Source: Catellatospora methionotrophica (GTDB lineage: Bacteria; Actinomycetota; Actinomycetes; Mycobacteriales; Micromonosporaceae). From it: DNA of 64,000 nt. The position numbers and the translations under genes are program-made. The notes beneath the pieces were generated by a model. That model did no database searches and was not told the origin of the DNA. It saw nothing but the letters and a program-made list of their open reading frames with translations. This document shows, in pieces, positions 1 to 64,000 of the stretch; the first letter of the stretch is position 1, and every line of letters begins with the position of its first letter. The stretch is from NCBI RefSeq assembly GCF_011297335.1, contig NZ_JAAOTJ010000003.1, positions 186,001 through 250,000 of the forward strand, read 5' to 3'.

Positions 1-1
1 G

Positions 2-265
2 CACCGCCGACCGACGCTGTGCGATCAGCTCGACCGGGCGGCGAAGCTGCGCAACGACGCCTCTCATCGCGGGGATCACGAACCCTCGCCGGAGGAGACT
101 GCCGAGATCGTGGAGCTCCTCTACTGGACCACCGAACACCTGCTCATGGCCCCGACGATCCCCGCTAAGGAAGATGATGGCTCCGCGACACCCCCGCTCC
201 GGTCCACCTCAGCAGAACTCCCACGGGGACGCGCTCTTGCGGGAAGCCCGGAAGGCGGCTCGTAA
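2..265 (+). CDS. HEPN-domain protein, C-terminal part only (5' end outside window)
   Basis: An open frame enters from the left edge and ends at TAA 263-265. Around bases 50-67 it encodes RNDASH, an R-x4-H motif typical of HEPN ribonuclease domains. It is followed by a helix with the pattern ETAEIVELLYWTTEHLL, as in HEPN/DUF4145-like folds. HEPN domains with this motif generally cut RNA as dimers. The frame overlaps the next gene by about 90 bases, so the two are translationally linked. The tail after about base 150 is low in structure and may be an extension that simply runs into the next gene. The family assignment rests on the motif and helix pattern of about 50 residues; the missing N-terminus would settle it. 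Confidence 0.6.
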   Translation, partial: HRRPTLCDQLDRAAKLRNDASHRGDHEPSPEETAEIVELLYWTTEHLLMAPTIPAKEDDGSATPPLRSTSAELPRGRALAGSPEGGS

Positions 266-2555
266 CGCGCAGGAGGTCGCCGAACAGAGGGGGATCGAGG
301 CCGAACCCGCCGAGCTTCCCGGCGCGGATCTGCCGCTCACGACAGCTCAGGAATTGTGGACCGAGGCGTCGCGCGTGGCCGGCGTCTACCGCAAGGCCCT
401 GCAGATCTTGGAACGCGACACCGAGAACCTTGCCCGCGAGCGGGACCAGCTGCAGGCCAAGACTGCGAAGCAGGACCAGGACCAGGCCGGCCTGGTGCGG
501 GACACACTCCAGTTGGCGGCGGACCAGGCCCGGCTGGCCGCTGATCGTGCAGATCTCGAGAAGGAGCTGGCGGCACTGCGACGCCGTACGCAGGAAGTCG
601 CGGAATGGGCGGCGCAGACCCGGCAGGAGCGGATCGACAGCGCAGCCGGATTCATGGACCTGGAACGCCAACACCAGCGACGACTCGACGAGCAACGCGC
701 TGCGATGGACCAGGACATCGACCGGAGCAGAGCCGAGGCAGCCTCCGCCGTCGCCCGGGAGCGCTCCGAACTCGACGAGCTGCGCCAGCACAGCGCCACC
801 GAACTCGAGGCCCAGCGCGCAGAGCTGGAGGAGCAGCGCCGCGCCCTGCGGTCGGAGCAGAACATGCTGCGTGCCATGGCCGAGAACGAGCAGGAAAACG
901 AGGACCTAGCCCGCCAGCGGGCAGAACTCGCGGTGGCGGCCGAATTGCAACGCCGTCAGCTGAAGATCGACCAGCTCACCCAGACCCATGAGACGGTGAA
1001 GGCGCACGCCGACCGGCTCCGGGAGGAACTGGACCGACGTGACGCTGCCGCCCGTGACGCCGGGCACGAGGACCCTGCGCGCCTGCAACAGCAGATCCGG
1101 CTACTCAACGAAGACAACTCACGGCTGCGTGCCCAGCTGGCAAACTCGCTGACGATCGAGGATCAGCAGCTGATCACCCGCCTACGCGAGGACAACGCGC
1201 TGCAGGCACAGCAGATTCTGGCGCTGGAGCACCAATGCGCCAGCCTGCGCACCGAGAACAACCTCTACCTGATCTCCACCACCGAGGTGGAGGAGCTTCG
1301 CGAACACCGCGACCACCTGCAGCACTCGATCAGCACACACCGCAAGCTACTCCGGGAAAAGCAGGAGGAGGTCGACTCGCTGCTCGGCGGCGAACGCGCG
1401 CCGCGGCCGTTCCCCGGCCTCGACGAGCTCGACGCGGAACCGGGCCTGCAGACGGCCCGGCCCACCAATCGCAAAACACCGGATCTGGACGACCTCCTCG
1501 ACCACATCCAGCGGCACATTCACGCCGACCGCATCCTCAGCAGCGCCTCGTCGCCGTTGTCCTTCGACAAACGTGATCTGCGTTGCCTGCTCGGCGGCCT
1601 TGCGATGAGCCGGCTGCACCTGCTCCAGGGCATCAGCGGCATCGGCAAGACCAGCCTGCCCAAGGCGTTCGCGCGCGCGATCGGCGCCGATTACGCCGTC
1701 GTCGAGGTGCAGGCCGGGTGGCGAGACCGGGCCGACCTGGTCGGCCACCTCAACGCCTTCGAACGCCGATACTACGAGACCACGTTCACGAAGGCGGTCT
1801 ACCAGGCAGGCTGCGCGGCGCACCAGGACAGGCCATTCTTCGTCATCCTCGACGAGATGAACCTGGCCCACCCCGAGCAGTACTTCGCCGACATCCTTTC
1901 CGGCCTGGAGAACACCGGCGAGCAGATCCGTCTCCAGCTGTCCAACCAGGTGCTGGAGCCCGCCCCACAGCACCTGTCGCGGCAACGCGGAACCCACCTG
2001 CCGGTGCCGCCGAACGTGTGGTTCTTCGGCACGTCGAACCATGACGAGACCACCGTGCAGTTCGCCGACAAGACTTATGACCGGGCCAATGTCATCGAAC
2101 TGCCCGCCACACCTCCAGCAATCTCGCCGCAGCCCCCGCAGCAGCGGCAGCCGGTGTCGCTCAAAGCGCTCGAGGACGCCTTCGACCGCGCCCATCGCCA
2201 GCACGGGGACGCGTCGGAGCAGATCTTGCACTTCCTGCGCGAGCACCTGGTGCAGCCGATGCGCGACGATTTCAAACTCGGCTGGGGACCGCGGCTGGAA
2301 CGCCAGATCCGCGGCTACGCCCCGGTGGTGGTTGCTGCAGGCGGCAGCGTCGGGGAAGCGGCCGACCACGTGATCGCCACCAGGATTGTACGAAAACTAC
2401 GCAACCGGTACGCGCTGAAGGACTCGGACCTGCGAAGCCTGCGCAACATCGTCGAGTCGAGCTGGCCGAGCCTGGTCAGGGGAACGGTCACCGCCGACAA
2501 CGGCCCCACCGCGACCCTGGCTTTGCTCGACGAACTCGCCGAGGCGCGGGGGTGA
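177..2555 (+). CDS. Coiled-coil / McrB-type AAA+ NTPase (CnuB-like)
   Basis: This is probably the motor of a type IV restriction-like system. Residues of about 30-400 are charged, Ala/Glu/Arg/Gln-rich heptads, a very long coiled coil. The AAA+ domain follows, with Walker A GISGIGKTS near residue 490 and an acidic Walker B (VILDEMNLAHPEQYF) near 560. The phrase DEMNLAHPEQYF is a McrB-family hallmark. The canonical McrB GTP-specificity motif MNxxDR is not present; the matching strand reads GTSNHDETT, then DRANVIEL. ATG 177 is preferred over ATG 174 because AAGGA lies about 5 bases upstream. The stop is 3 bases before the McrC-like gene. Fusion of a long coiled coil to McrB AAA+ is the defining trait of CoCoNuT systems (known family); membership here is inferred. 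Confidence 0.8.
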   Translation: MAPRHPRSGPPQQNSHGDALLREARKAARNAQEVAEQRGIEAEPAELPGADLPLTTAQELWTEASRVAGVYRKALQILERDTENLARERDQLQAKTAKQDQDQAGLVRDTLQLAADQARLAADRADLEKELAALRRRTQEVAEWAAQTRQERIDSAAGFMDLERQHQRRLDEQRAAMDQDIDRSRAEAASAVARERSELDELRQHSATELEAQRAELEEQRRALRSEQNMLRAMAENEQENEDLARQRAELAVAAELQRRQLKIDQLTQTHETVKAHADRLREELDRRDAAARDAGHEDPARLQQQIRLLNEDNSRLRAQLANSLTIEDQQLITRLREDNALQAQQILALEHQCASLRTENNLYLISTTEVEELREHRDHLQHSISTHRKLLREKQEEVDSLLGGERAPRPFPGLDELDAEPGLQTARPTNRKTPDLDDLLDHIQRHIHADRILSSASSPLSFDKRDLRCLLGGLAMSRLHLLQGISGIGKTSLPKAFARAIGADYAVVEVQAGWRDRADLVGHLNAFERRYYETTFTKAVYQAGCAAHQDRPFFVILDEMNLAHPEQYFADILSGLENTGEQIRLQLSNQVLEPAPQHLSRQRGTHLPVPPNVWFFGTSNHDETTVQFADKTYDRANVIELPATPPAISPQPPQQRQPVSLKALEDAFDRAHRQHGDASEQILHFLREHLVQPMRDDFKLGWGPRLERQIRGYAPVVVAAGGSVGEAADHVIATRIVRKLRNRYALKDSDLRSLRNIVESSWPSLVRGTVTADNGPTATLALLDELAEARG

Positions 2556-2558
2556 GCC

Positions 2559-4727
2559 ATGAGCGATCCATTCTGGGATCGGGTGACCGCCCGCCACCTT
2601 CGGAAGCTGCCTGACCAGCCGCTGCTCGGGCGCTACCGGCTCGGCTCGGCGGGCCTCGCCAACGGGCAACCGGCTGCCGCATACGCGGCCGTCGTTCCCG
2701 GTACTTCCACCCGGTGGTCGGCGGAAGTCGCAGGGGTGAGCGCCAGTGGACGGTTCGCCCACGACGGGCAACCCGACCCGGCGCTGGCCGGCCGGGCCGC
2801 CGCGATCGCCGCTGCGTTGGCAGAAGCCGTGCTCCGCACGGATGACCCGGAGAATACGACGGAATACGAGCGCTGGATCGCGGTTCCGCCACTGGCCGGC
2901 GATGTGCTGGCGCAGCTGCGTGGCGTCGCCCCCGACGACCCCGTTCCGTTGTTCGAGCGGGAGTTCGACGCTGCCTTTCCGCAGTTGGCGGCGGTATGTC
3001 AGCAGCCAGTGGCCCGGCTACGCCGGGAGGTCGAACTGACGGCGCTGTCGCGCGCTCGCCGGTTCGCACCAGGGGCTGCCGACTACCTCGCCGGCCACAC
3101 CGAGGACTGGCAGCAGCGAACGATGGGCGGGGTGCATCCTCGACGGGTGCAGTCCCTGCGCAACGACGAGGACCTGGACCTCTACGAGAACCGCGCGACG
3201 CTGCGCCTCCTGGCTCATCTCGCAGCCTTTTTCGAGTGGCGCCGCCGACGCCTGGAGGCGGCCGTAGATGTCCTTGACGACCTGGACCGGTTCGCCGCAC
3301 AACTGGGCACGGGACGGTGGCGCACCTCGCACCGCATGTCCCAGCTGCTGGCCGAGTTCCATGATCACGCCGATCTGCTCGCCGGCATCGACGACCTGCT
3401 GGAGCAGACGCGCCAGCGCCAAGCACGACTACTCGGCCTGCACGCATCGCGGCTGTGCCGGAACCGCCAGGTGAGCCGGTCCGCCGTGATCGGCACCGGG
3501 CTACGCCCCACCAACCTGTTCCTGTTCCACGAGGACTACCGTCGCATCCACGGACTGTGGAAGGCATGGGCTCTGGTCGACGCATCCACGGGACTCGACT
3601 CAGCCGTCTCGCCCATGGCGTTCTGCGACGCATACGACCAGTTCGTGGCCCTGATCACCGCACGTGCGCTGGAATCTCTCGACTTCCGGGCGCTGACGAC
3701 CCTGCAGCCGTTGCCGGGGGGCCCGAAAGTCGCCTACACGAACCGCGCCGACGATCAGCTCACCCTGAGCGTCAGGGCGGACGGAACGCTCGAACTCTGC
3801 CGCGACCAGCGAATCCTGCTCACCGTGGTGCCGGTGCCGCACCAGCTCGCGGCACCGGTGACCAGCCGACAACTCGACGCGCTGCTCGACGACCTCCGCA
3901 CGCCGGCTCCGGCTGGGCACCACCGGGTCCTGATCTACCCGAGCACGAGAGTCGAACGTCAATCGCTGCCGCGCCAAGTGCGGGCCCGCCTCGAAAGTCC
4001 CGGTCACGATCTAGCCGAGGGCACCGGTGTCGGGCTGATCCCCGCCGCCCCGACAGAACTCGACAGCGTGGAACGGGTCGCCAGAGCGTTGCAGTGGGCC
4101 CGCACCGCCCCGGACGCGACGGCCTACCCGCCGGTCGTGTCGGCGCAGGCAACTCTCATCGACGTAGCCGCCGACACTGACTGGACGAGCCGCAACGCTG
4201 CCGACACGCTGGCTGTGCTCCGGCATCCGAGTCAAGCCCAGTGGCAGCATCTGCAAGAACAGGTCAGCTCCTGGCGGGACCAGCGGCTGCCGGACGCGAA
4301 GCGCCGCGAGCGGCAAGTCGTGGCAGAACGCTTCAACAGCCAGCTCGACGCGGCCTTGGCGATCGTGCGCAGACTCGCCACCTGCCCGGTCTGCGGTGAA
4401 CCCGTCGGCTCCAGTCGGGACTTCCAGCCCCGCGAAGGAACCTTCACTGCGGAGTGCCGGCAGTGCCACACGAGATGGGGCACCCAGTCGTGCGGCAACT
4501 GCGCCCGCACCTACCCCGTCATCTTCCGCCGCCAGAACACCGGCACGCAGCCACTCGGCACCGCAGACGTACTCGGCATCGACGTCCTCGCCACCAACTG
4601 CCATGCCTCTGCGACCCACGCCACCGTCTGCCCGCACTGCGGCACCTGTGGTCTGTCTGACACGAGGCCGTCCTGCTGGCGCTGCCACCCCACCGCACTT
4701 CCGACAGGAGACTCCCATGGCAGATGA
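2559..4727 (+). CDS. McrC/DUF2357-like protein with C-terminal zinc-binding Cys clusters (CnuC-like)
   Basis: This 722-residue protein begins 3 bases after the McrB-like gene, the usual McrB-McrC order. Residues of about 125-240 resemble DUF2357/McrC-like proteins: PLFEREFDAAF, then DLDLYENRATLRLLAHL, the conserved ENR segment that precedes the nuclease domain. McrC homologues bind the McrB hexamer and carry a PD-(D/E)xK nuclease. I cannot find a clear D...ExK set here; the segment near residues 390-460 has strands ending in RVLIYPST but no obvious catalytic Lys. The last 120 residues contain CPVC (about 609), CRQC, CGNC, CPHC and CWRC pairs, probably two or more zinc ribbons. The gene overlaps the CARF gene by 11 bases. 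Either a diverged nuclease or a scaffold is possible. Confidence 0.7.
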   Translation: MSDPFWDRVTARHLRKLPDQPLLGRYRLGSAGLANGQPAAAYAAVVPGTSTRWSAEVAGVSASGRFAHDGQPDPALAGRAAAIAAALAEAVLRTDDPENTTEYERWIAVPPLAGDVLAQLRGVAPDDPVPLFEREFDAAFPQLAAVCQQPVARLRREVELTALSRARRFAPGAADYLAGHTEDWQQRTMGGVHPRRVQSLRNDEDLDLYENRATLRLLAHLAAFFEWRRRRLEAAVDVLDDLDRFAAQLGTGRWRTSHRMSQLLAEFHDHADLLAGIDDLLEQTRQRQARLLGLHASRLCRNRQVSRSAVIGTGLRPTNLFLFHEDYRRIHGLWKAWALVDASTGLDSAVSPMAFCDAYDQFVALITARALESLDFRALTTLQPLPGGPKVAYTNRADDQLTLSVRADGTLELCRDQRILLTVVPVPHQLAAPVTSRQLDALLDDLRTPAPAGHHRVLIYPSTRVERQSLPRQVRARLESPGHDLAEGTGVGLIPAAPTELDSVERVARALQWARTAPDATAYPPVVSAQATLIDVAADTDWTSRNAADTLAVLRHPSQAQWQHLQEQVSSWRDQRLPDAKRRERQVVAERFNSQLDAALAIVRRLATCPVCGEPVGSSRDFQPREGTFTAECRQCHTRWGTQSCGNCARTYPVIFRRQNTGTQPLGTADVLGIDVLATNCHASATHATVCPHCGTCGLSDTRPSCWRCHPTALPTGDSHGR

Positions 4728-6156
4728 CAACGCCCTAAAGCTGCGCCAGATCCTGCGCGGCCACGACACCTGGGGCGAGGGAACAGCCTCCGAGCAGGCG
4801 ACCGCTTTCTTCCTCGACACGATGCTCGACGAGACAGTCGCCAGGGTACGCAAGCAGAACCCCGCTCTGAAACGGCCCGTGGACCTGCTGATCAGCATGA
4901 GCGGTTTCTCACCGCTGACGACCATCCTGGCCTACGAACTCATCCGGCCTACCCGGCTCCTGGTCATCTACTCCGAACAGGCCGGCACGAGCGTCGACGT
5001 CATCGCTCAACGTGTCCTGCGGCCCGGCCGACTCCGGCAGCTCGACTTCTCCCACCGCTCGGTCGACCCCACCGACCCGCAGGGCATCTACCGCGAGGTC
5101 AAGGCCGAGCTCGACCGGGCGACCACCAACGGCACCCTATCCGCCATGATCGAGATCACCGGCGGCAAGAAGGTCATGAGCGCCGCCGCCGCGCTCGCGG
5201 CATGGCAGCTCAACCTCAGCCTGTGCTACCTCGACGGCGACTATGACACGGAGTTCGGCCGCGTCGTGCCCGGCGACGAACGGCCGCTGCTGCTGGACAA
5301 TCCGACCGCGCTGTTCGGTGAGCAGGAGATGGCCGCCGCGCTGGAGACATTCCGCAGCGGCGGCTTCAGCAGTGCCTACGACCGCTACCACGAGCTATGC
5401 GAGCAGGTCGCCAACCCAGCCCGGGCCCGGTTCATGCGTGCGCTCAGCGCGCTCTACCGCGCATGGTGCGACCTCGACCTCGCAAACCTGGCCTCGTGCA
5501 TCAGGGCGGTGGAAACCACCAAGGCAGCAGCCGCACAGGAAATCAGCCAGAAGACCAGCAGCGTGATCGGCGAACAGCTCCACTTCCTCAAGACCCTCAC
5601 CGGTGCCCGTCCGGATCCCGCCTCGATGCTCGTCAGCTTCCTCGTGCTGGGTCGGCACTATGAAAGGCTCGGCCGGCACGACTTCGCGGCCCTGTTGTTC
5701 TACCGCACCATCGAAGGCTGCCTGTCCCGCCGGCTGGAACTGAAATACCCGGGCTTCAGCTGCAAAGCACCTGACTGGAAGCTGATCGGCGATCCCGACG
5801 ACGTGCGTGCGGTATACCTCCAGGCCGTCATGGACACGAACGGCCGCGACACCGACACACTCCCACCGGACATCTCCATGATGCAGGCGGTCACCCTGCT
5901 CTACGCACTACGGGACAGTCTCAGCGTGAAAGCGCAGCTGAACACGCCCGACGGGGTCAGCAACCTGCGTTCCCTAGCCGAGACACGAAACAGCTCCGTG
6001 TTGGCACACGGGTACAAGACCGTCGCGCCGAAAGACTCCCAGAAGTTGCGGGAACGAGCAGAACACCTGCTAACGGTTTTCTGGCGGTTACACGGCACCG
6101 GCGGGGACGTACGGCGGCTATGGGAGCAGCTGCGCTTTGTCGACATGGATCGTTGA
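4717..6156 (+). CDS. CARF-HEPN ribonuclease (Csm6/Cas02710-like)
   Basis: Predicted cyclic-nucleotide-activated RNase of 479 residues. The N-terminal Rossmann-like CARF domain shows a first strand and loop LLISMSGFSP (about 50) and the ligand-loop motif EITGGKKVMSAAAALAA (about 145-162), the equivalent of the TGGTK segment of Csm6/TIGR02710 proteins. A helical C-terminal half ends in a HEPN active site RNSSVLAHG, R424-x6-H431. CARF domains bind cyclic oligonucleotides and HEPN cuts RNA (known). Here it sits in an operon with McrBC-like genes and no CRISPR locus, as reported for CoCoNuT superoperons. The start is ATG 4717 with AGGAG 6 bases upstream, overlapping the previous gene by 11 bases and thus probably translationally coupled. 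Confidence 0.85.
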   Translation: MADDNALKLRQILRGHDTWGEGTASEQATAFFLDTMLDETVARVRKQNPALKRPVDLLISMSGFSPLTTILAYELIRPTRLLVIYSEQAGTSVDVIAQRVLRPGRLRQLDFSHRSVDPTDPQGIYREVKAELDRATTNGTLSAMIEITGGKKVMSAAAALAAWQLNLSLCYLDGDYDTEFGRVVPGDERPLLLDNPTALFGEQEMAAALETFRSGGFSSAYDRYHELCEQVANPARARFMRALSALYRAWCDLDLANLASCIRAVETTKAAAAQEISQKTSSVIGEQLHFLKTLTGARPDPASMLVSFLVLGRHYERLGRHDFAALLFYRTIEGCLSRRLELKYPGFSCKAPDWKLIGDPDDVRAVYLQAVMDTNGRDTDTLPPDISMMQAVTLLYALRDSLSVKAQLNTPDGVSNLRSLAETRNSSVLAHGYKTVAPKDSQKLRERAEHLLTVFWRLHGTGGDVRRLWEQLRFVDMDR

Positions 6157-6354
6157 CCGTCCGAGTTTCCGACGGCCGGTCCGGCGGAGGCCAAGCACCG
6201 GTGATGGAGCCGTTCGTCACGCGGTGGCGGCACACTGGTGGATGCGCGCAATGAGGTGCAGTAGCCGCGTCGAACCCGATGCTCCAAGCCGTTTGATGAG
6301 CAATAGTCGTCATCTCCGGATTGCCGATCGTAATATCGGTCAGCACCCTGGCCG

Positions 6355-6382
6355 GGTCCTCGGGCTGCAAGACCCGAGGACC
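6355..6382. terminator. Hairpin between defence operon and DUF429 remnant
   Basis: GGTCCTCGGG and its exact reverse complement are separated by 8 bases. The hairpin lies about 200 bases past the CARF gene and 30 bases past the convergent pseudogene, and has no U-tract. The rest of 6157-6410 holds no convincing gene. Confidence 0.4.
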
Positions 6383-6410
6383 CGTGATTCCATTCGATGC
6401 GAGCCAGGGA

Positions 6411-7120
6411 TCAGTACTCTCCCCGTTCGCCTGTCGATCCGCCCGACGGCAGCAGTGCCGAGAGCTCGGGCGTCGGCAGCGCAATCCAGCCTTCGACGGC
6501 CACGGTGCGCTGACGTGAGGGGCTGAGGGGCTCCGTCAGGCCCAATGCTGCGGCGCGGGCGGTCAGCGCCGCGACCACCGCGTCAAACACGTGATCGCTG
6601 TTGCGGCACTCGCGTTCGCCACCACCGAAGTTCAACCAGGGTGCCACGATCAGCAAAAGATCGACCAGCCTGTCGAGGACAGCAATATTCTTGGTCGTCT
6701 TTTAGCCCGTCGACGGCAGGCCCCATCGATGCAGCAAGCCGGCTGGGTACACCTCGACGACCGACCCGGCGCCGCTGCGATCGACTGGATGTTCCCACAA
6801 CGCCAGCTGCGCCTGCAGTGCCGCGCACCGCATCGCCGTACGCCCGATGCGGTCGGAGGACACGCTAAGCAGCTGTCGTGCGGTCAGCTCGGCCAGCCGC
6901 ACCGCGGTACGAGGCTGGCGTTCATCCGGTGGGCACCAGCTAGGCAGCGGTTGCCGGTGCCGCAGCACAGTGACGCCATCCAGCCGAGCGTCAAGGTGTC
7001 GAGCGGACCAACGGGTTCCTGGAGACCTCGTTCATGCCGGGCCGGTTTCGTGTCACTGCGCAGGTATCGGCCCATCCGTGCGCGCCGATGCCCAGCGCGC
7101 CGCACCGGCGGTGAGCGATG
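6411..7120 (-). pseudogene. DUF429-family protein, broken by a nonsense codon and decay
   Basis: Reading leftwards, two segments in the same frame match the DUF429 (predicted RNase H-fold) pattern. The first (6968-6702) contains LLSVSSDRIGRTAMRCAAL and SGAGSVVEVYPAGLLHRWGLP. The second (6701-6411) contains DRLVDLLLIVAPWL, SDHVFDAVVAALTARAAAL and VEGWIALP. They are interrupted only by TAA at 6704-6702, right after WGLPSTG, where relatives usually have Tyr-Lys, so one base change explains it. Upstream of 6968 the similarity becomes weak and shifts frame (a possible ALGIGAHGWADT relic of the N-terminal IGIDxPxGWPD motif), suggesting further damage. The family call comes from remembered family patterns. 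Confidence 0.65.
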
Positions 7121-7223
7121 ATCGCTACGGCCACAGCACGCGGTGGATCTCGTCCCTCAATCGCAAGTCGTCGCAGACCACAAGGCTTAGGACTGAGACA
7201 GCTTCTAGTGCTTGGCAAACGAA

Positions 7224-7255
7224 AGCGCGTGTCCAAGTGCACTTGGACACGCGCT
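7224..7255. terminator. Perfect 32-base palindrome downstream of tRNA-Leu
   Basis: Sixteen-base arms are fully complementary with no spacer (arm starts AGCGCGTGTCCAAG, centre TGCA). It lies 29 bases past the tRNA 3' end and most likely acts as its intrinsic terminator; no U-tract follows on either strand. Confidence 0.6.
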
Positions 7256-7283
7256 ACGCGAATACATCACTGGTGATGCTAAA

Positions 7284-7370
7284 TGGTGTCCGAGGGGGGA
7301 CTTGAACCCCCACGCCCTATACGGGCACTAGCACCTCAAGCTAGCGCGTCTGCCATTCCGCCACCCGGAC
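7284..7370 (-). tRNA. tRNA-Leu (anticodon GAG)
   Basis: The reverse strand folds as a class II tRNA. The acceptor GTCCGGG pairs with CTCGGAC, then A and an encoded CCA. The anticodon stem CTAGC/GCTAG encloses TTGAGGT, giving anticodon GAG. A long variable arm is followed by GGGGGTTCAAGTCCCCC as the T arm. It decodes CUC/CUU. The 3' end points to the broken DUF429 gene and the defence block, the side on which tRNA-targeted islands insert. Confidence 0.97.
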
Positions 7371-7509
7371 CGGTGGTGTCCGACCTTCTCCGGACCACCT
7401 CCGGAGACACATCTCCGCTGGTGTCCGGCATCAGCCGCACGAGCCACAACGATACACGGCCCCCGGTGATCACGCACATCGGGTTACCGCTGTCGGTAGT
7501 CTCCCCACC

Positions 7510-8070
7510 GTGAACGCCGCCGTATGGGTCGTGGCCGGCCCTCCAGGAGCCGGCAAAAGCACCGTCTCCCACCTGCTCCTTGCATCCCTCAACCAGGTCC
7601 CCGCCCTCCTGGACAAGGACGTCCTCTACGGCGGCTTCGTAGCCGCCACCCTCCAGGCCGCCAACCGCCCCCACGGCGAGCGTGAGGGTGCCTGGTACGA
7701 CGAGCACGTCAAGATCCACGAGTACGCCGGCATGACGGCCACAGCCCGCCTGATCCGCTCCCACGGCTGCCCGGTCCTCCTGGACGCCCCGTTCACCACC
7801 CAGATCCATGATCCGGACCGCTGGGCAGCATGGGTGGCCGAACTCGGCGGCGACCCGGTGCACCTGGTCTGGATCCGCACCGACGCCGCCACCCTGCACG
7901 CCCGACTGACCTCCCGAGCCCTGGCCCGCGACGGCCAGAAGCTCGCAGCCTTCGACTCCTACCTGGCAGCCATCCGCGCAGGCATCGAGCCGCCGGTCCC
8001 CCACCTGACCATCGACAACCGCCTGGACGCCCCGGACCTCCAAGAGCAGATAGCCGCGCTCCTACCCTGA
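7510..8070 (+). CDS. P-loop kinase-like ATPase (AAA/zeta-toxin-like fold)
   Basis: A 186-residue soluble protein starting at GTG 7510. Residues 6-20 hold a classical Walker [26 protein letters not shown] (about 36) and [11 protein letters not shown] (about 87) fit the acceptor-site Asp and Walker B of small-molecule kinases, and a lid region with Arg residues ([14 protein letters not shown]) follows at about 133. This layout matches uncharacterised AAA-domain kinases related to zeta toxins, chloramphenicol phosphotransferase and gluconate kinase; the substrate cannot be read from sequence. It stands alone between the tRNA and a decayed beta-galactosidase gene, so context gives no pathway. Confidence 0.75.
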
Positions 8071-8146
8071 GGCTTCCGGAGCCGAAGCGCGCACCCCCAG
8101 CACGAACACAAGCATGGCCACCAGACCACACCCGGCCAAGGCCCGC

Positions 8147-9460
8147 TCAGCAGCGCCGCAGCAGAACCGCCAGCGACGCCGGCCCAGCCATCAGAACGTG
8201 CTCGTCGAGCACACCTGGGCCGCAGGAGTTGCTGCCGATGCCATGCTGCGCCAGGTCGACGTTCACCCACACGCGGTCACCCCGGACCAAATCAGTGAGG
8301 TGCCGGGCGGCATCGAGCTGCTCGGACGTCCAGCGGCGGGTCGTGAGCTGGTACAGGGGGTCGGCTTCGATCCGCAGGCCGGAACCGGCGGCGTCGGTAA
8401 TCGTCGCCCAGCGAGCCGGGCGCCGTTTTCCTACGGGTACACGTACGGGGTCTGCATGGTGTCGACGGTGGTGGTGTACCGGCCGACGCGGGCGGCGAGC
8501 CGGGTGTCGGCGTAGGCCTCGCCGGGGCCGAGCCCGTACCAGGTGACCTGGTCGTAGGCGGCGGGCAGGCCGAAACGGAGTCCGCGGCGGGGCAGCGGGA
8601 CGGTCCATACGCCGTCGGGGGTGATGTCGAGCTGCAGGCGCAGCGTGTCCCCGGCTTCGCTCCACCGGTAGGTGACCAGGAGTCCGGTGTCGACGGCCGC
8701 CGGGGCGGCCCGGGTGCGCACGGTGAGCGCGTCGGCGTCAGCCGCCACATCAAGGACCCTTTCGTGTACGCGGTGCAGCCCCGCCCACCGCCACTGCGCC
8801 GCCAGGGCAGGCGCGTCGTTGTCGGTCGGCGCCCGCCACAGGTCAACGCGTGGCCGGACGATCCCGATCCCGCCGAGCTCGACGAGCCTGCCCCGTTCGT
8901 CAAACCGGGCGGCGCGCGGCGCGGCGAACACCTCTGACGTGCCGACAGCCGAATGCTCGGACGTTACGGGGTCGGCCAATCTGACATCGGGCTGCGGGCG
9001 TGCGCCGTGGCTGGTGCGGGCCACTGGCCCCAGGCGATCTCGTGCCCGGCCGGAGCCCATGCGGTGTCGTCGGCGAGCACGGCGCTCACCGTCCACCAGG
9101 CCTCGCCGGGCTGGTCCGCGAGGTCCAGGGCGGGCAGCGCGATGACCTCGGAGCTACCGGCCGTGAGCCCAGGGCACGTCAGTTCGCCGCCGCCGTGTGC
9201 GACGCCGTCGATCTCGTATGTCCAGCGCAGCGCCAGGCCGGTCAGGTCCGTGAAGTCGTGGCGGTTCTCGATGGTGAACGCCCCTGATCCGGCGTCGGTG
9301 ATCCGGACTGGTTCGATGACCTTCTTGTATTCGAGCAGGCCCGGCGACGGCGTCCGGTCGGGGAAGACGAGGCCGTCGCAGATGAAGTTGCCGTCGTGCA
9401 GTTCCTCGCCGAAGTCGCCGCCGTGGGCGCGGACTCGCACCCGTGGGGGGTGAGCGAGCG
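8147..9460 (-). pseudogene. Glycoside hydrolase family 2 beta-galactosidase, 5'-truncated and frameshifted
   Basis: Three pieces of one GH2 protein lie in order but in different frames. First (about 9460-9000): GGDFGEELHDGNFICDGLVF and the segment after the catalytic barrel. Second (about 9000-8431): RGRLVELGGIGIVRPRVDLW and GLHRVHERVLD, the start of the small-chain domain, through WYGLGPGEAYADTRLA. Third (about 8470-8147): RWATITDA, DRVWVNVDLAQHGIGS, NSCGPGVL, ending at TGA. Frames switch near 9000 and near 8440. The catalytic Glu-containing barrel and everything before it are missing, so the lost part is more than half the protein. No function is expected; the piece is a deletion relic beside the DUF4386 promoter. 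Confidence 0.85.
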
Positions 9461-9483
9461 GATGCCGTGGATGTAAAGAATAT

Positions 9484-9538
9484 TTGACTCGCCGCCGCCC
9501 CAGCCCTACCGTCGATGGTGTCAAACATTTTTGACACC
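9484..9538 (+). promoter_or_regulatory. Promoter and palindromic operator of the DUF4386 gene
   Basis: TTGACT (9484-9489), 17 bases, then TACCGT (9507-9512) is a plausible -35/-10 pair. Just downstream, GGTGTCAAA-catt-TTTGACACC (9517-9538) is a perfect 9-base inverted repeat over the expected transcription start, typical of a repressor site. No regulator gene is adjacent. Confidence 0.5.
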
Positions 9539-9557
9539 TCACTCCTGGAGCAGTGCC

Positions 9558-10247
9558 ATGACGGACATCAAACGCACCGCCCGTATCACCGGCCTGGCCT
9601 ACCTCGGCCTCGCCGTCACCGGCTTGCTCGGCTTCCTGCTCATCCGCCAGCGGCTGTACGTGCCCGGCGACGCCACCGGCACCGCCGCCAACCTGACCGC
9701 CCACGAAACCCTGGCCCGCCTGGGCGTACTGGCCGACCTGGGCATGGTGGCCACCCAGGCCGTCACCGCGGTCTGGTTCTGGCGGCTGTTCCGGCCCACC
9801 GACCCCGTCGCCGCCGGCACGCTGGCCCTGTTCGGGCTGGTCAACTCCGTGACGATCCTGGTCGGCACGATGTTCACGGCGACCGCCCTCGACATCGCCC
9901 AGCGCGCCGACGCCGCCTCGGCCGCCCAGGCGCTGCTGCTGTACGAGCTCAACGGCGCGGCCTTCACCCTCGGCGCGCTGTTCTTCGGCCTGTGGCTGAT
10001 GCCGATGGGCTGGCTGGCCATCCGCTCCGGTCACCTGCCACGGGCGCTGGGCCGGCTCCTGATCGCCGGTGGCGTCGGCTACGTGCTCAGCCTCGTCGTC
10101 GCCGTCACCCTGCCCGAGGCGACCGGAGTCGTGTCCGCCCTGGTCCTGCCCGCCACCGCGGGCGAGTTCTGGATGGTCGGCTACCTGCTGGTCAAAGGCG
10201 TCTCGGGTCGGATGGCGCAGCCCGTCGCGCAGGTCGCGGCCGCCTGA
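9558..10247 (+). CDS. DUF4386-family integral membrane protein
   Basis: A 229-residue protein starting at ATG 9558 with CTGGAG 7 bases upstream; the longer open frame is not needed. It opens with TARITGLAYLGLAVTGLLG, the usual DUF4386 beginning, and shows about six hydrophobic segments spaced across its length (about residues 10-30, 55-78, 85-110, 135-160, 165-185, 190-215). Other family features are FFGLWLMPMGWLAIRSGHLPR and the final transmembrane stretch. Members are common in actinobacteria, have no known biochemical role, and often lie under a dedicated repressor. The operator-like palindrome in front fits that pattern. A strong hairpin follows. Confidence 0.8.
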   Translation: MTDIKRTARITGLAYLGLAVTGLLGFLLIRQRLYVPGDATGTAANLTAHETLARLGVLADLGMVATQAVTAVWFWRLFRPTDPVAAGTLALFGLVNSVTILVGTMFTATALDIAQRADAASAAQALLLYELNGAAFTLGALFFGLWLMPMGWLAIRSGHLPRALGRLLIAGGVGYVLSLVVAVTLPEATGVVSALVLPATAGEFWMVGYLLVKGVSGRMAQPVAQVAAA

Positions 10248-10270
10248 GCGGCCATCGATCCGGCACATGC

Positions 10271-10303
10271 GCAGCGGCGCCGCCCGGGGCGCGGCGCCGC
10301 TGC
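10271..10303. terminator. Bidirectional hairpin between convergent genes
   Basis: A 13-base perfect stem (GCAGCGGCGCCGC and its complement) with a 7-base loop lies between the DUF4386 gene and the convergent secreted protein gene. Confidence 0.6.
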
Positions 10304-10314
10304 TGGAATAAAGC

Positions 10315-11286
10315 TCAATGGCGTAGCCGCTCTCCGAGTAGCTGCCTGACCGCCTCGGCGGCCGCATCCTCGGCGTGCAGCCGCATCGGCGGCGTGTCGA
10401 CATAAACGTCGCTGGTCGCGTACGCCCTGTCCTCCAGTTGCACCGCCTCCCAGGCCGCGGTCAGGCGCTCGGCGGTGGTGAGGTTGCGCCTGCCGGACAG
10501 GTACAGCGTCTCGCCGTCGGAGTTGGCCTGCGCCGCGGCGACCAGGCCGATGCCGGGCACGTAGGCGCGGCGTACCGGTGGGGCCAGCAGCGGGCTGAAC
10601 TCCTCGATGACCAGCGCGTCGTCGTAGCAGATGGCGGGGGCGCAGACCTCGTCGGCGGTATCGACGACGAACGCGCAGCCCAGCAGCCCGATGCCGGGGG
10701 CCTCGGCGCGCAGGTACGGCGGCTCGTCGCGGTCGGGGTCGCCGGGCACGACGACCCCGGCCCTCGCCCCGGCCACGCCCGCGATCCATGCACCGGGCGC
10801 ACCCGGGGGCAGCTCGTCCTCGACGAGCTCGGGGTACTCCCCCAGCTGCCAGATGTTGCCGTCGTCGTCCTGGGCCTGGAAGATCAGCGCCGACGCGAAA
10901 GCCTCGCCCTCGCGCCAGTCGCGTTGCCACAGCACCCGCGTCCAGACCCCGTCGATCTTCTTGATCAGGTCGGTCGCGGTCAGGACGACGACGTGTGGCA
11001 GGAGTTCACCGCCGGAGTTGGCGACGGCCTGCAGGGTGATCTCCGTACCGGGGCGCAGCGGCTGGTGGACGTTGTCCAGGTCGGTGGCGTCGCCGAAGCG
11101 CTGCGGCCGGTACCTCGTCAGGGTCGGGCAAGGTTCGCCCGATCCGGCCGGTCCGGCTGCCGCCGGGGTGGACGGTGTGCCGGGCACTGCGGCTTGGGCC
11201 GCGGCGGGCAGGGTCGTCGCCGCGGCGAGCAGCGTGCCGGCCAGGGCGAGCGAAGCAGACTGTCGGGGGGTGTGGTACCTGGTCAT
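10315..11286 (-). CDS. Secreted protein of unknown function
   Basis: A 323-residue protein. It begins with an Arg-containing n-region and a hydrophobic Ala/Leu stretch ending AAAQAAVPGTP, a Sec signal peptide with probable cleavage after AQA. A Pro/Ala/Gly-rich linker is followed by a globular domain from about residue 52. Visible traits are few Cys residues (CPTL, GCAFVV, VCAPAICYDD), strands rich in Val/Leu, and a C-terminal helix. I recognise no catalytic motif. The RBS GGAGCAGG sits just before ATG. It is monocistronic, with its stop near the shared terminator. Confidence 0.7.
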   Translation of the reverse strand: MTRYHTPRQSASLALAGTLLAAATTLPAAAQAAVPGTPSTPAAAGPAGSGEPCPTLTRYRPQRFGDATDLDNVHQPLRPGTEITLQAVANSGGELLPHVVVLTATDLIKKIDGVWTRVLWQRDWREGEAFASALIFQAQDDDGNIWQLGEYPELVEDELPPGAPGAWIAGVAGARAGVVVPGDPDRDEPPYLRAEAPGIGLLGCAFVVDTADEVCAPAICYDDALVIEEFSPLLAPPVRRAYVPGIGLVAAAQANSDGETLYLSGRRNLTTAERLTAAWEAVQLEDRAYATSDVYVDTPPMRLHAEDAAAEAVRQLLGERLRH

Positions 11287-11410
11287 CTGCCTGCTCCGAT
11301 CTCACATTCCGGGAGCCGCGTTCACGAGATATCTGGAGAATAGGGTCGATAGTGGCCGAAAGCCCAGGCTGGTCACCCGTTAGCCGTGCCGCCCCAGGTC
11401 ACAGCCCCGG

Positions 11411-12928
11411 ATGCTGAGTACAGTCGATCGGGTGGTCCAGCTCACGGCGGAACGCGAACTAGCAGACGAGTGGCTGTCCTTCCGCGACCTGACCTGCGCA
11501 GGCCGTTCGATCGAGGCGCTGCCCCTGGCCGACCGCGTCATCGCCGAGTCCGACGACATCCGCCGCACCGCCCAGGCTCTCATCGAACGCGCCGCCGCCC
11601 TCTACAACCTCGGGCTCACCACAGCCCTGACCTCGCTCGTCGACGAGATCAGCGACGTCCTGCGCCGCGCCGACGACCCGCGCCTGATCGGCGTCTTCCA
11701 CAGCGTCGCCGGAGCCGTCGCCTTCGAACGCGGCTCCCCCGCCCTGGCACTGATGCACCTGGCGACCGCCGAACGCAGCCTGCGCCGCATGACCGAACAC
11801 AGCCTCGCCGCCGTCGACGCCTGGCACGACCTGTCGGCCATCTACGCCCAACTCGGCTACTTCACCGAAGCGCTGGCCACCGCCCGGCACTGCCGGCTGC
11901 TGTGCGCCGAAACCGGCCTGCCCCGCGCCTACGGCACCGCCATGATCAGCTATGTGGGCGCGGCAGTGCACCTCGACCAGCGCGGCGACACCACCGCCTG
12001 CGTCAACGACCTCACCGCCCTGGTCGCCTACTGCCGGCCCATCGTCGGCGACCTCGCCGTCATGCAGCGGGTCCTGCTGCGCTACGGCGTCAAACGCCTC
12101 GCCGCCCTCGGCCAGCCGACCGACCTGGACATCGACCGCGACGACGGCATCGACCCGATCCTCGCCGACGTCAACACCCTCGCCGAAGTCTGCGACGCCA
12201 TCGCCGCCCGCGAACCCGACAAAGCCATCGCCCTGCTCGACGACATCCCGCAGGCCATCGACGCCATCGGCCTGGCCGAACCCGTACGCCTGCGCTCGAT
12301 CGCCCTGTCCCAGCGCGGCGAACACGCCGCCGCGCTCGCCGTCGAACGCGACGTGCTGCGCGTGGTCACCGCTGAGGAGGAGCAACTGCGCAGCCTGCTC
12401 GCCAGCGGCATGAGCGCCCGCCTGGACCAGGACCGGCTGCGGCGTATCGCCGCGCACTACGCCTGCCAGGCGACCACCGATCCGCTGACGGGACTGCCGA
12501 ACCGCCGCCGGACCGAACGGTTCACGGCCAGCCTCGCCCGCCGCCACGTCGACGCGGTCGTCGGGGTGCTCGACCTCGACGGGTTCAAAGCGGTCAACGA
12601 CACCCACGGCCACGCCTGCGGCGACGTCGTGCTGCAGCGCGTCGCCGGGGTGCTGGCCCGTACGGTCCGCCACGGCGACTTCGCCGCCCGCCACGGCGGA
12701 GACGAGTTCGTGGTCGTCCTGCCCCGCACCACGATGGCCGAGGCGGTCGACATCGGCGAACGCATCCGCGCCGCCGTGGCCGCCGAGGACTGGGCCACGG
12801 TCATCCCCGGCACCCCGGTCGGGATCAGCGTCGGCTGGGCCGACCTGGCAGGTGACGCCCGGTCCGCGTTCCAGATCGCCGACGACGCCCTGTACCAGGA
12901 CAAGGGCTCACACAGCGCCCTGCCGTAA
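11411..12928 (+). CDS. Diguanylate cyclase (GGDEF) with N-terminal helical-repeat sensor region
   Basis: Makes cyclic di-GMP from two GTP. Of 505 residues, the first 340 are Ala/Leu/Asp-rich amphipathic helices resembling TPR-type repeats. The GGDEF domain begins at TTDPLTGLPNRR (about 355), with LDLDGFKAVNDTHGH for metal and base binding and an intact active loop GGDEF at 429-433. RHGD at 420-423, five residues earlier, matches the RxxD inhibitory site, so product feedback is expected. No EAL/HD-GYP domain or transmembrane segment is visible; the enzyme is probably cytosolic and controlled by protein contacts through the repeats. In Streptomyces relatives c-di-GMP controls development through BldD; applying that here is inference. 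Confidence 0.93.
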   Translation: MLSTVDRVVQLTAERELADEWLSFRDLTCAGRSIEALPLADRVIAESDDIRRTAQALIERAAALYNLGLTTALTSLVDEISDVLRRADDPRLIGVFHSVAGAVAFERGSPALALMHLATAERSLRRMTEHSLAAVDAWHDLSAIYAQLGYFTEALATARHCRLLCAETGLPRAYGTAMISYVGAAVHLDQRGDTTACVNDLTALVAYCRPIVGDLAVMQRVLLRYGVKRLAALGQPTDLDIDRDDGIDPILADVNTLAEVCDAIAAREPDKAIALLDDIPQAIDAIGLAEPVRLRSIALSQRGEHAAALAVERDVLRVVTAEEEQLRSLLASGMSARLDQDRLRRIAAHYACQATTDPLTGLPNRRRTERFTASLARRHVDAVVGVLDLDGFKAVNDTHGHACGDVVLQRVAGVLARTVRHGDFAARHGGDEFVVVLPRTTMAEAVDIGERIRAAVAAEDWATVIPGTPVGISVGWADLAGDARSAFQIADDALYQDKGSHSALP

Positions 12929-13001
12929 GCCGCTTGACCCTCACCCGACGGCAGGCGGCAACCTCGCACGTGTCCGTTTCCCCGACCGTGATGAGGTCCC
13001 C

Positions 13002-13478
13002 ATGGAACCCGTTCTCCGTAGCGCGCCCGGCATCGACCGCGACATCTACCCGATGCCGGCGTTCGTGAAGTTCGAAGCCGCCGACCTGGCCACCACTACC
13101 AGGTGGTACGAGGCCGCCGGGTTCGTGGTCCTCGCCGCCATGCCCGGCCCCGGCGGGGCGACGGCCCTGGTCCACCTGCGCCGCCAGCGTTTCCAGGACA
13201 TCCTGCTCGTGCCCGCCCGAGGCGTCCCGACCGGCGGCGGACGGATCACCATGGCAGCCGGCGGCGACGACCTGCGACAGCGCGCCGCGGACCTGGCCAC
13301 CGCCGGCGGCGGCACCGCGCAGGGCCCCGCCCCCACGCCGTGGCGCAGCGACGACCTGACCCTGACCGACCCCGACGGCAACGTCGTCGTGCTCACCGAG
13401 CCGCGCAGGGCCGACATCGACGCCGATGCGCAATGGTCGGCGATGGTCCGCGACAGCGTCGGCCGCAAAGTGAACTGA
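13002..13478 (+). CDS. VOC-family (glyoxalase/bleomycin-resistance fold) protein
   Basis: 158 residues from ATG 13002, preceded by GAGGT 5 bases upstream. Two beta-alpha-beta-beta-beta halves are seen: FVKFEAADLATTTRWYEAAGF opens the first, and the second closes with LTLTDPDGNVVVLTEPR, the standard VOC ending (DPDGN). The potential metal ligand positions are not all His/Glu, so it may be a binding or resistance protein instead of a lyase. It stands alone, with a strong hairpin right after the stop. Confidence 0.85.
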   Translation: MEPVLRSAPGIDRDIYPMPAFVKFEAADLATTTRWYEAAGFVVLAAMPGPGGATALVHLRRQRFQDILLVPARGVPTGGGRITMAAGGDDLRQRAADLATAGGGTAQGPAPTPWRSDDLTLTDPDGNVVVLTEPRRADIDADAQWSAMVRDSVGRKVN

Positions 13479-13494
13479 CAGAGCCACATGCACA

Positions 13495-13529
13495 CGGCCA
13501 GGGCCGCCCGGAAAGGGCGGCCCTGGCCG
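13495..13529. terminator. Bidirectional terminator hairpin
   Basis: A 15-base perfect stem (CGGCCAGGGCCGCCC and complement) with GGAAA loop lies between the VOC gene and a convergent secreted protein gene. Confidence 0.7.
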
Positions 13530-13539
13530 TACCTGCCCG

Positions 13540-14133
13540 CTAGCCGATACGCCGGTTCTGCGACAGTGCGCTGATCTGCTCGCGCCCGACGAAGGTCTCA
13601 CCGAACGCCGAACCCGTCGCCGGCGCGCGGTTGACCCGGTCGATGCAGAGCACACCGTTGTCATCCCGGTAGATCGACGTGGTCGCCCGCTCCGTCGCCG
13701 TCCAGGTGACGGAAAGGTCCGTCGTGGCCGTCCCGGCGTCGACGCGGTCCGTGCACGACTCCTGCTCCCCGTCGAAGGAGCAGGTGTAGTGGGTCTCGCG
13801 GTAGGTGACCACGGCGACGACCGTCGTCGACCTCAGCGAGAAGTCGAAGACCGTCGGCGTCACGCCGAACGCGCCGCGCCAGACGTAGTCACAGCTCCAG
13901 GTGTCGTCTGTGGTCTGGCAGGTCTGGCTGTGCCACTCGACGTCCAGTGTGGTCACACCGTCGCGACTCGAGACGTCCACCAGCAGGTCACCGGGATGGG
14001 TGTCGTCCGCGAGGAACTGCACGTGCGCCGACTGCAGCACCGTGGTGGCCGGTTCGGCGTGCGCCGGCGAGGCAACCGTGAACGCCGCCAGGCCGACTGC
14101 GGCGGCGGCCAGCGATCGAAGAACCCGAGACAT
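13540..14133 (-). CDS. Secreted protein of unknown function, Cys-containing beta-rich
   Basis: 197 residues. The chosen ATG at 14133 has GGGGAGGAG upstream; eight residues of longer open frame are discarded. Residues 1-27 form a Sec signal (SRVLRSLAAAAVGLAAFTVA, then SPAHAEP with probable cleavage after AHA). The mature part is Thr/Val-rich, suggesting beta strands, with paired Cys (CQTTDDTWSC; CSFDGEQESC) that could form disulfides outside the cell. No known domain recognised. Confidence 0.75.
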   Translation of the reverse strand: MSRVLRSLAAAAVGLAAFTVASPAHAEPATTVLQSAHVQFLADDTHPGDLLVDVSSRDGVTTLDVEWHSQTCQTTDDTWSCDYVWRGAFGVTPTVFDFSLRSTTVVAVVTYRETHYTCSFDGEQESCTDRVDAGTATTDLSVTWTATERATTSIYRDDNGVLCIDRVNRAPATGSAFGETFVGREQISALSQNRRIG

Positions 14134-14312
14134 GGAACTCCTCCCCCGTGGGATCAAAGACGTCGGGGAGGTTATAGGAACAGATCAAGATCCGCTGCCC
14201 CTGACAGTCCAATAGGCACTGCCCTCCGAGCCCGGAACGGAACTCAGCCGCGCTGCCCGTTCGGCGAACCCAGCGGGGGTCGTGGTGGCCTCAGGTCACC
14301 TGACGGCTACGG

Positions 14313-14951
14313 CTACTGGCCGCCGGGACCGGCGAGCACGAACCGGAACGCGGTCTGCGCCGGCCCGACCCGCTCGCGCAGCGACACCTTGCCTGCGGCG
14401 TCGACCTCGACGTTGCGGTCGCCGATGACGAGTTCGAAGTCCGCGCCGCGTGCGCCTTCCATGCCGGGCGACGCGACGAGGGTGACCTTCTGGTCCCGGT
14501 CGGCGGCGTCGCACGCGGCGGCGTGCGGCACCGCTCCGTCGACGCTGATGCACAGCGGCTCACCGCCTGTACGCAGTCGGGCGGTCTTCAGCAGGTACGT
14601 CGTCGCCCCCGGCGACAGCGGAGCGAGCACGAACTGCTCCCGCTCGCCGGTGTCAGCTCCGCCGGGGTAGGTGCCGATGCGTCCGCTGGCGGTGACGGTG
14701 AGGACCGGGTCCTCGACCCGGTCGACGGCCTGGAGCAGGAACGCCTGGTCGGGTTTCGGGACCTCGCCGACCGGCGACGGCGCGGCCGAGGCGATGGTGG
14801 ACGGGCTGGGCGACGCCGCCGTGCTCGCGGGGGCCGGGCTGGGTGCGGCTGTCGGCGCGGTGGCCGGTTGCGGGTCGCAGGCGCTCAGGGCGGCGACCAT
14901 CGCGCCGCCGATCCACAGTGACACCGCGGGGCGTACACCCAGGGTCGTCAT
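14313..14951 (-). CDS. Lipoprotein of unknown function
   Basis: 212 residues. A signal region ends in the lipobox LSAC (Cys about 25), so the mature protein is expected to be lipid-anchored on the outer face of the membrane. A Pro/Ala/Ser/Thr-rich tether of about 35 residues follows, then a globular domain from about 65 to the end with one Cys pair (LCISVDG, AACDAAD). The RBS GGAGGA precedes ATG. No family recognised. It lies behind the secreted protein on the same strand but 180 bases away, so an operon is uncertain. Confidence 0.8.
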   Translation of the reverse strand: MTTLGVRPAVSLWIGGAMVAALSACDPQPATAPTAAPSPAPASTAASPSPSTIASAAPSPVGEVPKPDQAFLLQAVDRVEDPVLTVTASGRIGTYPGGADTGEREQFVLAPLSPGATTYLLKTARLRTGGEPLCISVDGAVPHAAACDAADRDQKVTLVASPGMEGARGADFELVIGDRNVEVDAAGKVSLRERVGPAQTAFRFVLAGPGGQ

Positions 14952-15156
14952 CTTCGCGTCCTCCTGCCGTCGGCCGTTGCCCGTGGTGATCGACTACCCG
15001 GACCGACGCCCGAGCACACCTGCCGAAACCGGATCAACCACACCACCGGCTCTGCGCCCGTGCCGGTTCGTGATCTTCCGGGAAGCCGGCCGTATAACGC
15101 CCGAACCCGCGACGCGGGGCAGACACCAGGGCCCACCTGCGCTGATACTCTCCCGC

Positions 15157-15762
15157 GTGACTTCATCCGACACCGCCACACCCGTCAGCGCCACGCACAG
15201 GCGGGTCGCATGGACGTTGTTCGTCACCACGGCGACGCTGGCCGTGGTCGGCGTCGTCGGGTCCTGGAATCCGTGGCGGCTGGTCGTGCTCGACCGCTGG
15301 CTGGATCACGCGCCCATGATCTGGGTGGCGCTGCCGTTCGGCGTCTACCTGCTGCACCTGCGCTGGCGAGGACACGGCCCGCGATGGTCGGACCATCCCC
15401 GCGACCGCAGCTGGCTGCTCTGGACCTGTTTCACCGCCGTGCTGGGGCTGGTCGGCCTGGCGATGACGGTCGGCTCCGCCGTGTCGGCACCCGACGAGCG
15501 GGTTCTGGCCACCTCTCCCGACGGCCGCCACCAGATCGTGCTCGACCAGGACGACGACCTGCTGTTCCTGCGCAGCGTCGAGGGCCTGCGCAGCAGGCAG
15601 TCCCCGGTGCCCTGCGCGGTCATCCCGGTCGGCGCCGCCTTCGTCGAGGCGGGCACGTTCGAGGTGCGCGACGAGTTCATCGCGGACAAGCCCCGCCGGT
15701 ACAGCTTCGATCCCGCCACCGTGCAGATCCTGAGCACCTGCAAGGTGGCCTCGGCGGGGTAG
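15157..15762 (+). CDS. Membrane protein with extracytoplasmic C-terminal domain
   Basis: 201 residues from GTG 15157. Three hydrophobic segments (about 15-35, 50-68, 85-105) are followed by a soluble domain. In that domain SPDGRHQIV...LLFLRSVEGLRSRQS...CAVIP...FDPATVQIL resembles the C-terminal domain of the protein encoded at 57756-58400 in spacing and in the LRSxEGLxSRxS phrase, so the two are probably distant paralogues. Function unknown. The short region before it (14952-15156) holds nothing clear. Confidence 0.7.
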   Translation: MTSSDTATPVSATHRRVAWTLFVTTATLAVVGVVGSWNPWRLVVLDRWLDHAPMIWVALPFGVYLLHLRWRGHGPRWSDHPRDRSWLLWTCFTAVLGLVGLAMTVGSAVSAPDERVLATSPDGRHQIVLDQDDDLLFLRSVEGLRSRQSPVPCAVIPVGAAFVEAGTFEVRDEFIADKPRRYSFDPATVQILSTCKVASAG

Positions 15763-15866
15763 CCGGCCGGCAGCGACCGCACACCGGGCGCTGTCGGCCG
15801 GTCCCGCGAGGCGGGCGGTCAGCGTACACATTTCCAGTTTTGAATATCATGCGGCTCTCGGCCGGG

Positions 15867-16991
15867 TTACCGCCCCAGCACCCCCGCCGGGTCGCGGTAC
15901 GCCCGCGCCAGCAGCGTCACCCAGTCGTAGATCGCGGTCTCGTTCGGCGCGAGCGGCCCGGCCGTGTAGTGCGGCGAGGCGAGCCCGCGCTGCACCGACT
16001 CGCACGCCGCCCAGTCCTGCCGGTTCGTGACGTCCCAGAAGTCGACCGCGTACGACGGGTCGGTGACCGTGTCGTCGAACAGCCACAGGCACTCGACCTG
16101 GGTCCGGTCCACCGCGACCGGGGTCATCCGGTGTGCCATCACGTAATCGGGGTGCAGCGACAGCAGGACGTTCGGGAACACCCCGAGGTAGCGCACCGTG
16201 CGCGGGTCGGCGCCGTCGAGCATCACGCCGCGCGAGCGCCCATCGAGCGACATCGTCTCGGCGTGCTCGCGCAGCTCCATCGAACCGCCGAGCCAGTGGC
16301 CGGGCTCATGCCAGTTGTCGCCGGAGTTGGGCGGGGTGACCGCGCACAGCTCCGGGTGGATCAGCGGGCAGTGGTAGCACTCGTGGTAGTTCTCGGCGAT
16401 GACCTTCCAGTTCGCCGCGACCTCGTAGCGGTGCACGGCCTTGACCGTCAGCTTGCCCGGCGCGTACGGCGCCACGAGGCGGTCCAGGCCGCCCAGGTGC
16501 TCCTCGAACGGCATCGCGGTGCCGCTGGCGTTGACGAACACCCACCCGTGCCAGTCGACCGCGGGCAGCTCGGCGAGCCCGAACTGCCTGGCGGGGAAGT
16601 CGTCGGGCATCCGCGGTGCGCTGCGCAGCGCGCCGTCTAGGTCATAGGACCATCCGTGGTACGGGCACACCAGCGCGCGGCGCTCGCACACGCCACCGGC
16701 GGACAGCAGCTCGTGGCCGCGGTGGCGGCACACGTTCGCGAACGCGCGTACGCCCGCGTCGGTGACCGTGACCACGACGGCGACGTCGCCGACGGTCACG
16801 GCGTGCTGGTTGCCGTGCTCGGCCAGCTGGGTGCGCCGCCCCAGGCATGTCCACGACCCGGCGAACAGGTGCCGTCGCTCCCAGGCCAGCACCGCCGGGT
16901 CGGTGTAGGCCTGCGCGGGCAGCATCCGCGAGGTCCCGAACGGGCGTAGCGCGGCGTCGAGCCCGTCGGCGGGCAGCGGCGCGGCGGTCAT
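15867..16991 (-). CDS. Rieske non-heme iron oxygenase, alpha-subunit type
   Basis: A 374-residue ring-hydroxylating or choline-monooxygenase-like oxygenase. The N-terminal Rieske [2Fe-2S] motif is intact: CRHRGHEL and CPYHGW at about residues 87-112. The catalytic domain has the mononuclear iron site ENYHECYHCPLIH at about 200-212. It would insert oxygen into or demethylate a substrate using electrons from a separate reductase, which is not encoded here. ATG 16991 overlaps the stop of the upstream FAD oxidoreductase gene in an ATGA junction, so the two are co-translated and probably act on one small molecule. The substrate is not deducible. Confidence 0.9.
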   Translation of the reverse strand: MTAAPLPADGLDAALRPFGTSRMLPAQAYTDPAVLAWERRHLFAGSWTCLGRRTQLAEHGNQHAVTVGDVAVVVTVTDAGVRAFANVCRHRGHELLSAGGVCERRALVCPYHGWSYDLDGALRSAPRMPDDFPARQFGLAELPAVDWHGWVFVNASGTAMPFEEHLGGLDRLVAPYAPGKLTVKAVHRYEVAANWKVIAENYHECYHCPLIHPELCAVTPPNSGDNWHEPGHWLGGSMELREHAETMSLDGRSRGVMLDGADPRTVRYLGVFPNVLLSLHPDYVMAHRMTPVAVDRTQVECLWLFDDTVTDPSYAVDFWDVTNRQDWAACESVQRGLASPHYTAGPLAPNETAIYDWVTLLARAYRDPAGVLGR

Positions 16992-18583
16992 CGCCGCACC
17001 TTGCGGCCGGTGTCGCGCAACACCTGCCGCACCACGTTGCGGCCCGGGATGCCGGTGACTCCGCCACCCCCGTGAGTGGCGGAGCCGGCCTGGTAGAGGC
17101 CCTTGATCGGGGTACGCAGATCCGCGTAGCCGGCCGCAGGGCGGCAGTGGAACATCTGTCCCGGGGTCAGCTCGCCGTGGAAGATGTTGCCGCCGATGAG
17201 GCCGTACTCGTGCTCCATCTGGTGCGGGCCGATGATCTGGCGGCCGATGACCGAGTCGGTGAAGCCGGGCGCGACCGCCTCCATGCGTGCGGTGAGGCGG
17301 TCGGCGTAGGCGCCGAGTTCGGCGGTGTGCGGCTGCGCGGCCCAGGTGTGCGGCACCCACTGGGTGAACATGCTGATCACGTGTTTGCCGTCGGGGGCCA
17401 GGGTCGGGTCGAACACCGACGGGATGCACACGTCGGCGAACGGCAGCGTCGCCGCCCGGCCGGACGCGGCCTCCTGGAAGGCGGTCTCGACGTCGTCGAG
17501 GGACTCCGACAGCACGATCGTGCCGCCGTACACCGCGGGGTCGTGTTCGGGGTGGCTGGCGAAGCTCGGCAGCCGGTCCACCGCGAAGTTGACCTTCACC
17601 GTGCCGGAGCGGGACTGCCACGACTCGATGTCGGCCACGAAGTCGCCCGGCAGGTCGGCGCGGTCCAGCAGCCGCAGGAACGAGATCGTCGGATGCGCCG
17701 TGGTGATCACCGTCGGGGCGGTGAGCTGCTCGCCGGATTCCAGGGTGACGCCGGTGACCCGGCCGCCGGTGGTGTCGATGCGGGCCACGGCCGCCCCGGT
17801 GCGGATCTGCGCGCCGAATGCGCGTGCCGAGGCGGCCATCGCGGCGGTGACCCCGCCCATGCCGCCGCGCGGGAATCCCCACGCCGCGGACTGCCCGCCG
17901 GTCTGGTCCAGGTGGTGGTGCAGGGTGACGAACGCGGTCCCGGCGCTGCGCGGGCCGCCCCAGGTGCCGATGACGCCCGACACCGACAGCAGGCCCCGCA
18001 TCGCGTCGGACTCGAACCGGTCCTCGACCAGGTCGGCGACGCTGGCGGTGAACAGCCGGGTCAGGTCGAACGCGGCCCGTACGTCGACGTTGCGCAGCGT
18101 CTTGAGCAGTGACGCCTGGCCGAGCAGGTCGCCGGGGCGTCTGCTGCCCAGCTTCGGCGGGATCGCGTCCAGCAGCGGCCCGACCTTCGCGCCGAGGCCG
18201 CCCAGCCACGTCTCCCAGCGCTCGTAGGCGTCGGCGTCGGCCTTGGAGAACTTGCCGATCTCCTCCCTGCGGCGCTGCGGATCGCTGACCAGGTGCAGGT
18301 GGCGTCCGTCGCGGCGGGGCGCGAAGTAGGGACCCTGCTCGTACACGTGGTAGCCGTGCTCGGCCAGGCGCAGGTCGGCCACCATGTCGGGCGGGAGCAG
18401 GCTCACCACATACGACAGGGAGGTCACCAGGAAGTCGGGGCCGAACGGGCGCTCGGACACCGCGGCCCCGCCGACGGTGTCGCGGCGTTCCAGCACCACC
18501 ACCCGCCGCCCGGCGCGCGCGAGGTACGCCGCGGCGACCAGGCCGTTGTGCCCACCGCCGATGATGATCACGTCATGCGTCAC
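16988..18583 (-). CDS. FAD-dependent oxidoreductase, phytoene desaturase/PYROXD2-like
   Basis: 531 residues beginning at GTG. The N-terminus carries a perfect dinucleotide-binding fold, VIIIGGGHNGLVAAAYLARAG, ending on ERRDTVGG. The conserved C-terminal flavin segment is GLYQAGSATHGGGGVTGIPG. Overall this is the NAD(P)/FAD-dependent oxidoreductase group related to carotenoid desaturases and animal PYROXD2, not a true crtI, since no other carotenoid gene is near. It is first in a two-gene operon with the Rieske oxygenase (4-base overlap). No strong RBS precedes the GTG; a palindromic operator lies about 20 bases upstream. Confidence 0.88.
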   Translation of the reverse strand: MTHDVIIIGGGHNGLVAAAYLARAGRRVVVLERRDTVGGAAVSERPFGPDFLVTSLSYVVSLLPPDMVADLRLAEHGYHVYEQGPYFAPRRDGRHLHLVSDPQRRREEIGKFSKADADAYERWETWLGGLGAKVGPLLDAIPPKLGSRRPGDLLGQASLLKTLRNVDVRAAFDLTRLFTASVADLVEDRFESDAMRGLLSVSGVIGTWGGPRSAGTAFVTLHHHLDQTGGQSAAWGFPRGGMGGVTAAMAASARAFGAQIRTGAAVARIDTTGGRVTGVTLESGEQLTAPTVITTAHPTISFLRLLDRADLPGDFVADIESWQSRSGTVKVNFAVDRLPSFASHPEHDPAVYGGTIVLSESLDDVETAFQEAASGRAATLPFADVCIPSVFDPTLAPDGKHVISMFTQWVPHTWAAQPHTAELGAYADRLTARMEAVAPGFTDSVIGRQIIGPHQMEHEYGLIGGNIFHGELTPGQMFHCRPAAGYADLRTPIKGLYQAGSATHGGGGVTGIPGRNVVRQVLRDTGRKVRR

Positions 18584-18601
18584 GCCAAAGAGTCTGACTG
18601 A

Positions 18602-18615
18602 CTGACCGATCAGTT
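18602..18615 (-). promoter_or_regulatory. Candidate repressor operator, ACTGACCGATCAGT
   Basis: A 5-base inverted repeat with 4-base centre, preceded by extra TGAC copies, lies 19-32 bases upstream of the oxidoreductase start. The pattern is common for TetR-type sites; no TetR gene is next to it. The rest of 18616-18906 shows no gene. Confidence 0.4.
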
Positions 18616-18906
18616 GGGAAGACCCAATTTCACCACATGGTATTTATCACCATCGGTTTCCAAGTCTCCTGTTGTCGACAGTACACCTCCGGCGGCAACC
18701 ACCGGTGGGCCACGATCGCCGACCTGACCGGATGGACGTGGCCGTCGCCGGGCAGCGGCGCGCCGTGGCACAGGACGTCGGTGCAGCTCACGTGGTCCCG
18801 TCGGCACCGGGTCGGCGGCAGTGACAACCGTCGCTGCCGCCCGGCGCGTTCCACCACGCGGTGCCGTCTCACCCGAGAGCGGCCCGGACAGCAGGGAGCG
18901 CTGACG

Positions 18907-20211
18907 GTGGACGGGTACTCGACGACCGGCACGGTCGCGGTCATCGACCTCGGGGTGGGCTGGCGCGAGCCGCACCCCGCTACCGAACGGCCGAGCACAC
19001 GTCGCCTGCTGCGGCCGCTGGCCGGGGCCGTCGCCGTGGCCATGATGTTCGCGCTGGGCGGCGCTGCACGGGGACGCCAACTGGAGGAGCTCGCCACCAT
19101 CGCGTTCAGTCCAGCCGGCGACTTCCAGATCCAGAACGACATGCTGCTGGTACGCGACGCCGACCGCCTCGCCGCCTACAGCCTCGCCGACGGCACCCGC
19201 CGCTGGGACATCGCCCTGCCGGGCACCAGGGGCACGAGCATGAATTCCACGCCCACGGTGCCCGGCCTGATGGTGACGGAGATGGAGGACCGGGAGACCG
19301 GCCGCCGCAGCACCTACGCCGTCGACGTGGACACCGGAGCGGTGCTGTGGCAGGCCGAGGAGATGCTGTCCCCGTACGGCGAGGTGGCGGTCGCGATGTG
19401 GTCGACCGACCAGGACCGCGGCTCCACCCAGGTCGTCGTCCGCGACGTGCGCACCGGCCAGCCCCGCTGGAGCGCGCAGCAGGTCCTGCCCGCGATCGAC
19501 TACTCGACCATGCTCCCGGACCGGGAACCGATGCGGGTCTGGACGCTGCAGGCCACCGGCGAGCTGGCCGAGCGTGACCTGCGGGACGGGCGGGTGCTCC
19601 GCCGCCAGCGCCTTGACCTGGCCGGGGCCGTGCCGGTCGATCTGGTCGCCTTCGACGGCAGGCTGATCGTCGAGACCAGGCGCGGTGAGCAGAACACCAC
19701 GGCCCTGTACTCCACCGCCGACCTGTCGCCGATCCTGTCGACAGCCCCGCTCGTGCAGCGCAGCGACTGCGGCGCGTTCTGGTGCGCGACGTCGCAGCCG
19801 GTGGACCTGCAGCCGACGACCAGCCCGATGGAGATCGTGGACAAGGCCACCGGCCTCGTCCGTCAGCGCTTCCCCGCAGGCAGCTTCGGCATGCCGACAC
19901 CGGCCGGTCTGATCGTCGGCAGCCCCGAGCCGGGCCCGACCGGGCTCCCTGCCATCGCGCTGCTCGACCCGGCGACCGCCAGCCCGCTGTTCGACGTCAC
20001 CGGATGGGACGTGTACCTGGTCTCCACGGCGTCGACGACGGTGCTCGCCCGCAACATCGGCACCGGGCCGGGGCAGGTCGCCTGGCTGACCCCCGACGGC
20101 CTCGACATGGCACAGCTGCCCGTGCCCGCGGACCGCTGCAAGTTCTCGCCGCGGGTGGCCGCGTGCCGCAGCGGGCCGGACACCCTGACCATGTGGCGAC
20201 GCACCCGCTGA
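18907..20211 (+). CDS. Membrane-anchored PQQ-type beta-propeller protein
   Basis: 434 residues from GTG 18907, chosen because GGGAG lies 8 bases upstream; the longer open frame has no signal. A cytoplasmic stub of about 30 residues is followed by one transmembrane helix (PLAGAVAVAMMFALGG, about 40-56). Then come repeated blade-like motifs such as LAAYSLADGTRRWDIALPG, YAVDVDTGAVLWQAEEML and VVRDVRTGQPRWSAQQVL, the W-containing blade pattern of PQQ-type propellers. No PQQ cofactor residues or catalytic site are evident, so a structural or sensing role outside the membrane is more likely than dehydrogenase activity. Confidence 0.75.
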   Translation: MDGYSTTGTVAVIDLGVGWREPHPATERPSTRRLLRPLAGAVAVAMMFALGGAARGRQLEELATIAFSPAGDFQIQNDMLLVRDADRLAAYSLADGTRRWDIALPGTRGTSMNSTPTVPGLMVTEMEDRETGRRSTYAVDVDTGAVLWQAEEMLSPYGEVAVAMWSTDQDRGSTQVVVRDVRTGQPRWSAQQVLPAIDYSTMLPDREPMRVWTLQATGELAERDLRDGRVLRRQRLDLAGAVPVDLVAFDGRLIVETRRGEQNTTALYSTADLSPILSTAPLVQRSDCGAFWCATSQPVDLQPTTSPMEIVDKATGLVRQRFPAGSFGMPTPAGLIVGSPEPGPTGLPAIALLDPATASPLFDVTGWDVYLVSTASTTVLARNIGTGPGQVAWLTPDGLDMAQLPVPADRCKFSPRVAACRSGPDTLTMWRRTR

Positions 20212-20231
20212 TCACGGCCTGGTACGCGGTG

Positions 20232-20267
20232 GACCGGTCGGCGTCGCCCGGACGGCGCCGACCGGTC
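20232..20267. terminator. Bidirectional terminator hairpin
   Basis: GACCGGTCGGCG and its exact complement with a 12-base loop lie between the propeller gene and the convergent pectate lyase gene. Confidence 0.6.
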
Positions 20268-20276
20268 CTGGACGGG

Positions 20277-21707
20277 TCAGCCGATGTTGGCCTGCGGCCC
20301 CGCGTACGTGCGGAGCAGGGTGGGCACGTCGGCTGCCGCGTCGAGGGTGTAGGCGTAGAAGCTGCCCGGCGTGAACGCCGACCCGAGGGTCTGCTGCTTG
20401 CCGGTGCAGCTGACGCAGATGCTGCCGCTCTGGCGCAGTTGCGCGGTCGCGTCCGGGTAGTACGGGTCCTTCACGTTCTCGAAGTAGCTGTTCTCCAGCA
20501 CCATCTTCGTCGCGCCGCGGGCGTAGTTGCCGTACGAGGCGACGTTGCTCAGGTAGTTGTTGTACAGGTGGGCGTAGGCCACGTTGTCGGTGCTGGGGTT
20601 GCGCTGGTTGGTGTCCTTGATCCAGTTGTGGTGGATCGTCATCCGCGCGGTGACGTTGTCGGTCCAGCCGATGCCGAAAGCCTTGTTGTTGCTGGCCAGC
20701 ACGTTCCAGGAGATCGTCAGGTAGCTGGTGTCCTTGCGGCTGTCGATCAGGCCGTCGTTCATCCGCGTGATGGTGTTGTGGTCGATCCAGACGTGGTCGG
20801 CGGTGTCCATCTGGATGCCGTCGTAGTCGTAGACCTTGTCGTCGGGGTCGTCGTCGGCCATCTGCGTGTCGCGGATGGTCAGGTTGCGGATGATGACGTT
20901 GCGCACGCCGGTGCCGAGGAAGAAACCGCCGCCGACGATGTGGCCGGAGGTGCCGACGCCGACGATCGTCTTGTTCGAGGCGACCCGCAGCTCGGTGCCC
21001 TTGGGCGTGACGGTGATCGCGCCGCTGACCCGGATGACGTACGGCTCGGCCGCGGTCACGTAGCGCTGCAGGTCGGCGAACGTGCTGACGGTGACGGTCG
21101 CCCCGGCCGCGCCGCCGGTGGTGCCGCCGCCGGTCGAGGCGAACCCGTCCGGACTGCTGGACCAGGTGCGCCCGCCGACGCCGGTGAACGCCCACTGCTT
21201 GTTGGTGTTGGCGGTGCAGGTCTCCTGGATGATCTGCGCGCCGTTGGCGGTCGAGGCGTCCTTGAGGCTGACGCACAGCCCCGAGTGCACGCTGATGATC
21301 TGGTACGTGTTCGTGCCGCTGGCGACCAGCCGCCACTGCTGGTTGGCCTGGCTGGACACGCACCCGTACTGCTGCAACTGCACCCCGGAGGCCGTGGACC
21401 AGCCGGGAATGTCGACGCACCTGCCGCTGCTGACGTTGACCAGCTGGTAGTTCGAGCCGACGGCGGTCAGGCGGAACTGCTGCCACGGCGAGTTCGCGGT
21501 GCAGCCCCACTGCTGCAGCAGCGCCCCGTTGGCACTGGACGCGCCGGGCACGTCGATGCACTTGCCGCTCTTGGCGACCACCAGCTGGTACGCCACACCG
21601 GTCGCCGGTGCGGCCTGGGCCGGGGCGGACGGCAGGCCGACGAGGGCGGCCAGCATCGTCGCGGCGAGCGCCGCGGCGGCGTATCGCAGGGTTCTGATCG
21701 TGTTCAT
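20277..21707 (-). CDS. Secreted pectate lyase (PL1) with N-terminal ricin-type binding module
   Basis: Cleaves polygalacturonate by beta-elimination outside the cell. 476 residues: Sec signal to PAQAAP (about 33), a ricin-B/CBM13-type trefoil from about 36 to 172 with repeated QxW units (SPWQQFRL, NQQWRLV, NKQWAF), and then a PL1 beta-helix. Lyase marks are the stack from ASNKTIVGVG, the metal-site strand YDGIQMDTADHVWIDHNTIT, and RNPSTDNVAYAHLYNNYL, where the Arg is the expected catalytic base. AGGAGA precedes the ATG. It lies 21 bases after the pectinesterase gene on the same strand, an operon. Its binding module is nearly identical at DNA level to that of its neighbour. Confidence 0.93.
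   Translation of the reverse strand: MNTIRTLRYAAAALAATMLAALVGLPSAPAQAAPATGVAYQLVVAKSGKCIDVPGASSANGALLQQWGCTANSPWQQFRLTAVGSNYQLVNVSSGRCVDIPGWSTASGVQLQQYGCVSSQANQQWRLVASGTNTYQIISVHSGLCVSLKDASTANGAQIIQETCTANTNKQWAFTGVGGRTWSSSPDGFASTGGGTTGGAAGATVTVSTFADLQRYVTAAEPYVIRVSGAITVTPKGTELRVASNKTIVGVGTSGHIVGGGFFLGTGVRNVIIRNLTIRDTQMADDDPDDKVYDYDGIQMDTADHVWIDHNTITRMNDGLIDSRKDTSYLTISWNVLASNNKAFGIGWTDNVTARMTIHHNWIKDTNQRNPSTDNVAYAHLYNNYLSNVASYGNYARGATKMVLENSYFENVKDPYYPDATAQLRQSGSICVSCTGKQQTLGSAFTPGSFYAYTLDAAADVPTLLRTYAGPQANIG
21181..21619. repeat. Ricin-module duplication, copy in pectate lyase gene
   Basis: About 440 bases align without gaps to 22615-23053 with roughly 26 mismatches by eye, mostly at wobble positions. 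The match begins at the module-linker boundary and stops just before the signal peptides, which differ. Confidence 0.9.
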
Positions 21708-21728
21708 TGTTCGTCTCCTAGAGGGGGG

Positions 21729-23147
21729 TCAGCCGACCGGGTTCCAGCCGTCGGTGCCGGCCAGATACTTCTGCGGGGTGTAGTTCGGTGCGGCGGCGTC
21801 GGACAGCTGCGGCCGGTTGCTCCCGGTGCCCGCGCCGGAGCCGGTGTTGCGGTATTCGAGGAAGCGCGCGTTCTGCCACGTGTTGCCGGACATGTCGGTC
21901 CACGGCTGGGCGGTGCGGATCGTCGCCGACAGGTTCGATTCGCGGAACAGCACCTGCGCGGCCGGGCCCCAGGGGCGGCCGAGCTGGGTGACGCCACTGG
22001 CCGCGCCGGTGATCGTGCAGCGGTAGATCAGGATGCCGTACGCGACGCCCGGGTCGGTGCGGGCCGCGGTGATCGGGCCGCCGCTGGTGCGCTTCTCGTG
22101 GATGGTGCTGGCGTTGAACACCGCCGTGCCGCTACCGAAGATGAAGTCGACGGTCCCCTCGACGTAGGAGTTCACGATGTAGGCGCGGTGGTTGTTGAGC
22201 AGCAGCGTGTCCTGGTTGCCGAGGAACCGGACGTTGTCGAACACGGCCCGGTCGCCGTTGAGGTTCGCGGCCACGGCCTGGCTGCCCTCGCCGTAATCGT
22301 TGGCGACGGTCAGGTTCACCGCGCGGAAGTCGCGGCCGTTGACGAACAGGGTGGCGCTGCCGGAGGTGCCCCATCCCCCGGCGGAGCTGTGGTTGTTGAC
22401 GATGACGGTGCTGCTCGCCGAGCCGCCCAGGCCCTGCAGGGTGATGTTGGGCTTGTTGGACGCGATGGTGACGATCTCCCGGTAGGTGCCCGCCTTGATG
22501 GTGATGACCTGGCGGGTGGTGCTGTTGGCGGGCACGGCGTCGACGGCGGCCTGCACGGTGGTGTACCGGCCGGTGCCGTCGGCGGCGACGGTCGCGCCGG
22601 TGCCGCTGTCGACGCCGGTGAACGCCCACTGCTTGTTGGTGTTGGCCGTGCAGGTCTCCTGGATGATCTGCGCGCCGTTGGCCGTGGACGCGTCCTTGAG
22701 GCTGACGCACAGCCCCGAGTGCACGCTGATGACCTGGTAGGTGTTGCTGCCACTGGCCACCAGGCGCCACTGCTGGTTGGCCTGGCTGGACACGCACCCG
22801 TACTGCTGCAACTGCACCCCCGAGGCCGTGGACCAGCCGGGCACGTCCACACACCTGCCGCTGCTCACGTTGACCAGCTGATAGTTGGAGCCCACCGCCG
22901 TCAGGCGGAACTGCTGCCACGGCGAGTTCGCGGTGCAGCCCCACTGCTGCAACAGCGCCCCGTTGGCACTGGACGCACCGGGCACGTCGATGCACTTGCC
23001 GCTCTTGGTCACCACCAGCTGGTACGCCACACCGGTCGCCGGTGCGGCCTGGGCGGGCGACGCGGCCACCGCCAACGCTGCGCCCGGCGCGGCGATCGCG
23101 AGCGCCACGGCCAGCCACAGCCTCGCTCTTGTCAGTCTTCCTGGCAC
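21729..23147 (-). CDS. Secreted pectinesterase (CE8) with N-terminal ricin-type binding module
   Basis: Removes methyl esters from pectin so that lyases can act. 472 residues starting at GTG 23147, with AAGGAGGA just upstream; the longer frame lacks a signal. A signal peptide ends at PAQAAP, the ricin-type trefoil occupies about 38-175, and the CE8 beta-helix follows. Family marks are GRYTTVQAAVDAVP, the catalytic Asp regions FLGNQDTLL and VDFIFGSGTAVF, and LGRPWGP with its substrate Arg. It is the first gene of the pectinesterase-pectate lyase operon, so de-esterification and cleavage enzymes are made together. Confidence 0.93.
   Translation of the reverse strand: MPGRLTRARLWLAVALAIAAPGAALAVAASPAQAAPATGVAYQLVVTKSGKCIDVPGASSANGALLQQWGCTANSPWQQFRLTAVGSNYQLVNVSSGRCVDVPGWSTASGVQLQQYGCVSSQANQQWRLVASGSNTYQVISVHSGLCVSLKDASTANGAQIIQETCTANTNKQWAFTGVDSGTGATVAADGTGRYTTVQAAVDAVPANSTTRQVITIKAGTYREIVTIASNKPNITLQGLGGSASSTVIVNNHSSAGGWGTSGSATLFVNGRDFRAVNLTVANDYGEGSQAVAANLNGDRAVFDNVRFLGNQDTLLLNNHRAYIVNSYVEGTVDFIFGSGTAVFNASTIHEKRTSGGPITAARTDPGVAYGILIYRCTITGAASGVTQLGRPWGPAAQVLFRESNLSATIRTAQPWTDMSGNTWQNARFLEYRNTGSGAGTGSNRPQLSDAAAPNYTPQKYLAGTDGWNPVG
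22615..23053. repeat. Ricin-module duplication, copy in pectinesterase gene
   Basis: Partner of 21181-21619 at a constant offset of 1434 bases. The retained similarity suggests recent duplication or gene conversion of the binding module. Confidence 0.9.
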
Positions 23148-23399
23148 CGCTGTTCCTCCTTGTCGAACGGTCGGGCCACCGGCGTCGCGTCGCGTGGCGC
23201 ACCCACGGCGCGGGCCGGATCGGCCCCTGTGTCGATATGGAGACGGCGGCGGGCCGGGCGCGATAACAAGAACGGACGAGACTTTTCTCGCCCGTGCCGA
23301 CAAAGTCCGCGCACCTCCAGCGCATACCTGCGGCCTTCCTGGTGCAATGAGCAGCTCGCAGGCCGTGCCGGGTGGGCTGAGCCGGGTGGGCTTCGCCCC

Positions 23400-23516
23400 A
23401 TGATCGAAAAAGCCAGGGTGGCCGTCGCCGGGGTGGGCGACAACGTGTCCGCCCTCGTCCAGGGCCACGCCTTCTACCGCGCCACCGGCAGCCTCGTCGG
23501 CATCTGCCGCCCCTAG
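23400..23516 (+). pseudogene. N-terminal fragment of an inositol-3-phosphate synthase-like gene
   Basis: ATG to TAG encodes 38 residues, MIEKARVAVAGVGDNVSAL and QGHAFYRATGSL. This matches the beginning of actinobacterial myo-inositol-1-phosphate synthase-type proteins (RVAIAGVGNCASSLVQG...YY). The reading frame stops where the Rossmann domain should continue. It is probably a deletion remnant; expression as a peptide cannot be excluded. No RBS is obvious. Confidence 0.5.
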
Positions 23517-23545
23517 GTCGACGGGCTCGACACCGGTGGGGCGGT

Positions 23546-25768
23546 TCAGGCGGGCGGCGGGGCCGCAGCCCCTGCGGTCATCGACGCGCCCATCGTCTTG
23601 TCCTTGCGGTTGAGCAGGAACGTCGTGCTCGGCAGCTGCCCGGTCGGGGCGCGTTCGCCGCGGGCGGTGGCCGGGTCGCCGCTGCGCAGCACCGTGGTCG
23701 CCCAGCCGTCCTGGCCCCAGGAGTTGCCCGCGTCGTCGACGCCGCCGCCGACCTGGACGTCACGGCCGTTGGCCAAGGCCACGTTGCGGCGCAGCCGCGC
23801 CTGGGAGTACACGAACGCGAACCCGGTGCCGCCGTTGCGGTAGGCGGTGTTGTTGGTGACGGTCAGCCGACCGGGGTTGCCGGCCTCGGTGAAGCCGTAG
23901 CCCGCGTTGTCCCAGGACGCGTTGTCGACCACGACGTGGGCCACGGCCGGGGCGGGCGAGCCGCCGCCGAGTTTGACGCCGTTGCCGGGGCCGTTGAACG
24001 CGGCGATGTTCCACCGGTTGTGGCCGTTGCCGTAGGCCCAGTTGCCGACGACGGTCACCGGGTCGGTGAAGTTGCTCAGGTCCAGGCCGTCGCCGGAGTT
24101 CTCGGCGAAGCGGTTGCCGCGTACGACGTTGCCCGGCCCGCCGCCGTTCTTGATCGCCAGGCCGTCGGCGCTGCCGCCACGGTCGGCGGTGTCGTGGTTG
24201 CGGGCGAAGTCGCTGTCGAGGACCTGGTTGCCCCGCGTGCCCGCGTCGCGCAGGGTCAGCGCGGTGTCGCCGTTGTCGTGCATCGACAGCCTGCGGAACA
24301 CGTTGTCGTGGCAGCTCCGGCACACGTAGGCGTGGCTGGGCGCGTTGCGCAGCTCCAGGCCCTGCACGGTCCAGTACCCGCCGGTCTGGTTGATCAGCCA
24401 CTGGCCGCCGGGCAGGGCCGAGCCGTCGACGACGGGCCGTTCCCCGACCAGGTTGCTGAGCGTGATCCGCCGGGCCGCGAGGCCGCTGGTGGTGATCGCG
24501 ATGGTCGCGGCCGGGCGGTGTGTGCCCGCGCGCAGCGCGATGACCTGCCCCGGCTGCACCACGTCCACGGCCCTGGCCAGGGTCGCGTACGGCCGGGCGG
24601 CGCTGCCGGGCCCGGAGTCGTCGCCGTCGACCGCGACATAGAGGTCCGCGCTGGTCACGCCCTGCGCCGTCACGACGTGGCGGGCAGCCGCGGGCGGCGA
24701 CGGGGACGGGCTGCCCGCCGGTGTCGGGGCCGTGCCGCTCGGCGTGGTCGCGGGTGCGGCCTGCGGCGGCGGGGCGGGCGGTGTCGGCGGGGAGGCCGGT
24801 GGCGCGGTCGCGGTGACGGCCAGCACCGCCGCGGTGGCCGCGGCGACCCCCACCCCCGCGGTGCCGACGATCTTCACGTTGAGGTATCCGGCGACGCGTC
24901 GTACCGCGTCCGCGACCAGCGCCGCGACGCCGCCCGATGCCGCCCCGCCCGCTCCGGCGGAGCCGGCCCCGACCAGCGCGGGCAGTCCCTCGGTGAGCAC
25001 GGCGGGGACCTGCAGCAGCCACGGCAGGGCCAGCACCCGTGCGGCGGGAACGCCACGGCGACCCGCCAGCAGGCAGGCCTCACAGTCGGCGACGTGACGG
25101 CCGAGGCGTTTGAGCCAGCGCGGCTCGGCACCGGCGTCCCATGACGCCGCGACCTCGCCCAGCCCGGCGCAGCGCGGCGCGGACCGCAGCGCGCGCAGCA
25201 CGGTCAGCGCCAGGTCGAGCCGCGCCCGCATCCGCTGCACCCGAACGGCGGTGTGCGCAGGGCTCAGCGACAGCGCGGCCGCGACCTCAGCGCGGGTCAT
25301 CGTCCCGGCGACCTCCTGCGACCACAGCGCCAGGGTCTGCCGCTCGGCGGCGTTCAGGAACCCGGTCGCCTGGGCGATCAGGCGCAGCTCACGGTCGACG
25401 TCGACGCGGTCCTCGGCCAGCGCGGCGACGTCGGCGTCCGGGTCGGGCGGCTCTGCGACGCCGAGGTCGAGCGGCGCGACGGCGCGGGCGCGGTGGCGGG
25501 CCAGGCGGCGCGCGCGTTCCTGGATCTGGCTGACCGCGATGGACACCAGCCAGGCCTTGAACCCGTCGGGCTCGCGCAGCCCACGCAGGTGCCGGACCGC
25601 GCGCAGCATCGTCTCCTGCACCACGTCGTCGACGTCGGGATCGGCCCCCAGCGCCCGGCGGACCACCGCGTACACCAGCGGCAGGTGGTCGCCGAGCAGT
25701 GACTCCAGGGCATGCCGGTCACCTGCGCGGGCGGCGGCCACGCGCGCGGCATCCGCCGTCGGGGACAA
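23546..25768 (-). CDS. ECF sigma factor - zinc-finger - transmembrane - PL9 pectate lyase fusion
   Basis: One 740-residue frame with no internal stop. The start is TTG 25768 with GAGGAG 6 bases upstream. Order: sigma-70 region 2 (about 10-85, DVDDVVQETMLRAVRHL); sigma-70 region 4 (about 125-180, MTRAEVAAALSLSPAHTAVRVQRMRARL); RHVADCEAC (about 224-232), an H-x3-C-x2-C motif as in zinc anti-sigma factors; one transmembrane helix (about 297-320); a Pro/Ala/Thr tether; and a PL9 beta-helix from about 370 with DGLAIKNGGGPGNVVRGN (Lys as expected catalytic base) and NGVKLGGG. The sigma part would be cytosolic and the lyase outside. ECF groups with C-terminal zinc-finger/membrane extensions are known in actinobacteria; a pectate lyase as the outer domain makes a pectin-sensing regulator plausible (inference). 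Confidence 0.88.
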   Translation of the reverse strand: MSPTADAARVAAARAGDRHALESLLGDHLPLVYAVVRRALGADPDVDDVVQETMLRAVRHLRGLREPDGFKAWLVSIAVSQIQERARRLARHRARAVAPLDLGVAEPPDPDADVAALAEDRVDVDRELRLIAQATGFLNAAERQTLALWSQEVAGTMTRAEVAAALSLSPAHTAVRVQRMRARLDLALTVLRALRSAPRCAGLGEVAASWDAGAEPRWLKRLGRHVADCEACLLAGRRGVPAARVLALPWLLQVPAVLTEGLPALVGAGSAGAGGAASGGVAALVADAVRRVAGYLNVKIVGTAGVGVAAATAAVLAVTATAPPASPPTPPAPPPQAAPATTPSGTAPTPAGSPSPSPPAAARHVVTAQGVTSADLYVAVDGDDSGPGSAARPYATLARAVDVVQPGQVIALRAGTHRPAATIAITTSGLAARRITLSNLVGERPVVDGSALPGGQWLINQTGGYWTVQGLELRNAPSHAYVCRSCHDNVFRRLSMHDNGDTALTLRDAGTRGNQVLDSDFARNHDTADRGGSADGLAIKNGGGPGNVVRGNRFAENSGDGLDLSNFTDPVTVVGNWAYGNGHNRWNIAAFNGPGNGVKLGGGSPAPAVAHVVVDNASWDNAGYGFTEAGNPGRLTVTNNTAYRNGGTGFAFVYSQARLRRNVALANGRDVQVGGGVDDAGNSWGQDGWATTVLRSGDPATARGERAPTGQLPSTTFLLNRKDKTMGASMTAGAAAPPPA

Positions 25769-25902
25769 GGCGACTCCTCGGCGTATCGCGACCGGCCTGG
25801 CCGGTCGGCACGTGCCCGACATGGTGACATCCATGAATGTTCGTTGTAAAGCCGAACTAACGGCGAGCGGTGCCACTGCGGCCGGCTCGTTAGAGTGCTG
25901 CC

Positions 25903-26286
25903 ATGGCAGTGGACGTCGCGGTCGTACATGAAGTCGACGACGAACTCGTCGAGGCCTTCGGGCGGCTGCTCCCGCAGCTGTCGCCGTCGGCCGGTCCCCT
26001 CGACCACGCGGCGCTGGCGGCGGTGGTGGCCTGGCAGGGCGTCTTGCTGCTGGTCGCCCGGGTCGACGGCCGGATCGTCGGGGCGCTGACGCTGGTGACG
26101 TTCCCGATCCCGACCGGGCCACGGGCCTGGATCGAGGACGTGGTCGTCGACGAGACGGCGCGCGGCGGCGGCGTCGGGGCGGCGCTGACCGGTGACCCGG
26201 CGACCGGCTCACGACTTCCCGCCCTAAAACAGCACAAATCCCCCAGAATGGGCAGGGTGAGGAGTCGCCCGTGCTCGCCGTCCTGA
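25903..26286 (+). pseudogene. GNAT acetyltransferase, truncated after the acetyl-CoA loop
   Basis: 127 codons from ATG 25903. The first 98 follow the GNAT fold, with WIEDVVVDETARGGGVGAALT containing the Q/RxxGxG/A-type acetyl-CoA loop. After ALT the sequence turns into an unrelated Pro/Arg-rich tail and ends inside the next gene. The missing C-terminal third includes the strand that completes the CoA pocket, so activity is unlikely. The tail overlaps the antiporter start by 16 bases, suggesting that a deletion joined this gene to the antiporter leader. Confidence 0.7.
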
Positions 26287-27473
26287 TGCTCGGCCTGGTG
26301 CTGGTCACCTGGGCCGTGCTAGCCCGACCGGCGCAGCGCTACAGCGTCACCGTGCCCATCGCCATGGCCGCCTCCGGCCTCATCCTCACCAACGGCACCC
26401 ACCCCCTGGTCAACGTCGAGGTCACCGGACCCATCGTCCGGCACCTCATCGAGATAACCCTCGCCCTGGTCCTGTTCACCGACGCCACCGACATCAGCAT
26501 GCGCTGGCTGCGCGAGACCGGCCGCGTACCCATGCGCATGCTGTTCATCGCGTTCCCGCTCACCGTGCTGCTCGGCTTCGCCGCCGGCGTGCCGCTGCTA
26601 CCCGGCGCGGGCTGGTGGGTCTGCGCCATCTGCGCCGCCGTACTCGCCGCCACCGACTCCACCCCCATCCTGCCGCTGCTGCACGACCACCGCCTGCCCT
26701 CCGGCATGCGCCACACCATCACCGTCGTCAGCGGCCTCGACGACGGCCTCGCCGCCCCCTTGGTCCTACTGCTGCTCGCAGGCGCCATCGGCACCGAAGA
26801 CCTGGAAAGCGTCCTGCTCGAACTGCTCATCGCCCTGGTCGTCGGCCTGGTCGTCGGCAGCGGCGGCGCGAAACTGCTCGCCGTGGCCCGCACCCGCGCA
26901 TGGTGCACCGAGGAGGCACAACGCGTCGGCCTGCTCGCCCTGGCCATCACCGCGTTCGCGATGGGCGAGGTCCTGCACGGCAACGGCTTCGTCGCCGCGT
27001 TCGTCGCCGGACTGGCCGCCCGCGCGACCGCGCCGCACATGCCGCGCAGCTCGCTGCAGACCGTGTCGGACACCGCGCTGGTGCTGTCGGCTGCGGTCTG
27101 GTTCGTTTTCGGGTCGCTGATCGTGCCCGCGTTCATGGACGGCCTGGAGTGGCGCGTCTTCGTGTACGCGTTCCTGTCACTGACCCTGATCCGGATGCTG
27201 CCGGTGGCCCTGTCGCTCGTGGGCAGCCACCTGCCCTGGCGCGAACGGTGGGCGCTGGGTTTCTGGGGCCCGCGCGGGCTGGACAGCATGGTGCTGGGCA
27301 TCATCGCGCTGGAGCAGCTGTCCGGGCTGGACGCCGACTGGGTCGCCGACGTCGTCGTGGTCGTGATCAGCCTCAGCATCCTCATCCACGGCCTGTCCGC
27401 CCGCTACTTCGCCTCCTGGTGGGCCCGGCGCAGCCGCACGCTCGCGGCTGCGGCCCGCCGCACCGGCACCTGA
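26271..27473 (+). CDS. Cation:proton antiporter (CPA1, NhaP-type)
   Basis: 400 residues from GTG 26271 with TGAGGAG about 6 bases upstream. Eleven or so hydrophobic segments run through the chain. Family features are LILTNGTHPLVNVEV, VLFTDATDISMRWLR, AAVLAATDSTPILPLL (the Asp-containing exchange site region), FVAAFVAGLAARA and FWGPRGLDSMVLGIIALE. It should exchange Na+ or K+ for protons across the cell membrane. No cytoplasmic regulatory domain follows the membrane part. Translation may be influenced by the truncated GNAT frame ending inside its 5' end. Confidence 0.9.
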   Translation: MLAVLMLGLVLVTWAVLARPAQRYSVTVPIAMAASGLILTNGTHPLVNVEVTGPIVRHLIEITLALVLFTDATDISMRWLRETGRVPMRMLFIAFPLTVLLGFAAGVPLLPGAGWWVCAICAAVLAATDSTPILPLLHDHRLPSGMRHTITVVSGLDDGLAAPLVLLLLAGAIGTEDLESVLLELLIALVVGLVVGSGGAKLLAVARTRAWCTEEAQRVGLLALAITAFAMGEVLHGNGFVAAFVAGLAARATAPHMPRSSLQTVSDTALVLSAAVWFVFGSLIVPAFMDGLEWRVFVYAFLSLTLIRMLPVALSLVGSHLPWRERWALGFWGPRGLDSMVLGIIALEQLSGLDADWVADVVVVVISLSILIHGLSARYFASWWARRSRTLAAAARRTGT

Positions 27474-27527
27474 AGCAGGTCCGACGATCTACCATGCCAC
27501 CCATCAGGCGACCGTGGGGAGACGGCG

Positions 27528-28202
27528 ATGGGCGGCACGGACTGGACCGGCGTACGCGAACGCGTCGAAGCCCTGCGCGCCCGGCCGGGCTCCGAGCGGC
27601 TGTTCGGCGCGGACACGCACGGGTTCACGCTCGCGCCCGCCCTCAGCGGCGACGAGCTCGCGGACCTGGAGACCTGGCTCGGCGTGCGGCTGCCCGACGA
27701 CTACCGGCGGTTCCTGACCGAGGTCGGCGCGGGCGGTGCGGGCCCGTTCTGCGGGGTCAACCCGGTCCGGCGAGCCGACCCCGGCTGGCAGTGGCACGGC
27801 GAGTGCGCCGAACTGACCGACGTCACCCGGCTCGCCCAGCCCTTCCTGGTCGACCGGCCGTTCGAGGACCTGCTCGCCGCACTCGACGAGCAGGAACCAC
27901 AGGAGCAGGACTTCACCGACCCGGCCGCCTACCAGGAGGCGGCCGAGCGGTGGCGCGACGGGATGCGGGAGATCGTCGCCGGGCCGGAGTTCAGCGCGGG
28001 CGCGATCTGCCTGGTGCACGAGGGCTGCAACCTGCGCTACTGGCTCGTGGTGAGTGGACCGGCCCGCGGCGGCATCTGGTACGACGGCAGCTGCGACTGG
28101 GCCGACATGATCCCCGAGGAGAACGACGACGACCAGCCCGTGGGCTTCGGCGAGTGGTACCTGGACTGGCTCGGCGAGGCTGAGCGCAGCCTGGCCCGGT
28201 GA
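27528..28202 (+). CDS. SMI1/KNR4 (SUKH-1) family protein
   Basis: 224 residues from ATG 27528 with GGGAGA upstream. The diagnostic N-terminal block is LSGDELADLETWLGVRLPDDYRRFLTEVG (about 38-68), followed by GCNLRYWLVVSGPARGGIWYDG and a C-terminal FGEWYLDWL helix, the full SUKH-1 layout. SUKH proteins serve as immunity proteins against contact-dependent toxins or as stand-alone regulators; no toxin gene is adjacent, so the partner is unknown. Confidence 0.9.
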   Translation: MGGTDWTGVRERVEALRARPGSERLFGADTHGFTLAPALSGDELADLETWLGVRLPDDYRRFLTEVGAGGAGPFCGVNPVRRADPGWQWHGECAELTDVTRLAQPFLVDRPFEDLLAALDEQEPQEQDFTDPAAYQEAAERWRDGMREIVAGPEFSAGAICLVHEGCNLRYWLVVSGPARGGIWYDGSCDWADMIPEENDDDQPVGFGEWYLDWLGEAERSLAR

Positions 28203-28205
28203 CGT

Positions 28206-28877
28206 TCAGCGGCGCACCCGCCGGGCCAGGGCTGCCTTGGTCGTCGCGACGCCCTTGATGATGGCCTGCTCGGCGGGGTGCATCCGGTCGAGCAGCAGTG
28301 CCGCGTTGCCGGCCGCCTCGTCGGGTCCGACCGTCGGGATCGCCTCCCACATCTCCATACCCGCGACCAGTCCGGCCAGCACCGCGTAGTGGGCGTCGGC
28401 CGGTGCCTGGCGGCGGCCGGGCGGGTCGCGCAGCACGCCGAGCATCAGCGAGCGGGGCCGGGCGGCGACGAACGGGTTGACCGCGACCAGGCGGTTCTGG
28501 CGGCTGAGCACGCCGCGCTGGACCTCCTCGATGATCCCCTGGCGTTTGAGCCGTTCGGCGACCAGCACGTACAGGTCCTCGCGCAGGTAGTCGATCCAGG
28601 AAGCGGCGGCGTGGGTGACGGGTTCCTGCGCGGCGACCTTGCCGAGCACGTGGTCGAGGACCGGGTCGCCGCTGAACGTGGGGGTGGTGCGGATGACCAC
28701 CGCGCCCTCGTCCAGGGCGATGGCACGCTGCCAGCCGAGTTCGATCAGCACGGCGGCTGCCAGGCCGAGACCGAACACCTCGTCGCCCGCGTGCCGTTTG
28801 CCGGTGTATTCGTGATGGCCGATGAGAAAGAGTTCGTCGGCCACGGCGAACCTGTCCGAGACGGAGAAAGTCGACAT
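28206..28877 (-). CDS. GPP34 (GOLPH3/Vps74-like) family protein
   Basis: 223 residues. The family pattern is clear: VADELFLIGHHEYTGKRHAG, AAVLIELGWQRAIALDEGAVV, REDLYVLVAERLKRQGIIEEV and a C-terminal helical region. The eukaryotic homologue binds phosphatidylinositol-4-phosphate at the Golgi; the actinobacterial versions are of unknown role and are probably peripheral membrane proteins. The gene is divergent from an APC permease 227 bases away, and a second GPP34 gene at 37426 also neighbours an APC permease. Confidence 0.88.
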   Translation of the reverse strand: MSTFSVSDRFAVADELFLIGHHEYTGKRHAGDEVFGLGLAAAVLIELGWQRAIALDEGAVVIRTTPTFSGDPVLDHVLGKVAAQEPVTHAAASWIDYLREDLYVLVAERLKRQGIIEEVQRGVLSRQNRLVAVNPFVAARPRSLMLGVLRDPPGRRQAPADAHYAVLAGLVAGMEMWEAIPTVGPDEAAGNAALLLDRMHPAEQAIIKGVATTKAALARRVRR

Positions 28878-29104
28878 GGGGTTCCTAGATGATCACTACT
28901 CGGCGGGAGAGGTCTTCACGCATGCCGCGATGCATGCTCGCGTCTGTGCAAATTGGAAAGGCTAGTGGACTTCGACGATCCGTTCAACTGCGCAGACATA
29001 GACAATAGCGAACTACATTAACGAAGCGTTACTCGTATTGATCCATGTACCTGCACGCATTACTATGCACCGACCGTTCACCCCGAAACAGGATCAGAGG
29101 AATC

Positions 29105-30610
29105 ATGACCACCTCAGAACAGACACGGGGAGCCGCGATCCCCTCGGGTGCCTCGTCACCCCTGCCGCCCATGCTCGCCCCCGCCGACCTCGGCCTGGCC
29201 CGCCGCCGCCTGAGCACCAGCTCGCTGGTCTTCTTCACCGTCTCGGCCAGCGCGCCGATGACCGTGCTCGCCGGCGGGGTCGTCGCCACGTTCGCCGTCA
29301 CCGGCTCGGTCGGCGTGCCGCTGGCGTTCCCGATCGTCGCCGCCGCGCTGGCACTGTTCGCCGTCGGCTACGCCGCGATGAGCCGCCACGTCGTCAACGC
29401 CGGCGTGTTCTACGCGTACGTGTCCCAGGGACTCGGCGGGGCGCTGGGGGTCGGCGCCTCGTTCGTGGCCCTGTTGGCATACAACACTATCCAGATCGGC
29501 CTCTACGGCCTGTTCGGCGCCGCGATGGGCGGCTTCGTCGCCGCCAACGGCGGCCCCGACCTGGCCTGGTGGGTATGGTCACTGGCCGCGCTCGCCCTCG
29601 TCGCGATCCTGGGCCTGCTGCGCGTCGACCTCAACGCCAAGGTCCTCGCGGTGCTGCTCATCGCCGAGGTCGCCGCCGTCGTGCTGTTCGACCTCGGCTC
29701 GTTCGCCAACCCCGCCGGTGGCACCGTCACCTTCGACGGGCTCGACCCGGCCAACCTGTTCGGCCCCGCCATCGGCGGCGTGCTCGCCTTCACCGTGGCC
29801 GCGTTCGCTGGCTTCGAAAGCGCCGGCGACTACGCCGAGGAGGCCAAGGACCCCCGCCGCACGGTGGCCCGCGCCCTGTACGCGGCCATCGCCATCACCG
29901 GTGTGCTGTACGCGCTGTCGGCGTGGGCGCTGACCGTCGGCGCTGGCCCTTCCAACGTCGTCGCCCAGGCCCAGGACCCGGCGGCCGGGCTGCCGTTCTC
30001 GCTGATGGCCGCGCACTTCGGCGACACCGTCGCCAACATCGCCAACCTGCTCCTGCTCACCAGCGTGTTCGCCGCGCTGCTGTCGTTCCACAACACCGTC
30101 GCCCGGTACCTGTTCGCCGCCGGACGCGAGAAGGTGCTGCCCGCCGTGCTGGCCCGCACCGGCCGCCGCACCTCCGCGCCGTACGTCGGCTCGCTGCTGC
30201 AGACCGTCCTGGCCGTGATCGTCGTGGCCGTGTTCGCCGCCCTGGGGCGCGACCCGGTGCTGGAACTGTTCACCTGGCTGTCGTACGTGTCCGCGGTCGG
30301 CCTGCTCGTGCTCATGGTCGCCACGTCGGTGGCCGTGCTGGCCTACCTGAACCGGCACTCCGGCACCGAGACGCTGTGGCAGCGCACCATCGCCCCGGTC
30401 CTGGCCACCCTCGCCCTCGGTGCGATCACCGTCCTGACGATCGTGAACTCCGACGCGATGCTGGGCGCCGAAGCGGACTCGCCGCTGCGCTACATCCTGC
30501 CGGGCCTGGTCGGCGTCGCCGTCGTGCTCGGCGCGGGCTGGGGCCTGGTGCTGCGCTCGACGCAGCCCGCCGTGTACGACCGCATCGGCAAGGGCGGCCC
30601 GACCGAGTAG
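29105..30610 (+). CDS. APC-superfamily amino acid/amine permease
   Basis: 501 residues, about 12 transmembrane helices. ATG 29105 has CAGAGG about 4 bases upstream. Typical APC marks are the unwound first helix region FFTVSASAPMTVLAGG, FAGFESAGDYAEEAKDPRRTV (the conserved GFE...EE..P block) and SFHNTVARYLFAAGREKVLP. It should import an amino acid or amine. It is convergent with a copper amine oxidase gene across a shared terminator, suggesting an amine substrate. It is clearly paralogous to the permease at 35870. Confidence 0.9.
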   Translation: MTTSEQTRGAAIPSGASSPLPPMLAPADLGLARRRLSTSSLVFFTVSASAPMTVLAGGVVATFAVTGSVGVPLAFPIVAAALALFAVGYAAMSRHVVNAGVFYAYVSQGLGGALGVGASFVALLAYNTIQIGLYGLFGAAMGGFVAANGGPDLAWWVWSLAALALVAILGLLRVDLNAKVLAVLLIAEVAAVVLFDLGSFANPAGGTVTFDGLDPANLFGPAIGGVLAFTVAAFAGFESAGDYAEEAKDPRRTVARALYAAIAITGVLYALSAWALTVGAGPSNVVAQAQDPAAGLPFSLMAAHFGDTVANIANLLLLTSVFAALLSFHNTVARYLFAAGREKVLPAVLARTGRRTSAPYVGSLLQTVLAVIVVAVFAALGRDPVLELFTWLSYVSAVGLLVLMVATSVAVLAYLNRHSGTETLWQRTIAPVLATLALGAITVLTIVNSDAMLGAEADSPLRYILPGLVGVAVVLGAGWGLVLRSTQPAVYDRIGKGGPTE

Positions 30611-30632
30611 CCCGCGCCACGGGGGCACGGAC

Positions 30633-30670
30633 AGGAGCGGGGCGGACGCCGAAGCGTCCGCCCCGCTCCT
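30633..30670. terminator. Strong bidirectional terminator
   Basis: A 17-base perfect stem (AGGAGCGGGGCGGACGC and complement) with CGAA tetraloop and short T-containing tail lies between the convergent permease and amine oxidase genes. Confidence 0.8.
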
Positions 30671-30679
30671 TCGTTGCGC

Positions 30680-32638
30680 TCAGGAGCAGCAGCTGTCGCC
30701 CTCGGACTTGTCCGAGGCGCAGTGCGACGCCGTCGAGGCGGGCACGTCCAGCGTCGGGTTGCGGTCGAAGAAACCGACCGGCTTGAGCACGAACCCGGCC
30801 CGGTCCACCGGCATCACCGGCCAGTCCTCGGTACGCGGGAAGTGCGTCAGCCCGAACGTGTGCCACAGCACCACGTCGGTGGCCCGCAGGTCCCCGTCGC
30901 GGGCCGTCCACGCCGGCAGCCCCGCCCCACCCGCGTGCTGGTTGGGCAGGTCCCCGGACGGGTAGCGCTCCGCCGGGTCGTACCGGGTCACCCACAGGTG
31001 GTGCGTCGCGAACGCCGCCCGCTGCGAGATCGACGCCGACGGGTCCGCCGCCAGCACCGGCTGGCCCTGCGGGTACAGCGCGTACCCGACCGGCTGGCCC
31101 AGCCGGTTGAGCTTGTCCGGGTTCACCACGTGCCACGCCCGCGCGCTGGCGGGCTCGGCCATCCGCGCCCCCTGCGACTCGCGCTCGACCGGCGTCACCG
31201 ACTTGGTGAACGCGTTGCCGTGCGGGTTGTCCGGCCCGACCGGCACCCGCTGCAACTGCACCTCGTTGACCGTGTTCGCGACCCCGTCGACGGTCATGTC
31301 CAGCCGCGCGCACCACATGTGCTGGTGGTACGGCCCGCCCAGCCCCGGAGCGACCTCGTCGGCGTACGGGGTGCCCGGCACGTACGACGAGGTGAACATG
31401 ACACCGGTCGCCTTGCACTCCAGCTCGATCGTGCCGTCCAGGTACAGGTACCAGTAGAAGCCGTAGTCGTAGTTGCCGACCGTCACGAAGAACGAGATCA
31501 CCAGCCGCCGCTGCCGCCGCGTCTCCGACGAGCCGGTGAACAGGTCGGTGTGCTTCCACAGCACCCCGAAGTCCTCCTCGTGCATGCAGATCGCGTTCGG
31601 GCGCGTCTGCGGCTCGCCCAGGTCGTCGGCGACCACCGCGTCGAAGTAGTGGATCTCACCGAGGCAGTCGCAGCCCAGCTGCAACGCGTTGACCTGCGCG
31701 CCCAGGCTGTACTCGCCCGCGTCGAAGTAGTTCTGCCACCAGCGCGCCGGGGACGGGTCCGCGTACGGCACCACCATCTCGGCGACACTGGCCCGGTAGA
31801 CGATGTCGCGGCCGTGCAGCGACAGCTGGTGCAGGGTCAGGCCCTCGCGGGCGTCGAACCCGATCCGGAACCTCCAGCCCTCCCAGCTCACCACGTCGTC
31901 GTCGACGGTGAAGCTCGGCCCCTCCGGCTGCGTGATCTCGATCGGCTTCAGCGTCGTGCGCACCGGCCCGGTGTACGCCGGATCGTCGTGGTTGTGCTCC
32001 TCGGCCGGGACCGGCAGCAGCACGTCGTCGATCAGTTCGATGACCCGCCGCTCGGTCAGGTCCACGAACGCCACGACGCCGTCGACCGGGTGCGCCCACG
32101 GGTGGTCGGCCTCGCGGTGGCGTACGAACGACAGCACCCGCACCATGCGGCGGCCCTGCTCGTCGGGCTTGGTCGCCGCGCCCGCCGACAGCGGGCACGG
32201 GCACACCAGGTCCAGGTCGGTGATGCCGCGCCGGGCCATCGCCGCCTGCCAGCCCTCGTCGGCCTTGACGATCTCGTCGGCCGCGATGTACTCCTCCAGC
32301 ATGATCGCGGGCTGGCCGTCGCGGACCGGGTCCAGCAGCCGGCGGCTGTCGACCTCGCCCTTGCTCAGCGACACCACCGTGTCGGTGGCCCGGCCGGTCG
32401 CCACGTCCAGCAGGATCACCCGGGCCCGGCGCGGCACCACCGCACCGCCGGTGTCGAGCACCTCGCCCTTGGCGGGCTCCTCGAGGCCGACGTAGGTGAA
32501 CCGGGTGCTCTCCCCGACCAGACCCGCGGCACTGAGCACCGAGCGGGCCTGGCGCATCTCCTCGGCACTGAGCCGGGCCAGGGGGTGGGCGGCGTCAGGC
32601 CGCTGCGGATCCATCTGATGCAGCGCCGTAGAACTCAT
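30680..32638 (-). CDS. Primary-amine oxidase (copper amine oxidase, TPQ enzyme)
   Basis: Oxidises primary amines to aldehydes with release of ammonia and hydrogen peroxide. 652 residues, normal length. The TPQ precursor Tyr is Y390 in TVGNYDYG (consensus T-x-x-N-Y-D/E). Copper ligand pair PYHQHMW lies about 440 and the third His is in the C-terminal THFPRTEDWPVMP region. The catalytic Asp is in NYFDAGEYSLG (about 300), where Ser replaces the usual Gly. It ends with an unusual Cys-rich tail (SHCASDKSEGDSCCS). No signal peptide: cytosolic. The flanking APC permeases are likely to supply its amines. Confidence 0.95.
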   Translation of the reverse strand: MSSTALHQMDPQRPDAAHPLARLSAEEMRQARSVLSAAGLVGESTRFTYVGLEEPAKGEVLDTGGAVVPRRARVILLDVATGRATDTVVSLSKGEVDSRRLLDPVRDGQPAIMLEEYIAADEIVKADEGWQAAMARRGITDLDLVCPCPLSAGAATKPDEQGRRMVRVLSFVRHREADHPWAHPVDGVVAFVDLTERRVIELIDDVLLPVPAEEHNHDDPAYTGPVRTTLKPIEITQPEGPSFTVDDDVVSWEGWRFRIGFDAREGLTLHQLSLHGRDIVYRASVAEMVVPYADPSPARWWQNYFDAGEYSLGAQVNALQLGCDCLGEIHYFDAVVADDLGEPQTRPNAICMHEEDFGVLWKHTDLFTGSSETRRQRRLVISFFVTVGNYDYGFYWYLYLDGTIELECKATGVMFTSSYVPGTPYADEVAPGLGGPYHQHMWCARLDMTVDGVANTVNEVQLQRVPVGPDNPHGNAFTKSVTPVERESQGARMAEPASARAWHVVNPDKLNRLGQPVGYALYPQGQPVLAADPSASISQRAAFATHHLWVTRYDPAERYPSGDLPNQHAGGAGLPAWTARDGDLRATDVVLWHTFGLTHFPRTEDWPVMPVDRAGFVLKPVGFFDRNPTLDVPASTASHCASDKSEGDSCCS

Positions 32639-32764
32639 TGATGTCGCCCTCTTTCATCGGCAGTCAGCGGACACCCGAACATCCTCATCGCCGCCCGGTC
32701 CGCTGTCGAGTCCGAAGTGGGGCGAACACCGGCGCCCCCAGGACCACCCGTGGCCGTCTCCTGA

Positions 32765-33172
32765 TCAGCCCTGCTGAAGGATGCGGACCGGGTTGCCGAA
32801 CGGGTCACGCAGGCCCATGTCGGTGCCGTAGAAGTGCTCGGTCGGCTCCTGGGTGAAATCGGTGAAGCCAGCCGCCTTGAGCGACTCGTACAGCCCTCGG
32901 ATGTCGTCGGTGAGCAGCACCAGGCCGGTCAGCGCGCCCTTGGCGACCAGCTCGCGCAGCTGCTCGGCCGTCGCGTCGTCGTGCAGCGGCGCACCCGGCT
33001 GCTCCAGGGAGATCTCGGTGCCGTCACCGCCGGGGACCCGGACCGTCAGCCAGCGGTACGAGCCCTGCTCGACGTCGTTGCCCTTCTCCAGGCCGAGTTT
33101 GCCGACGTAGAAGTCCAGCGCCTCGTCCTTGTCCAGGACGTAGATCGACGCGACGTTCAGCTTGGTGATCAT
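32765..33172 (-). CDS. VOC-family protein
   Basis: 135 residues: MITKLNVASIYVLDKDEALDFY opens the first motif, TDFTQEPTEHFYGTDMGLRDPFGNPVRIL closes the second (DPFGN). This resembles glyoxalase/bleomycin-resistance-fold proteins of the small-molecule-binding type. It lies 61 bases downstream of an AraC-type regulator on the same strand and is probably its co-transcribed partner. Confidence 0.88.
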   Translation of the reverse strand: MITKLNVASIYVLDKDEALDFYVGKLGLEKGNDVEQGSYRWLTVRVPGGDGTEISLEQPGAPLHDDATAEQLRELVAKGALTGLVLLTDDIRGLYESLKAAGFTDFTQEPTEHFYGTDMGLRDPFGNPVRILQQG

Positions 33173-33233
33173 TTCGGGTTCTCCTCCATCAGCAGTGACC
33201 CGGCCAGGCTAGGTGTGCCGCCACAGCCTCGGC

Positions 33234-33641
33234 TTATCCAGAACTGCGCGATGTCCGGGGCCGGGTGTGGGCCATCAGGGCACAGTTGGGCACGCCCACC
33301 GGCTGGTGCCCGTCCCGGTAGGCCGACGGGGACTGGCCGACGATCTCCCGGAACGTCCGGCTGAACGTCCCGAGGCTGGCGAAACCGACGCCGAAACAGA
33401 CGTCGGTGACGGTGCGGCCGGGCTCGCGCAGCAGGAACATCGAGCGCTCCACCCGCCGCCGTTGCAGGTAGCGGTGCGGCGTCTCGCCGAACACGTCGCG
33501 GAAGCAGCGGCTGAAGTGCGCCGGGGAGAGGTGGGCGACCGCTGCGACGGCGGCGACGTCGAGAGGCTGGGCGTAGGCGCGGTCCATCGCGTCGCGGGCG
33601 CGCAGCAGCCGCCGGTTGAGTCGCTCAGCCTCCCTGCTCAC
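33234..33641 (-). CDS. Short AraC-family transcriptional regulator
   Basis: 135 residues consisting almost only of the DNA-binding domain. The first helix-turn-helix is VAAVAAVAHLSPAHFSRCFRDVFGETP, followed by RYLQRRRVERSMFLL. The second is VTDVCFGVGFASLGTFSRTFREIVGQSPSAYR, the classic AraC signature. No ligand-binding domain is present. Upstream of the VOC gene, it probably controls that gene and itself. Confidence 0.9.
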   Translation of the reverse strand: MSREAERLNRRLLRARDAMDRAYAQPLDVAAVAAVAHLSPAHFSRCFRDVFGETPHRYLQRRRVERSMFLLREPGRTVTDVCFGVGFASLGTFSRTFREIVGQSPSAYRDGHQPVGVPNCALMAHTRPRTSRSSG

Positions 33642-33683
33642 GCCGCAATGCTATAAGTGCAGTTCGGCGGGCATGGAGACCGG

Positions 33684-34130
33684 TCAGCCCAGGTTGGCGG
33701 CGTTGGGGCCCTCGCCCCAGATGTTCATGGCGGTCCAGCGGGTCAGGCCGTAGATCAGCGTCCAGCCGACCGGGGTCAGGTAGAGCGCGGCGATGACGTA
33801 CGCGGCGATGGTCCCGGCCTCGATCCGGTCGCGCAGCGACTGCTCGCCCTCACCTCTGAGCGCCCGCCGCCCGCGCCAGGCCAGCAGCACCGCGGCCAGG
33901 GGCGACAGCCACGCCACGACCATGCCGAGCAGGGTGAGCACGCCGAACGGGTTGGCCAGCGAGCCGCGGATCGACGTGCCCTCGTGCAACGGCGCGTACA
34001 CCATGGCGTAGACGCTGGTGCCGTTGCCGCCGTGTACGCCGCCGATCAGCAGCGCGCACAGGAAGGCGCACACGGCCAGTCCGAAGGCCCAGACCAGGGT
34101 CAGCTGCGCGCGCCAGAGTCGGTCGGTCAT
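33684..34130 (-). CDS. Small membrane protein
   Basis: 148 residues from ATG 34130. Hydrophobic segments at about 10-32, 62-84 and 105-128 make a three- or four-helix integral membrane protein; no family recognised. Its ATG shares a base with the upstream stop (TGATG), so translation is coupled. It is third in an XRE-membrane-membrane operon. Confidence 0.7.
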   Translation of the reverse strand: MTDRLWRAQLTLVWAFGLAVCAFLCALLIGGVHGGNGTSVYAMVYAPLHEGTSIRGSLANPFGVLTLLGMVVAWLSPLAAVLLAWRGRRALRGEGEQSLRDRIEAGTIAAYVIAALYLTPVGWTLIYGLTRWTAMNIWGEGPNAANLG

Positions 34131-34651
34131 CAGTCCAGAATCCAGTTCAGCAGCAGGCGGCCGGGTGGCGCCAGGGTGAAGGCGACGAACACAACGGTCA
34201 GCCCGGCCGCGATGTACATCCACCGGCGCAGCCCGGCCGGCATCTGGCGCCGTCGCCGGGCCAGTGCGGTGAACGACATCAGCAGCGACAGCACCGCGGC
34301 GGGCGGCCCGAGCGTGGCGAGGAAGACGGCGGGCACGGCCAGCCATATCAGCGCACCGGGGAGCGCGTCGGTGGGCGCCTGGCAGCCGAGATCAGCAGGG
34401 CAGTGTGTGGTGCCCTGGAAGGTGAACAGGAACAGGTAGGGGATCGCGGCGCTGGCGACGTAGAGCGCGACGCACGCGAGCTGCACGGCCACGAGCAGCC
34501 GTGCGGCGAGGAAGCGGGGTGCGGGCGCCGACACTCCCGGAGCATACGAGCCGCCATTCTCGCCGTCTATGCCTCGGCCGGGTGCGGTCACGGCGACCGG
34601 CAGCGGGTCGCGTCGGCCGGGCACGGCCGATCCGGACAGTTCCGCGCTCAC
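34130..34651 (-). CDS. Membrane protein
   Basis: 173 residues with a 40-residue Gly/Pro-rich cytosolic start, then hydrophobic segments at about 48-72, 98-125 and 145-168, and a short loop with CPADLGC that could form a disulfide. No known family. It overlaps the XRE gene by 4 bases (ATGA) and the next membrane protein by one base. The two membrane proteins are similar in size and probably form a complex. Confidence 0.7.
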   Translation of the reverse strand: MSAELSGSAVPGRRDPLPVAVTAPGRGIDGENGGSYAPGVSAPAPRFLAARLLVAVQLACVALYVASAAIPYLFLFTFQGTTHCPADLGCQAPTDALPGALIWLAVPAVFLATLGPPAAVLSLLMSFTALARRRRQMPAGLRRWMYIAAGLTVVFVAFTLAPPGRLLLNWILD

Positions 34652-35067
34652 GAGTTGTCCGGGCCGTCCAGCGCGGCCAGCGCGTCGCGGACGAACGGGT
34701 GAGTCGCCGACAGATTCGTATCAGCGAGCACCATCGACAGCAGCCGCCGCGCGTCGTCGACCGACGCGTCCCCGGCGTCCTTGCGCCGCCGCCTGCGACC
34801 GTCGCTGGCCTGCTGCTCGGCCCGCACCGCCGGATACATGCCCGACAGCAGCCCACCGGTCTGCAGCACCTCGTCACAGCGGCGCGCCAGGTCCTCGGTC
34901 GGCCAGCGCTCGCCCGACTCGACCTTGGCGATCATCGCCTCACTGTGCGGCATCCGTTGCGCCAGACGACCCTGCGAGAATCCGCGCACGCCACGCCACC
35001 AGCGAAGTTGCGCCGCGAAATCCCGGGCTGCCGACGCCTGCGCGCGGCCCGTCAAGGGCTCGGTCAT
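34648..35067 (-). CDS. XRE-family helix-turn-helix regulator
   Basis: 139 residues from ATG 35067, which has GGAGG about 6 bases upstream. The HTH is FAAQLRWWRGVRGFSQGRLAQRMPHSEAMIAKVESGERWP (about 17-56), as in the common actinomycete XRE proteins, followed by a basic RRRRRK stretch and a C-terminal helical tail. It is first gene of a three-gene coupled operon with two membrane proteins, an arrangement suggesting signalling between regulator and membrane partner. Confidence 0.85.
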   Translation of the reverse strand: MTEPLTGRAQASAARDFAAQLRWWRGVRGFSQGRLAQRMPHSEAMIAKVESGERWPTEDLARRCDEVLQTGGLLSGMYPAVRAEQQASDGRRRRRKDAGDASVDDARRLLSMVLADTNLSATHPFVRDALAALDGPDNS

Positions 35068-35230
35068 GCCCTGCCTCCGAGGGGTCAGTGTCCACAAAGG
35101 ACGCACCGTACCGCCCCCACCCCGTGCGGTCTAAAACACGAGACAGTAAACAACACCGCATCGTGCCCAGTCCATGAGCGAAAAGACTCAGAGATCGCCC
35201 GTTGCCGGTGCCCACACCCGCGCACACGAA

Positions 35231-35262
35231 CAGGGGCGGCGATCAGCAGATCGCCGCCCCTG
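35231..35262. terminator. Terminator of the permease/GNAT operon
   Basis: A 14-base perfect stem (CAGGGGCGGCGATC and complement) with AGCA loop lies 15 bases past the GNAT stop. Confidence 0.7.
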
Positions 35263-35276
35263 TCCCGATCACGTGC

Positions 35277-35873
35277 TCAGCCCTGCGGCTCGCGCCACAT
35301 CGGGTACATCGGCGGGCCGTCACCGGGCAGGTGGTAGGCCTGACCCATGAGCGCGAACCCGTGCCGCAGGTACAGATCCCGCGAACCGGCGCTCGACGCC
35401 TCCAGGTAGGCCGGCACACCCGCGGCGTCCAGCTGCGCCAGCCGCCGCCCGAGCAGCTCACTGCCCAGACCGGTGCCCCGCTGGCCCGGCCGCACGGCCA
35501 GCAGTGCCAGGTGCCAGTGCGGGCCGCCGTGCGGGTGGTGCGCCGCGAACGTCTCGTCCAGCAGCGCCCACCGGGCCGCGTGCGGCCCCGCCAGCTCCGC
35601 CAGCCGCTCGTCGTACGCCTCGATCCACGGCGCCTCGACCGTGTTGTCGAACCAGACCGCGACCGCGTCGTCACCGACCACGTCCACGGCCCCGTACCTC
35701 AGGGCGTGCTCGGCGAACCAGCCGAACTGCGCGGCCATGATGCGCTCGCGCTCGACCGGCTCGTCCAGCAGCCACTGCGACACGGCCAACTCCTGGAACG
35801 ACGCGGCGATCAGCCGCCCCGCCGCGGCGGTGTCGACGGCCGGGGCCGCCGACACCGCTTCCGCGCCGGTCAT
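35277..35873 (-). CDS. GNAT-family N-acetyltransferase
   Basis: 198 residues. The acetyl-CoA binding motif is LLAVRPGQRGTGLGSELLGRRL (Q-R-G-T-G-L-G, about 125-146), followed by YLEASSAGSRDLYLRHGF, the usual fourth and fifth strands. Its ATG overlaps the permease stop by 4 bases (ATGA), so it is the last gene of a GPP34-permease-GNAT operon. Acetylation of an imported amine is a reasonable guess but unproven. Confidence 0.9.
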   Translation of the reverse strand: MTGAEAVSAAPAVDTAAAGRLIAASFQELAVSQWLLDEPVERERIMAAQFGWFAEHALRYGAVDVVGDDAVAVWFDNTVEAPWIEAYDERLAELAGPHAARWALLDETFAAHHPHGGPHWHLALLAVRPGQRGTGLGSELLGRRLAQLDAAGVPAYLEASSAGSRDLYLRHGFALMGQAYHLPGDGPPMYPMWREPQG

Positions 35874-37375
35874 ACGCCGACCTTAGGGGCCTCCGCCGCC
35901 GACGCGACCTCGGTCTTGCCGCCCTCGACGCCCTTGCCGATCGCGGCGTACAGCGCCGGGTTGGTGCCGCGCAGCACCAGCGCCCAGATCACGCCGATGA
36001 CCGCGACCAGCAGGTACAGCCCCGGCAGGATCCAGCGCGCCGCGTGGTCGTCGCCGGTGCCCAGCATGGTGCCGTAGTCACGGACCGTCTGCTGCACCGC
36101 CCAGATCAGGAACAGCGCCGACAGCACCGGGGCGATGACCCGCGTCCACAGGCTCTCGCCGCGCTTGTCCTTGGCGAAGTACAGCACCACCGCGACGCTG
36201 GTGCCCGCGAGCAGCAGCAGCACGCCGAAGCCGCCGGTCATGCCCAGCCAGAAGAACAGGTGGGTGAACGGGTCGAGCTGCGCCACCGCGTACACCACGA
36301 TGACGGCCAGGCCGATGACGCTCTGCAGGATCGAGGCGCCGACCGGGGCACCCGAACGCGCGCCGGTGCGGGCCAGCGAACGCGGCAGCACACCCTCACG
36401 GGCCAGCGAGAACGTGTACCGGGCCACGGTGTTGTGGTACGACAGCATCGCCGCGAACGCGGACGTCACCAGCAGCACGTTGCCCGCGTCGGCGAAGAAC
36501 GCGCCGAGGTGCTCACCGGCCAGCACGAACATCAGGTCGGCCTGGGCGGCGTGCTCCTGGGACTGGGCGACGATGTTGTCCGGGCCGGTGGCCACGGTCA
36601 GCGCCCACGCGGTGAGCGCGTACACGAACACCATGACGGCCAGGCCGCCGAACGACGCCAGCGCGATCGTCTTGCGGGAGTCACGCGACTCCTCGGCGAA
36701 CACCGGCGGGGCCTCGAAACCGACGAACGCGGTCACGGTCACCGTCAGCACCGCGCCCAGCGCGCCGCCGATGAACAGGTTGTCCGGCGAGAACGCCGCG
36801 AAGCTGATGCCGCCGTCGGCCGGGTTGGCGATGAACACGATGTCGTACAGCAGCACGATGGCGAGTTCGGCGACCAGCACGACCAGCAGCAGCTTGCTGT
36901 TGATCTCGACGCGGGACAGGCCGAGCACCGTGACGAACAGCCACGCGACCAGGGCCAGGACCCACCACTCGACCGAGACGTTGAACATCGCGCCGAGCAG
37001 GCCGGAGCCCGCCGCGCCGAAGATGCCGTAGAGGCCGACCTGCAGCAGGTTGTAGGCCAGCACCGCCGACAGCGCGGCGGCGACGCCGGCCGGGCGGCCC
37101 AGACCCTGGGAGATGTAGGAGTAGAACGCGCCGGCGTTGCGGATGTGGCGCGACATCGCGACGTAGCCGAACGTGAACAGCGCCAGCGCGGCGCCGATGA
37201 GCAGGATGCCCAGCGGGAAGCCGATGACCTGGACGTTGGCCCAGCCGGCGACGATGACGCCGCCGATGACCATGAGCGGCGCTGCGGCAGTCAGCGCGAA
37301 CGAGGCGACGGACGCCGAACCGAGCCGGTCGGCGGCCAGTGCCGACGACAGCGCGGAGGGGGGAGGTGCGGACAC
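35870..37375 (-). CDS. APC-superfamily amino acid/amine permease
   Basis: 501 residues from GTG 37375 with AAGGAG 7 bases upstream. About 12 transmembrane helices; family marks are FALTAAAPLMVIGGVI, FVGFEAPPVFAEESRDSRKTI and SYHNTVARYTFSLAREGVLPRSL. It is strongly paralogous to the permease at 29105 in length and motif spacing. It is preceded by a GPP34 gene 50 bases upstream and followed by a coupled GNAT gene. Import of amino acids or polyamines is expected. Confidence 0.9.
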   Translation of the reverse strand: MSAPPPSALSSALAADRLGSASVASFALTAAAPLMVIGGVIVAGWANVQVIGFPLGILLIGAALALFTFGYVAMSRHIRNAGAFYSYISQGLGRPAGVAAALSAVLAYNLLQVGLYGIFGAAGSGLLGAMFNVSVEWWVLALVAWLFVTVLGLSRVEINSKLLLVVLVAELAIVLLYDIVFIANPADGGISFAAFSPDNLFIGGALGAVLTVTVTAFVGFEAPPVFAEESRDSRKTIALASFGGLAVMVFVYALTAWALTVATGPDNIVAQSQEHAAQADLMFVLAGEHLGAFFADAGNVLLVTSAFAAMLSYHNTVARYTFSLAREGVLPRSLARTGARSGAPVGASILQSVIGLAVIVVYAVAQLDPFTHLFFWLGMTGGFGVLLLLAGTSVAVVLYFAKDKRGESLWTRVIAPVLSALFLIWAVQQTVRDYGTMLGTGDDHAARWILPGLYLLVAVIGVIWALVLRGTNPALYAAIGKGVEGGKTEVASAAEAPKVGV

Positions 37376-37390
37376 GGTGTTGCTCCTTGA

Positions 37391-37424
37391 GGGGTGGGGG
37401 GTGATGGGGGGGTGGGGGGTGTGG
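37391..37424 (+). other. G-quadruplex-type G-tract cluster
   Basis: Four or more runs of 4-7 G with 1-4 base loops fill the whole spacer between the GPP34 stop and the permease RBS. On the mRNA (minus strand) it is C-rich; on the plus strand DNA it could fold as a G-quadruplex. Confidence 0.6.
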
Positions 37425-37425
37425 T

Positions 37426-38049
37426 TCAGGTGAGCTTCGCCACGGCTTTGCTCACGGCGAGCTCGGTCTCGGCGATGAGGACCCGCACCGGCTCGTCGAG
37501 CGTCGCGATGATGCTCGACAGGCTGCGGCCGCGGACGTCGTCCCAGGCGAAGGTGGTGCTCAGCCCGGTCGCGAAGGCGAGCGCGGCCAGGATGCGGTCC
37601 TCGACGGACATCTCCTCCTGCCGTCGCAGCCGCCCGATGAGCCGGGCAGTGGGCCAGGCCGCATCGTTGACGGACACCGGCATGTATCGGCGCTGCACGC
37701 TTAGCAGTCGGCGCGTCTCGACCAGTTGGAGCGCCCCCGCGGCGGTCATCCTGACGGCGATGTCGGACTCGGCACTGAGCCCGAGGAAGGTGAGCCAGTC
37801 CCGTACCGGGTGCAGCTGCGGCTCTGCCAGCAACTGCCCGTGTACGCGGGCGGCCAGCGCGTCGGGCGGCGGCGGCGCGTTGCGCACCGCCACCCCCTCG
37901 GCGGCGGGACGCACCAGGTCCAGCATGCACAGTTCGGCCAGCAGCGCTGCTGCCAGACCGAATCCGACGGCTTTGGCGTGCAACCGGGAGTCGCCGCTGA
38001 CATCGTCATGCGTCATCAAGTAGAACTCGTCGGCTATCGGCACGAACAC
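37426..38049 (-). CDS. GPP34 (GOLPH3/Vps74-like) family protein
   Basis: 207 residues from GTG. The pattern IADEFYLMTHDDVSGDSRLH, GFGLAAALLAELCMLDLV, LVETRRLLSVQRRYMPV and AALAFATGLSTTFAWDDV matches actinobacterial GPP34 proteins and parallels the copy at 28206. First gene of a GPP34-permease-GNAT operon. Its role is unknown; the repeated pairing with APC permeases suggests a function linked to transporter placement or membrane lipids. Confidence 0.85.
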   Translation of the reverse strand: MFVPIADEFYLMTHDDVSGDSRLHAKAVGFGLAAALLAELCMLDLVRPAAEGVAVRNAPPPPDALAARVHGQLLAEPQLHPVRDWLTFLGLSAESDIAVRMTAAGALQLVETRRLLSVQRRYMPVSVNDAAWPTARLIGRLRRQEEMSVEDRILAALAFATGLSTTFAWDDVRGRSLSSIIATLDEPVRVLIAETELAVSKAVAKLT

Positions 38050-38288
38050 GCACCCTACAGAATGGATCTACCCGCTGTCACCGCCGAGCACGCACTGTTT
38101 ACCATCGCTCCACCGCAGGTAGCGTCCTATATGGATCTCTGAGAGCGTTTGCTCGTGCAATATTCCCAGCCAATCCGGTACGGCCGGACACGAACAGGGC
38201 GGCCCCACCGCCACACCGGTCACCGGACCGGCGCGGACAGTGAGACCGCCCGCCGGGCGCCCCGGACCTCAGCGGCCCGGGACACCTG

Positions 38289-40130
38289 TCACGACTGGGT
38301 CACCGTGAGGTTGTCCAAGCCCGCCTCGACGAGGCTCGCCGTGCTCGCGTCCGCCGCCTCGACCAGGAAGCGCACACTCTGGCCCGCGTACGCGGTCAGG
38401 TTCGCCGAACCAGCGCCCCACGCCCCGTTGCGGTTGCTCGCCGCGCCGGTGATGGTGGCCAGCACGGTCGTGCCGCCACTGTGCACGATCGAGATCCGCA
38501 GGTAGTCGGCGCTGGAGGAGTTCGAGCCGTGCGCCAGATACCACTGCCAGTTCGCGCCCAGGGTGCCGGTGGACGGCAGCGTGATCGCGGGCGAGCGGAT
38601 CGAGCTGACGCCGCCGTCGAGGTCGAAGTCACCCGCCGCGGTGCCCGCCGACAGGCCCGTGGCCAGATCGTTGCTGCCCGCGAACGGGGCCAGCTGCTTG
38701 ACGCCGCTGGAGTTGGTCGCCTGCGCTGTGCCGCGCGCCCACTGGCCGAGGGTGGCCGTGTCGGTGCTGGCCGGGTTGACGGTCCAGCCGGTCGCGGTCT
38801 CGAACGTGTCGGACCACACCGTGGTGCCGCCACCGCCGCCGCAGTACGTCGCCTCCTTGCCGATCACCCGGTACGGGCAGTCGGCCTGCTGGAGCAGCAT
38901 CAGCACCGCGGCCCGGTTGCGGGTCGTCTGCGCGGTGATGACCTCGTCGGGCGGGTAGAAGCCGCCGCCGCTGCCCGAACTGCCCGGGTACATCTCGAAG
39001 GTGTACGCCCAGATCTTGTGGGTGCCCCACATCCAGTCGATGGAGGTGCCGTCGGCGACGTAGAGGTCGCTGGACTGCTCCGGGGTGTAGCTGTTCGTGG
39101 CGGCCATCTGCTGGCCCAGCGTGGCGAACGTGTTGTATTCGTCGGCGCTCATGCCCGACGGGTTGTTGGCCGTCGTGTAGCCGAACGGCCACAGGATGAG
39201 CTGCGAGTACGTGTGGAAGTCGATGTTGGCCTTGATCTGCTGCACGCCGCCGACGACCCGGCTGTTGACGAAGTTGCGCAGGTTCTGCGTCTCCGGCGCG
39301 GAGAACGCCGACGGCCCGCGGTAGGTCTCGCTGCTGGTCGTGCCGCTGGACCCGCCGCAGCAGCCCCACTGGTAGGACCAGTTGCGGTTCAGGTCGGTGC
39401 CGACGTTGGACGACCCGCTGTTGGGCTGGCGGTTCTTGCGCCACGACCGGTAACTGCCGGTGGCGATGTCGTACTCGCCGCCGTCGGGGTTCATGTCCGG
39501 GATGATCCAGATCTCGCGGCTGTTCACGATGTTGGTGATCGTGCTGTCGGAGCCGTAGCCACTGGTGAACAGGTTCATCAGGTAGATGGCCATCTCCACC
39601 GTCAGGTGCTCACGCGCGTGCTGGTGGTGGTTGAACATCACCTCGACCTCGTTCTCGTCGGTGGCGACGTTGTCCGAGATCTTGATCAGGGGCATGTTGC
39701 GCCCCTCGTAGGAGTTGCCGATCGTCGTCACCCGGAAGATCGACGGGTAGGACGAGGCCAGCGAGTTGATGACAGACATCATCTCGCTGTAGTCGTGGTA
39801 GTTGGAGTCGGCCGGCGGGAACGCCAGCGGCTGCGCGTGGTCGTCGGGTGTGGGCGCGAGCACGCGGGTGACCGCGAAGCCGAGCGCCTTGATCTTGGCA
39901 GCCTCACCCGGGGTGGCGGTGATGTCGAGGATGCCGTGGTCGAAACCGTCGATGGCCGCGCCCGTGGCGGCGATCGCGTTGCGCTGCGCGAGGGTCTTGA
40001 TGCCCTCGACGGTGTAGTGGCCCGACGTGCTGACCTCGGGTCCGAGCGGGGCGCCGTCGGCCGGTCCGGTCAGGACCATCGCGCCGGCGAGCGCCAGGGT
40101 GGATACGAAGACGGTTAACCGTCGCCGCAT
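38289..40130 (-). CDS. Secreted M14 zinc carboxypeptidase with C-terminal beta-sandwich domain
   Basis: 613 residues from ATG 40130 with GGAGG 6 bases upstream. A Sec signal ends near GPADGAP. After a propeptide-like part, the M14 domain (about 110-430) shows the zinc motif [24 protein letters not shown], the third ligand in [16 protein letters not shown], and the catalytic Glu in YTFEMYPG. From about 450 a jelly-roll-like domain follows ([12 protein letters not shown]...[18 protein letters not shown]), of the kind that aids binding or secretion. It should trim C-terminal residues of extracellular peptides. Confidence 0.93.
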
Positions 40131-40294
40131 GACTGCCTCCAAGCGGGGGTAAAGGAGGCACCCAGCAGATCACCAGGTTCATGGTCATTGCAATATGTCG
40201 ATCTATGAAAGTCATGCTGACGCGCAGGTCGAAAGGTTTCAGTCCACCCGGGGACGCTGACCAGCGCCGATCACAACGGGTACGCTCGGAGGCG

Positions 40295-40567
40295 ATGAAA
40301 CTCGTACTGGATCTGCATGACATCTTCAACAAGGGCCGCGACATCGAGCGGGCCTTGAACGACATCATGGCCGAAGCCATCGCCAAGAAGGCTCCCATGA
40401 TCGAGATCATCCCCGGCAAGGGCTCCGGCGCCCTGAAGAAGACGGTGCTGCGCTTCCTCGAACAGAAAGAGGTCAAAGCGCTCTACCACCGCGTGGAGAA
40501 GGACTCCAAGAACTTCGGCCGACTGTTCGTGCACTTCAAGCACAACACCCCCCGCGGCCGCCGCTGA
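40295..40567 (+). CDS. Stand-alone Smr-domain protein
   Basis: 90 residues, just the Smr fold: LDLHDIFNKGRDIERALNDIM carries the LDxH motif, IEIIPGKGSGALKKTVLRFL the GKGSG motif, and the C-terminus is basic. Smr domains of the MutS2 type nick DNA or cut RNA; short stand-alone forms exist in many bacteria. GGAGG ends only 2 bases before the ATG, so an upstream start is possible but the domain is complete as given. No operon partner. Confidence 0.85.
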   Translation: MKLVLDLHDIFNKGRDIERALNDIMAEAIAKKAPMIEIIPGKGSGALKKTVLRFLEQKEVKALYHRVEKDSKNFGRLFVHFKHNTPRGRR

Positions 40568-40678
40568 CGCGCTGGATGAGGGACGACACACTCGTTCCGG
40601 ACATACCGCTGGCAGATCGCCGCAATACCCGCCCCTGCGGGTGGCGGGAGGTCGGGGGGTGTGGGCAGGATGTGAGCC

Positions 40679-42406
40679 GTGCCGTCACCGACCTCGCTGT
40701 CCGACATCCGAACTGAGGCCCTCGCCCGCCGCGACCGGGGCGATCTGAACAGCGCCCGGACCCTGCTGGAGCAGTCCCTCGAAGCGGCGATCATGGCTGC
40801 CGGGGAGGACCACCCCGAGGTGCTGGCCACCGGCCACCTGCTCGCCACCATGCACCGGCAGTCCGGCGACCTGGGCGCCGCCCGCCGGGTGCTGGAGAAC
40901 GCGCTGTACAACGGCGGCTACCGGTTCGGCGAGGAGCACCCGCTGCTGCTGGCGATGTCGTTCGACCTCGCGCAGATCGCCGACGAGCTCGGCAACCGGC
41001 ACGAGGCCCGCCGCCACTACACCAAGGTCGCCACGTACGGCCCGCAGACGGCCGGGTTCGACCAGCAGGTGCAGGTCGCCCGCTCCTGGCTCGGCCCCGA
41101 CGCCCCCGCGCAGGCCGCCCCCGCACCGGTGACCCCGCCGCCCGCGCCGCAGCCGCCCGAGGACGCGACCGCGCTGCTCCCGCCGCCGTCGCGGCCGACC
41201 ACCTACGTATCCCAGTCCGCCGCGACGCCGCAGGCCCCGGCCGCACCCCTGCCCACCACGCCGGTGACACCGCAGGCGCAGGACACGCCGGTGCAGGCGC
41301 AGGACACACCGCCGGTATGGCCGTTGCCCCCGGCGACACCCGCACCGGCACCGGCCGGCGACCCCGGCGACCGCACCGCGCTGGTCATGCCGCCCGCCCG
41401 GACCGAGGCCCCCGCCGCGCCGCAGCCCGCCGACGACCGGACCTCGCTGCTCACCCCACCCACCCGGATCCCGCCCGCGCAACCTGCCGTCCCCGCACCC
41501 ACGCCCGCCGACGACCGGACCGCGCCGTACGGGCTGACCATGCCGCCCCGGCGCGAGCAGCCCCCCACCCAGGCCATGCCCTTCGTGCCGCCACCGCCCG
41601 CCGTCCCGCTGCCGCCCGAGCGCGCCCGGCCCGCGCAGCCCGACCCGGCCCGCCAGGCACCACCCCGGCAGGACCTGCCCCGGCACGACACCGTCCACCC
41701 GGAGCAGCAGACACGGCACCCGTCGCACCCGGGACACCCGCTGCGTGACCTACCGCCGCTGCCCCAGCAACCGCCGCACGACCAGCCTTCGCACCCGCAC
41801 CTGCCGCCGCAGCAGCAGCCGAGGGCCGACCAGGGCCGCGTCGACGGATCGGCCGCCGCGATCCCGGTCGCGCCGCCGCCGCAGGCACCCGTACGCCACC
41901 TGCCCCAGCAGCCGCAGCACGTCCCGACGGTGTTCGCCCCGCCCGCACCACCGCCCGCCCCGGCCCGGCGCAGCCGGGGGCCGGTCATCGCCGCGGTGGT
42001 CGCGGCCGCCGTCGCCGTGCTCGCGGCGGTGACCACGCTGGTCATCGTCCTGCTGCCCAACAACGACGAGAAGACCCCCGACCCCGGCCCGAGCATCGCG
42101 GCCAAGCCCGCCAGCGACGTCTTCGTCACCAGCGCACCCAACGGCGACATCACCGTGAGCTGGTTCGACCCGTCCGACGGCTACGCCGCCCAGGTGCTGC
42201 TCGGCGCGCGCGAGGGCGAGCAGGTCGCGACGATGGGTAAGCCCGCCAACGGCGATACGCAGTACACGGTCACTGGTTTGAATCCGAACTGGGACTACTG
42301 CTTCGTCGTCATGAGCATCTACAGCCAGGTTGACCTGCTGCAATCGCCGCGGGTCTGCACCCAGCGCGCGACGTCGGCGACGGCGTCGCCCAGCGTGGCA
42401 CGATGA
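40679..42406 (+). CDS. TPR / proline-rich / single-pass membrane protein
   Basis: 575 residues from GTG 40679. Residues 1-140 are three tetratricopeptide-like helical pairs (RTLLEQSLEAAIMAAGEDHPEVLATGHLLA, and the NB-ARC/kinesin-light-chain type repeat with EEHPLLLAMSFDLAQI). Then about 290 residues are Pro/Ala/Gln-rich and disordered, with repeated DDRT.L..PP motifs. One transmembrane helix lies at about 434-462. The outer 100 residues look like a fibronectin-III fold (GDITVSWFDPSDGYAAQVLL...LNPNWDYCFVVMSIYS). It lies just before the FN3 protein gene and may be part of the same surface cluster. Confidence 0.75.
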   Translation: MPSPTSLSDIRTEALARRDRGDLNSARTLLEQSLEAAIMAAGEDHPEVLATGHLLATMHRQSGDLGAARRVLENALYNGGYRFGEEHPLLLAMSFDLAQIADELGNRHEARRHYTKVATYGPQTAGFDQQVQVARSWLGPDAPAQAAPAPVTPPPAPQPPEDATALLPPPSRPTTYVSQSAATPQAPAAPLPTTPVTPQAQDTPVQAQDTPPVWPLPPATPAPAPAGDPGDRTALVMPPARTEAPAAPQPADDRTSLLTPPTRIPPAQPAVPAPTPADDRTAPYGLTMPPRREQPPTQAMPFVPPPPAVPLPPERARPAQPDPARQAPPRQDLPRHDTVHPEQQTRHPSHPGHPLRDLPPLPQQPPHDQPSHPHLPPQQQPRADQGRVDGSAAAIPVAPPPQAPVRHLPQQPQHVPTVFAPPAPPPAPARRSRGPVIAAVVAAAVAVLAAVTTLVIVLLPNNDEKTPDPGPSIAAKPASDVFVTSAPNGDITVSWFDPSDGYAAQVLLGAREGEQVATMGKPANGDTQYTVTGLNPNWDYCFVVMSIYSQVDLLQSPRVCTQRATSATASPSVAR

Positions 42407-42530
42407 GCGTCCTCACTCGACTTTCACCGTTGACCTGCAGCGCCTAAGCTGTCCTCGGCTTCTGGGGAGGACGCCAGTCGGCGAGCGGGGTGAGCTCGAC
42501 ACACCCCGCGCTCATGGGGAGGGGCGATCC

Positions 42531-45131
42531 GTGGCGGATCTGTCACCGGGCGCGATCACACGCAGGGCACGGACCAAGGGTGGCATAGTCACCATCGTCA
42601 CGGTGCTGGCGATGCTGGCGGCCATGGGCCTGACCTGGTTCGGGCTCAGCGCCAACGACCAGGTGTCGGCCGGCTACGACAGCAGCTCCTGGCTGTGGAG
42701 CCTCACCCGCGGTGAGCTCGCCCGCGTCAACGGCCTGACCGGCAAGGTGGACACCCGCACCCAGGCCCTGGTCGTCTCGCAGGGCCACTACGTACAGGTC
42801 AGCCAGTCCGACCGCTATCTGATCGTGCGTGACCAGAACACCGGGCGCATCAGCGCGCTCGACCCGGCGACGCTGCAGATCACCGCGTCGCAGGAGTCGC
42901 AGGCGGGCCTTGGCGTGCAGGTGGCGCTGCACAACCAGGCCGCGTTCGTCATCGACCCCGTGCAGGGCGTGGTCCGCCAGCTCGACCCGGCGACGCTGCA
43001 GCCGATCGGCGAGCCGCTGCGCTACCCGCCGGGCATCACCGGCGGCCACTTCGACGGCACCGGCCGGCTCTGGGTGGCCGTGCCCAGCCAGGGCACCGTT
43101 TCGGCGATCACCCCCGCGCCGCTGTCACCGCCGTCGGGCGGCACCGGCGGCAGCGGGCCGTCGCTGACCCGCACCGAGCCGGTCGCCGAGGCGTTCCACG
43201 ACCTGGCCCTGTCGGCACTGGACGACGGTGTCGCGGTGCTGGACCAGACCAACGGCTCGCTGACCCTGCTGCGCGGCGACGACCTGAAGAAGGTCGAGAT
43301 CACCGGCGCGGCGGGCGGCGAGCTGCCGGACCGTACGACGGGCAAGGACCTCGCGGTGACGGTCGTCGACGGCCGCAAGGTGTATGTCATCTCCGGCGAC
43401 CAGGTGCACGAGTTCACGGTGCCCGGCGCGGGCGGCACGCTGCGCCCGGCGGTGGCCTGGGCGGGCCTGTTCTACGTGGCCGACGACGCCTCGGGCAAGG
43501 TCTACGCGATCGACCGCGAGGGCAAGCTGGTCAACACGATCGAGGCGGGCAAGCCCGGTGGGCGGCTCGACCTGGAGGTGCGCGAGAACCAGCTGTTCAT
43601 CAACGCGCCGGGCTCCTCGACGGCACGGGTCGTCAACGACAAGCACCAGGTCAGGGTCGTCGACAAGTTCAACGACGATGTGCTCGGCGGCGACCCGCCG
43701 CCGGTGGCGCCGCCGCCGGACCCCAAGCCGCAGCCGGGCAAGCCGGGTGCGCCGCGCAACGTCACCGCAGCGGCGGGCGACTCGCAGGTGCGGCTGAGCT
43801 GGGGCAGGGCCGCCGAGAACCTGTCGAGGATCACCAAGTACGTGGTCGAGGGCGACGGGCGGACCTGGACGGTCGGCGCGCGCAACCGCTCGCTGGTGAT
43901 CGACAAGCTGACCAACGGCAAGACGTACACGTTCACGGTGTACGCGGTCAACGGCAAGGGCAGCGGCCCGACGCGTAAGAGCAATCCGGTGATGCCGACC
44001 GGTGACGTGCCTGATCCGCCGACCAACGTCAAGGCCGTCGAGAAGCCCGACGGCACCGTCGAGGTGACCTGGACCGCGGCCAACGGCCAGGGCCGCAAGA
44101 TCACGCGGTACGAGGTCACGGCGGTCACCGCGGGCAGCGGCGCGCTGATCGGCACCACCAACGGCACGGCGAAGCTGGTGATCAAGGACGGCGAGCTGGA
44201 GTACGGCACGCAGTACGCGTTCACGGTCGTCGCGGTCAACGACAAGGGCGCGGGTTCGGAGGTGTCGCAGCCGTCGGGCTCGGTGGTGCCGTTCACCAAG
44301 CCCGAGCAGGTGCGCAGCCTGTCGGCGGCGACCGTCGGCACCGACAAGGGCACCATCCGGGTGGCCTGGCAGACCCCCGCCGACAACGGCCGCCAGATCA
44401 CCGGCTACAAGGTGACCGCGGGCGGCAAGACGCAGACGGTGACCGCCACGAACGCGACCCTGGACGGGTTCGGCGACGGCGAGATCGTGTCGGTCGACGT
44501 GGCGGCGGTCAACGAGGCCGGGACCGGTCCGAAGGACACCACCAGCGCGAAGACGATCGCCGACGCGGCGGTGTCGAACGTGTCGGCCGCCGGGGCGACG
44601 TACAAGGGCTTCACGGTGAAGTTCGCCTACGACGACGGCGGTGGCACCGCGACCTGCACGGTCACCATCAACGGCGCGGCGCGCGCGGTCGGCTGCAACA
44701 CCGGCGCGGGCGGCTACGCGGTCAACGAGGTCGCGACCGACAGCGCGTTCACCATCACGGTGTCGGTGAGGAACGCCACCGGCGCGACCGCGACCTCGGG
44801 TGCGGTGACGGTACGCACGAAGCGGCTCAACGGCACGATCCGTTGCGTGGGCTGCTCGAACGGCATCGGCATCTACAGCAACTCCCGCCAGCAGGCCAAC
44901 GAGGCCGTCGGTGACGCCCAGAGCGGCGACACCTTCAAGGCGTTCTGCTGGAAGCAGGGCACGGCGGGCAACCAGAGCGGCGACGCCGAACTGTTCGCCG
45001 CCGGGGAGAACAGCAACAAGCGCAGCGACAAGTGGATCCAGATCACCTACCGCGGCAACCAGCGTTACGTCCCCTTCATCTGGCTCAACCTCGACGACGG
45101 CGACGACTACAACGACGTGCCGCAGTGCTGA
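42531..45131 (+). CDS. Membrane-anchored propeller and fibronectin type III surface protein
   Basis: 866 residues from GTG 42531, chosen for GGGGAGGGG 6 bases upstream. One transmembrane helix at about 20-40; then a propeller-like region to about 380 (SALDPATLQ, RQLDPATLQ, YAIDREGKL). A Pro-rich hinge is followed by three clear FN3 domains from about 403, 493 and 590 (PGAPRNVTAAAG, PDPPTNVKAVEK, PEQVRSLSAATV), a fourth related domain near 680, and a Cys-containing C-terminal domain (RCVGCSNG...CWKQG). This protein heads the actinobacterial FN3-MoxR-DUF58-transglutaminase cluster. A hairpin separates it from moxR, so the downstream genes may be less expressed. Confidence 0.85.
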   Translation: MADLSPGAITRRARTKGGIVTIVTVLAMLAAMGLTWFGLSANDQVSAGYDSSSWLWSLTRGELARVNGLTGKVDTRTQALVVSQGHYVQVSQSDRYLIVRDQNTGRISALDPATLQITASQESQAGLGVQVALHNQAAFVIDPVQGVVRQLDPATLQPIGEPLRYPPGITGGHFDGTGRLWVAVPSQGTVSAITPAPLSPPSGGTGGSGPSLTRTEPVAEAFHDLALSALDDGVAVLDQTNGSLTLLRGDDLKKVEITGAAGGELPDRTTGKDLAVTVVDGRKVYVISGDQVHEFTVPGAGGTLRPAVAWAGLFYVADDASGKVYAIDREGKLVNTIEAGKPGGRLDLEVRENQLFINAPGSSTARVVNDKHQVRVVDKFNDDVLGGDPPPVAPPPDPKPQPGKPGAPRNVTAAAGDSQVRLSWGRAAENLSRITKYVVEGDGRTWTVGARNRSLVIDKLTNGKTYTFTVYAVNGKGSGPTRKSNPVMPTGDVPDPPTNVKAVEKPDGTVEVTWTAANGQGRKITRYEVTAVTAGSGALIGTTNGTAKLVIKDGELEYGTQYAFTVVAVNDKGAGSEVSQPSGSVVPFTKPEQVRSLSAATVGTDKGTIRVAWQTPADNGRQITGYKVTAGGKTQTVTATNATLDGFGDGEIVSVDVAAVNEAGTGPKDTTSAKTIADAAVSNVSAAGATYKGFTVKFAYDDGGGTATCTVTINGAARAVGCNTGAGGYAVNEVATDSAFTITVSVRNATGATATSGAVTVRTKRLNGTIRCVGCSNGIGIYSNSRQQANEAVGDAQSGDTFKAFCWKQGTAGNQSGDAELFAAGENSNKRSDKWIQITYRGNQRYVPFIWLNLDDGDDYNDVPQC

Positions 45132-45141
45132 TCCGCTGATC

Positions 45142-45180
45142 TTCCCCGGCACGGACCCGCGAGGTGTTCGTGCCGGGGAA
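45142..45180. terminator. Hairpin between FN3 gene and moxR-like gene
   Basis: A 12-base stem TTCCCCGGCACG with exact complement and 15-base loop is followed by a T-rich TCTCTGTCTCTT tail, a fair intrinsic terminator or attenuator. Confidence 0.6.
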
Positions 45181-45226
45181 TCTCTGTCTCTTAGCCCCTT
45201 CCCAGCACAAAGGACATACCTTCGCC

Positions 45227-46246
45227 ATGAACCAGCCCCTCCCACCGCTGTCCGCCGGTCAGGTCCGCGCGTTCGCCGACCTGACCGGGAAACTGGCCGG
45301 CGCGATCTCGACCGTGGTGCTCGGCAAGCCGGAGGTGGTCCGGCTGGCGCTGGTCGCCATGTTCGCCCAGGGCCACGTGCTGCTGGAGGACGTGCCCGGC
45401 ACCGGCAAGACGACCCTGGCCCGCGCGATCGCGGCGTCGGTGCAGGGCGCGTGGCGGCGGATCCAGTTCACCCCGGACCTGCTGCCCTCAGACGTCAGCG
45501 GCGTGACCATCTTCAACCAGGCCAGCCGCGGGTTCGAGTTCCACCCCGGGCCGATCTTCGCCAACATCGTGATCGCCGACGAGATCAACCGGGCGTCGCC
45601 GAAGACGCAGTCGGCGCTGCTGGAGGTCATGGAGGAGCGCTACGTCACCGTCGACGGCGTACGCCACGCGGTGCCCCGGCCGTTCCTGGTCGTCGCGACA
45701 CAGAACCCGGTCGAGATGGACGGCACCTACCGGCTGCCCGAGGCGCAGCTCGACCGGTTCCTGATGAAACTGTCGGTCGGCTACCCCGACGAGGCCGTCG
45801 AGATCGAGGTGCTACGCGGGCACACGCTGCGCTCCCCCGACGCGATCACCCCGGTCACCGACACCAAGACGATCGGCGAGGCCGTCGCGCTGGCGCACCG
45901 GGTGCACATCGCCGACCCGCTGTACGCGTACGCGGTGCGCCTGGCCGTGGCGACCCGCGAGCACAAGCACGTGCGCGTCGGGGTCAGCCCCCGTGGCGTG
46001 ATCGCGCTGACCCGCGCCGCGAGCGCGTACGCGCTGACCGAGGGCCGCGGCTACGTGCTGCCCGAGGACATGAAGGTGCTGATCGAGCCGGTGTTCGCGC
46101 ACCGGGTGCTGCTGACCCCCGACGCGCAGCTGCGCGGGGTCACCGCGACCGAGGTGCTGCGCGACGCGGTCGAGGCCGTGCCGGTGCCGCTGCCCGGCCA
46201 GGAGTCCCCGACCGGCGAACCGGCCCCGGCGCGGCACGCCGGATGA
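45227..46246 (+). CDS. MoxR-family AAA+ ATPase
   Basis: 339 residues. Walker A is EDVPGTGKTTLARAIA (about 58), Walker B is VIADEINRASPKTQSALLEVMEE (about 120), and sensor 1 is VVATQNPVEMDGTYRLPEAQLDRF, all standard MoxR. MoxR ATPases act as chaperones that activate metal-containing or surface complexes, generally with DUF58/VWA partners. ATG 45227 was chosen; no strong RBS is visible. The stop overlaps the DUF58 start in ATGA. Confidence 0.93.
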   Translation: MNQPLPPLSAGQVRAFADLTGKLAGAISTVVLGKPEVVRLALVAMFAQGHVLLEDVPGTGKTTLARAIAASVQGAWRRIQFTPDLLPSDVSGVTIFNQASRGFEFHPGPIFANIVIADEINRASPKTQSALLEVMEERYVTVDGVRHAVPRPFLVVATQNPVEMDGTYRLPEAQLDRFLMKLSVGYPDEAVEIEVLRGHTLRSPDAITPVTDTKTIGEAVALAHRVHIADPLYAYAVRLAVATREHKHVRVGVSPRGVIALTRAASAYALTEGRGYVLPEDMKVLIEPVFAHRVLLTPDAQLRGVTATEVLRDAVEAVPVPLPGQESPTGEPAPARHAG

Positions 46247-47424
46247 TCGTCACGCTGCGGGGGGTCGGCCTGACCGCCGGCGGTGTGGCGCTGCTGGCCA
46301 CCGGCTTCAGGTTCGGCTACCCCGAACTCGCGGTGCTCGGCGCGACCGCCGTCATAGCCCAGCTGCACGCCCTGGTCCACGCCGCGCTGCGGCCCCGGCT
46401 GTCAGTGACCCGGTCCGTCGAACCCGACCGGGTCTCGCGCGGCGAGGGCAGCACGGTGACGCTGACCGTACGCAACACCGGCCGCTTCGGCGCGGCGACG
46501 CTGGTCGCCCACGACCGGTGCGGCCGGGCCGGGCAGCCGGGCGCGACCGTGCCCGTGCCACTGCTGCGGCTGCGCCCCGGCACGGACACCGACGTGTCCT
46601 ACCCGGTGCCCACCGACCGGCGCGGCGTCGTCGACGTCGGCCCGTTGCAGGTCACTCGCCGTGACCCGCTGGGCCTGGTGTCGGTGTCGCGCAGCCACGG
46701 CGACACCGCCCGCATCTGGGTGTACCCGAAGAGCCACCTGATCCAGGCCGTGCCCGCGGGCATCTCCCGCAGCCTCGACGGCCGCCTCGACCGGGTCCCG
46801 CACGGCGCGATCACCTTCGACACCCTGCGCGAGTACGTCATCGGCGACGAGCTGCGCCACGTGCACTGGCGCACCAGCGCCAAGGTCGGCGAGCTGATGG
46901 TCCGCGAACACCTCGACACCAGCCTGCCGCAGCTGGTCGTGCTGCTCGACGACCGGGCCGGGTCCTGGGCCGACCGCGACGCGGCCGGGTCGGCGTCGTT
47001 CGAGAGCGCCTGCGAGGCGGCCGCGTCGATCGTGGCCGCCGCGACCCGCGAGGACCTGCCGGTGACGCTGCACCTGGTCAGCGGACCGGCGGCGGGCGGC
47101 GGCCGGATCCGCGGCGCGGCCCGCGGGCTGCTGGACCTGCTCGCCGAGGCCGAACCCGCGCCCGGCGGCGACGAACTGCTGGTCACCGCGACGAGCCGGC
47201 TGCGCCAGCACCGCCCCGGCGACACCCTGATCTACCTCACCGGCACCGCCGGGCTGGCCGACCTGGCGCTGGTGTCCGGGCTCAAGGGCCCATTCCCGGC
47301 GGTCGCCGTCGGGGTGCTCGGCCCGCGCCTGGCCGCCGAGCCGCAACCGGCCGGGGTGCTGCTGCTGCGCGCCGAGGACGGCGAGGACTTCGCCGCGGTA
47401 TGGGACGGGGTGGCCCGATGGTAG
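46243..47424 (+). CDS. DUF58-domain membrane protein
   Basis: 393 residues. Two hydrophobic helices at the N-terminus (about 8-45), a beta domain (about 50-150), and then the DUF58 core: DTLREYVIGDELRHVHWRTSAKVGELMVREH, the family signature, followed by QLVVLLDDR of a VWA-like fold. Partner of the MoxR ATPase by position (ATGA overlap) and family habit. It overlaps the next gene by 7 bases. Confidence 0.93.
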   Translation: MIVTLRGVGLTAGGVALLATGFRFGYPELAVLGATAVIAQLHALVHAALRPRLSVTRSVEPDRVSRGEGSTVTLTVRNTGRFGAATLVAHDRCGRAGQPGATVPVPLLRLRPGTDTDVSYPVPTDRRGVVDVGPLQVTRRDPLGLVSVSRSHGDTARIWVYPKSHLIQAVPAGISRSLDGRLDRVPHGAITFDTLREYVIGDELRHVHWRTSAKVGELMVREHLDTSLPQLVVLLDDRAGSWADRDAAGSASFESACEAAASIVAAATREDLPVTLHLVSGPAAGGGRIRGAARGLLDLLAEAEPAPGGDELLVTATSRLRQHRPGDTLIYLTGTAGLADLALVSGLKGPFPAVAVGVLGPRLAAEPQPAGVLLLRAEDGEDFAAVWDGVARW

Positions 47425-49670
47425 CCCGCGGCCTGCGCATCCTGCTGCCACCGGCGCTGATCACCGCGATGCTGGTGCTCTGCGGCCTGGTCGCCGACCG
47501 GATCTACAACGGCACCCTGTTCACCGTGCTCGTCGCGGGCGCGGCCGCCGGTTCCGTGACGGTCAGCCTCGCGCTGACGCGACTGCGGGCGTGGGTCGTC
47601 GCGCCGCTGTCGATGTTGGGACTGGCTGGTTACCTGGCCTTCGCGCTGAACCTGTCCGCAGGGCGCGCGGGCATCGCCGGGGACCTGCCGACGATCGCCA
47701 CCGACGCGCTGCGCGACGGCATCCCCCGGCTGCTGGCCGTGCTGGTGCCCGTCGAGCCGCAGCCCGACACGGTCGCGGTGCCGGTCATCGCGACCTGGCT
47801 GGCCGGGCTCATGGCGATGGAGCTGACCGTACGCACCCGACGCACGCTGATCGGGCTGACTCCGCCGGTGCTGCTGTTCGCCGGGGCACTGTGGCTGGTC
47901 GGGCCGGGCGCGCCGCGTACGCCCTGGCCGGCCTTGGGGTTCGCGGCGCTGGCCGTCGCGGCGCTGGCGTTCACCGGCCGGGTCCGCACCCCCGACACCG
48001 GTATCGACCCGGTCACCCGCCGGGCGCTGCGGCTGCGGGCCGCGCTCGCGGGCGGTATGGGGTTCGCGCTGATCCTGGCCCTGGTCGCCGGGGCCGCGCC
48101 GCCGGTCGCGCAGCAGGTCACCGCCGCGCCGTTCGACCCGCGCAGCCTCATCGACCCGCCCGACCTCGACGCCCTCGACGAGAACCCGCTGATCCGGCTG
48201 TCGGGCTGGGCGCTGCAGCCGCAGGAGAAGCTGCTCGACGCCGACGTCGCCGCCGACACCCGGATCCGGCTGGCGGTGCTGTCCGACTACGACGGCGTGA
48301 CCTGGAAGGTCGGCGCGACCTACCGCCCGGCCGGGCGCAGCCTGCCCCGCCCGCCCGGCGAGGTCGGCACCGGGCAGGTGACCCAGCGCATCACCGTCGC
48401 CGGGCTCACCGGCAAGCTCCTGCCCGCCGCCGCGACCCCCAGCCACGTCGACGGCGTACGCGTCGCCTACGACCAGTCCACCGGCACCATGCTGCGCCCG
48501 GAAGGGCTCAGCGCGGGCATGACCTACACCGTCACGTCACTGCACAGCGAACCCGACGTGAACCTGCTCCCGGTCGCTGACGTGCCCTCGGGTGCGGCGA
48601 TGGCCCGCTACGTCACGCTGGGCCCGAACGTGCCCGACAACCTCAGCCGCCTGGCGCAGAAACTCGGCGCGGACAACGGGGCGCCGTACCAGCGGGCGCT
48701 GGCCATCGAGCAGTTCCTCGCCGAGCACTACAAGCTCGACCCGCAGGCGCCCAGCGGGCACGCGTACCCGAACCTGAACTTCTTCCTGTTCGGACCGGCC
48801 AACACCGGCGCGGGCAAGGGCACCTCGGAACAGTTCGCGGCGTCGTTCGCGGTGCTGGCCCGGCTGCTGAACCTGCCCAGCCGGGTCGTCGTCGGGTTCA
48901 CCGCCCGCTCGGGCAACCATCCGATCACCGCGGGCGACGCGCTGGCCTGGCCCGAGGTCTACTTCACCGACCTGGGCTGGGTGCCGTTCCACCCGCTGCC
49001 CGAGCCGAACACCGAGACCAAGCCGCTGGAGGACGAGTTCAAGCCGCAGCCGGAGAACTCGCAGCCCCCGCCGTCGGAGGAGCCGATCCCGACGCTGGAG
49101 CCGACCGCGGAGGGGCCCAGCGCCGCGCCGTCGGCCGGTGGCCCGGCCGCCGGTGGTGTGAACGTGGCCCTGGTCGCCGGGGCGGGCGGTGGCGGGCTGA
49201 TCGTGCTGCTGCTGGCCGCGTTCATCGTGTTCGTGCTGGTGGCGCGCGGTGCGCTGCGGCGGCGGCGGCTCGATGAGGGCAGCCCGGACTCACGGATCGA
49301 AGGCGCGTGGCTGGAGGTCGGCGACGCGCTGCGGCTGGCCGGTCGCCGCGCCCCGGAACATCTGAGCGCCGCGGAGGTCGCCGCGCACGCAGCGCAGGCC
49401 GCCGCGCCGGTACGCGGCAAGCACGACGTGCGCCTGGCCGCGCCGACCCTGGACGAGCTGGCCGAGGCGGTCAACCAGACCGTGTTCGGGCCGGGCACCG
49501 CCGGCGACGAGCAAGCCGAGGCGGCCCGCACCCGGGCGGTGGCCTACATCGACGAGCTGAAAGCCCGCCGCTCCTGGTGGCGGCAGCTGCTGTGGACGCT
49601 GCACCCGGGCCCGCTGCGCTGGCGGCGCGGCGGACCGGGCAAGGCCGGGCAGGGCGCTCCCCGCCCATGA
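47418..49670 (+). CDS. TgpA-type membrane transglutaminase homologue, catalytic triad replaced
   Basis: 750 residues from ATG 47418, overlapping DUF58. Six N-terminal transmembrane helices, an extracytoplasmic domain, one more helix near 590, and a cytosolic tail, the TgpA/DUF3488-transglutaminase layout. In the transglutaminase core the alignment is clear: GTSEQFAASFAVLARLLNLPSRVVVGF, then DALAWPEVYF, then GWVPFHPLP. Canonical members have GxCxxFA, HAWxEVY and WxxxDP. Here Ser470 replaces the catalytic Cys, Leu509 the His, and His525 the Asp. The fold is intact but thiol chemistry looks impossible; a binding or scaffold role is inferred. Confidence 0.88.
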   Translation: MVARGLRILLPPALITAMLVLCGLVADRIYNGTLFTVLVAGAAAGSVTVSLALTRLRAWVVAPLSMLGLAGYLAFALNLSAGRAGIAGDLPTIATDALRDGIPRLLAVLVPVEPQPDTVAVPVIATWLAGLMAMELTVRTRRTLIGLTPPVLLFAGALWLVGPGAPRTPWPALGFAALAVAALAFTGRVRTPDTGIDPVTRRALRLRAALAGGMGFALILALVAGAAPPVAQQVTAAPFDPRSLIDPPDLDALDENPLIRLSGWALQPQEKLLDADVAADTRIRLAVLSDYDGVTWKVGATYRPAGRSLPRPPGEVGTGQVTQRITVAGLTGKLLPAAATPSHVDGVRVAYDQSTGTMLRPEGLSAGMTYTVTSLHSEPDVNLLPVADVPSGAAMARYVTLGPNVPDNLSRLAQKLGADNGAPYQRALAIEQFLAEHYKLDPQAPSGHAYPNLNFFLFGPANTGAGKGTSEQFAASFAVLARLLNLPSRVVVGFTARSGNHPITAGDALAWPEVYFTDLGWVPFHPLPEPNTETKPLEDEFKPQPENSQPPPSEEPIPTLEPTAEGPSAAPSAGGPAAGGVNVALVAGAGGGGLIVLLLAAFIVFVLVARGALRRRRLDEGSPDSRIEGAWLEVGDALRLAGRRAPEHLSAAEVAAHAAQAAAPVRGKHDVRLAAPTLDELAEAVNQTVFGPGTAGDEQAEAARTRAVAYIDELKARRSWWRQLLWTLHPGPLRWRRGGPGKAGQGAPRP

Positions 49671-49742
49671 CGGGCCACGCCACCTCACGTGTGCTGTCCG
49701 CGTCGGGCCGAACGCCCACCGCCCGACGGGGTCGCCAGGTTA

Positions 49743-50372
49743 CTAGCAGTCAGCGAGGTCGGTGCGGGAGAAGTCGCCGTATGGCGGAACCTGGACGCTG
49801 ACGCCGATGCCCGGACCGAGCGGGGTGTCCGGGTGGGCGCAGACAGTCTTGAGCGGAACGCTGGTGGTGACCGTCTGCACCGACTGGCCGCCGGTCCCGT
49901 TGACCGTGACGGTGCGGGTGATGTAGCCGGTTTCCACGCCGCCCTTCGGGTAGGTGAAATCGACCCGGATGCGTACCGGCCCCGTGCCGGTGACGGTCGC
50001 CGTGATGGTGGCGGTGTACAGGGAACCGTTTTTGGAGGACTGCAGCGACAGAGCCTTGATCTTCGCCGTGGGCTTGGGGCTCGACTTGACCGTCGGCGTC
50101 TTCGTCGGGCGGGGCGACGGCTTACCGGTCGGGCTCGGCGCGACGCTCGGAGTGGGGCTCAGCTCCGGGCTCGGTGAGGGCTCGCCAGTCGGGCTCGGGG
50201 CCACGTCGACCGCGGCGACGGCGACCGGGTCGGCGGCAGGACCGCCGGGTTTGGTTACGAGCCACACGACGTACCCGCCACCTGCGCCGGTGAGCATGAT
50301 CAGCATTGCCGCGACACCGATGAGTGCGTTGCGCAGGGCAGGCGCGATCGGCTTGCGGGCTGGGTCGGTCAT
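49743..50372 (-). CDS. Membrane-anchored protein with Pro/Ser/Thr stalk
   Basis: 209 residues. A basic start (RKPIAPALRN) is followed by a transmembrane helix (about 17-40, ALIGVAAMLIMLTGAGGGYVV) placing the rest outside. Then about 55 residues of PSPTGEPSPSP-type stalk, likely glycosylated or wall-spanning, and a 95-residue beta-rich domain (LYTATITATVTGTGPVRIRVDF) with two Cys near the end. No family assigned. Convergent with the transglutaminase gene. Confidence 0.75.
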   Translation of the reverse strand: MTDPARKPIAPALRNALIGVAAMLIMLTGAGGGYVVWLVTKPGGPAADPVAVAAVDVAPSPTGEPSPSPELSPTPSVAPSPTGKPSPRPTKTPTVKSSPKPTAKIKALSLQSSKNGSLYTATITATVTGTGPVRIRVDFTYPKGGVETGYITRTVTVNGTGGQSVQTVTTSVPLKTVCAHPDTPLGPGIGVSVQVPPYGDFSRTDLADC

Positions 50373-50474
50373 CGAGAACTCCCGGGGTACGGCGTCGTCG
50401 CCGAACCGTAGACGGATCGGCCACTCCCCACAAGATCAGCCGAACGGCCAGCGTCAGCCCCTGACGGGCATGAC

Positions 50475-50505
50475 GATGGCCCACCCCGTGACGAGGTGGG
50501 CCATC
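50475..50505. terminator. Terminator of the DUF4097/hydrolase operon
   Basis: GATGGCCCACC and its exact complement with a 9-base loop, 11 bases past the hydrolase stop. Confidence 0.6.
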
Positions 50506-50516
50506 AGTGATCGGCG

Positions 50517-51323
50517 TTATCCGAGTGCCGCGACCTCGCGGACGGCCGCGGCGATGGCCGGGGCGTCCTTGCGCAGGATCGCGCCGTGGTTGCTGGACAC
50601 CTTCGCGCTGATCCGGATGTTGGCGTTGCGGGCGGTCACCCCGTCCAGGCTGGTGCGGATGCGTTCCTGCTCGTCGCCCTTGCTGCCCATGGAGGTGCCC
50701 GACGCGACCACGTACCGGGTCGGCACGGTGATGGCGTCCAGCACCGGGCCGAGTTCGGCCTCGCGGGAGATCACGCCGATCTCGATGTTGCTCGTGGCCT
50801 GCTCGTCGGCGTTCATCCGCGGGACCAGGCCGGTCGGGCGCAGCAGCGGCATGAACCAGCCCATCCGCTTGAACATGGTGCGGATGCGCTGCTCCATGGC
50901 GTCGTCCAGCCAGTCGTACGGGAAGGCACCGTCGACCAGCACCGCGCCGATGGTGCGGGCCGGGTTGCGGCTGGCCCAGTGCGCGGCGGCGAACGCCCCG
51001 TACGACCAGCCCACCAGCAGTGCCCGGTCAACGCCCCGCGCCGCGAGCACGGCGTCGACGTCACGCAGCGCCGCTGCGAAGGAGTAGTCCGCCGAGCGCA
51101 GCGACTTGCGGCCGCGCGCCCGTTCGTCGTAGGTGATGTGCCGCCACCCTGGCCCCAGTTCGACGATGGTGCGCCGCCAGTAGCCCTGGGTGGCGAACTG
51201 CCCGTTGAGGTAGAGCAGGGGCACGCCGGGGCCGCCGGTGTCGGTGACGGCCAGGGCGGTGTCGTCGACCGGCACCATGCCGGTCCAGTGTGCGTCGTTG
51301 GCGGGGGTGCTGTTGCGGGTCAT
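50517..51323 (-). CDS. Alpha/beta hydrolase
   Basis: 268 residues. Nucleophile elbow LLVGWSYGAFAA (Ser about 107), oxyanion region YLNGQFATQGYWR, an Asp candidate near VPTRYVVASG, and the catalytic His in SSNHGAILRKDAP. The fold matches the broad AB-hydrolase family; substrate unknown. It lies 27 bases after the DUF4097 gene on the same strand and is presumably co-transcribed under the MarR-type regulator across the divergent promoter. Confidence 0.9.
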   Translation of the reverse strand: MTRNSTPANDAHWTGMVPVDDTALAVTDTGGPGVPLLYLNGQFATQGYWRRTIVELGPGWRHITYDERARGRKSLRSADYSFAAALRDVDAVLAARGVDRALLVGWSYGAFAAAHWASRNPARTIGAVLVDGAFPYDWLDDAMEQRIRTMFKRMGWFMPLLRPTGLVPRMNADEQATSNIEIGVISREAELGPVLDAITVPTRYVVASGTSMGSKGDEQERIRTSLDGVTARNANIRISAKVSSNHGAILRKDAPAIAAAVREVAALG

Positions 51324-51350
51324 CTGCTTCTCCTGGGGGCGTGGGGGTGG

Positions 51351-52016
51351 TCAGAGGCTGCGGGCGGCGATGTCGCCGTGGGTGGTGGTGGCGTGGATGA
51401 GCAGCGCGGCGTCGCCGTCGTTGCGCAGCACGTTGCTGATCCGGCCGTAGCCGGTGCCCGCGTCCATGGCGGCCGAGATACCGCTGGCGGCGCCGATCGA
51501 GATGTCACCGGACTGGGTGCGCAGCGTGACGGTGCCGCGTACGGCCTCGGCGATCCGGATGTCTCCCCGGGCGGTGCTGATGTCGGCGGGGCCGTTGAGC
51601 CGGCCGACCTCGACGTCGCCGTCGACCGCGGTCAGCCGCACGCTGCCCGCCTCGTCGAGCTTGATCTGCCGGTACGCGCCCTCGACGGCGACGTCGCCCA
51701 GGCGGCCGACGCCGCGCACCTCGGAGGCGGCGGACCTGGCCTCGACCCGTGAACCGGCGGGCAGCTGCACGGTGACCTCCACGGCACCCGACGGGCCGAA
51801 GAGCTGGTTCTTCGGCTCGGGAGTGTCGATGCGCAGCACACCGTCGGCGTACGCGATGGTGGTCTGCTCGGCGGTCTGCACGTCGCGGGTCTTGCCGGGG
51901 TTGGCCGGCCGGACCTCGACGGTCGTGTCGGCGCGGTCGGCGGCGATGAACTGGATGCGCCCGGCGACGACGTTCAGGACGGCGGCGATCGGGGCGGGGG
52001 TGGCGAACTTCTGCAT
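51351..52016 (-). CDS. DUF4097-family beta-helical protein
   Basis: 221 residues from ATG 52016, with GGAGA 5 bases upstream; 29 extra residues of open frame are not used. Regularly spaced short strands (VEVGRLNGPADISTARGDIRIAEAVRGTVTLRTQSGDISIG) give the repeating V.....GD..V pattern of DUF4097/adhesin-like beta-helices. No signal peptide is visible, as in many actinobacterial members. It is divergent from a MarR-type gene, a common actinomycete pairing; function unknown. Confidence 0.85.
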   Translation of the reverse strand: MQKFATPAPIAAVLNVVAGRIQFIAADRADTTVEVRPANPGKTRDVQTAEQTTIAYADGVLRIDTPEPKNQLFGPSGAVEVTVQLPAGSRVEARSAASEVRGVGRLGDVAVEGAYRQIKLDEAGSVRLTAVDGDVEVGRLNGPADISTARGDIRIAEAVRGTVTLRTQSGDISIGAASGISAAMDAGTGYGRISNVLRNDGDAALLIHATTTHGDIAARSL

Positions 52017-52162
52017 CGTGGTCTCCGATGTTCGATTCTCTGCTGTTTCTGACATGGGAAAAGCTACGTTGCTTTCCATATCTTGGCAACAGGTTCGTTG
52101 CACCGGAGTCGCATAACAGCACGTCAGTAGCCTGAAAGTGTTGCAACGGATCTGATTTCAAC

Positions 52163-52214
52163 GCAACGCTGATGCCACTCAGCGTTGCAATGAACTGGCA
52201 GTGAACGCTATAGT
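52163..52214 (+). promoter_or_regulatory. Autoregulatory promoter/operator of the MarR-type gene
   Basis: GCAACGCTGA-tgccac-TCAGCGTTGC (52163-52188) is a perfect 10-base inverted repeat. Its right arm overlaps a -35 TTGCAA (52185-52190), followed 18 bases later by -10 TATAGT (52209-52214). Further GTTGCAAC copies lie leftwards towards the divergent DUF4097 gene, so one regulator could control both directions. Confidence 0.65.
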
Positions 52215-52251
52215 CGACGCCACCAGGACACCCACCACCGAGGAGATCGCG

Positions 52252-52992
52252 ATGCCAGGAGGCCGGCTCAGCCAGCAGGAACGTCAGCAGATCGCCGCGG
52301 GGCTGGCCGACGACCTCCCCTACGCCGAGATCGCGCGGCGGCTGGACCGGCCGACCTCCACAGTCACCCGTGAGGTGTTGCGCAACGGCGGCCCCGTCGC
52401 CTACCGCGCCGAACTGGCCCACCGCGCCACCGAACGCCGCGCCCACCGGCGGCGGCCCGTCGCCGCCCGGGGTCCCGTCTCAGCCGCTCAGCCGCACGGG
52501 CGCGACGCCGAGGCCGTCGCGGAGTACGAGGAGCGGCTCACCGTCGTCCTCATGGGATCCGGCCTGCCCAGGATGTCGGCCAGGGTGCTCACCACCCTGT
52601 TCACCACGGACGCGGGCAGTGTCACCGCATCCCAGCTCGCCCAGCGCCTGCAGGTCAGCCCGGCGTCGATCTCCAAGGCGATCGCCTTCCTGGAGAGCCA
52701 GAGCCTGGTGCGCCGGGAACGCGACGAGCGCCGCCGCGACCGCTATGCCGTCGACGACGAGCTGTTCTACCAGGCGACGATCGCCGGGGCGCGGGCCAAC
52801 GACCAGATAGTCGCGGCAGCACGCGAGGGCGTCGCCGTGCTCGGCGCGGACACCGCCGCGGCCCGCCGCCTGGAGAACATCGCCCGCTTCATGACCTTCA
52901 TCAGCGAGAGCATCCTGCGCGCCGCCGAGCAGGCCCGCGAAGTACTGCACACCAAGCCGGATGACGGCTCGGCCGACACCGCCCGGCCCTGA
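52252..52992 (+). CDS. MarR-type regulator with N-terminal HTH_38 domain
   Basis: 246 residues from ATG 52252; GAGGAG lies 6 bases upstream and the -10 box excludes the GTG at 52201. The first 60 residues are an HTH_38 domain as in IS30-type transposases: GRLSQQERQQIAAGLADDLPYAEIARRLDRPTSTVTREV. Then comes a MarR/GbsR winged helix (about 100-185): VTASQLAQRLQVSPASISKAIAFLESQSLVRRERDERRRDRY, the wing included. Two DNA-binding domains in one chain imply an extended operator, in keeping with the multiple GTTGC sites upstream. Confidence 0.88.
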   Translation: MPGGRLSQQERQQIAAGLADDLPYAEIARRLDRPTSTVTREVLRNGGPVAYRAELAHRATERRAHRRRPVAARGPVSAAQPHGRDAEAVAEYEERLTVVLMGSGLPRMSARVLTTLFTTDAGSVTASQLAQRLQVSPASISKAIAFLESQSLVRRERDERRRDRYAVDDELFYQATIAGARANDQIVAAAREGVAVLGADTAAARRLENIARFMTFISESILRAAEQAREVLHTKPDDGSADTARP

Positions 52993-53028
52993 CCGCACCG
53001 CGGGAGCCGGGCGGGCCGCGTCACCGGC

Positions 53029-53307
53029 TCAGGCGAAACGTTCGCCGCGCATGACCGCCTGCGCCACCTGGCGCAGTTTGTCGTCGTCGGGCGCGAAGCC
53101 TTCCGCGATGTCGGGGTGCAGGCCGTCGCGCGTCTCGCGCATGATCCAGGAGACGACCTCGTCCTCACTCTGCCCGTCGTACTGGTCGGCGACGCGGTTG
53201 GCCGCCTGCTCCAGTGCGGACGTCAGCTGCGCCTCCAGCGGCTCCTGGAGTTTGCGCTCCACGGCGTTGAGCTCGCTGCCATCGAGGGACACGTGCATCT
53301 CGGTCAT
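53029..53307 (-). CDS. Small acidic helical protein, unknown
   Basis: 92 residues, mostly amphipathic helices with no Cys or signal peptide (LNAVERKLQEPLEAQLTSALEQAANRVADQY). No family recognised. Its start has GGAAGCG upstream. It is convergent with the MarR-type gene with only 36 bases between. The region 53308-53567 to its right holds no gene I can support. Confidence 0.6.
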   Translation of the reverse strand: MTEMHVSLDGSELNAVERKLQEPLEAQLTSALEQAANRVADQYDGQSEDEVVSWIMRETRDGLHPDIAEGFAPDDDKLRQVAQAVMRGERFA

Positions 53308-53567
53308 GATCGCTTCCTTAGGTCGTCGGCCCGTGGGCTACCGAAAAGGTGGCTGCGAACCCACAGCTACCCGCAACACGGCCGCGCCAAGCATGACTCA
53401 TCCCGACAATCGCCCCGCCGATTCAGCCCCACCACCCGTTGCGTGTCGCCCGCCGACGCCGCCGCGCAACGTGGCACCGACACCCACCGCGAAGATCACC
53501 GTTTGAGGTCACAAAGTGCAGCGTGGCCCCAGGTTTTGACCGCAAACAGCGATCTTGAAAAGCAGTC

Positions 53568-53612
53568 GTCAACCCTGGGTTGACGGTAGCGGATCGTCAA
53601 CCTAAGGTTGAC
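53568..53612 (+). promoter_or_regulatory. Twin palindromic operators embedding a leaderless promoter
   Basis: GTCAACCCTGGGTTGAC (53568-53584) and GTCAACCTAAGGTTGAC (53596-53612) are perfect inverted repeats, centres 28 bases apart. TTGACG (53580-53585), 17 bases, TAAGGT (53603-53608) gives -35/-10 inside the two operators, placing transcription start at or beside the ATG (53615). Confidence 0.75.
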
Positions 53613-53614
53613 GC

Positions 53615-54313
53615 ATGGCTGAGACACCTCGACTCGACGACCTCATCGACGTCATCAAGACCCGCCACCCCGACGGCAACCCGCTGCACCAGCTCAGCGA
53701 CGCCGTCGAACTGGGCCAGCACCTCGGCGAACTCGCCGACCACCTCATCGGCCACTTCGTCGACCGCGCCCGCCACTCCGGGGCGTCCTGGACCGACATC
53801 GGCCAGAGCATGGGCGTCACCAAGCAGGCCGCCCAGAAGCGCTTCGTCGCCAAGGAGTCCGACAACAGCTCCGAATCCGACATGCGGGCCTTCGCCCGCT
53901 ACGACGACGGCGCCCGCCAGGCCGTCGTGCTCGCCCAGCAGGAGGCCATGTCCGCCGGACACGAGACCATCGGCCCGCACCACCTGCTGTCGGCGATGCT
54001 GCACGACCCCGCCACCCGAGGCAGCCGCGCCGTCGAAGCCACCGGCACCGTCGCGGCCGTACGCGCCGCCCTTGCCGAGCGCTTCCCCGCCACCGGTGCC
54101 CCGGGCACCGCCCCCGTGTCGTTCGCGCCCCAGGGCAAGAAGGCACTCGAACTCACCCACCGCGAGGCTCTGCGCCTCGGCGACGAACACATCGGCACCG
54201 AACACCTGCTGCTCGGCATCCTCGACCTCACCGAAGGCGACACCGTAGACCTGCTCGCCCGCCATGGCGTGACCCGCGACAGCGCCGAAGCCGCGCTCGC
54301 CGGACTCCGCTGA
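53615..54313 (+). CDS. Clp-N-domain protein with N-terminal helix-turn-helix
   Basis: 232 residues. The N-terminal part (about 1-80) has ASWTDIGQSMGVTKQAAQKRF, a helix-turn-helix. Residues of about 92-232 are two Clp N-terminal repeats (ARQAVVLAQQEAMSAGHETIGPHHLLSAML; ALELTHREALRLGDEHIGTEHLLLGIL) as in ClpC/ClpA, but with no ATPase. Such proteins could sense damaged proteins or Clp adaptors and regulate DNA. No RBS precedes the ATG; the promoter geometry predicts a leaderless mRNA with operators overlapping the core promoter, so autoregulation is likely. Confidence 0.9.
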   Translation: MAETPRLDDLIDVIKTRHPDGNPLHQLSDAVELGQHLGELADHLIGHFVDRARHSGASWTDIGQSMGVTKQAAQKRFVAKESDNSSESDMRAFARYDDGARQAVVLAQQEAMSAGHETIGPHHLLSAMLHDPATRGSRAVEATGTVAAVRAALAERFPATGAPGTAPVSFAPQGKKALELTHREALRLGDEHIGTEHLLLGILDLTEGDTVDLLARHGVTRDSAEAALAGLR

Positions 54314-54329
54314 CCCTGCGGCGGATACG

Positions 54330-54368
54330 ACGCGGGGCCGGGGCGCTGTCGCGCACCCGGCCCCGCGT
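54330..54368. terminator. Bidirectional terminator hairpin
   Basis: A 13-base stem ACGCGGGGCCGGG with exact complement and 13-base loop lies between the Clp-N gene and the convergent nuclease gene. Confidence 0.65.
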
Positions 54369-54377
54369 GCCCCACCG

Positions 54378-57300
54378 CTAGCCTGTGATCGTGCCCTTGC
54401 CGGTGATGTCGGCGAGGTCGACGACCCGCGGGTCGGCCACGACGCCGAGCCACAGCCGTTCGGCCGGCTCGGTCACCTTGTCCTTGCGGGTGTCGACCGG
54501 GAACACCACCGACACCTGACCGGCCGGGATGGTCCGGCAACCCAGGTACGGCGTGAAGTCCAGCAGGAGTGTGGCAGTGTCGGGCACCGTCGCACCGCAC
54601 ACGCTCAGATCCTGGGACAGCGGCCGCGACAGGCTCACCGTGAACGCCAGCGGCTGCCCCTCGACGGCCGTGGCGTCGGAGACCCGCAGCGACGCGCGGG
54701 TGCCGAACACCGCCACCTGCGGGTCGTGGTCGCTGGCCCCGCGGGCGCCGTCGCCGTCGTGGTCGGCGGCCCAGTCGGCGTTGATGTGCGCCGCCCGGAT
54801 CTTGACCAGGTCACCGTAGAGCTCGTCGTTGACGAACAGGTGGTCCAGCGTCTGCGCCTGGCCCTGGAACACGTACGAGTACGCGCTGCCGGGCACCTGC
54901 GCGGCCAGGTCGTTCCACAGGTTGTGCAGACCCAGGTCGTACAACGGCTTGAGCTGGTCGGACGGGATGTCGCTGTCGGACATCGCGATCGGGTCGTCCG
55001 GACGCGGGAACACGTTCAGGTCGCCGCCGTACACCACGCGGGCGTACGGGGACGCCGCCTCGATCGCGGCGACGATCGCCGCGCCGTAACGGGCCTGCTC
55101 CGTACGCTGCCCGACGCGCGCCTGCGGCGTCGAGGAGTAGTGGTTCGACACCGCCCACAGCTCGTAGGTGTCCGCGCCGCCCGGCTGCGCCGCGACGGTG
55201 AACCTGGCCACCTGCGGGGCACGAGTGAACACGTTCGACCCGTCCACGCCCGTGGACGTGTCGACGTCGCCCGGCAGCACCGCGTTGAGCGACTTCGGGT
55301 TCTGCACGTCGGCGTTGTAGCCCAGCGCCGCCGACCGGAACTGCACGCCCGGCGTCGCCGTCAGCACCGCCGACGGGGCCGCCAGGGTGAGCCGGTCGGT
55401 GCGGTACAGGAACCCGGCGACGATGCCACGCACGTCCGCGCCGTCGCGGTCGTACGCCGCGTCGTAGACCGGACCGCCCGCCGCCGCGACCGCCAGCGCC
55501 AGTTCCTGCAGCGTGTCCGGCTTGCCGTCGGCGTTGTTCACCGCGCCGCAGACCAGCACGCCACCGGTGACGGCGCAGATGTCCTGGTCCTCGGCCTCCT
55601 GCACGAGCAGCAGGTCGGGCCCGTGCAGGTCGTTGGCGATCTGCGACGCCAGCGCGCCCAGGTGCGCCTGGTAGTCGGCCTCGTTGAGCGGCACGTAGTC
55701 GAACGGCGGCGAGACCCCGGGGCAGCCGGAGTTGCCCAGGTAGTCGCAGCCGTCGAACGGGTCGTCGCGGAAGTCGTACAGGTTCTCCACGTTGTACGTC
55801 GCCACGGCCAGCTCGCGGTCGCGGTTGATCGGAGCCGGGGCGCTGTTGGCCGACGGGTCCGCACCCGCGCCGAAGGCAGCCGAGGCGACCTGGATGCCGT
55901 ACTTGTCGAAGGAGAAGTTCAGACCACCGACCGCGTCGGCGGTCAGCACGTCGAACGTGTGCGCGGGCGGCAGCAGCGTCGTGGCGTCCTGCGCGGTCCA
56001 CTTCACGCCGGTGGTGCCCAGCATGATCCGGGTGCCGTTGCCGTCGTCGAAGACGTGCGCGGTGTCGTTGTCCATCGGGTGCGCGTCACGGTAGACCCGC
56101 CGGGTCAGCGGGTCGGTGCGGTCCAGCAGCGGGTCGTCGACGTCCAGGACGTACACCTCGGAGTCGGCGGTCGAGGCGAACACGTCCCGGCCGCTGGCCG
56201 CGACACTGCCCGCACGCACGCGCAACTGCTCGCCCTCGTGGCGCTCCCAGAACCGGTTCGCCGCGGCGAGGTCCTGCGGCGGCGTGGCGTTGGTGACCGC
56301 GACGTCGGTGACGCCGGACTCGATCACCCGGACCAGCGACGCCGAGGACAGCTGGGTCATGAAGAAGTACTCCGACACCCGCGCCCGCAGCACGACCTCG
56401 TCACCGACGGTCGGCACGTAGCCGCCGACCAGCGACGTGAAGCCGCCCATGAACACGAAGATGCCGTCGGAGCTGGTCGCGTCGCCGTCGGTCGCGCCGT
56501 TACGCGACTGCAGGTAGAAGCCGTACTGGGCGGCTCCGGCGGCGGTGCGGGCCAGGGTCCGCTGGGTGATCACACCGCGGACGTCGTACAGCGTGCTGCT
56601 GGTGCCCGTGCCGGTGGCCGGAGCCAGCGGCGAACGATCCTGCACACCGTTCTCGGCGTCGGTGGTCGGGCCCTGCACCTGCCCGACGCTCAGGACCCCA
56701 TTGACCGTGACGGTGAACCCGCAGGTCGAGGTGGTGCCGTCGATGTCGGTCGCGGTCATCGTGAGCGCGTACGACCCGGACGGCAGGCCCGCGTCGGCGG
56801 TGACCGTCGCGGACGCCGTGCCACCGGCGGCGGTAGCCGGGGTGAACGCGGTCCGCGTGATCGAACCCGCGGCCGGGGCCGGGACGACGTTCGTGATCGC
56901 GAGGTCGACGATCGTGTCGTCGGCGTCGGTCGCGGTGACCACCCGGGTGCCCGTCTCGCCCTGGCCCACGGTCAGCGCGCCACCGCAGGTCAGGGTCGCG
57001 GGCGCGTCGACGGGTCCGCCGCCGGTGCTGTGCGCGCCGAGGCCGTCGACGGTGTCGGTGGCAAAGCCGACCCAGCCGGTGGCCGGGTCGAACGTGTCGC
57101 CGGGCTCGGTGTCGCCGAACGACACGGCCGCGTCGCGGCGGATCGTGTTGTCGGCGGTGCTGTTCAGGCCGGTGCCCCACTCGGTGCCGGGATCGGTGCC
57201 GATCTGCCCGAGCGAGTCCACGACCGCACCGGCCGCACCGCCCTTGCGCAGCACGATCGCGTCGTCGCCGTTGTAGAAGCTCGCGGAGCTGGTCTGGTCG

Positions 57301-57617
57301 GCCTGCGCCAGGATCGCGGCGTTGGCGCTGGCGTGGGCCAGCACGAACACGTCACCGTCGGCGACCGTCCCGGTCAGCGCGATGGTGCCACCGGCGGTGG
57401 TCGCGCCGTTGAAGTAGAACTGCACGACGTACTGCCCAGCGGCCAGGTCCACGGCCGAGCCGGTGCCGTTGTAGAACTCCAATGCCTTGTTGTTGGAGCT
57501 GCCCTCGACATACTCGGAGATGAGCAGGTCGGTCGGCGCGGCCAGCGCGGCGGGTGACGCCGCGGTGAATCCGGCGAGCACGGCAAGCACAACAGCGGCG
57601 CGCAAAGTGCGACGCAT
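54378..57617 (-). CDS. Secreted ExeM/NucH-family endonuclease
   Basis: 1079 residues. Signal peptide to ALAAP; then a lamin-tail domain (LLISEYVEGSSNNKALEFYN), a beta domain with Cys pair, an OB-fold-like stretch (GVITQRTLAR...YGFYLQSRNG), and the endonuclease/exonuclease/phosphatase domain. Catalytic marks are ATYNVENLYDF, LLLVQEAEDQD (metal Glu), VYGGDLNVFP and GASDHDPQVAVF (general base His). A C-terminal Calx-beta-like domain follows. It should degrade extracellular DNA, possibly for phosphate supply or biofilm turnover. Monocistronic; no sorting motif seen, so probably released. Confidence 0.93.
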   Translation of the reverse strand: MRRTLRAAVVLAVLAGFTAASPAALAAPTDLLISEYVEGSSNNKALEFYNGTGSAVDLAAGQYVVQFYFNGATTAGGTIALTGTVADGDVFVLAHASANAAILAQADQTSSASFYNGDDAIVLRKGGAAGAVVDSLGQIGTDPGTEWGTGLNSTADNTIRRDAAVSFGDTEPGDTFDPATGWVGFATDTVDGLGAHSTGGGPVDAPATLTCGGALTVGQGETGTRVVTATDADDTIVDLAITNVVPAPAAGSITRTAFTPATAAGGTASATVTADAGLPSGSYALTMTATDIDGTTSTCGFTVTVNGVLSVGQVQGPTTDAENGVQDRSPLAPATGTGTSSTLYDVRGVITQRTLARTAAGAAQYGFYLQSRNGATDGDATSSDGIFVFMGGFTSLVGGYVPTVGDEVVLRARVSEYFFMTQLSSASLVRVIESGVTDVAVTNATPPQDLAAANRFWERHEGEQLRVRAGSVAASGRDVFASTADSEVYVLDVDDPLLDRTDPLTRRVYRDAHPMDNDTAHVFDDGNGTRIMLGTTGVKWTAQDATTLLPPAHTFDVLTADAVGGLNFSFDKYGIQVASAAFGAGADPSANSAPAPINRDRELAVATYNVENLYDFRDDPFDGCDYLGNSGCPGVSPPFDYVPLNEADYQAHLGALASQIANDLHGPDLLLVQEAEDQDICAVTGGVLVCGAVNNADGKPDTLQELALAVAAAGGPVYDAAYDRDGADVRGIVAGFLYRTDRLTLAAPSAVLTATPGVQFRSAALGYNADVQNPKSLNAVLPGDVDTSTGVDGSNVFTRAPQVARFTVAAQPGGADTYELWAVSNHYSSTPQARVGQRTEQARYGAAIVAAIEAASPYARVVYGGDLNVFPRPDDPIAMSDSDIPSDQLKPLYDLGLHNLWNDLAAQVPGSAYSYVFQGQAQTLDHLFVNDELYGDLVKIRAAHINADWAADHDGDGARGASDHDPQVAVFGTRASLRVSDATAVEGQPLAFTVSLSRPLSQDLSVCGATVPDTATLLLDFTPYLGCRTIPAGQVSVVFPVDTRKDKVTEPAERLWLGVVADPRVVDLADITGKGTITG

Positions 57618-57755
57618 CGATTTCCTCCCGGGGTTTAGGAGGATGACCCTACTGGCCGGTCACGAAGAGGTAAACCCGGCTCCATGACCTGCGGATGAAT
57701 ACTGTGGACGAGATGCGAGCCATCGGCCGATCACGACGGATTCACCTACCGGCGC

Positions 57756-58400
57756 CTATGCGGGCAGCCCGCAGCCGCCCTGCCGACCGGTCACCGTCAG
57801 TGTCTCGCCGTCGAAGTCGACCGATCCCGACCGGCCATCCCTGAGCCGGACCGTGACCTGGTTGGGGCCGGTGAACCCGGCCCATTCCACCGGGTCCTGC
57901 TCACTGTCGCCGTCGTACCCGGTGAAGCAGGCGAACGCGTGCTCCGACTCCCGGCTCCACAGTCCCTCTCGCGAGCGAAGCCACATCGCGTCGCGGTCGG
58001 ACAGGTAGCTGTCACGGCTGACCAGTGCGAACCCGCCGTCGGCGGACACCGCCACAAGACTCACCGAAGTGGCCCGCGAGCTGAGCTCACCTGCCTGCTC
58101 ACCGACGAACCAGCCGCAGGTCGCGCACAGGGTCAGGCAGGCCGCCGCCACGTACGCAACCCCACGCGAGCGCGGCGTGCGCAGCCCGAACACCGGGCCT
58201 GCGGCGGCCAGCAGCACTCCCGCCAGGCAGATCAGCACGATGGCGATGGCCGAACCGTGATCGAGCAGCACCACCCACCGGCCGGAATCACGGATGATCG
58301 CGGCGGCGGTGACCAGCAGGAGCACTGACAGCACCCACATCACCGTGCCGAGCACGGCCCGCGTCCTGCCACGGCGCGGCGGCAGCCCGTCCGTCGTCAT
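57756..58400 (-). CDS. Membrane protein with extracytoplasmic C-terminal domain
   Basis: 214 residues from ATG 58400. Three hydrophobic segments (about 15-36, 47-70, 80-98), then a soluble domain VSADGGFALVSRDSYLSDRDAMWLRSREGLWSRES...ACFTG...FDGETLTV. The LRSxEGLxSRxS phrase and Cys placement echo the protein at 15157-15762, suggesting paralogues. Unknown function. Confidence 0.7.
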   Translation of the reverse strand: MTTDGLPPRRGRTRAVLGTVMWVLSVLLLVTAAAIIRDSGRWVVLLDHGSAIAIVLICLAGVLLAAAGPVFGLRTPRSRGVAYVAAACLTLCATCGWFVGEQAGELSSRATSVSLVAVSADGGFALVSRDSYLSDRDAMWLRSREGLWSRESEHAFACFTGYDGDSEQDPVEWAGFTGPNQVTVRLRDGRSGSVDFDGETLTVTGRQGGCGLPA

Positions 58401-58539
58401 CGCGACAGCCTGCCACGCGGCAGGTCGGCGTGTTGACCCGTCACCGCGCCGCCTGTCGAGCGGGCCGCATATCGGCTGGTCGGAGACTGGACGTCTGGCC
58501 GGGGTACAGGCTGACGCCACGGGCCTTACCCTCATCGCC

Positions 58540-59130
58540 ATGCGATCTCCCCTGCGCGCGCTGCACCCCCGGCAGTTTCGCGGCCTGCGGCTGTTCCTCG
58601 TCATCACCGTGGCCGCCCTGGCGGCCGGGCTGGCGGGTTCCGCGCTGCTGCCCGCCGAGCACCGGGGGCTGGCGATCGGGTTGATCCTGGCCGCGGGCCT
58701 GGCCGCCGGGTGGTTCGCGCTGTCCGGGTTCCGACCGGTGTGGACGACGATCGCGGCGGTGATCGGGTTCCTGTTCGTGGTGATCGTGCTGCGCGAGACC
58801 GGCCCGAGCCTGCTGCAGCTGCGCGGCGGGCAGGTCGAGGCGCAGGTCATGGCCGTACGGGAGAGCGGCGGCTCGGCCGACCGTTACCACTACGCGATGG
58901 CCGCCCACTCGGGCCGGGCCGTCGGCGGCGAGCTGACCGCCGACCGTGACGCCTACCGCATCGGCGAGTCGGTGACGATCGTCGAGGAGCCGGACGGGCT
59001 GGCGCATCCGATGCTGCCCAGCGAGCTGACCGAACACCGGGACAGCTGGCTCGCGGTCACCGTGCTGTATCTGGTGACCACGGTGCTGTGCCTGCTGGCG
59101 GGGCGGCCCCGGCGGACCGAGGAGGGCTGA
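58540..59130 (+). CDS. Membrane protein of unknown function
   Basis: 196 residues from ATG 58540. Three transmembrane segments in the first 90 residues, an intervening soluble part (QVMAVRESGGSADRYHYAMAAHSGRAVGGELTADRD) with a beta-rich look and a KOW- or OB-like SVTIVEEPDG strand, and a final helix (about 170-190). No strong RBS visible. No family recognised. Confidence 0.65.
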   Translation: MRSPLRALHPRQFRGLRLFLVITVAALAAGLAGSALLPAEHRGLAIGLILAAGLAAGWFALSGFRPVWTTIAAVIGFLFVVIVLRETGPSLLQLRGGQVEAQVMAVRESGGSADRYHYAMAAHSGRAVGGELTADRDAYRIGESVTIVEEPDGLAHPMLPSELTEHRDSWLAVTVLYLVTTVLCLLAGRPRRTEEG

Positions 59131-59136
59131 CCGCTG

Positions 59137-59976
59137 TCAGAGGTGCGCCTCCAGCCAGGGGCGCAGCACCGGCAGCACGGCCGGGGCGAGCATGGCCTGC
59201 ATGTGGTCGAGGCCGTCGAGCACGGCGACGTCCCAGCCGAGCGCCGTGAGGCCGTCGCGGTCGCGGGTCACGGGTCCGGCGATGTCGACGGTGACGCCGC
59301 CCCAGGGTTCGGCGTACTCCATGGTGTCGGCGGAGCCGACGACGCACAGCCGCGGGCAGGTCAGCGACGGCTGGGCGGCGCGGTCGTCGAAGTCGCGTAG
59401 CGCTTCGTACAGGGTGACGAACTGCCGGGTCTGGTCGACGGTCGTGACGACCGAGACCGTCGACCAGTCGCCAGGCACGGTCTCGGTGGGGGTCGGCGGG
59501 TTCCGCACGGCGGCCAGCGATGCCGTCTGGGCGGCGCGGGTCACTGCGAGCATCGCCGCGTACGGGCCGCCGACCGGCGGGTAGCCTCCCATGACCAGGG
59601 CGGACAGCCGGTCGGTGCGCAGGGCGAGCTGCTGGCCGAGCAGGCCGAGCCAGGAGTAGCCGTAGTAGGCGAAGCGTCCGGCTCCGGCGGCGTCGGCGAT
59701 GGCCAGCAGGTCGGCGGCCGCGTTGGCCGGGGTGAGGGTGTCCGGTTTCGGGTGGGCCATGACGTGGCCCTCGTAGTCGGCGGCGACGACCCGGAACCGG
59801 TCGCGCAGGCCGTCGATCAGGGATCGGCCGAGGGCGGGATCGGCGCCCCAGGCGCGCATCGCCTCGGCTTTCGGGCCTTCGAGGGGGACGGGGTCGACCG
59901 GCAGCAGCACGGCGGGGCCGTCGCCGTGCACCTCGACCTCGATCGTGCTCCCGTCGTGCAGTATCGCGCTCGCCAT
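59137..59976 (-). CDS. Alpha/beta hydrolase, TetR-linked
   Basis: 279 residues if the third of three consecutive ATGs (59976) is used; GGAG lies 6 bases before it and directly abuts the first. Nucleophile region FAYYGYSWLGLLGQQLA has Ser in GxSxxG, slightly off the usual GxSxG. The acid is probably in LCVVGSADTMEY and the His in LDGLDHMQAML. It is divergent from a TetR regulator with a shared, inverted-repeat-rich control region, so it is likely induced when the TetR ligand is present. Confidence 0.85.
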   Translation of the reverse strand: MASAILHDGSTIEVEVHGDGPAVLLPVDPVPLEGPKAEAMRAWGADPALGRSLIDGLRDRFRVVAADYEGHVMAHPKPDTLTPANAAADLLAIADAAGAGRFAYYGYSWLGLLGQQLALRTDRLSALVMGGYPPVGGPYAAMLAVTRAAQTASLAAVRNPPTPTETVPGDWSTVSVVTTVDQTRQFVTLYEALRDFDDRAAQPSLTCPRLCVVGSADTMEYAEPWGGVTVDIAGPVTRDRDGLTALGWDVAVLDGLDHMQAMLAPAVLPVLRPWLEAHL

Positions 59977-59983
59977 CATCATC

Positions 59984-60035
59984 TCCGTATGCTGTAAAGC
60001 GATCCTCGGCCCGACATTAGCTTACGGCGTACGGA
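59984..60035. promoter_or_regulatory. Divergent control region with imperfect inverted repeat
   Basis: TCCGTATGCTGTAA (59984-59997) and TTACGGCGTACGGA (60022-60035) are inverted copies with two mismatches, one adjoining each start codon. Extra GTAC/CGTACGG elements lie around 60030-60055. Probable TetR binding sites for both genes. Confidence 0.55.
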
Positions 60036-60042
60036 GTTGTAC

Positions 60043-60816
60043 ATGACGTTGTACGGCGGCCAGGGCGACCCGGCCCGGACCATGGCACTGCTGTGGCGCG
60101 CGCACTCCCCCGCCGCCACTCAGGCGACCCGGCCACGCAGTGCCCCCGGCCCGAAACAGGGCCTCACCGTCGACGCGATCATCGAGGCGGCCATCGCGGT
60201 CGCCGACGCCGACGGCATGGACAGGCTGTCGATGCGCGCCGTCGGCGAACGGTTGGGCACCTCGGCGATGGCGCTGTACACCTACGTGCCGAGCAAGCGC
60301 GAACTCGTCGACCTGATGTACGACCACGCCCACGCGGGCTGGCCGCAGGCGCCTGAGACCGGCGACCGCCGCGCCGCGGTGCTGGCGTGGGCCGACCACC
60401 TGTGGGACCGCTACCTGCGCCACCCGTGGCTGCTCCAGGTCTCCTACGCCCGCCCCGTGCTCGGCCCGAACGAGCAGGCCGTTCTCGAATCCCTGCTGGC
60501 CATCCTGGACGGGACCTCACCGCAGCACCTGCGCGCAGCCGTCAGCGCACTGTTCCATCTCGTACGCGGCGCGGCGCAGACCGCCACCGAAGGCCGGGCC
60601 GCAGCGGGAGCCACCGGCACCTCCGACGAGCAGTGGTGGACCGAACGATCCGCCCTGCTCGCCGACCTAGCCCCCGACTTCGCCCAGCGCTTCCCTCACT
60701 CGACCGGCCTGGCGGGCGCACCGTCCGGCACCGGCGGTTACGACCCCGTCAGCCAGGCCAGGCACGCCCTCGACGGCGGCCTGCGCCTGCTCCTGGACGG
60801 CCTGCTCGACGGCTGA
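60043..60816 (+). CDS. TetR-family transcriptional regulator
   Basis: 257 residues from ATG 60043 (GGAG 6-7 bases upstream); ATG 60082 (MALLWRAHSP) is an alternative resembling the usual start of this subgroup. The HTH is LTVDAIIEAAIAVADADGMDRLSMRAVGERLGTSAMALYTYVPSKRELVDLM. The C-terminal ligand domain (LLQVSYARPVLGPNEQAVLESLLAIL) is of the TetR_C type. Most likely represses the divergent hydrolase and itself. Confidence 0.92.
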   Translation: MTLYGGQGDPARTMALLWRAHSPAATQATRPRSAPGPKQGLTVDAIIEAAIAVADADGMDRLSMRAVGERLGTSAMALYTYVPSKRELVDLMYDHAHAGWPQAPETGDRRAAVLAWADHLWDRYLRHPWLLQVSYARPVLGPNEQAVLESLLAILDGTSPQHLRAAVSALFHLVRGAAQTATEGRAAAGATGTSDEQWWTERSALLADLAPDFAQRFPHSTGLAGAPSGTGGYDPVSQARHALDGGLRLLLDGLLDG

Positions 60817-60861
60817 ACACCGGCTGTTAACACCATTCCGGATGACGAAATATTTAGTTTC

Positions 60862-60890
60862 TTGAGATCGTCGAGAGGCCTTTCTAGGCT
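60862..60890 (+). promoter_or_regulatory. Promoter of the sulfatase leader
   Basis: TTGAGA (60862-60867), 17 bases, TAGGCT (60885-60890). The ATG of the leader peptide lies 8 bases past the -10 box, so the transcript probably starts at the ATG. Confidence 0.65.
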
Positions 60891-60897
60891 CGACGAC

Positions 60898-60975
60898 ATG
60901 GAGCGCAGGCCCTTGTTCACGGCCCGCCGGCACGTCGACCTTCGACGGCAGGCGAGCTCGCTCTGTCCGCGCTGA
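60898..60975 (+). CDS. Leaderless short leader peptide (putative sulfur-responsive attenuator)
   Basis: 25 codons, from MERRPLFT to SSLCPR, with the core RRHVDLRRQASSLC. Short peptides with RHVDL...S.LC endings, just before sulfur-metabolism genes, are a recurring actinobacterial leader-peptide type; polycysteine leaderless peptides in mycobacteria act as cysteine attenuators. Here it precedes a sulfatase operon. The single Cys (TGT) is third from the end. An uninterrupted hairpin begins 13 bases after its stop. Ribosome stalling for lack of Cys-tRNA would report sulfur starvation (inference). Confidence 0.7.
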   Translation: MERRPLFTARRHVDLRRQASSLCPR

Positions 60976-60988
60976 ACCGCGTCTTCGG

Positions 60989-61004
60989 GCCGCCCACCGG
61001 CGGC
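60989..61004 (+). promoter_or_regulatory. Hairpin downstream of the leader peptide
   Basis: GCCGCC-cacc-GGCGGC, located between the leader stop and the sulfatase start; could be part of an attenuator. The remaining sequence to 61122 contains no other gene. Confidence 0.4.
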
Positions 61005-61122
61005 TGATCACCCGCGGCCGCCTGGCACCGCCACCGCCGCCCGCTCCCCTGTCACCGGCTGCACGCCGGGCACCCCATGCTGCGCGGCGGGACACCGCCG
61101 TGCGCGTACGAAAGGAAGGCCC

Positions 61123-62538
61123 ATGTCCGAGACCACCCCCTCGCTCAACCGGCGCACGTTCCTCGCGGCGTCGGCCGCGGCGGGCGCGACCGCGGCCGCC
61201 GGCTGGCCCGCGGCCGCCGCGCAGGCCGCCGACACCAGGCCGAACATCCTGGTCATCGTCACCGACGACCATCCGAAGCAGACCGCGTGGGCGATTCCGA
61301 AGACCCGGGCCTGGCTGACCGGCAACGGCGTCGAGTTCACCCGCGGGCACGCGACCACCCCGCTGTGCGCGCCGGGCCGCTCCTCGATCTTCACCGGCCA
61401 GTACGCGCACAACCACGGCGTACGCGGCAACCAGCACGCCGCGAACCTCAACCACCATTCGACCGTGCAGCGCTACCTGCAACAGCACGGCTACCGCACC
61501 GGCTTGTACGGCAAATACCTCAACGGCTGGGACGTCGACGACAACCCGCCCCACTTCGACGAGTTCGCGGTGCTCGCCCCGCCGACGTTCAACAACGGCA
61601 CCTGGAACGTCGACGGCACCGTCCAGACGATCAACAACTACACGACGACGGTGGTGAAGAACCGGGCCCTGAGCTTCCTCGACCGCAGCACCGCCGACAC
61701 CCGCCCCTGGTTCCTCTACCTCGCCCCCTACGCCTCCCACGGCCCCAACACCCCCGAGGGCAAGTACGCCGACACGCCCGTGCCCGCCTGGGACGGCCGC
61801 CCGTCGGTGCCCGAAGCCGACCGCAGCGACAAGCCCGGCTTCATCAAGGACGCCACCGGCACCCTGGCCGACGGCCGCAACATCCGCACCAACCAGCTGC
61901 GTACGCTGCTGTCGGTCGACGACGCCGTGCAGGCCGTGCACGACAAGCTCGAAGCCCTCGGCCAGCTCGACAACACCCTGGTGTTCTTCATCGCCGACAA
62001 CGGCTTCGCCTGGGGCGACCACGGCTGGACCAAGAAGTCGGTGCCCTACACCCCCGTCGTCGAGGTGCCGTTCTTCGTGTCCTGGCCCGCCGGCGGCCTG
62101 GACACCGGCGCGAACGACAGCCGCCTCGCCGCCAACATCGACATCGCGCCGACCATCCTCGACGCCGCCGGGATCACCCCGGACGCCCAGTACCCGCAGG
62201 ACGGGCGCTCGCTGCTCGGCTCCCACCGGCGCAACCACGTGCTGACCGAGTTCTTCAAGCACGGCACCGGCGCAGGCGGCCCGCTCACCTGGGCGTCCTG
62301 GATCGGCGCGAACAAGCAGTACACCGAGTACTACCAGTTGCACACCGACGACAACGGCCTGCCGACCGGCTCCGGCGCGGTCCTGTTCCGCGAGTACTAC
62401 GACCTCGTCAACGACCCGCACCAGCTCGTCAACAAACTCCACAACGCCACCCCGGCCCAGGAACAGGCCCTGGGCATCCCCGCCCTGGCCGCGCAGCTGG
62501 CCGCCGACCGCGTCAGCTCCGGCAGCACCGCCCCCTGA
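61123..62538 (+). CDS. Tat-exported sulfatase (formylglycine type)
   Basis: 471 residues from ATG 61123 with AAGGAAGG upstream. NRRTFLAASAAAG is a Tat signal. LVIVTDDHPK gives the metal-binding Asp pair; the modification site is C82 in LCAPGR (C-x-P-x-R), to be converted to formylglycine; FIADNGFAWGDHGWTKK gives later metal and substrate residues. It should hydrolyse sulfate esters in the medium, releasing sulfate. Export by Tat fits folding and cytosolic modification before secretion. The gene for the modifying enzyme follows directly. Confidence 0.94.
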   Translation: MSETTPSLNRRTFLAASAAAGATAAAGWPAAAAQAADTRPNILVIVTDDHPKQTAWAIPKTRAWLTGNGVEFTRGHATTPLCAPGRSSIFTGQYAHNHGVRGNQHAANLNHHSTVQRYLQQHGYRTGLYGKYLNGWDVDDNPPHFDEFAVLAPPTFNNGTWNVDGTVQTINNYTTTVVKNRALSFLDRSTADTRPWFLYLAPYASHGPNTPEGKYADTPVPAWDGRPSVPEADRSDKPGFIKDATGTLADGRNIRTNQLRTLLSVDDAVQAVHDKLEALGQLDNTLVFFIADNGFAWGDHGWTKKSVPYTPVVEVPFFVSWPAGGLDTGANDSRLAANIDIAPTILDAAGITPDAQYPQDGRSLLGSHRRNHVLTEFFKHGTGAGGPLTWASWIGANKQYTEYYQLHTDDNGLPTGSGAVLFREYYDLVNDPHQLVNKLHNATPAQEQALGIPALAAQLAADRVSSGSTAP

Positions 62539-62551
62539 TCCGACCGACGAC

Positions 62552-62580
62552 GCCCGGCGGCGGCATCCCCGCCGCCGGGC
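62552..62580 (+). terminator. Intercistronic hairpin sulfatase/FGE
   Basis: A 12-base perfect stem GCCCGGCGGCGG with CATCC loop lies 13 bases after the sulfatase stop. With no T-tract it may be a partial terminator or mRNA stabiliser that lowers FGE relative to sulfatase. Confidence 0.5.
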
Positions 62581-62597
62581 ACCTGGAAGGACCCTCC

Positions 62598-63602
62598 ATG
62601 GCCGACCACCCGCCCGCGTGCTGCGCGCCCTCAGCGGACCGCAGCGGACCTGCCCTGCTCACACTCAGCCCACGGTCGGCGGGCATCGCCGGAGCGCCGC
62701 AGACGCACGACCACTCGTCGGTCGACCGGGCCGCCAGCCCGCCGAGCAGGGCTGTCGCGCGCACCGTCGCCATACCCGGTGGCAGGTTCCTGATGGGCAC
62801 CGACGACGCCGAAGGCTTCCCCGCCGACGGCGAAGGCCCGGTCCGCGAGATCACACTGGGCGGCTTCCGGATCGCCCCGACCACGGTCACCAACGCCCAG
62901 TTCGCCACGTTCGCCAAGGCCACCGGGCATGTCACCGACGCCGAGCGGTTCGGGTTCTCGTTCGTGTTCGAGGGCTTCCTGCCGCCGCAGCTGGCCCGGC
63001 AGACCCAGCGGGTGCAGGCCACGCCGTGGTGGGCGGTGGTGCCCGGAGCCGACTGGCGGCACCCGTACGGACCAGGCTCCGACGTCGGCACGCTGCAGAA
63101 CCATCCCGTGGTCCACGTCTCCTGGCACGACGCGCAGGCCTACTGCGACTGGTCCGGCACCCGGCTGCCGACCGAGGCCGAATGGGAGTACGCCGCCCGC
63201 GGCGGCCTGGAGCAGGCCCGCTACCCGTGGGGTGACGAGCTGACTCCGGGCGGACGCCACCAGTGCAACATCTGGCAGGGCGAGTTCCCGACCCGCAACA
63301 CCGCCGCCGACGGCCACCTCGCCACCGCCCCGGTCAAGTCGTTCCGCCCCAACGGGTACGGGCTCTACAACGTCGCAGGCAACGTGTGGGAGTGGTGTAC
63401 GGACTGGTTCAGCGTCGACTTCCACGTCACCGGCCCGCGCGCCGACCCGGCCGGACCGGAGCAAGGCACGGCCCGCGTCATGCGCGGCGGCTCGCACATG
63501 TGCCACGAGTCGTACTGCAACCGCTACCGCATCGCGGCCCGCTCGTCGAACACCCCTGACAGCTCCGCGGGCAACATCGGCTTCCGCGTCGCCGCCGACT
63601 GA
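62598..63602 (+). CDS. Formylglycine-generating enzyme (SUMF1-type)
   Basis: 334 residues from ATG 62598. Oxidises the sulfatase Cys to formylglycine with copper and oxygen. The family pattern is complete: IPGGRFLMGTDDAEGFPADGE, PTTVTNAQFATF, HPVVHVSWHDAQAYCDW, RLPTEAEWEYAARGG, NVWEWCTDWF, and the active pair C302/C307 in HMCHESYCNRYR. The first 45 residues are extra and Cys-containing (PPACCAPSA). Placed right after its likely client sulfatase. Confidence 0.95.
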   Translation: MADHPPACCAPSADRSGPALLTLSPRSAGIAGAPQTHDHSSVDRAASPPSRAVARTVAIPGGRFLMGTDDAEGFPADGEGPVREITLGGFRIAPTTVTNAQFATFAKATGHVTDAERFGFSFVFEGFLPPQLARQTQRVQATPWWAVVPGADWRHPYGPGSDVGTLQNHPVVHVSWHDAQAYCDWSGTRLPTEAEWEYAARGGLEQARYPWGDELTPGGRHQCNIWQGEFPTRNTAADGHLATAPVKSFRPNGYGLYNVAGNVWEWCTDWFSVDFHVTGPRADPAGPEQGTARVMRGGSHMCHESYCNRYRIAARSSNTPDSSAGNIGFRVAAD

Positions 63603-63657
63603 CTCGCTGTCGTCGCGTCGCGGGCAGCAGGCAGAGCTTCTCAGCGACAATAACGAC

Positions 63658-64000
63658 ATGTCGGTCATTCGGCGGTATCCGATCGTGCAACCGCTGATCA
63701 ACAGCATCCTGTTGCTCGTCGTGTACTTCGTCGTGCCTACTGACAGCGGTCACGGCACCGTGCCACTGATCATCCGTACCCTGGCCACGCTCGTCGGGCT
63801 GGCCGTCGCGGTGACACTGATCGTGCGCCAGGTCCGCCGCCAGCTCGACGTCGCCGAAGCGCCGCTGACCGGCCTGCTCACCACCCTGGTCGGCGGAGTG
63901 CTGTTCTTCGCCCTCGCCGACTACCTCGTCGCGGTCAACGCGCCAGGCGAGTTTGTCGACCTGGACACCCGCGTCGACGCGCTGTACTTCGCCCTGTCGA
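63658..64000 (+). CDS. Potassium-channel-like membrane protein, 5' part
   Basis: 114 codons from ATG 63658 run off the right edge. Three hydrophobic segments (about 8-28, 36-56, 72-92) end in VNAPGEFVDLDTRVDALYFALS, which in two-TM ion channel proteins leads directly into the pore helix and the selectivity filter (not yet reached). The call rests on this pattern only. Confidence 0.6.
   Translation, partial: MSVIRRYPIVQPLINSILLLVVYFVVPTDSGHGTVPLIIRTLATLVGLAVAVTLIVRQVRRQLDVAEAPLTGLLTTLVGGVLFFALADYLVAVNAPGEFVDLDTRVDALYFALS

Follow-up and report, generated by a model that had tools for sequence, protein, structure and literature searches.

The window analysed here is the whole 64,000-nucleotide stretch C23:186001-250000 (C23 denotes contig coordinates) of the 8.39-Mb Catellatospora methionotrophica genome (G000). 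Four plus-strand genes lie at its left edge, and their coordinates and spacing bear out a preliminary description of them as tightly spaced or overlapping. When the sequence was extended leftward, four more genes that this description had missed came into view, encoding a VWA protein, a PP2C protein, a kinase and the helicase CnuH. Left flank and window together hold an eight-gene operon on a single strand, in the order VWA, PP2C, kinase, CnuH, CnuE, CnuB, CnuC and CARF-HEPN. The features are as follows.

C23:178590-179282, plus strand: VWA gene (Pfam E-value 5e-10, above cut-off).
C23:179278-180054, plus strand: PP2C gene (PP2C_2, E 7.8e-34, above cut-off).
C23:180011-181420, plus strand: kinase gene (Pkinase, E 3.9e-9, above cut-off).
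C23:181342-184665, plus strand: gene for the UPF1-like helicase CnuH (AAA_11; NAM7/UPF1 solved relatives).
Window 1-265, plus strand: 3′ end of the CnuE gene, 540 aa, with a HEPN-type motif; the whole gene is C23:184643-186265 (= L005:4643-6265).
Window 174-2555 (C23:186174-188555), plus strand: CnuB gene, 793 aa, coiled coil and McrB-like AAA+ domain.
Window 2559-4727 (C23:188559-190727), plus strand: CnuC gene, 722 aa, DUF2357-like McrC homologue with a zinc ribbon.
Window 4717-6156 (C23:190717-192156), plus strand: CARF-HEPN gene, 479 aa, Csm6/TIGR02710 family.
Window 7284-7298 (C23:193284), no strand assigned: 15-bp direct repeat at the 3′ end of tRNA-Leu(gag), located by repeat match; the other copy is at C23:153849.
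Window 7284-7370, minus strand: tRNA-Leu(gag), whose 3′ end is the probable right boundary of a defence island.

The CnuE and CnuB genes overlap by 92 nt, CnuB and CnuC are separated by 3 nt, and CnuC and CARF-HEPN overlap by 11 nt. Throughout the operon adjacent genes either overlap or stand 3 nt apart, with uncertain starts at the long overlaps. Six of the eight proteins have Pfam matches above cut-off; those of CnuE and CnuC are below cut-off only.

The VWA, PP2C and kinase genes make up a TerY-P triad upstream of CnuH, a usual, non-core feature of Type II CoCoNuT, and C-x2-C pairs can be seen in the translation after the kinase domain. The closest solved relatives of CnuH in a sequence search of solved structures are NAM7/UPF1. 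Positions 2-251 of AAA_11 are stretched across CnuH residues 449-828, with Walker A at 471 and Walker B at 797, and this spread indicates a large insertion after Walker A, as expected of a Type II CnuH. In a profile comparison with the Polaromonas CnuH the aligned stretch was 105-1101, which is compatible with the SmpB-like OB fold and RelE-like domain that a Type II CnuH would have at its N-terminus. CnuE has an N-terminal wHTH region, matched below cut-off by PF24409, and a single HEPN-type motif (R-N-x3-H), RNDASH, at residue 470 toward the C-terminus. The HEPN motif that had been noted in this first gene is present, with R...H in 16/17 aligned rows (R-x4-H in 11 and R-x5-H in 5; the Deinococcus row has no Arg in the alignment). 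A Type II CnuE would have an elongated wHTH and one HEPN with R-x4-H; the place of our gene and its profile similarity to the Polaromonas counterpart (probability 99.0) agree with this. HEPN profiles gave no match to CnuE, making the HEPN call a motif-based one, and a sequence comparison with solved structures yielded nothing useful. Through this motif CnuE would be expected to cut RNA.

CnuB was described as a Walker-type AAA+ protein with a very long coiled coil, and both parts were recovered. The AAA+ domain matches PF07728 at 27.2 bits (cut-off 22), with Walker A at 486, Walker B at 558 and an NxD signature, N-H-D-E, at 622-625; NxD is present in 19/19 aligned CnuB rows. Judged from composition and periodicity only, the N-terminus is a coiled coil: its longest Pro/Gly-free run is 137 residues, a length reached in 0/2000 shuffles (shuffle mean 51), and the heptad power z is 3.1 for residues 55-410, compared with 1.7 for the AAA+ part of CnuB and 0.4 for CnuC. 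Among solved structures the sequence search for CnuB returned no McrB and one Lon-type match (E 0.025). For CnuC, the earlier claim of a zinc-ribbon partner similar to McrC/DUF2357 stood as to the gene, its position and its twelve cysteines, while the DUF2357 match proved to be sub-threshold only (20.9 bits against a cut-off of 23.3). The match is below cut-off in 4/4 homologues as well, and 3/4 plasmid counterparts carry a DUF2357 annotation. The twelve Cys lie within residues 609-709, forming the zinc ribbon, and 12 Cys are kept in at least 80% of 19 aligned rows. No Lys is kept in at least 80% of these 19 rows and Glu505 is the only Asp/Glu so kept within 300-600; CnuC thus has no conserved PD-(D/E)xK site. 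Comparison of CnuC with solved structures by sequence gave nothing useful, also for the Ig-like beta sandwich that a Type II CnuC would carry at its N-terminus.

Judged by gene set and motifs, the locus looks like a complete Type II CoCoNuT. The proposed CoCoNuT membership is thereby supported, and gene order and motifs narrow it to Type II. The zinc-ribbon tail and motif changes had also been taken as possible signs of a distinct subtype. The passages of PMC11090510 used here give a zinc ribbon and the loss of nuclease residues for Type II CnuC, and they publish both NxD and the CnuC zinc ribbon as features of Types I-A and II; the suggestion of a distinct subtype is therefore unsupported, and we reject a new subtype based on the zinc ribbon. 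The unusual part of the operon is instead its 3′-terminal CARF-HEPN gene.

The reading of this last gene as a CARF sensor joined to a HEPN domain was confirmed by profiles and by both motifs. Scanned as a query with one extra N-terminal residue, the protein matches TIGR02710 at 104.5 bits (cut-off 83.9), the PADLOC model CARF1--CARF_HEPN at 615 bits and the Csm6 HEPN family PF09670 at E 3.2e-10. It carries TGGKK in the CARF domain and RNSSVLAH (R-x6-H) in the HEPN domain, and its closest solved relatives by sequence search are the Csm6 proteins 5fsh and 8jbb. Csm6-like proteins are well-studied ligand-activated RNases, and TGGxK in a CARF domain presumably points to a cyclic oligonucleotide ligand. 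A search of the protein database gave 230 homologues, and among the 120 listed, our protein included, RNxSxLAHG and TGGxK are each found in 119. Nine of the listed homologues (P0009-P0017) are full-length at 65-70% identity, with a clear step down to the remaining full-length proteins, which reach 54% at most; the fragment P0127 has 63% identity over 62%. All 11 plasmid records of CARF-HEPN come from Thermus or Meiothermus (~25% identity), and our search found none in phages.

We asked how often this arrangement occurs elsewhere. Searching 397 genomes of the order with CnuB gave matches in 106, of which the five strong ones were used (our own, G283, G389, G299 and G105); the other 101, partial matches at E 8e-21 or weaker, were excluded from the CoCoNuT counts, with L020-L024 compared. 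Among 354 genomes of the family, the CnuC query found 16 matches, our own included; a partial one in G576 and one at E 8e-4 in G587 were set aside. The CnuC matches kept, together with G389 from the order search, make up a set of 15 CoCoNuT loci, our own included; the G283 CnuB has one TAG within the matched stretch, and its open piece was aligned. CnuB is followed by CnuC in 14/14 other loci, a recurrence that shows the arrangement is not due to chance, and CnuE stands ahead in 12/14, the exceptions being G283 (no match) and G451 (contig starts within CnuB). The same seven genes occur in the same order on plasmids of Polaromonas, Rhodoferax, Deinococcus and Pseudanabaena by annotation, or by position where hypothetical; these four loci were classed by order and annotation in this analysis, and none comes from the list of PMC11090510. 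Alignment of our own plus G593 profiles with Polaromonas plus Rhodoferax profiles (hhalign) gave probabilities of 100 for CnuH, 100 for CnuB (AAA+ part), 99.7 for CnuC (to about residue 650) and 99.0 for CnuE.

The CARF-HEPN gene lies behind cnuC in 2/15 CoCoNuT loci, our own and that of G593, which belongs to a second genus. Genome-wide searches found no CARF-HEPN in the other 13 CoCoNuT genomes; the G417 contig stops 700 bases past cnuC, so that this genome counts through the genome-wide search only. We therefore reject a strict co-occurrence of CARF-HEPN with CoCoNuT. Behind cnuC, same-strand frames of 275 residues in G299 and 310 residues in G633 lie opposite much longer frames and are apparent shadows, and the other 11/15 loci have no frame of at least 150 residues there. 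The two CARF-bearing operons keep the same gene order, with identities of 65% for CARF, 56% for CnuH, 54% for the kinase, 48% for CnuB, 48% for CnuC and 45% for CnuE, and a 2-nt gap between cnuC and carf in G593. Upstream in G593 are PP2C- and VWA-like frames (translations judged by eye). Our own and the G593 proteins form a single clade with 100/100 support in the CnuB, CnuH and CnuC trees, the tree of the AAA+ protein comprising CnuB proteins only. Directly upstream of the VWA-like frame in G593, transposase-like and tyrosine-recombinase-like frames were noted by eye (L059:2781-4311).

Relatives of the CARF-HEPN protein were also sought independently of CoCoNuT. Matches numbered three in 397 genomes of the order (own included), two in 394 genomes of the class (own and a weak one, G983) and five in 18 chosen genomes (own included), and a species-level genome collection added five loci, L006-L010. 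Across these searches, ten genomes have a relative that is near full-length and can be seen with some of its context. In the eight loci other than the two CoCoNuTs, CARF-HEPN adjoins a UPF1/MkoA-like helicase (8/8) and is accompanied by a protein X and a PLD nuclease in 7/8, the eighth being L007, where the contig ends within the helicase. CARF-HEPN is co-directional in 7/8 and tail to tail in G390. Mokosh is the MkoA/MkoB system, and PADLOC called MkoA in 2/2 helicases scanned, the C-terminal part of MkoB in 3/3 PLD proteins and the N-terminal part of MkoB in 1/3 X proteins. Profile comparison finds protein X similar to the wHTH part of CnuE (probability 73, E 3e-5, 104 columns; three controls below 1). 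We observed this actinomycete four-gene set (CARF-HEPN, MkoA-like helicase, protein X and PLD) at L006, L008, L009, L010, L011/L012, L013/L014 and L053, and it looks like a relative of Mokosh that would have its own CARF-gated RNase. With eight Mokosh-like and two CoCoNuT loci, CARF-HEPN partners a UPF1-like helicase operon in all ten seen.

For the CARF tree we took 58 rows, combining part of the 120 homologues listed with proteins of the loci and two outgroup sequences. Eleven near proteins form one side of a branch that has just 73% support. When the tree is rooted on the very distant Thermus/Meiothermus proteins, G390, G004, our own protein, P0012 and P0016 are unresolved at the root, so that an older Mokosh-like setting for CARF-HEPN is possible. 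Our literature search found no description that places a CARF-HEPN within a Type II CoCoNuT or next to a Mokosh-like operon, and the supplementary lists of PMC11090510 may hold single loci.

Type II CoCoNuTs often carry a 5′ RtcR, a CARF-ATPase-HTH protein that depends on sigma-54, as stated in the passages of PMC11090510 used here. CARFs akin to RtcR are named there for Types II and III-A, and CARF nucleases akin to Can1/Can2 for Type III-A, with no CARF-HEPN in a Type II operon; for RtcR-type CARFs, RNA ends with 2′,3′-cyclic phosphate are proposed. In the Polaromonas and Rhodoferax plasmid loci the 5′ end carries a gene for a sigma-54 regulator, and the Polaromonas plasmid gives a match to the RtcR model. 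No RtcR was detected in any of the 15 CoCoNuT genomes tested within the order, ours included, and sigma-54 was undetected in 14 of them, ours among these. The closest larger gene 5′ of our operon, where RtcR often sits, encodes an EcsC protein. Sigma-54 is unexpected in this group; a match to its DNA-binding domain in G417 (C21:153688-154098, E 1e-27) may be contamination.

The direct repeats, about 39.4 kb apart, bound a stretch of lower GC with the operon close to its right end. GC content in 2-kb steps is 0.59-0.73 inside the repeat-bounded stretch and 0.69-0.74 outside, and the stretch is probably a mobile defence island; no integrase was recognised among the subset of ORFs scanned. Further genes lie within this stretch. 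On the minus strand, opposite to the CoCoNuT, L060:14158-19883 and L004:3-7190 encode the type I restriction proteins HsdR, HsdM and HsdS and another N6 methylase; an AIPR/AbiU-like protein, a second kinase that resembles PD-T4-6/mad6 and, from a match below cut-off, a PLD-domain protein are encoded there as well. On the plus strand, L060:12872-14143 has a GmrSD C-terminal domain and a sub-threshold match to the O6-methylguanine methyltransferase DNA-binding domain, and the EcsC-family gene upstream of VWA, L004:11535-12350, matches the PADLOC candidate PDC-S29 at 213 bits.

Taken together, we favour the reading that a Type II CoCoNuT has here gained a Csm6-like CARF-HEPN ribonuclease as its last gene, such that RNA sensing by the core would lead to a ligand and the ligand to a second RNase, and we put its probability at about 0.72. 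Visible directly in the sequences are the gene set and order, the motifs, the lack of conserved McrC catalytic residues, the recurrence in a second genus and the relatives beside another UPF1-like helicase operon. The new element is the rare Csm6-like effector as last gene of a Type II CoCoNuT in two genera. CoCoNuTs are predicted to target RNA, and the CARF link given for Type II in the passages of PMC11090510 used here is to transcriptional regulators. In the proposed mechanism, the helicase/GTPase core would recognise phage-altered RNA or translation, and CnuE would cleave RNA with its HEPN motif. A small ligand would then bind the CARF domain and switch on the second HEPN RNase, and the infected cell would halt growth or die; this ligand could be a cyclic oligonucleotide or else RNA that ends in a 2′,3′-cyclic phosphate. 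In a host without sigma-54, direct enzyme activation could take the place of the transcriptional role proposed for RtcR. CARF-HEPN is predicted most likely to be a ligand-gated second RNase for abortive defence, and the ligand may be the product of an unrecognised cyclase, a signal made by CoCoNuT or 2′,3′-cyclic phosphate RNA ends. Against this reading, 13/15 CoCoNuT genomes have no CARF-HEPN, and CoCoNuTs can therefore generally do without it; these 13 genomes have no RtcR either, so that missing sigma-54 alone does not demand the gene. The Cas10-palm and SMODS searches detected no ligand maker in our genome, and just two CARF-HEPN-bearing CoCoNuT operons were seen with context.

The strongest alternative, which we judge unlikely, makes CARF-HEPN a passenger: a defence gene working independently, which came to lie behind cnuC and has only the transcript in common with it. 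Absence from 13/15 CoCoNuT genomes fits a passenger, as do the position at the end of a probable mobile island, the other setting of 8/10 CARF-HEPN relatives with context and the case of G576, where CARF-HEPN is in a Mokosh-like setting on a different contig from the partial CnuC match. However, in both CARF-HEPN-bearing CoCoNuT operons the gene is tightly joined to cnuC, by the 11-nt overlap here and the 2-nt gap in G593, and the gene order has held despite divergence of the core to 45-56% identity. Moreover, the eight other loci also have a UPF1-like helicase, and 7/8 have the protein that resembles the CnuE wHTH region at probability 73.

Far less probable is a stranded Csm6 that works for a type III CRISPR-Cas or CBASS system located elsewhere in the cell, as might be suggested by the closest solved relatives, by the CRISPR-associated family name given to TIGR02710 at NCBI and by a Cas10-palm match in the genome of the Sinosporangium relative. 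Nevertheless, no Cas10 palm was detected in 9/10 CARF-HEPN genomes, G000 included, in a search whose control matched 5/14 genomes, and this disfavours a CRISPR-associated Csm6; the Sinosporangium match and another in G523, a CoCoNuT genome without CARF-HEPN, blur the separation. A CBASS partner was rejected, as SMODS was found in 0/5 genomes tested, ours among them, with a control that matched 3/14 genomes; the CD-NTase model PF21654 matched nothing, controls included, and is hence uninformative. Finally, an ordinary McrBC, a GTP-driven restriction enzyme for modified DNA, has in its favour the McrB-like AAA+ domain and weak DUF2357 similarity, but is highly improbable given NxD rather than NxxD, a coiled coil at the N-terminal place, a CnuC without conserved catalytic residues, and HEPN motifs and a UPF1-like helicase within the operon.

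A bolder extension of the favoured Type II CoCoNuT reading, which we offer tentatively and hold to be rather doubtful, is that the operon could be a self-contained second-messenger circuit without a Cas10 or CBASS cyclase, in which the CoCoNuT core or RNA ends made by CnuE would generate the ligand for the last-gene RNase. CARF-HEPN would then be an exchangeable death module of actinomycete UPF1-like helicase-wHTH systems, both CoCoNuT and Mokosh-like, replacing sigma-54-dependent RtcR control. The operon closes with a Csm6-like RNase in a genome with no detected Cas10 or SMODS, two known kinds of ligand maker, and a reporter RNase could therefore be used to ask which signal a CoCoNuT produces. 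A single CARF-HEPN family is also common to two kinds of helicase-based operon.

Compared with Type II CoCoNuT as described in the passages of Bell et al. 2024 (PMC11090510) used here, our locus shares the overlapping genes and the order from TerY-P through CnuH, CnuE and CnuB to CnuC, as well as the single HEPN-type motif of CnuE, the coiled coil and NxD of CnuB and a CnuC with a zinc ribbon and no nuclease residues. It differs in that the genome is without RtcR and that a Csm6-like CARF-HEPN is the last gene. Type III-A CoCoNuT has an Hsp70-like domain in CnuC, has lost the zinc ribbon and has two HEPN in CnuE, whereas our CnuC keeps the zinc ribbon with no Hsp70 match and our CnuE has one RN-x3-H. 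With the Csm6/TIGR02710 ribonucleases the CARF-HEPN protein shares the domain order, the TGGxK CARF motif and a C-terminal R-x4-6-H HEPN motif; in contrast, 9/10 genomes of its clade have no detected Cas10 palm, and its neighbours are helicase operons. The likeness to Mokosh, as defined by the PADLOC models, is that eight CARF-HEPN relatives with context adjoin an MkoA-like SF1 helicase, whereas our operon has no PLD gene, uses CnuH as its helicase and encodes a wHTH protein with a HEPN motif at the end.
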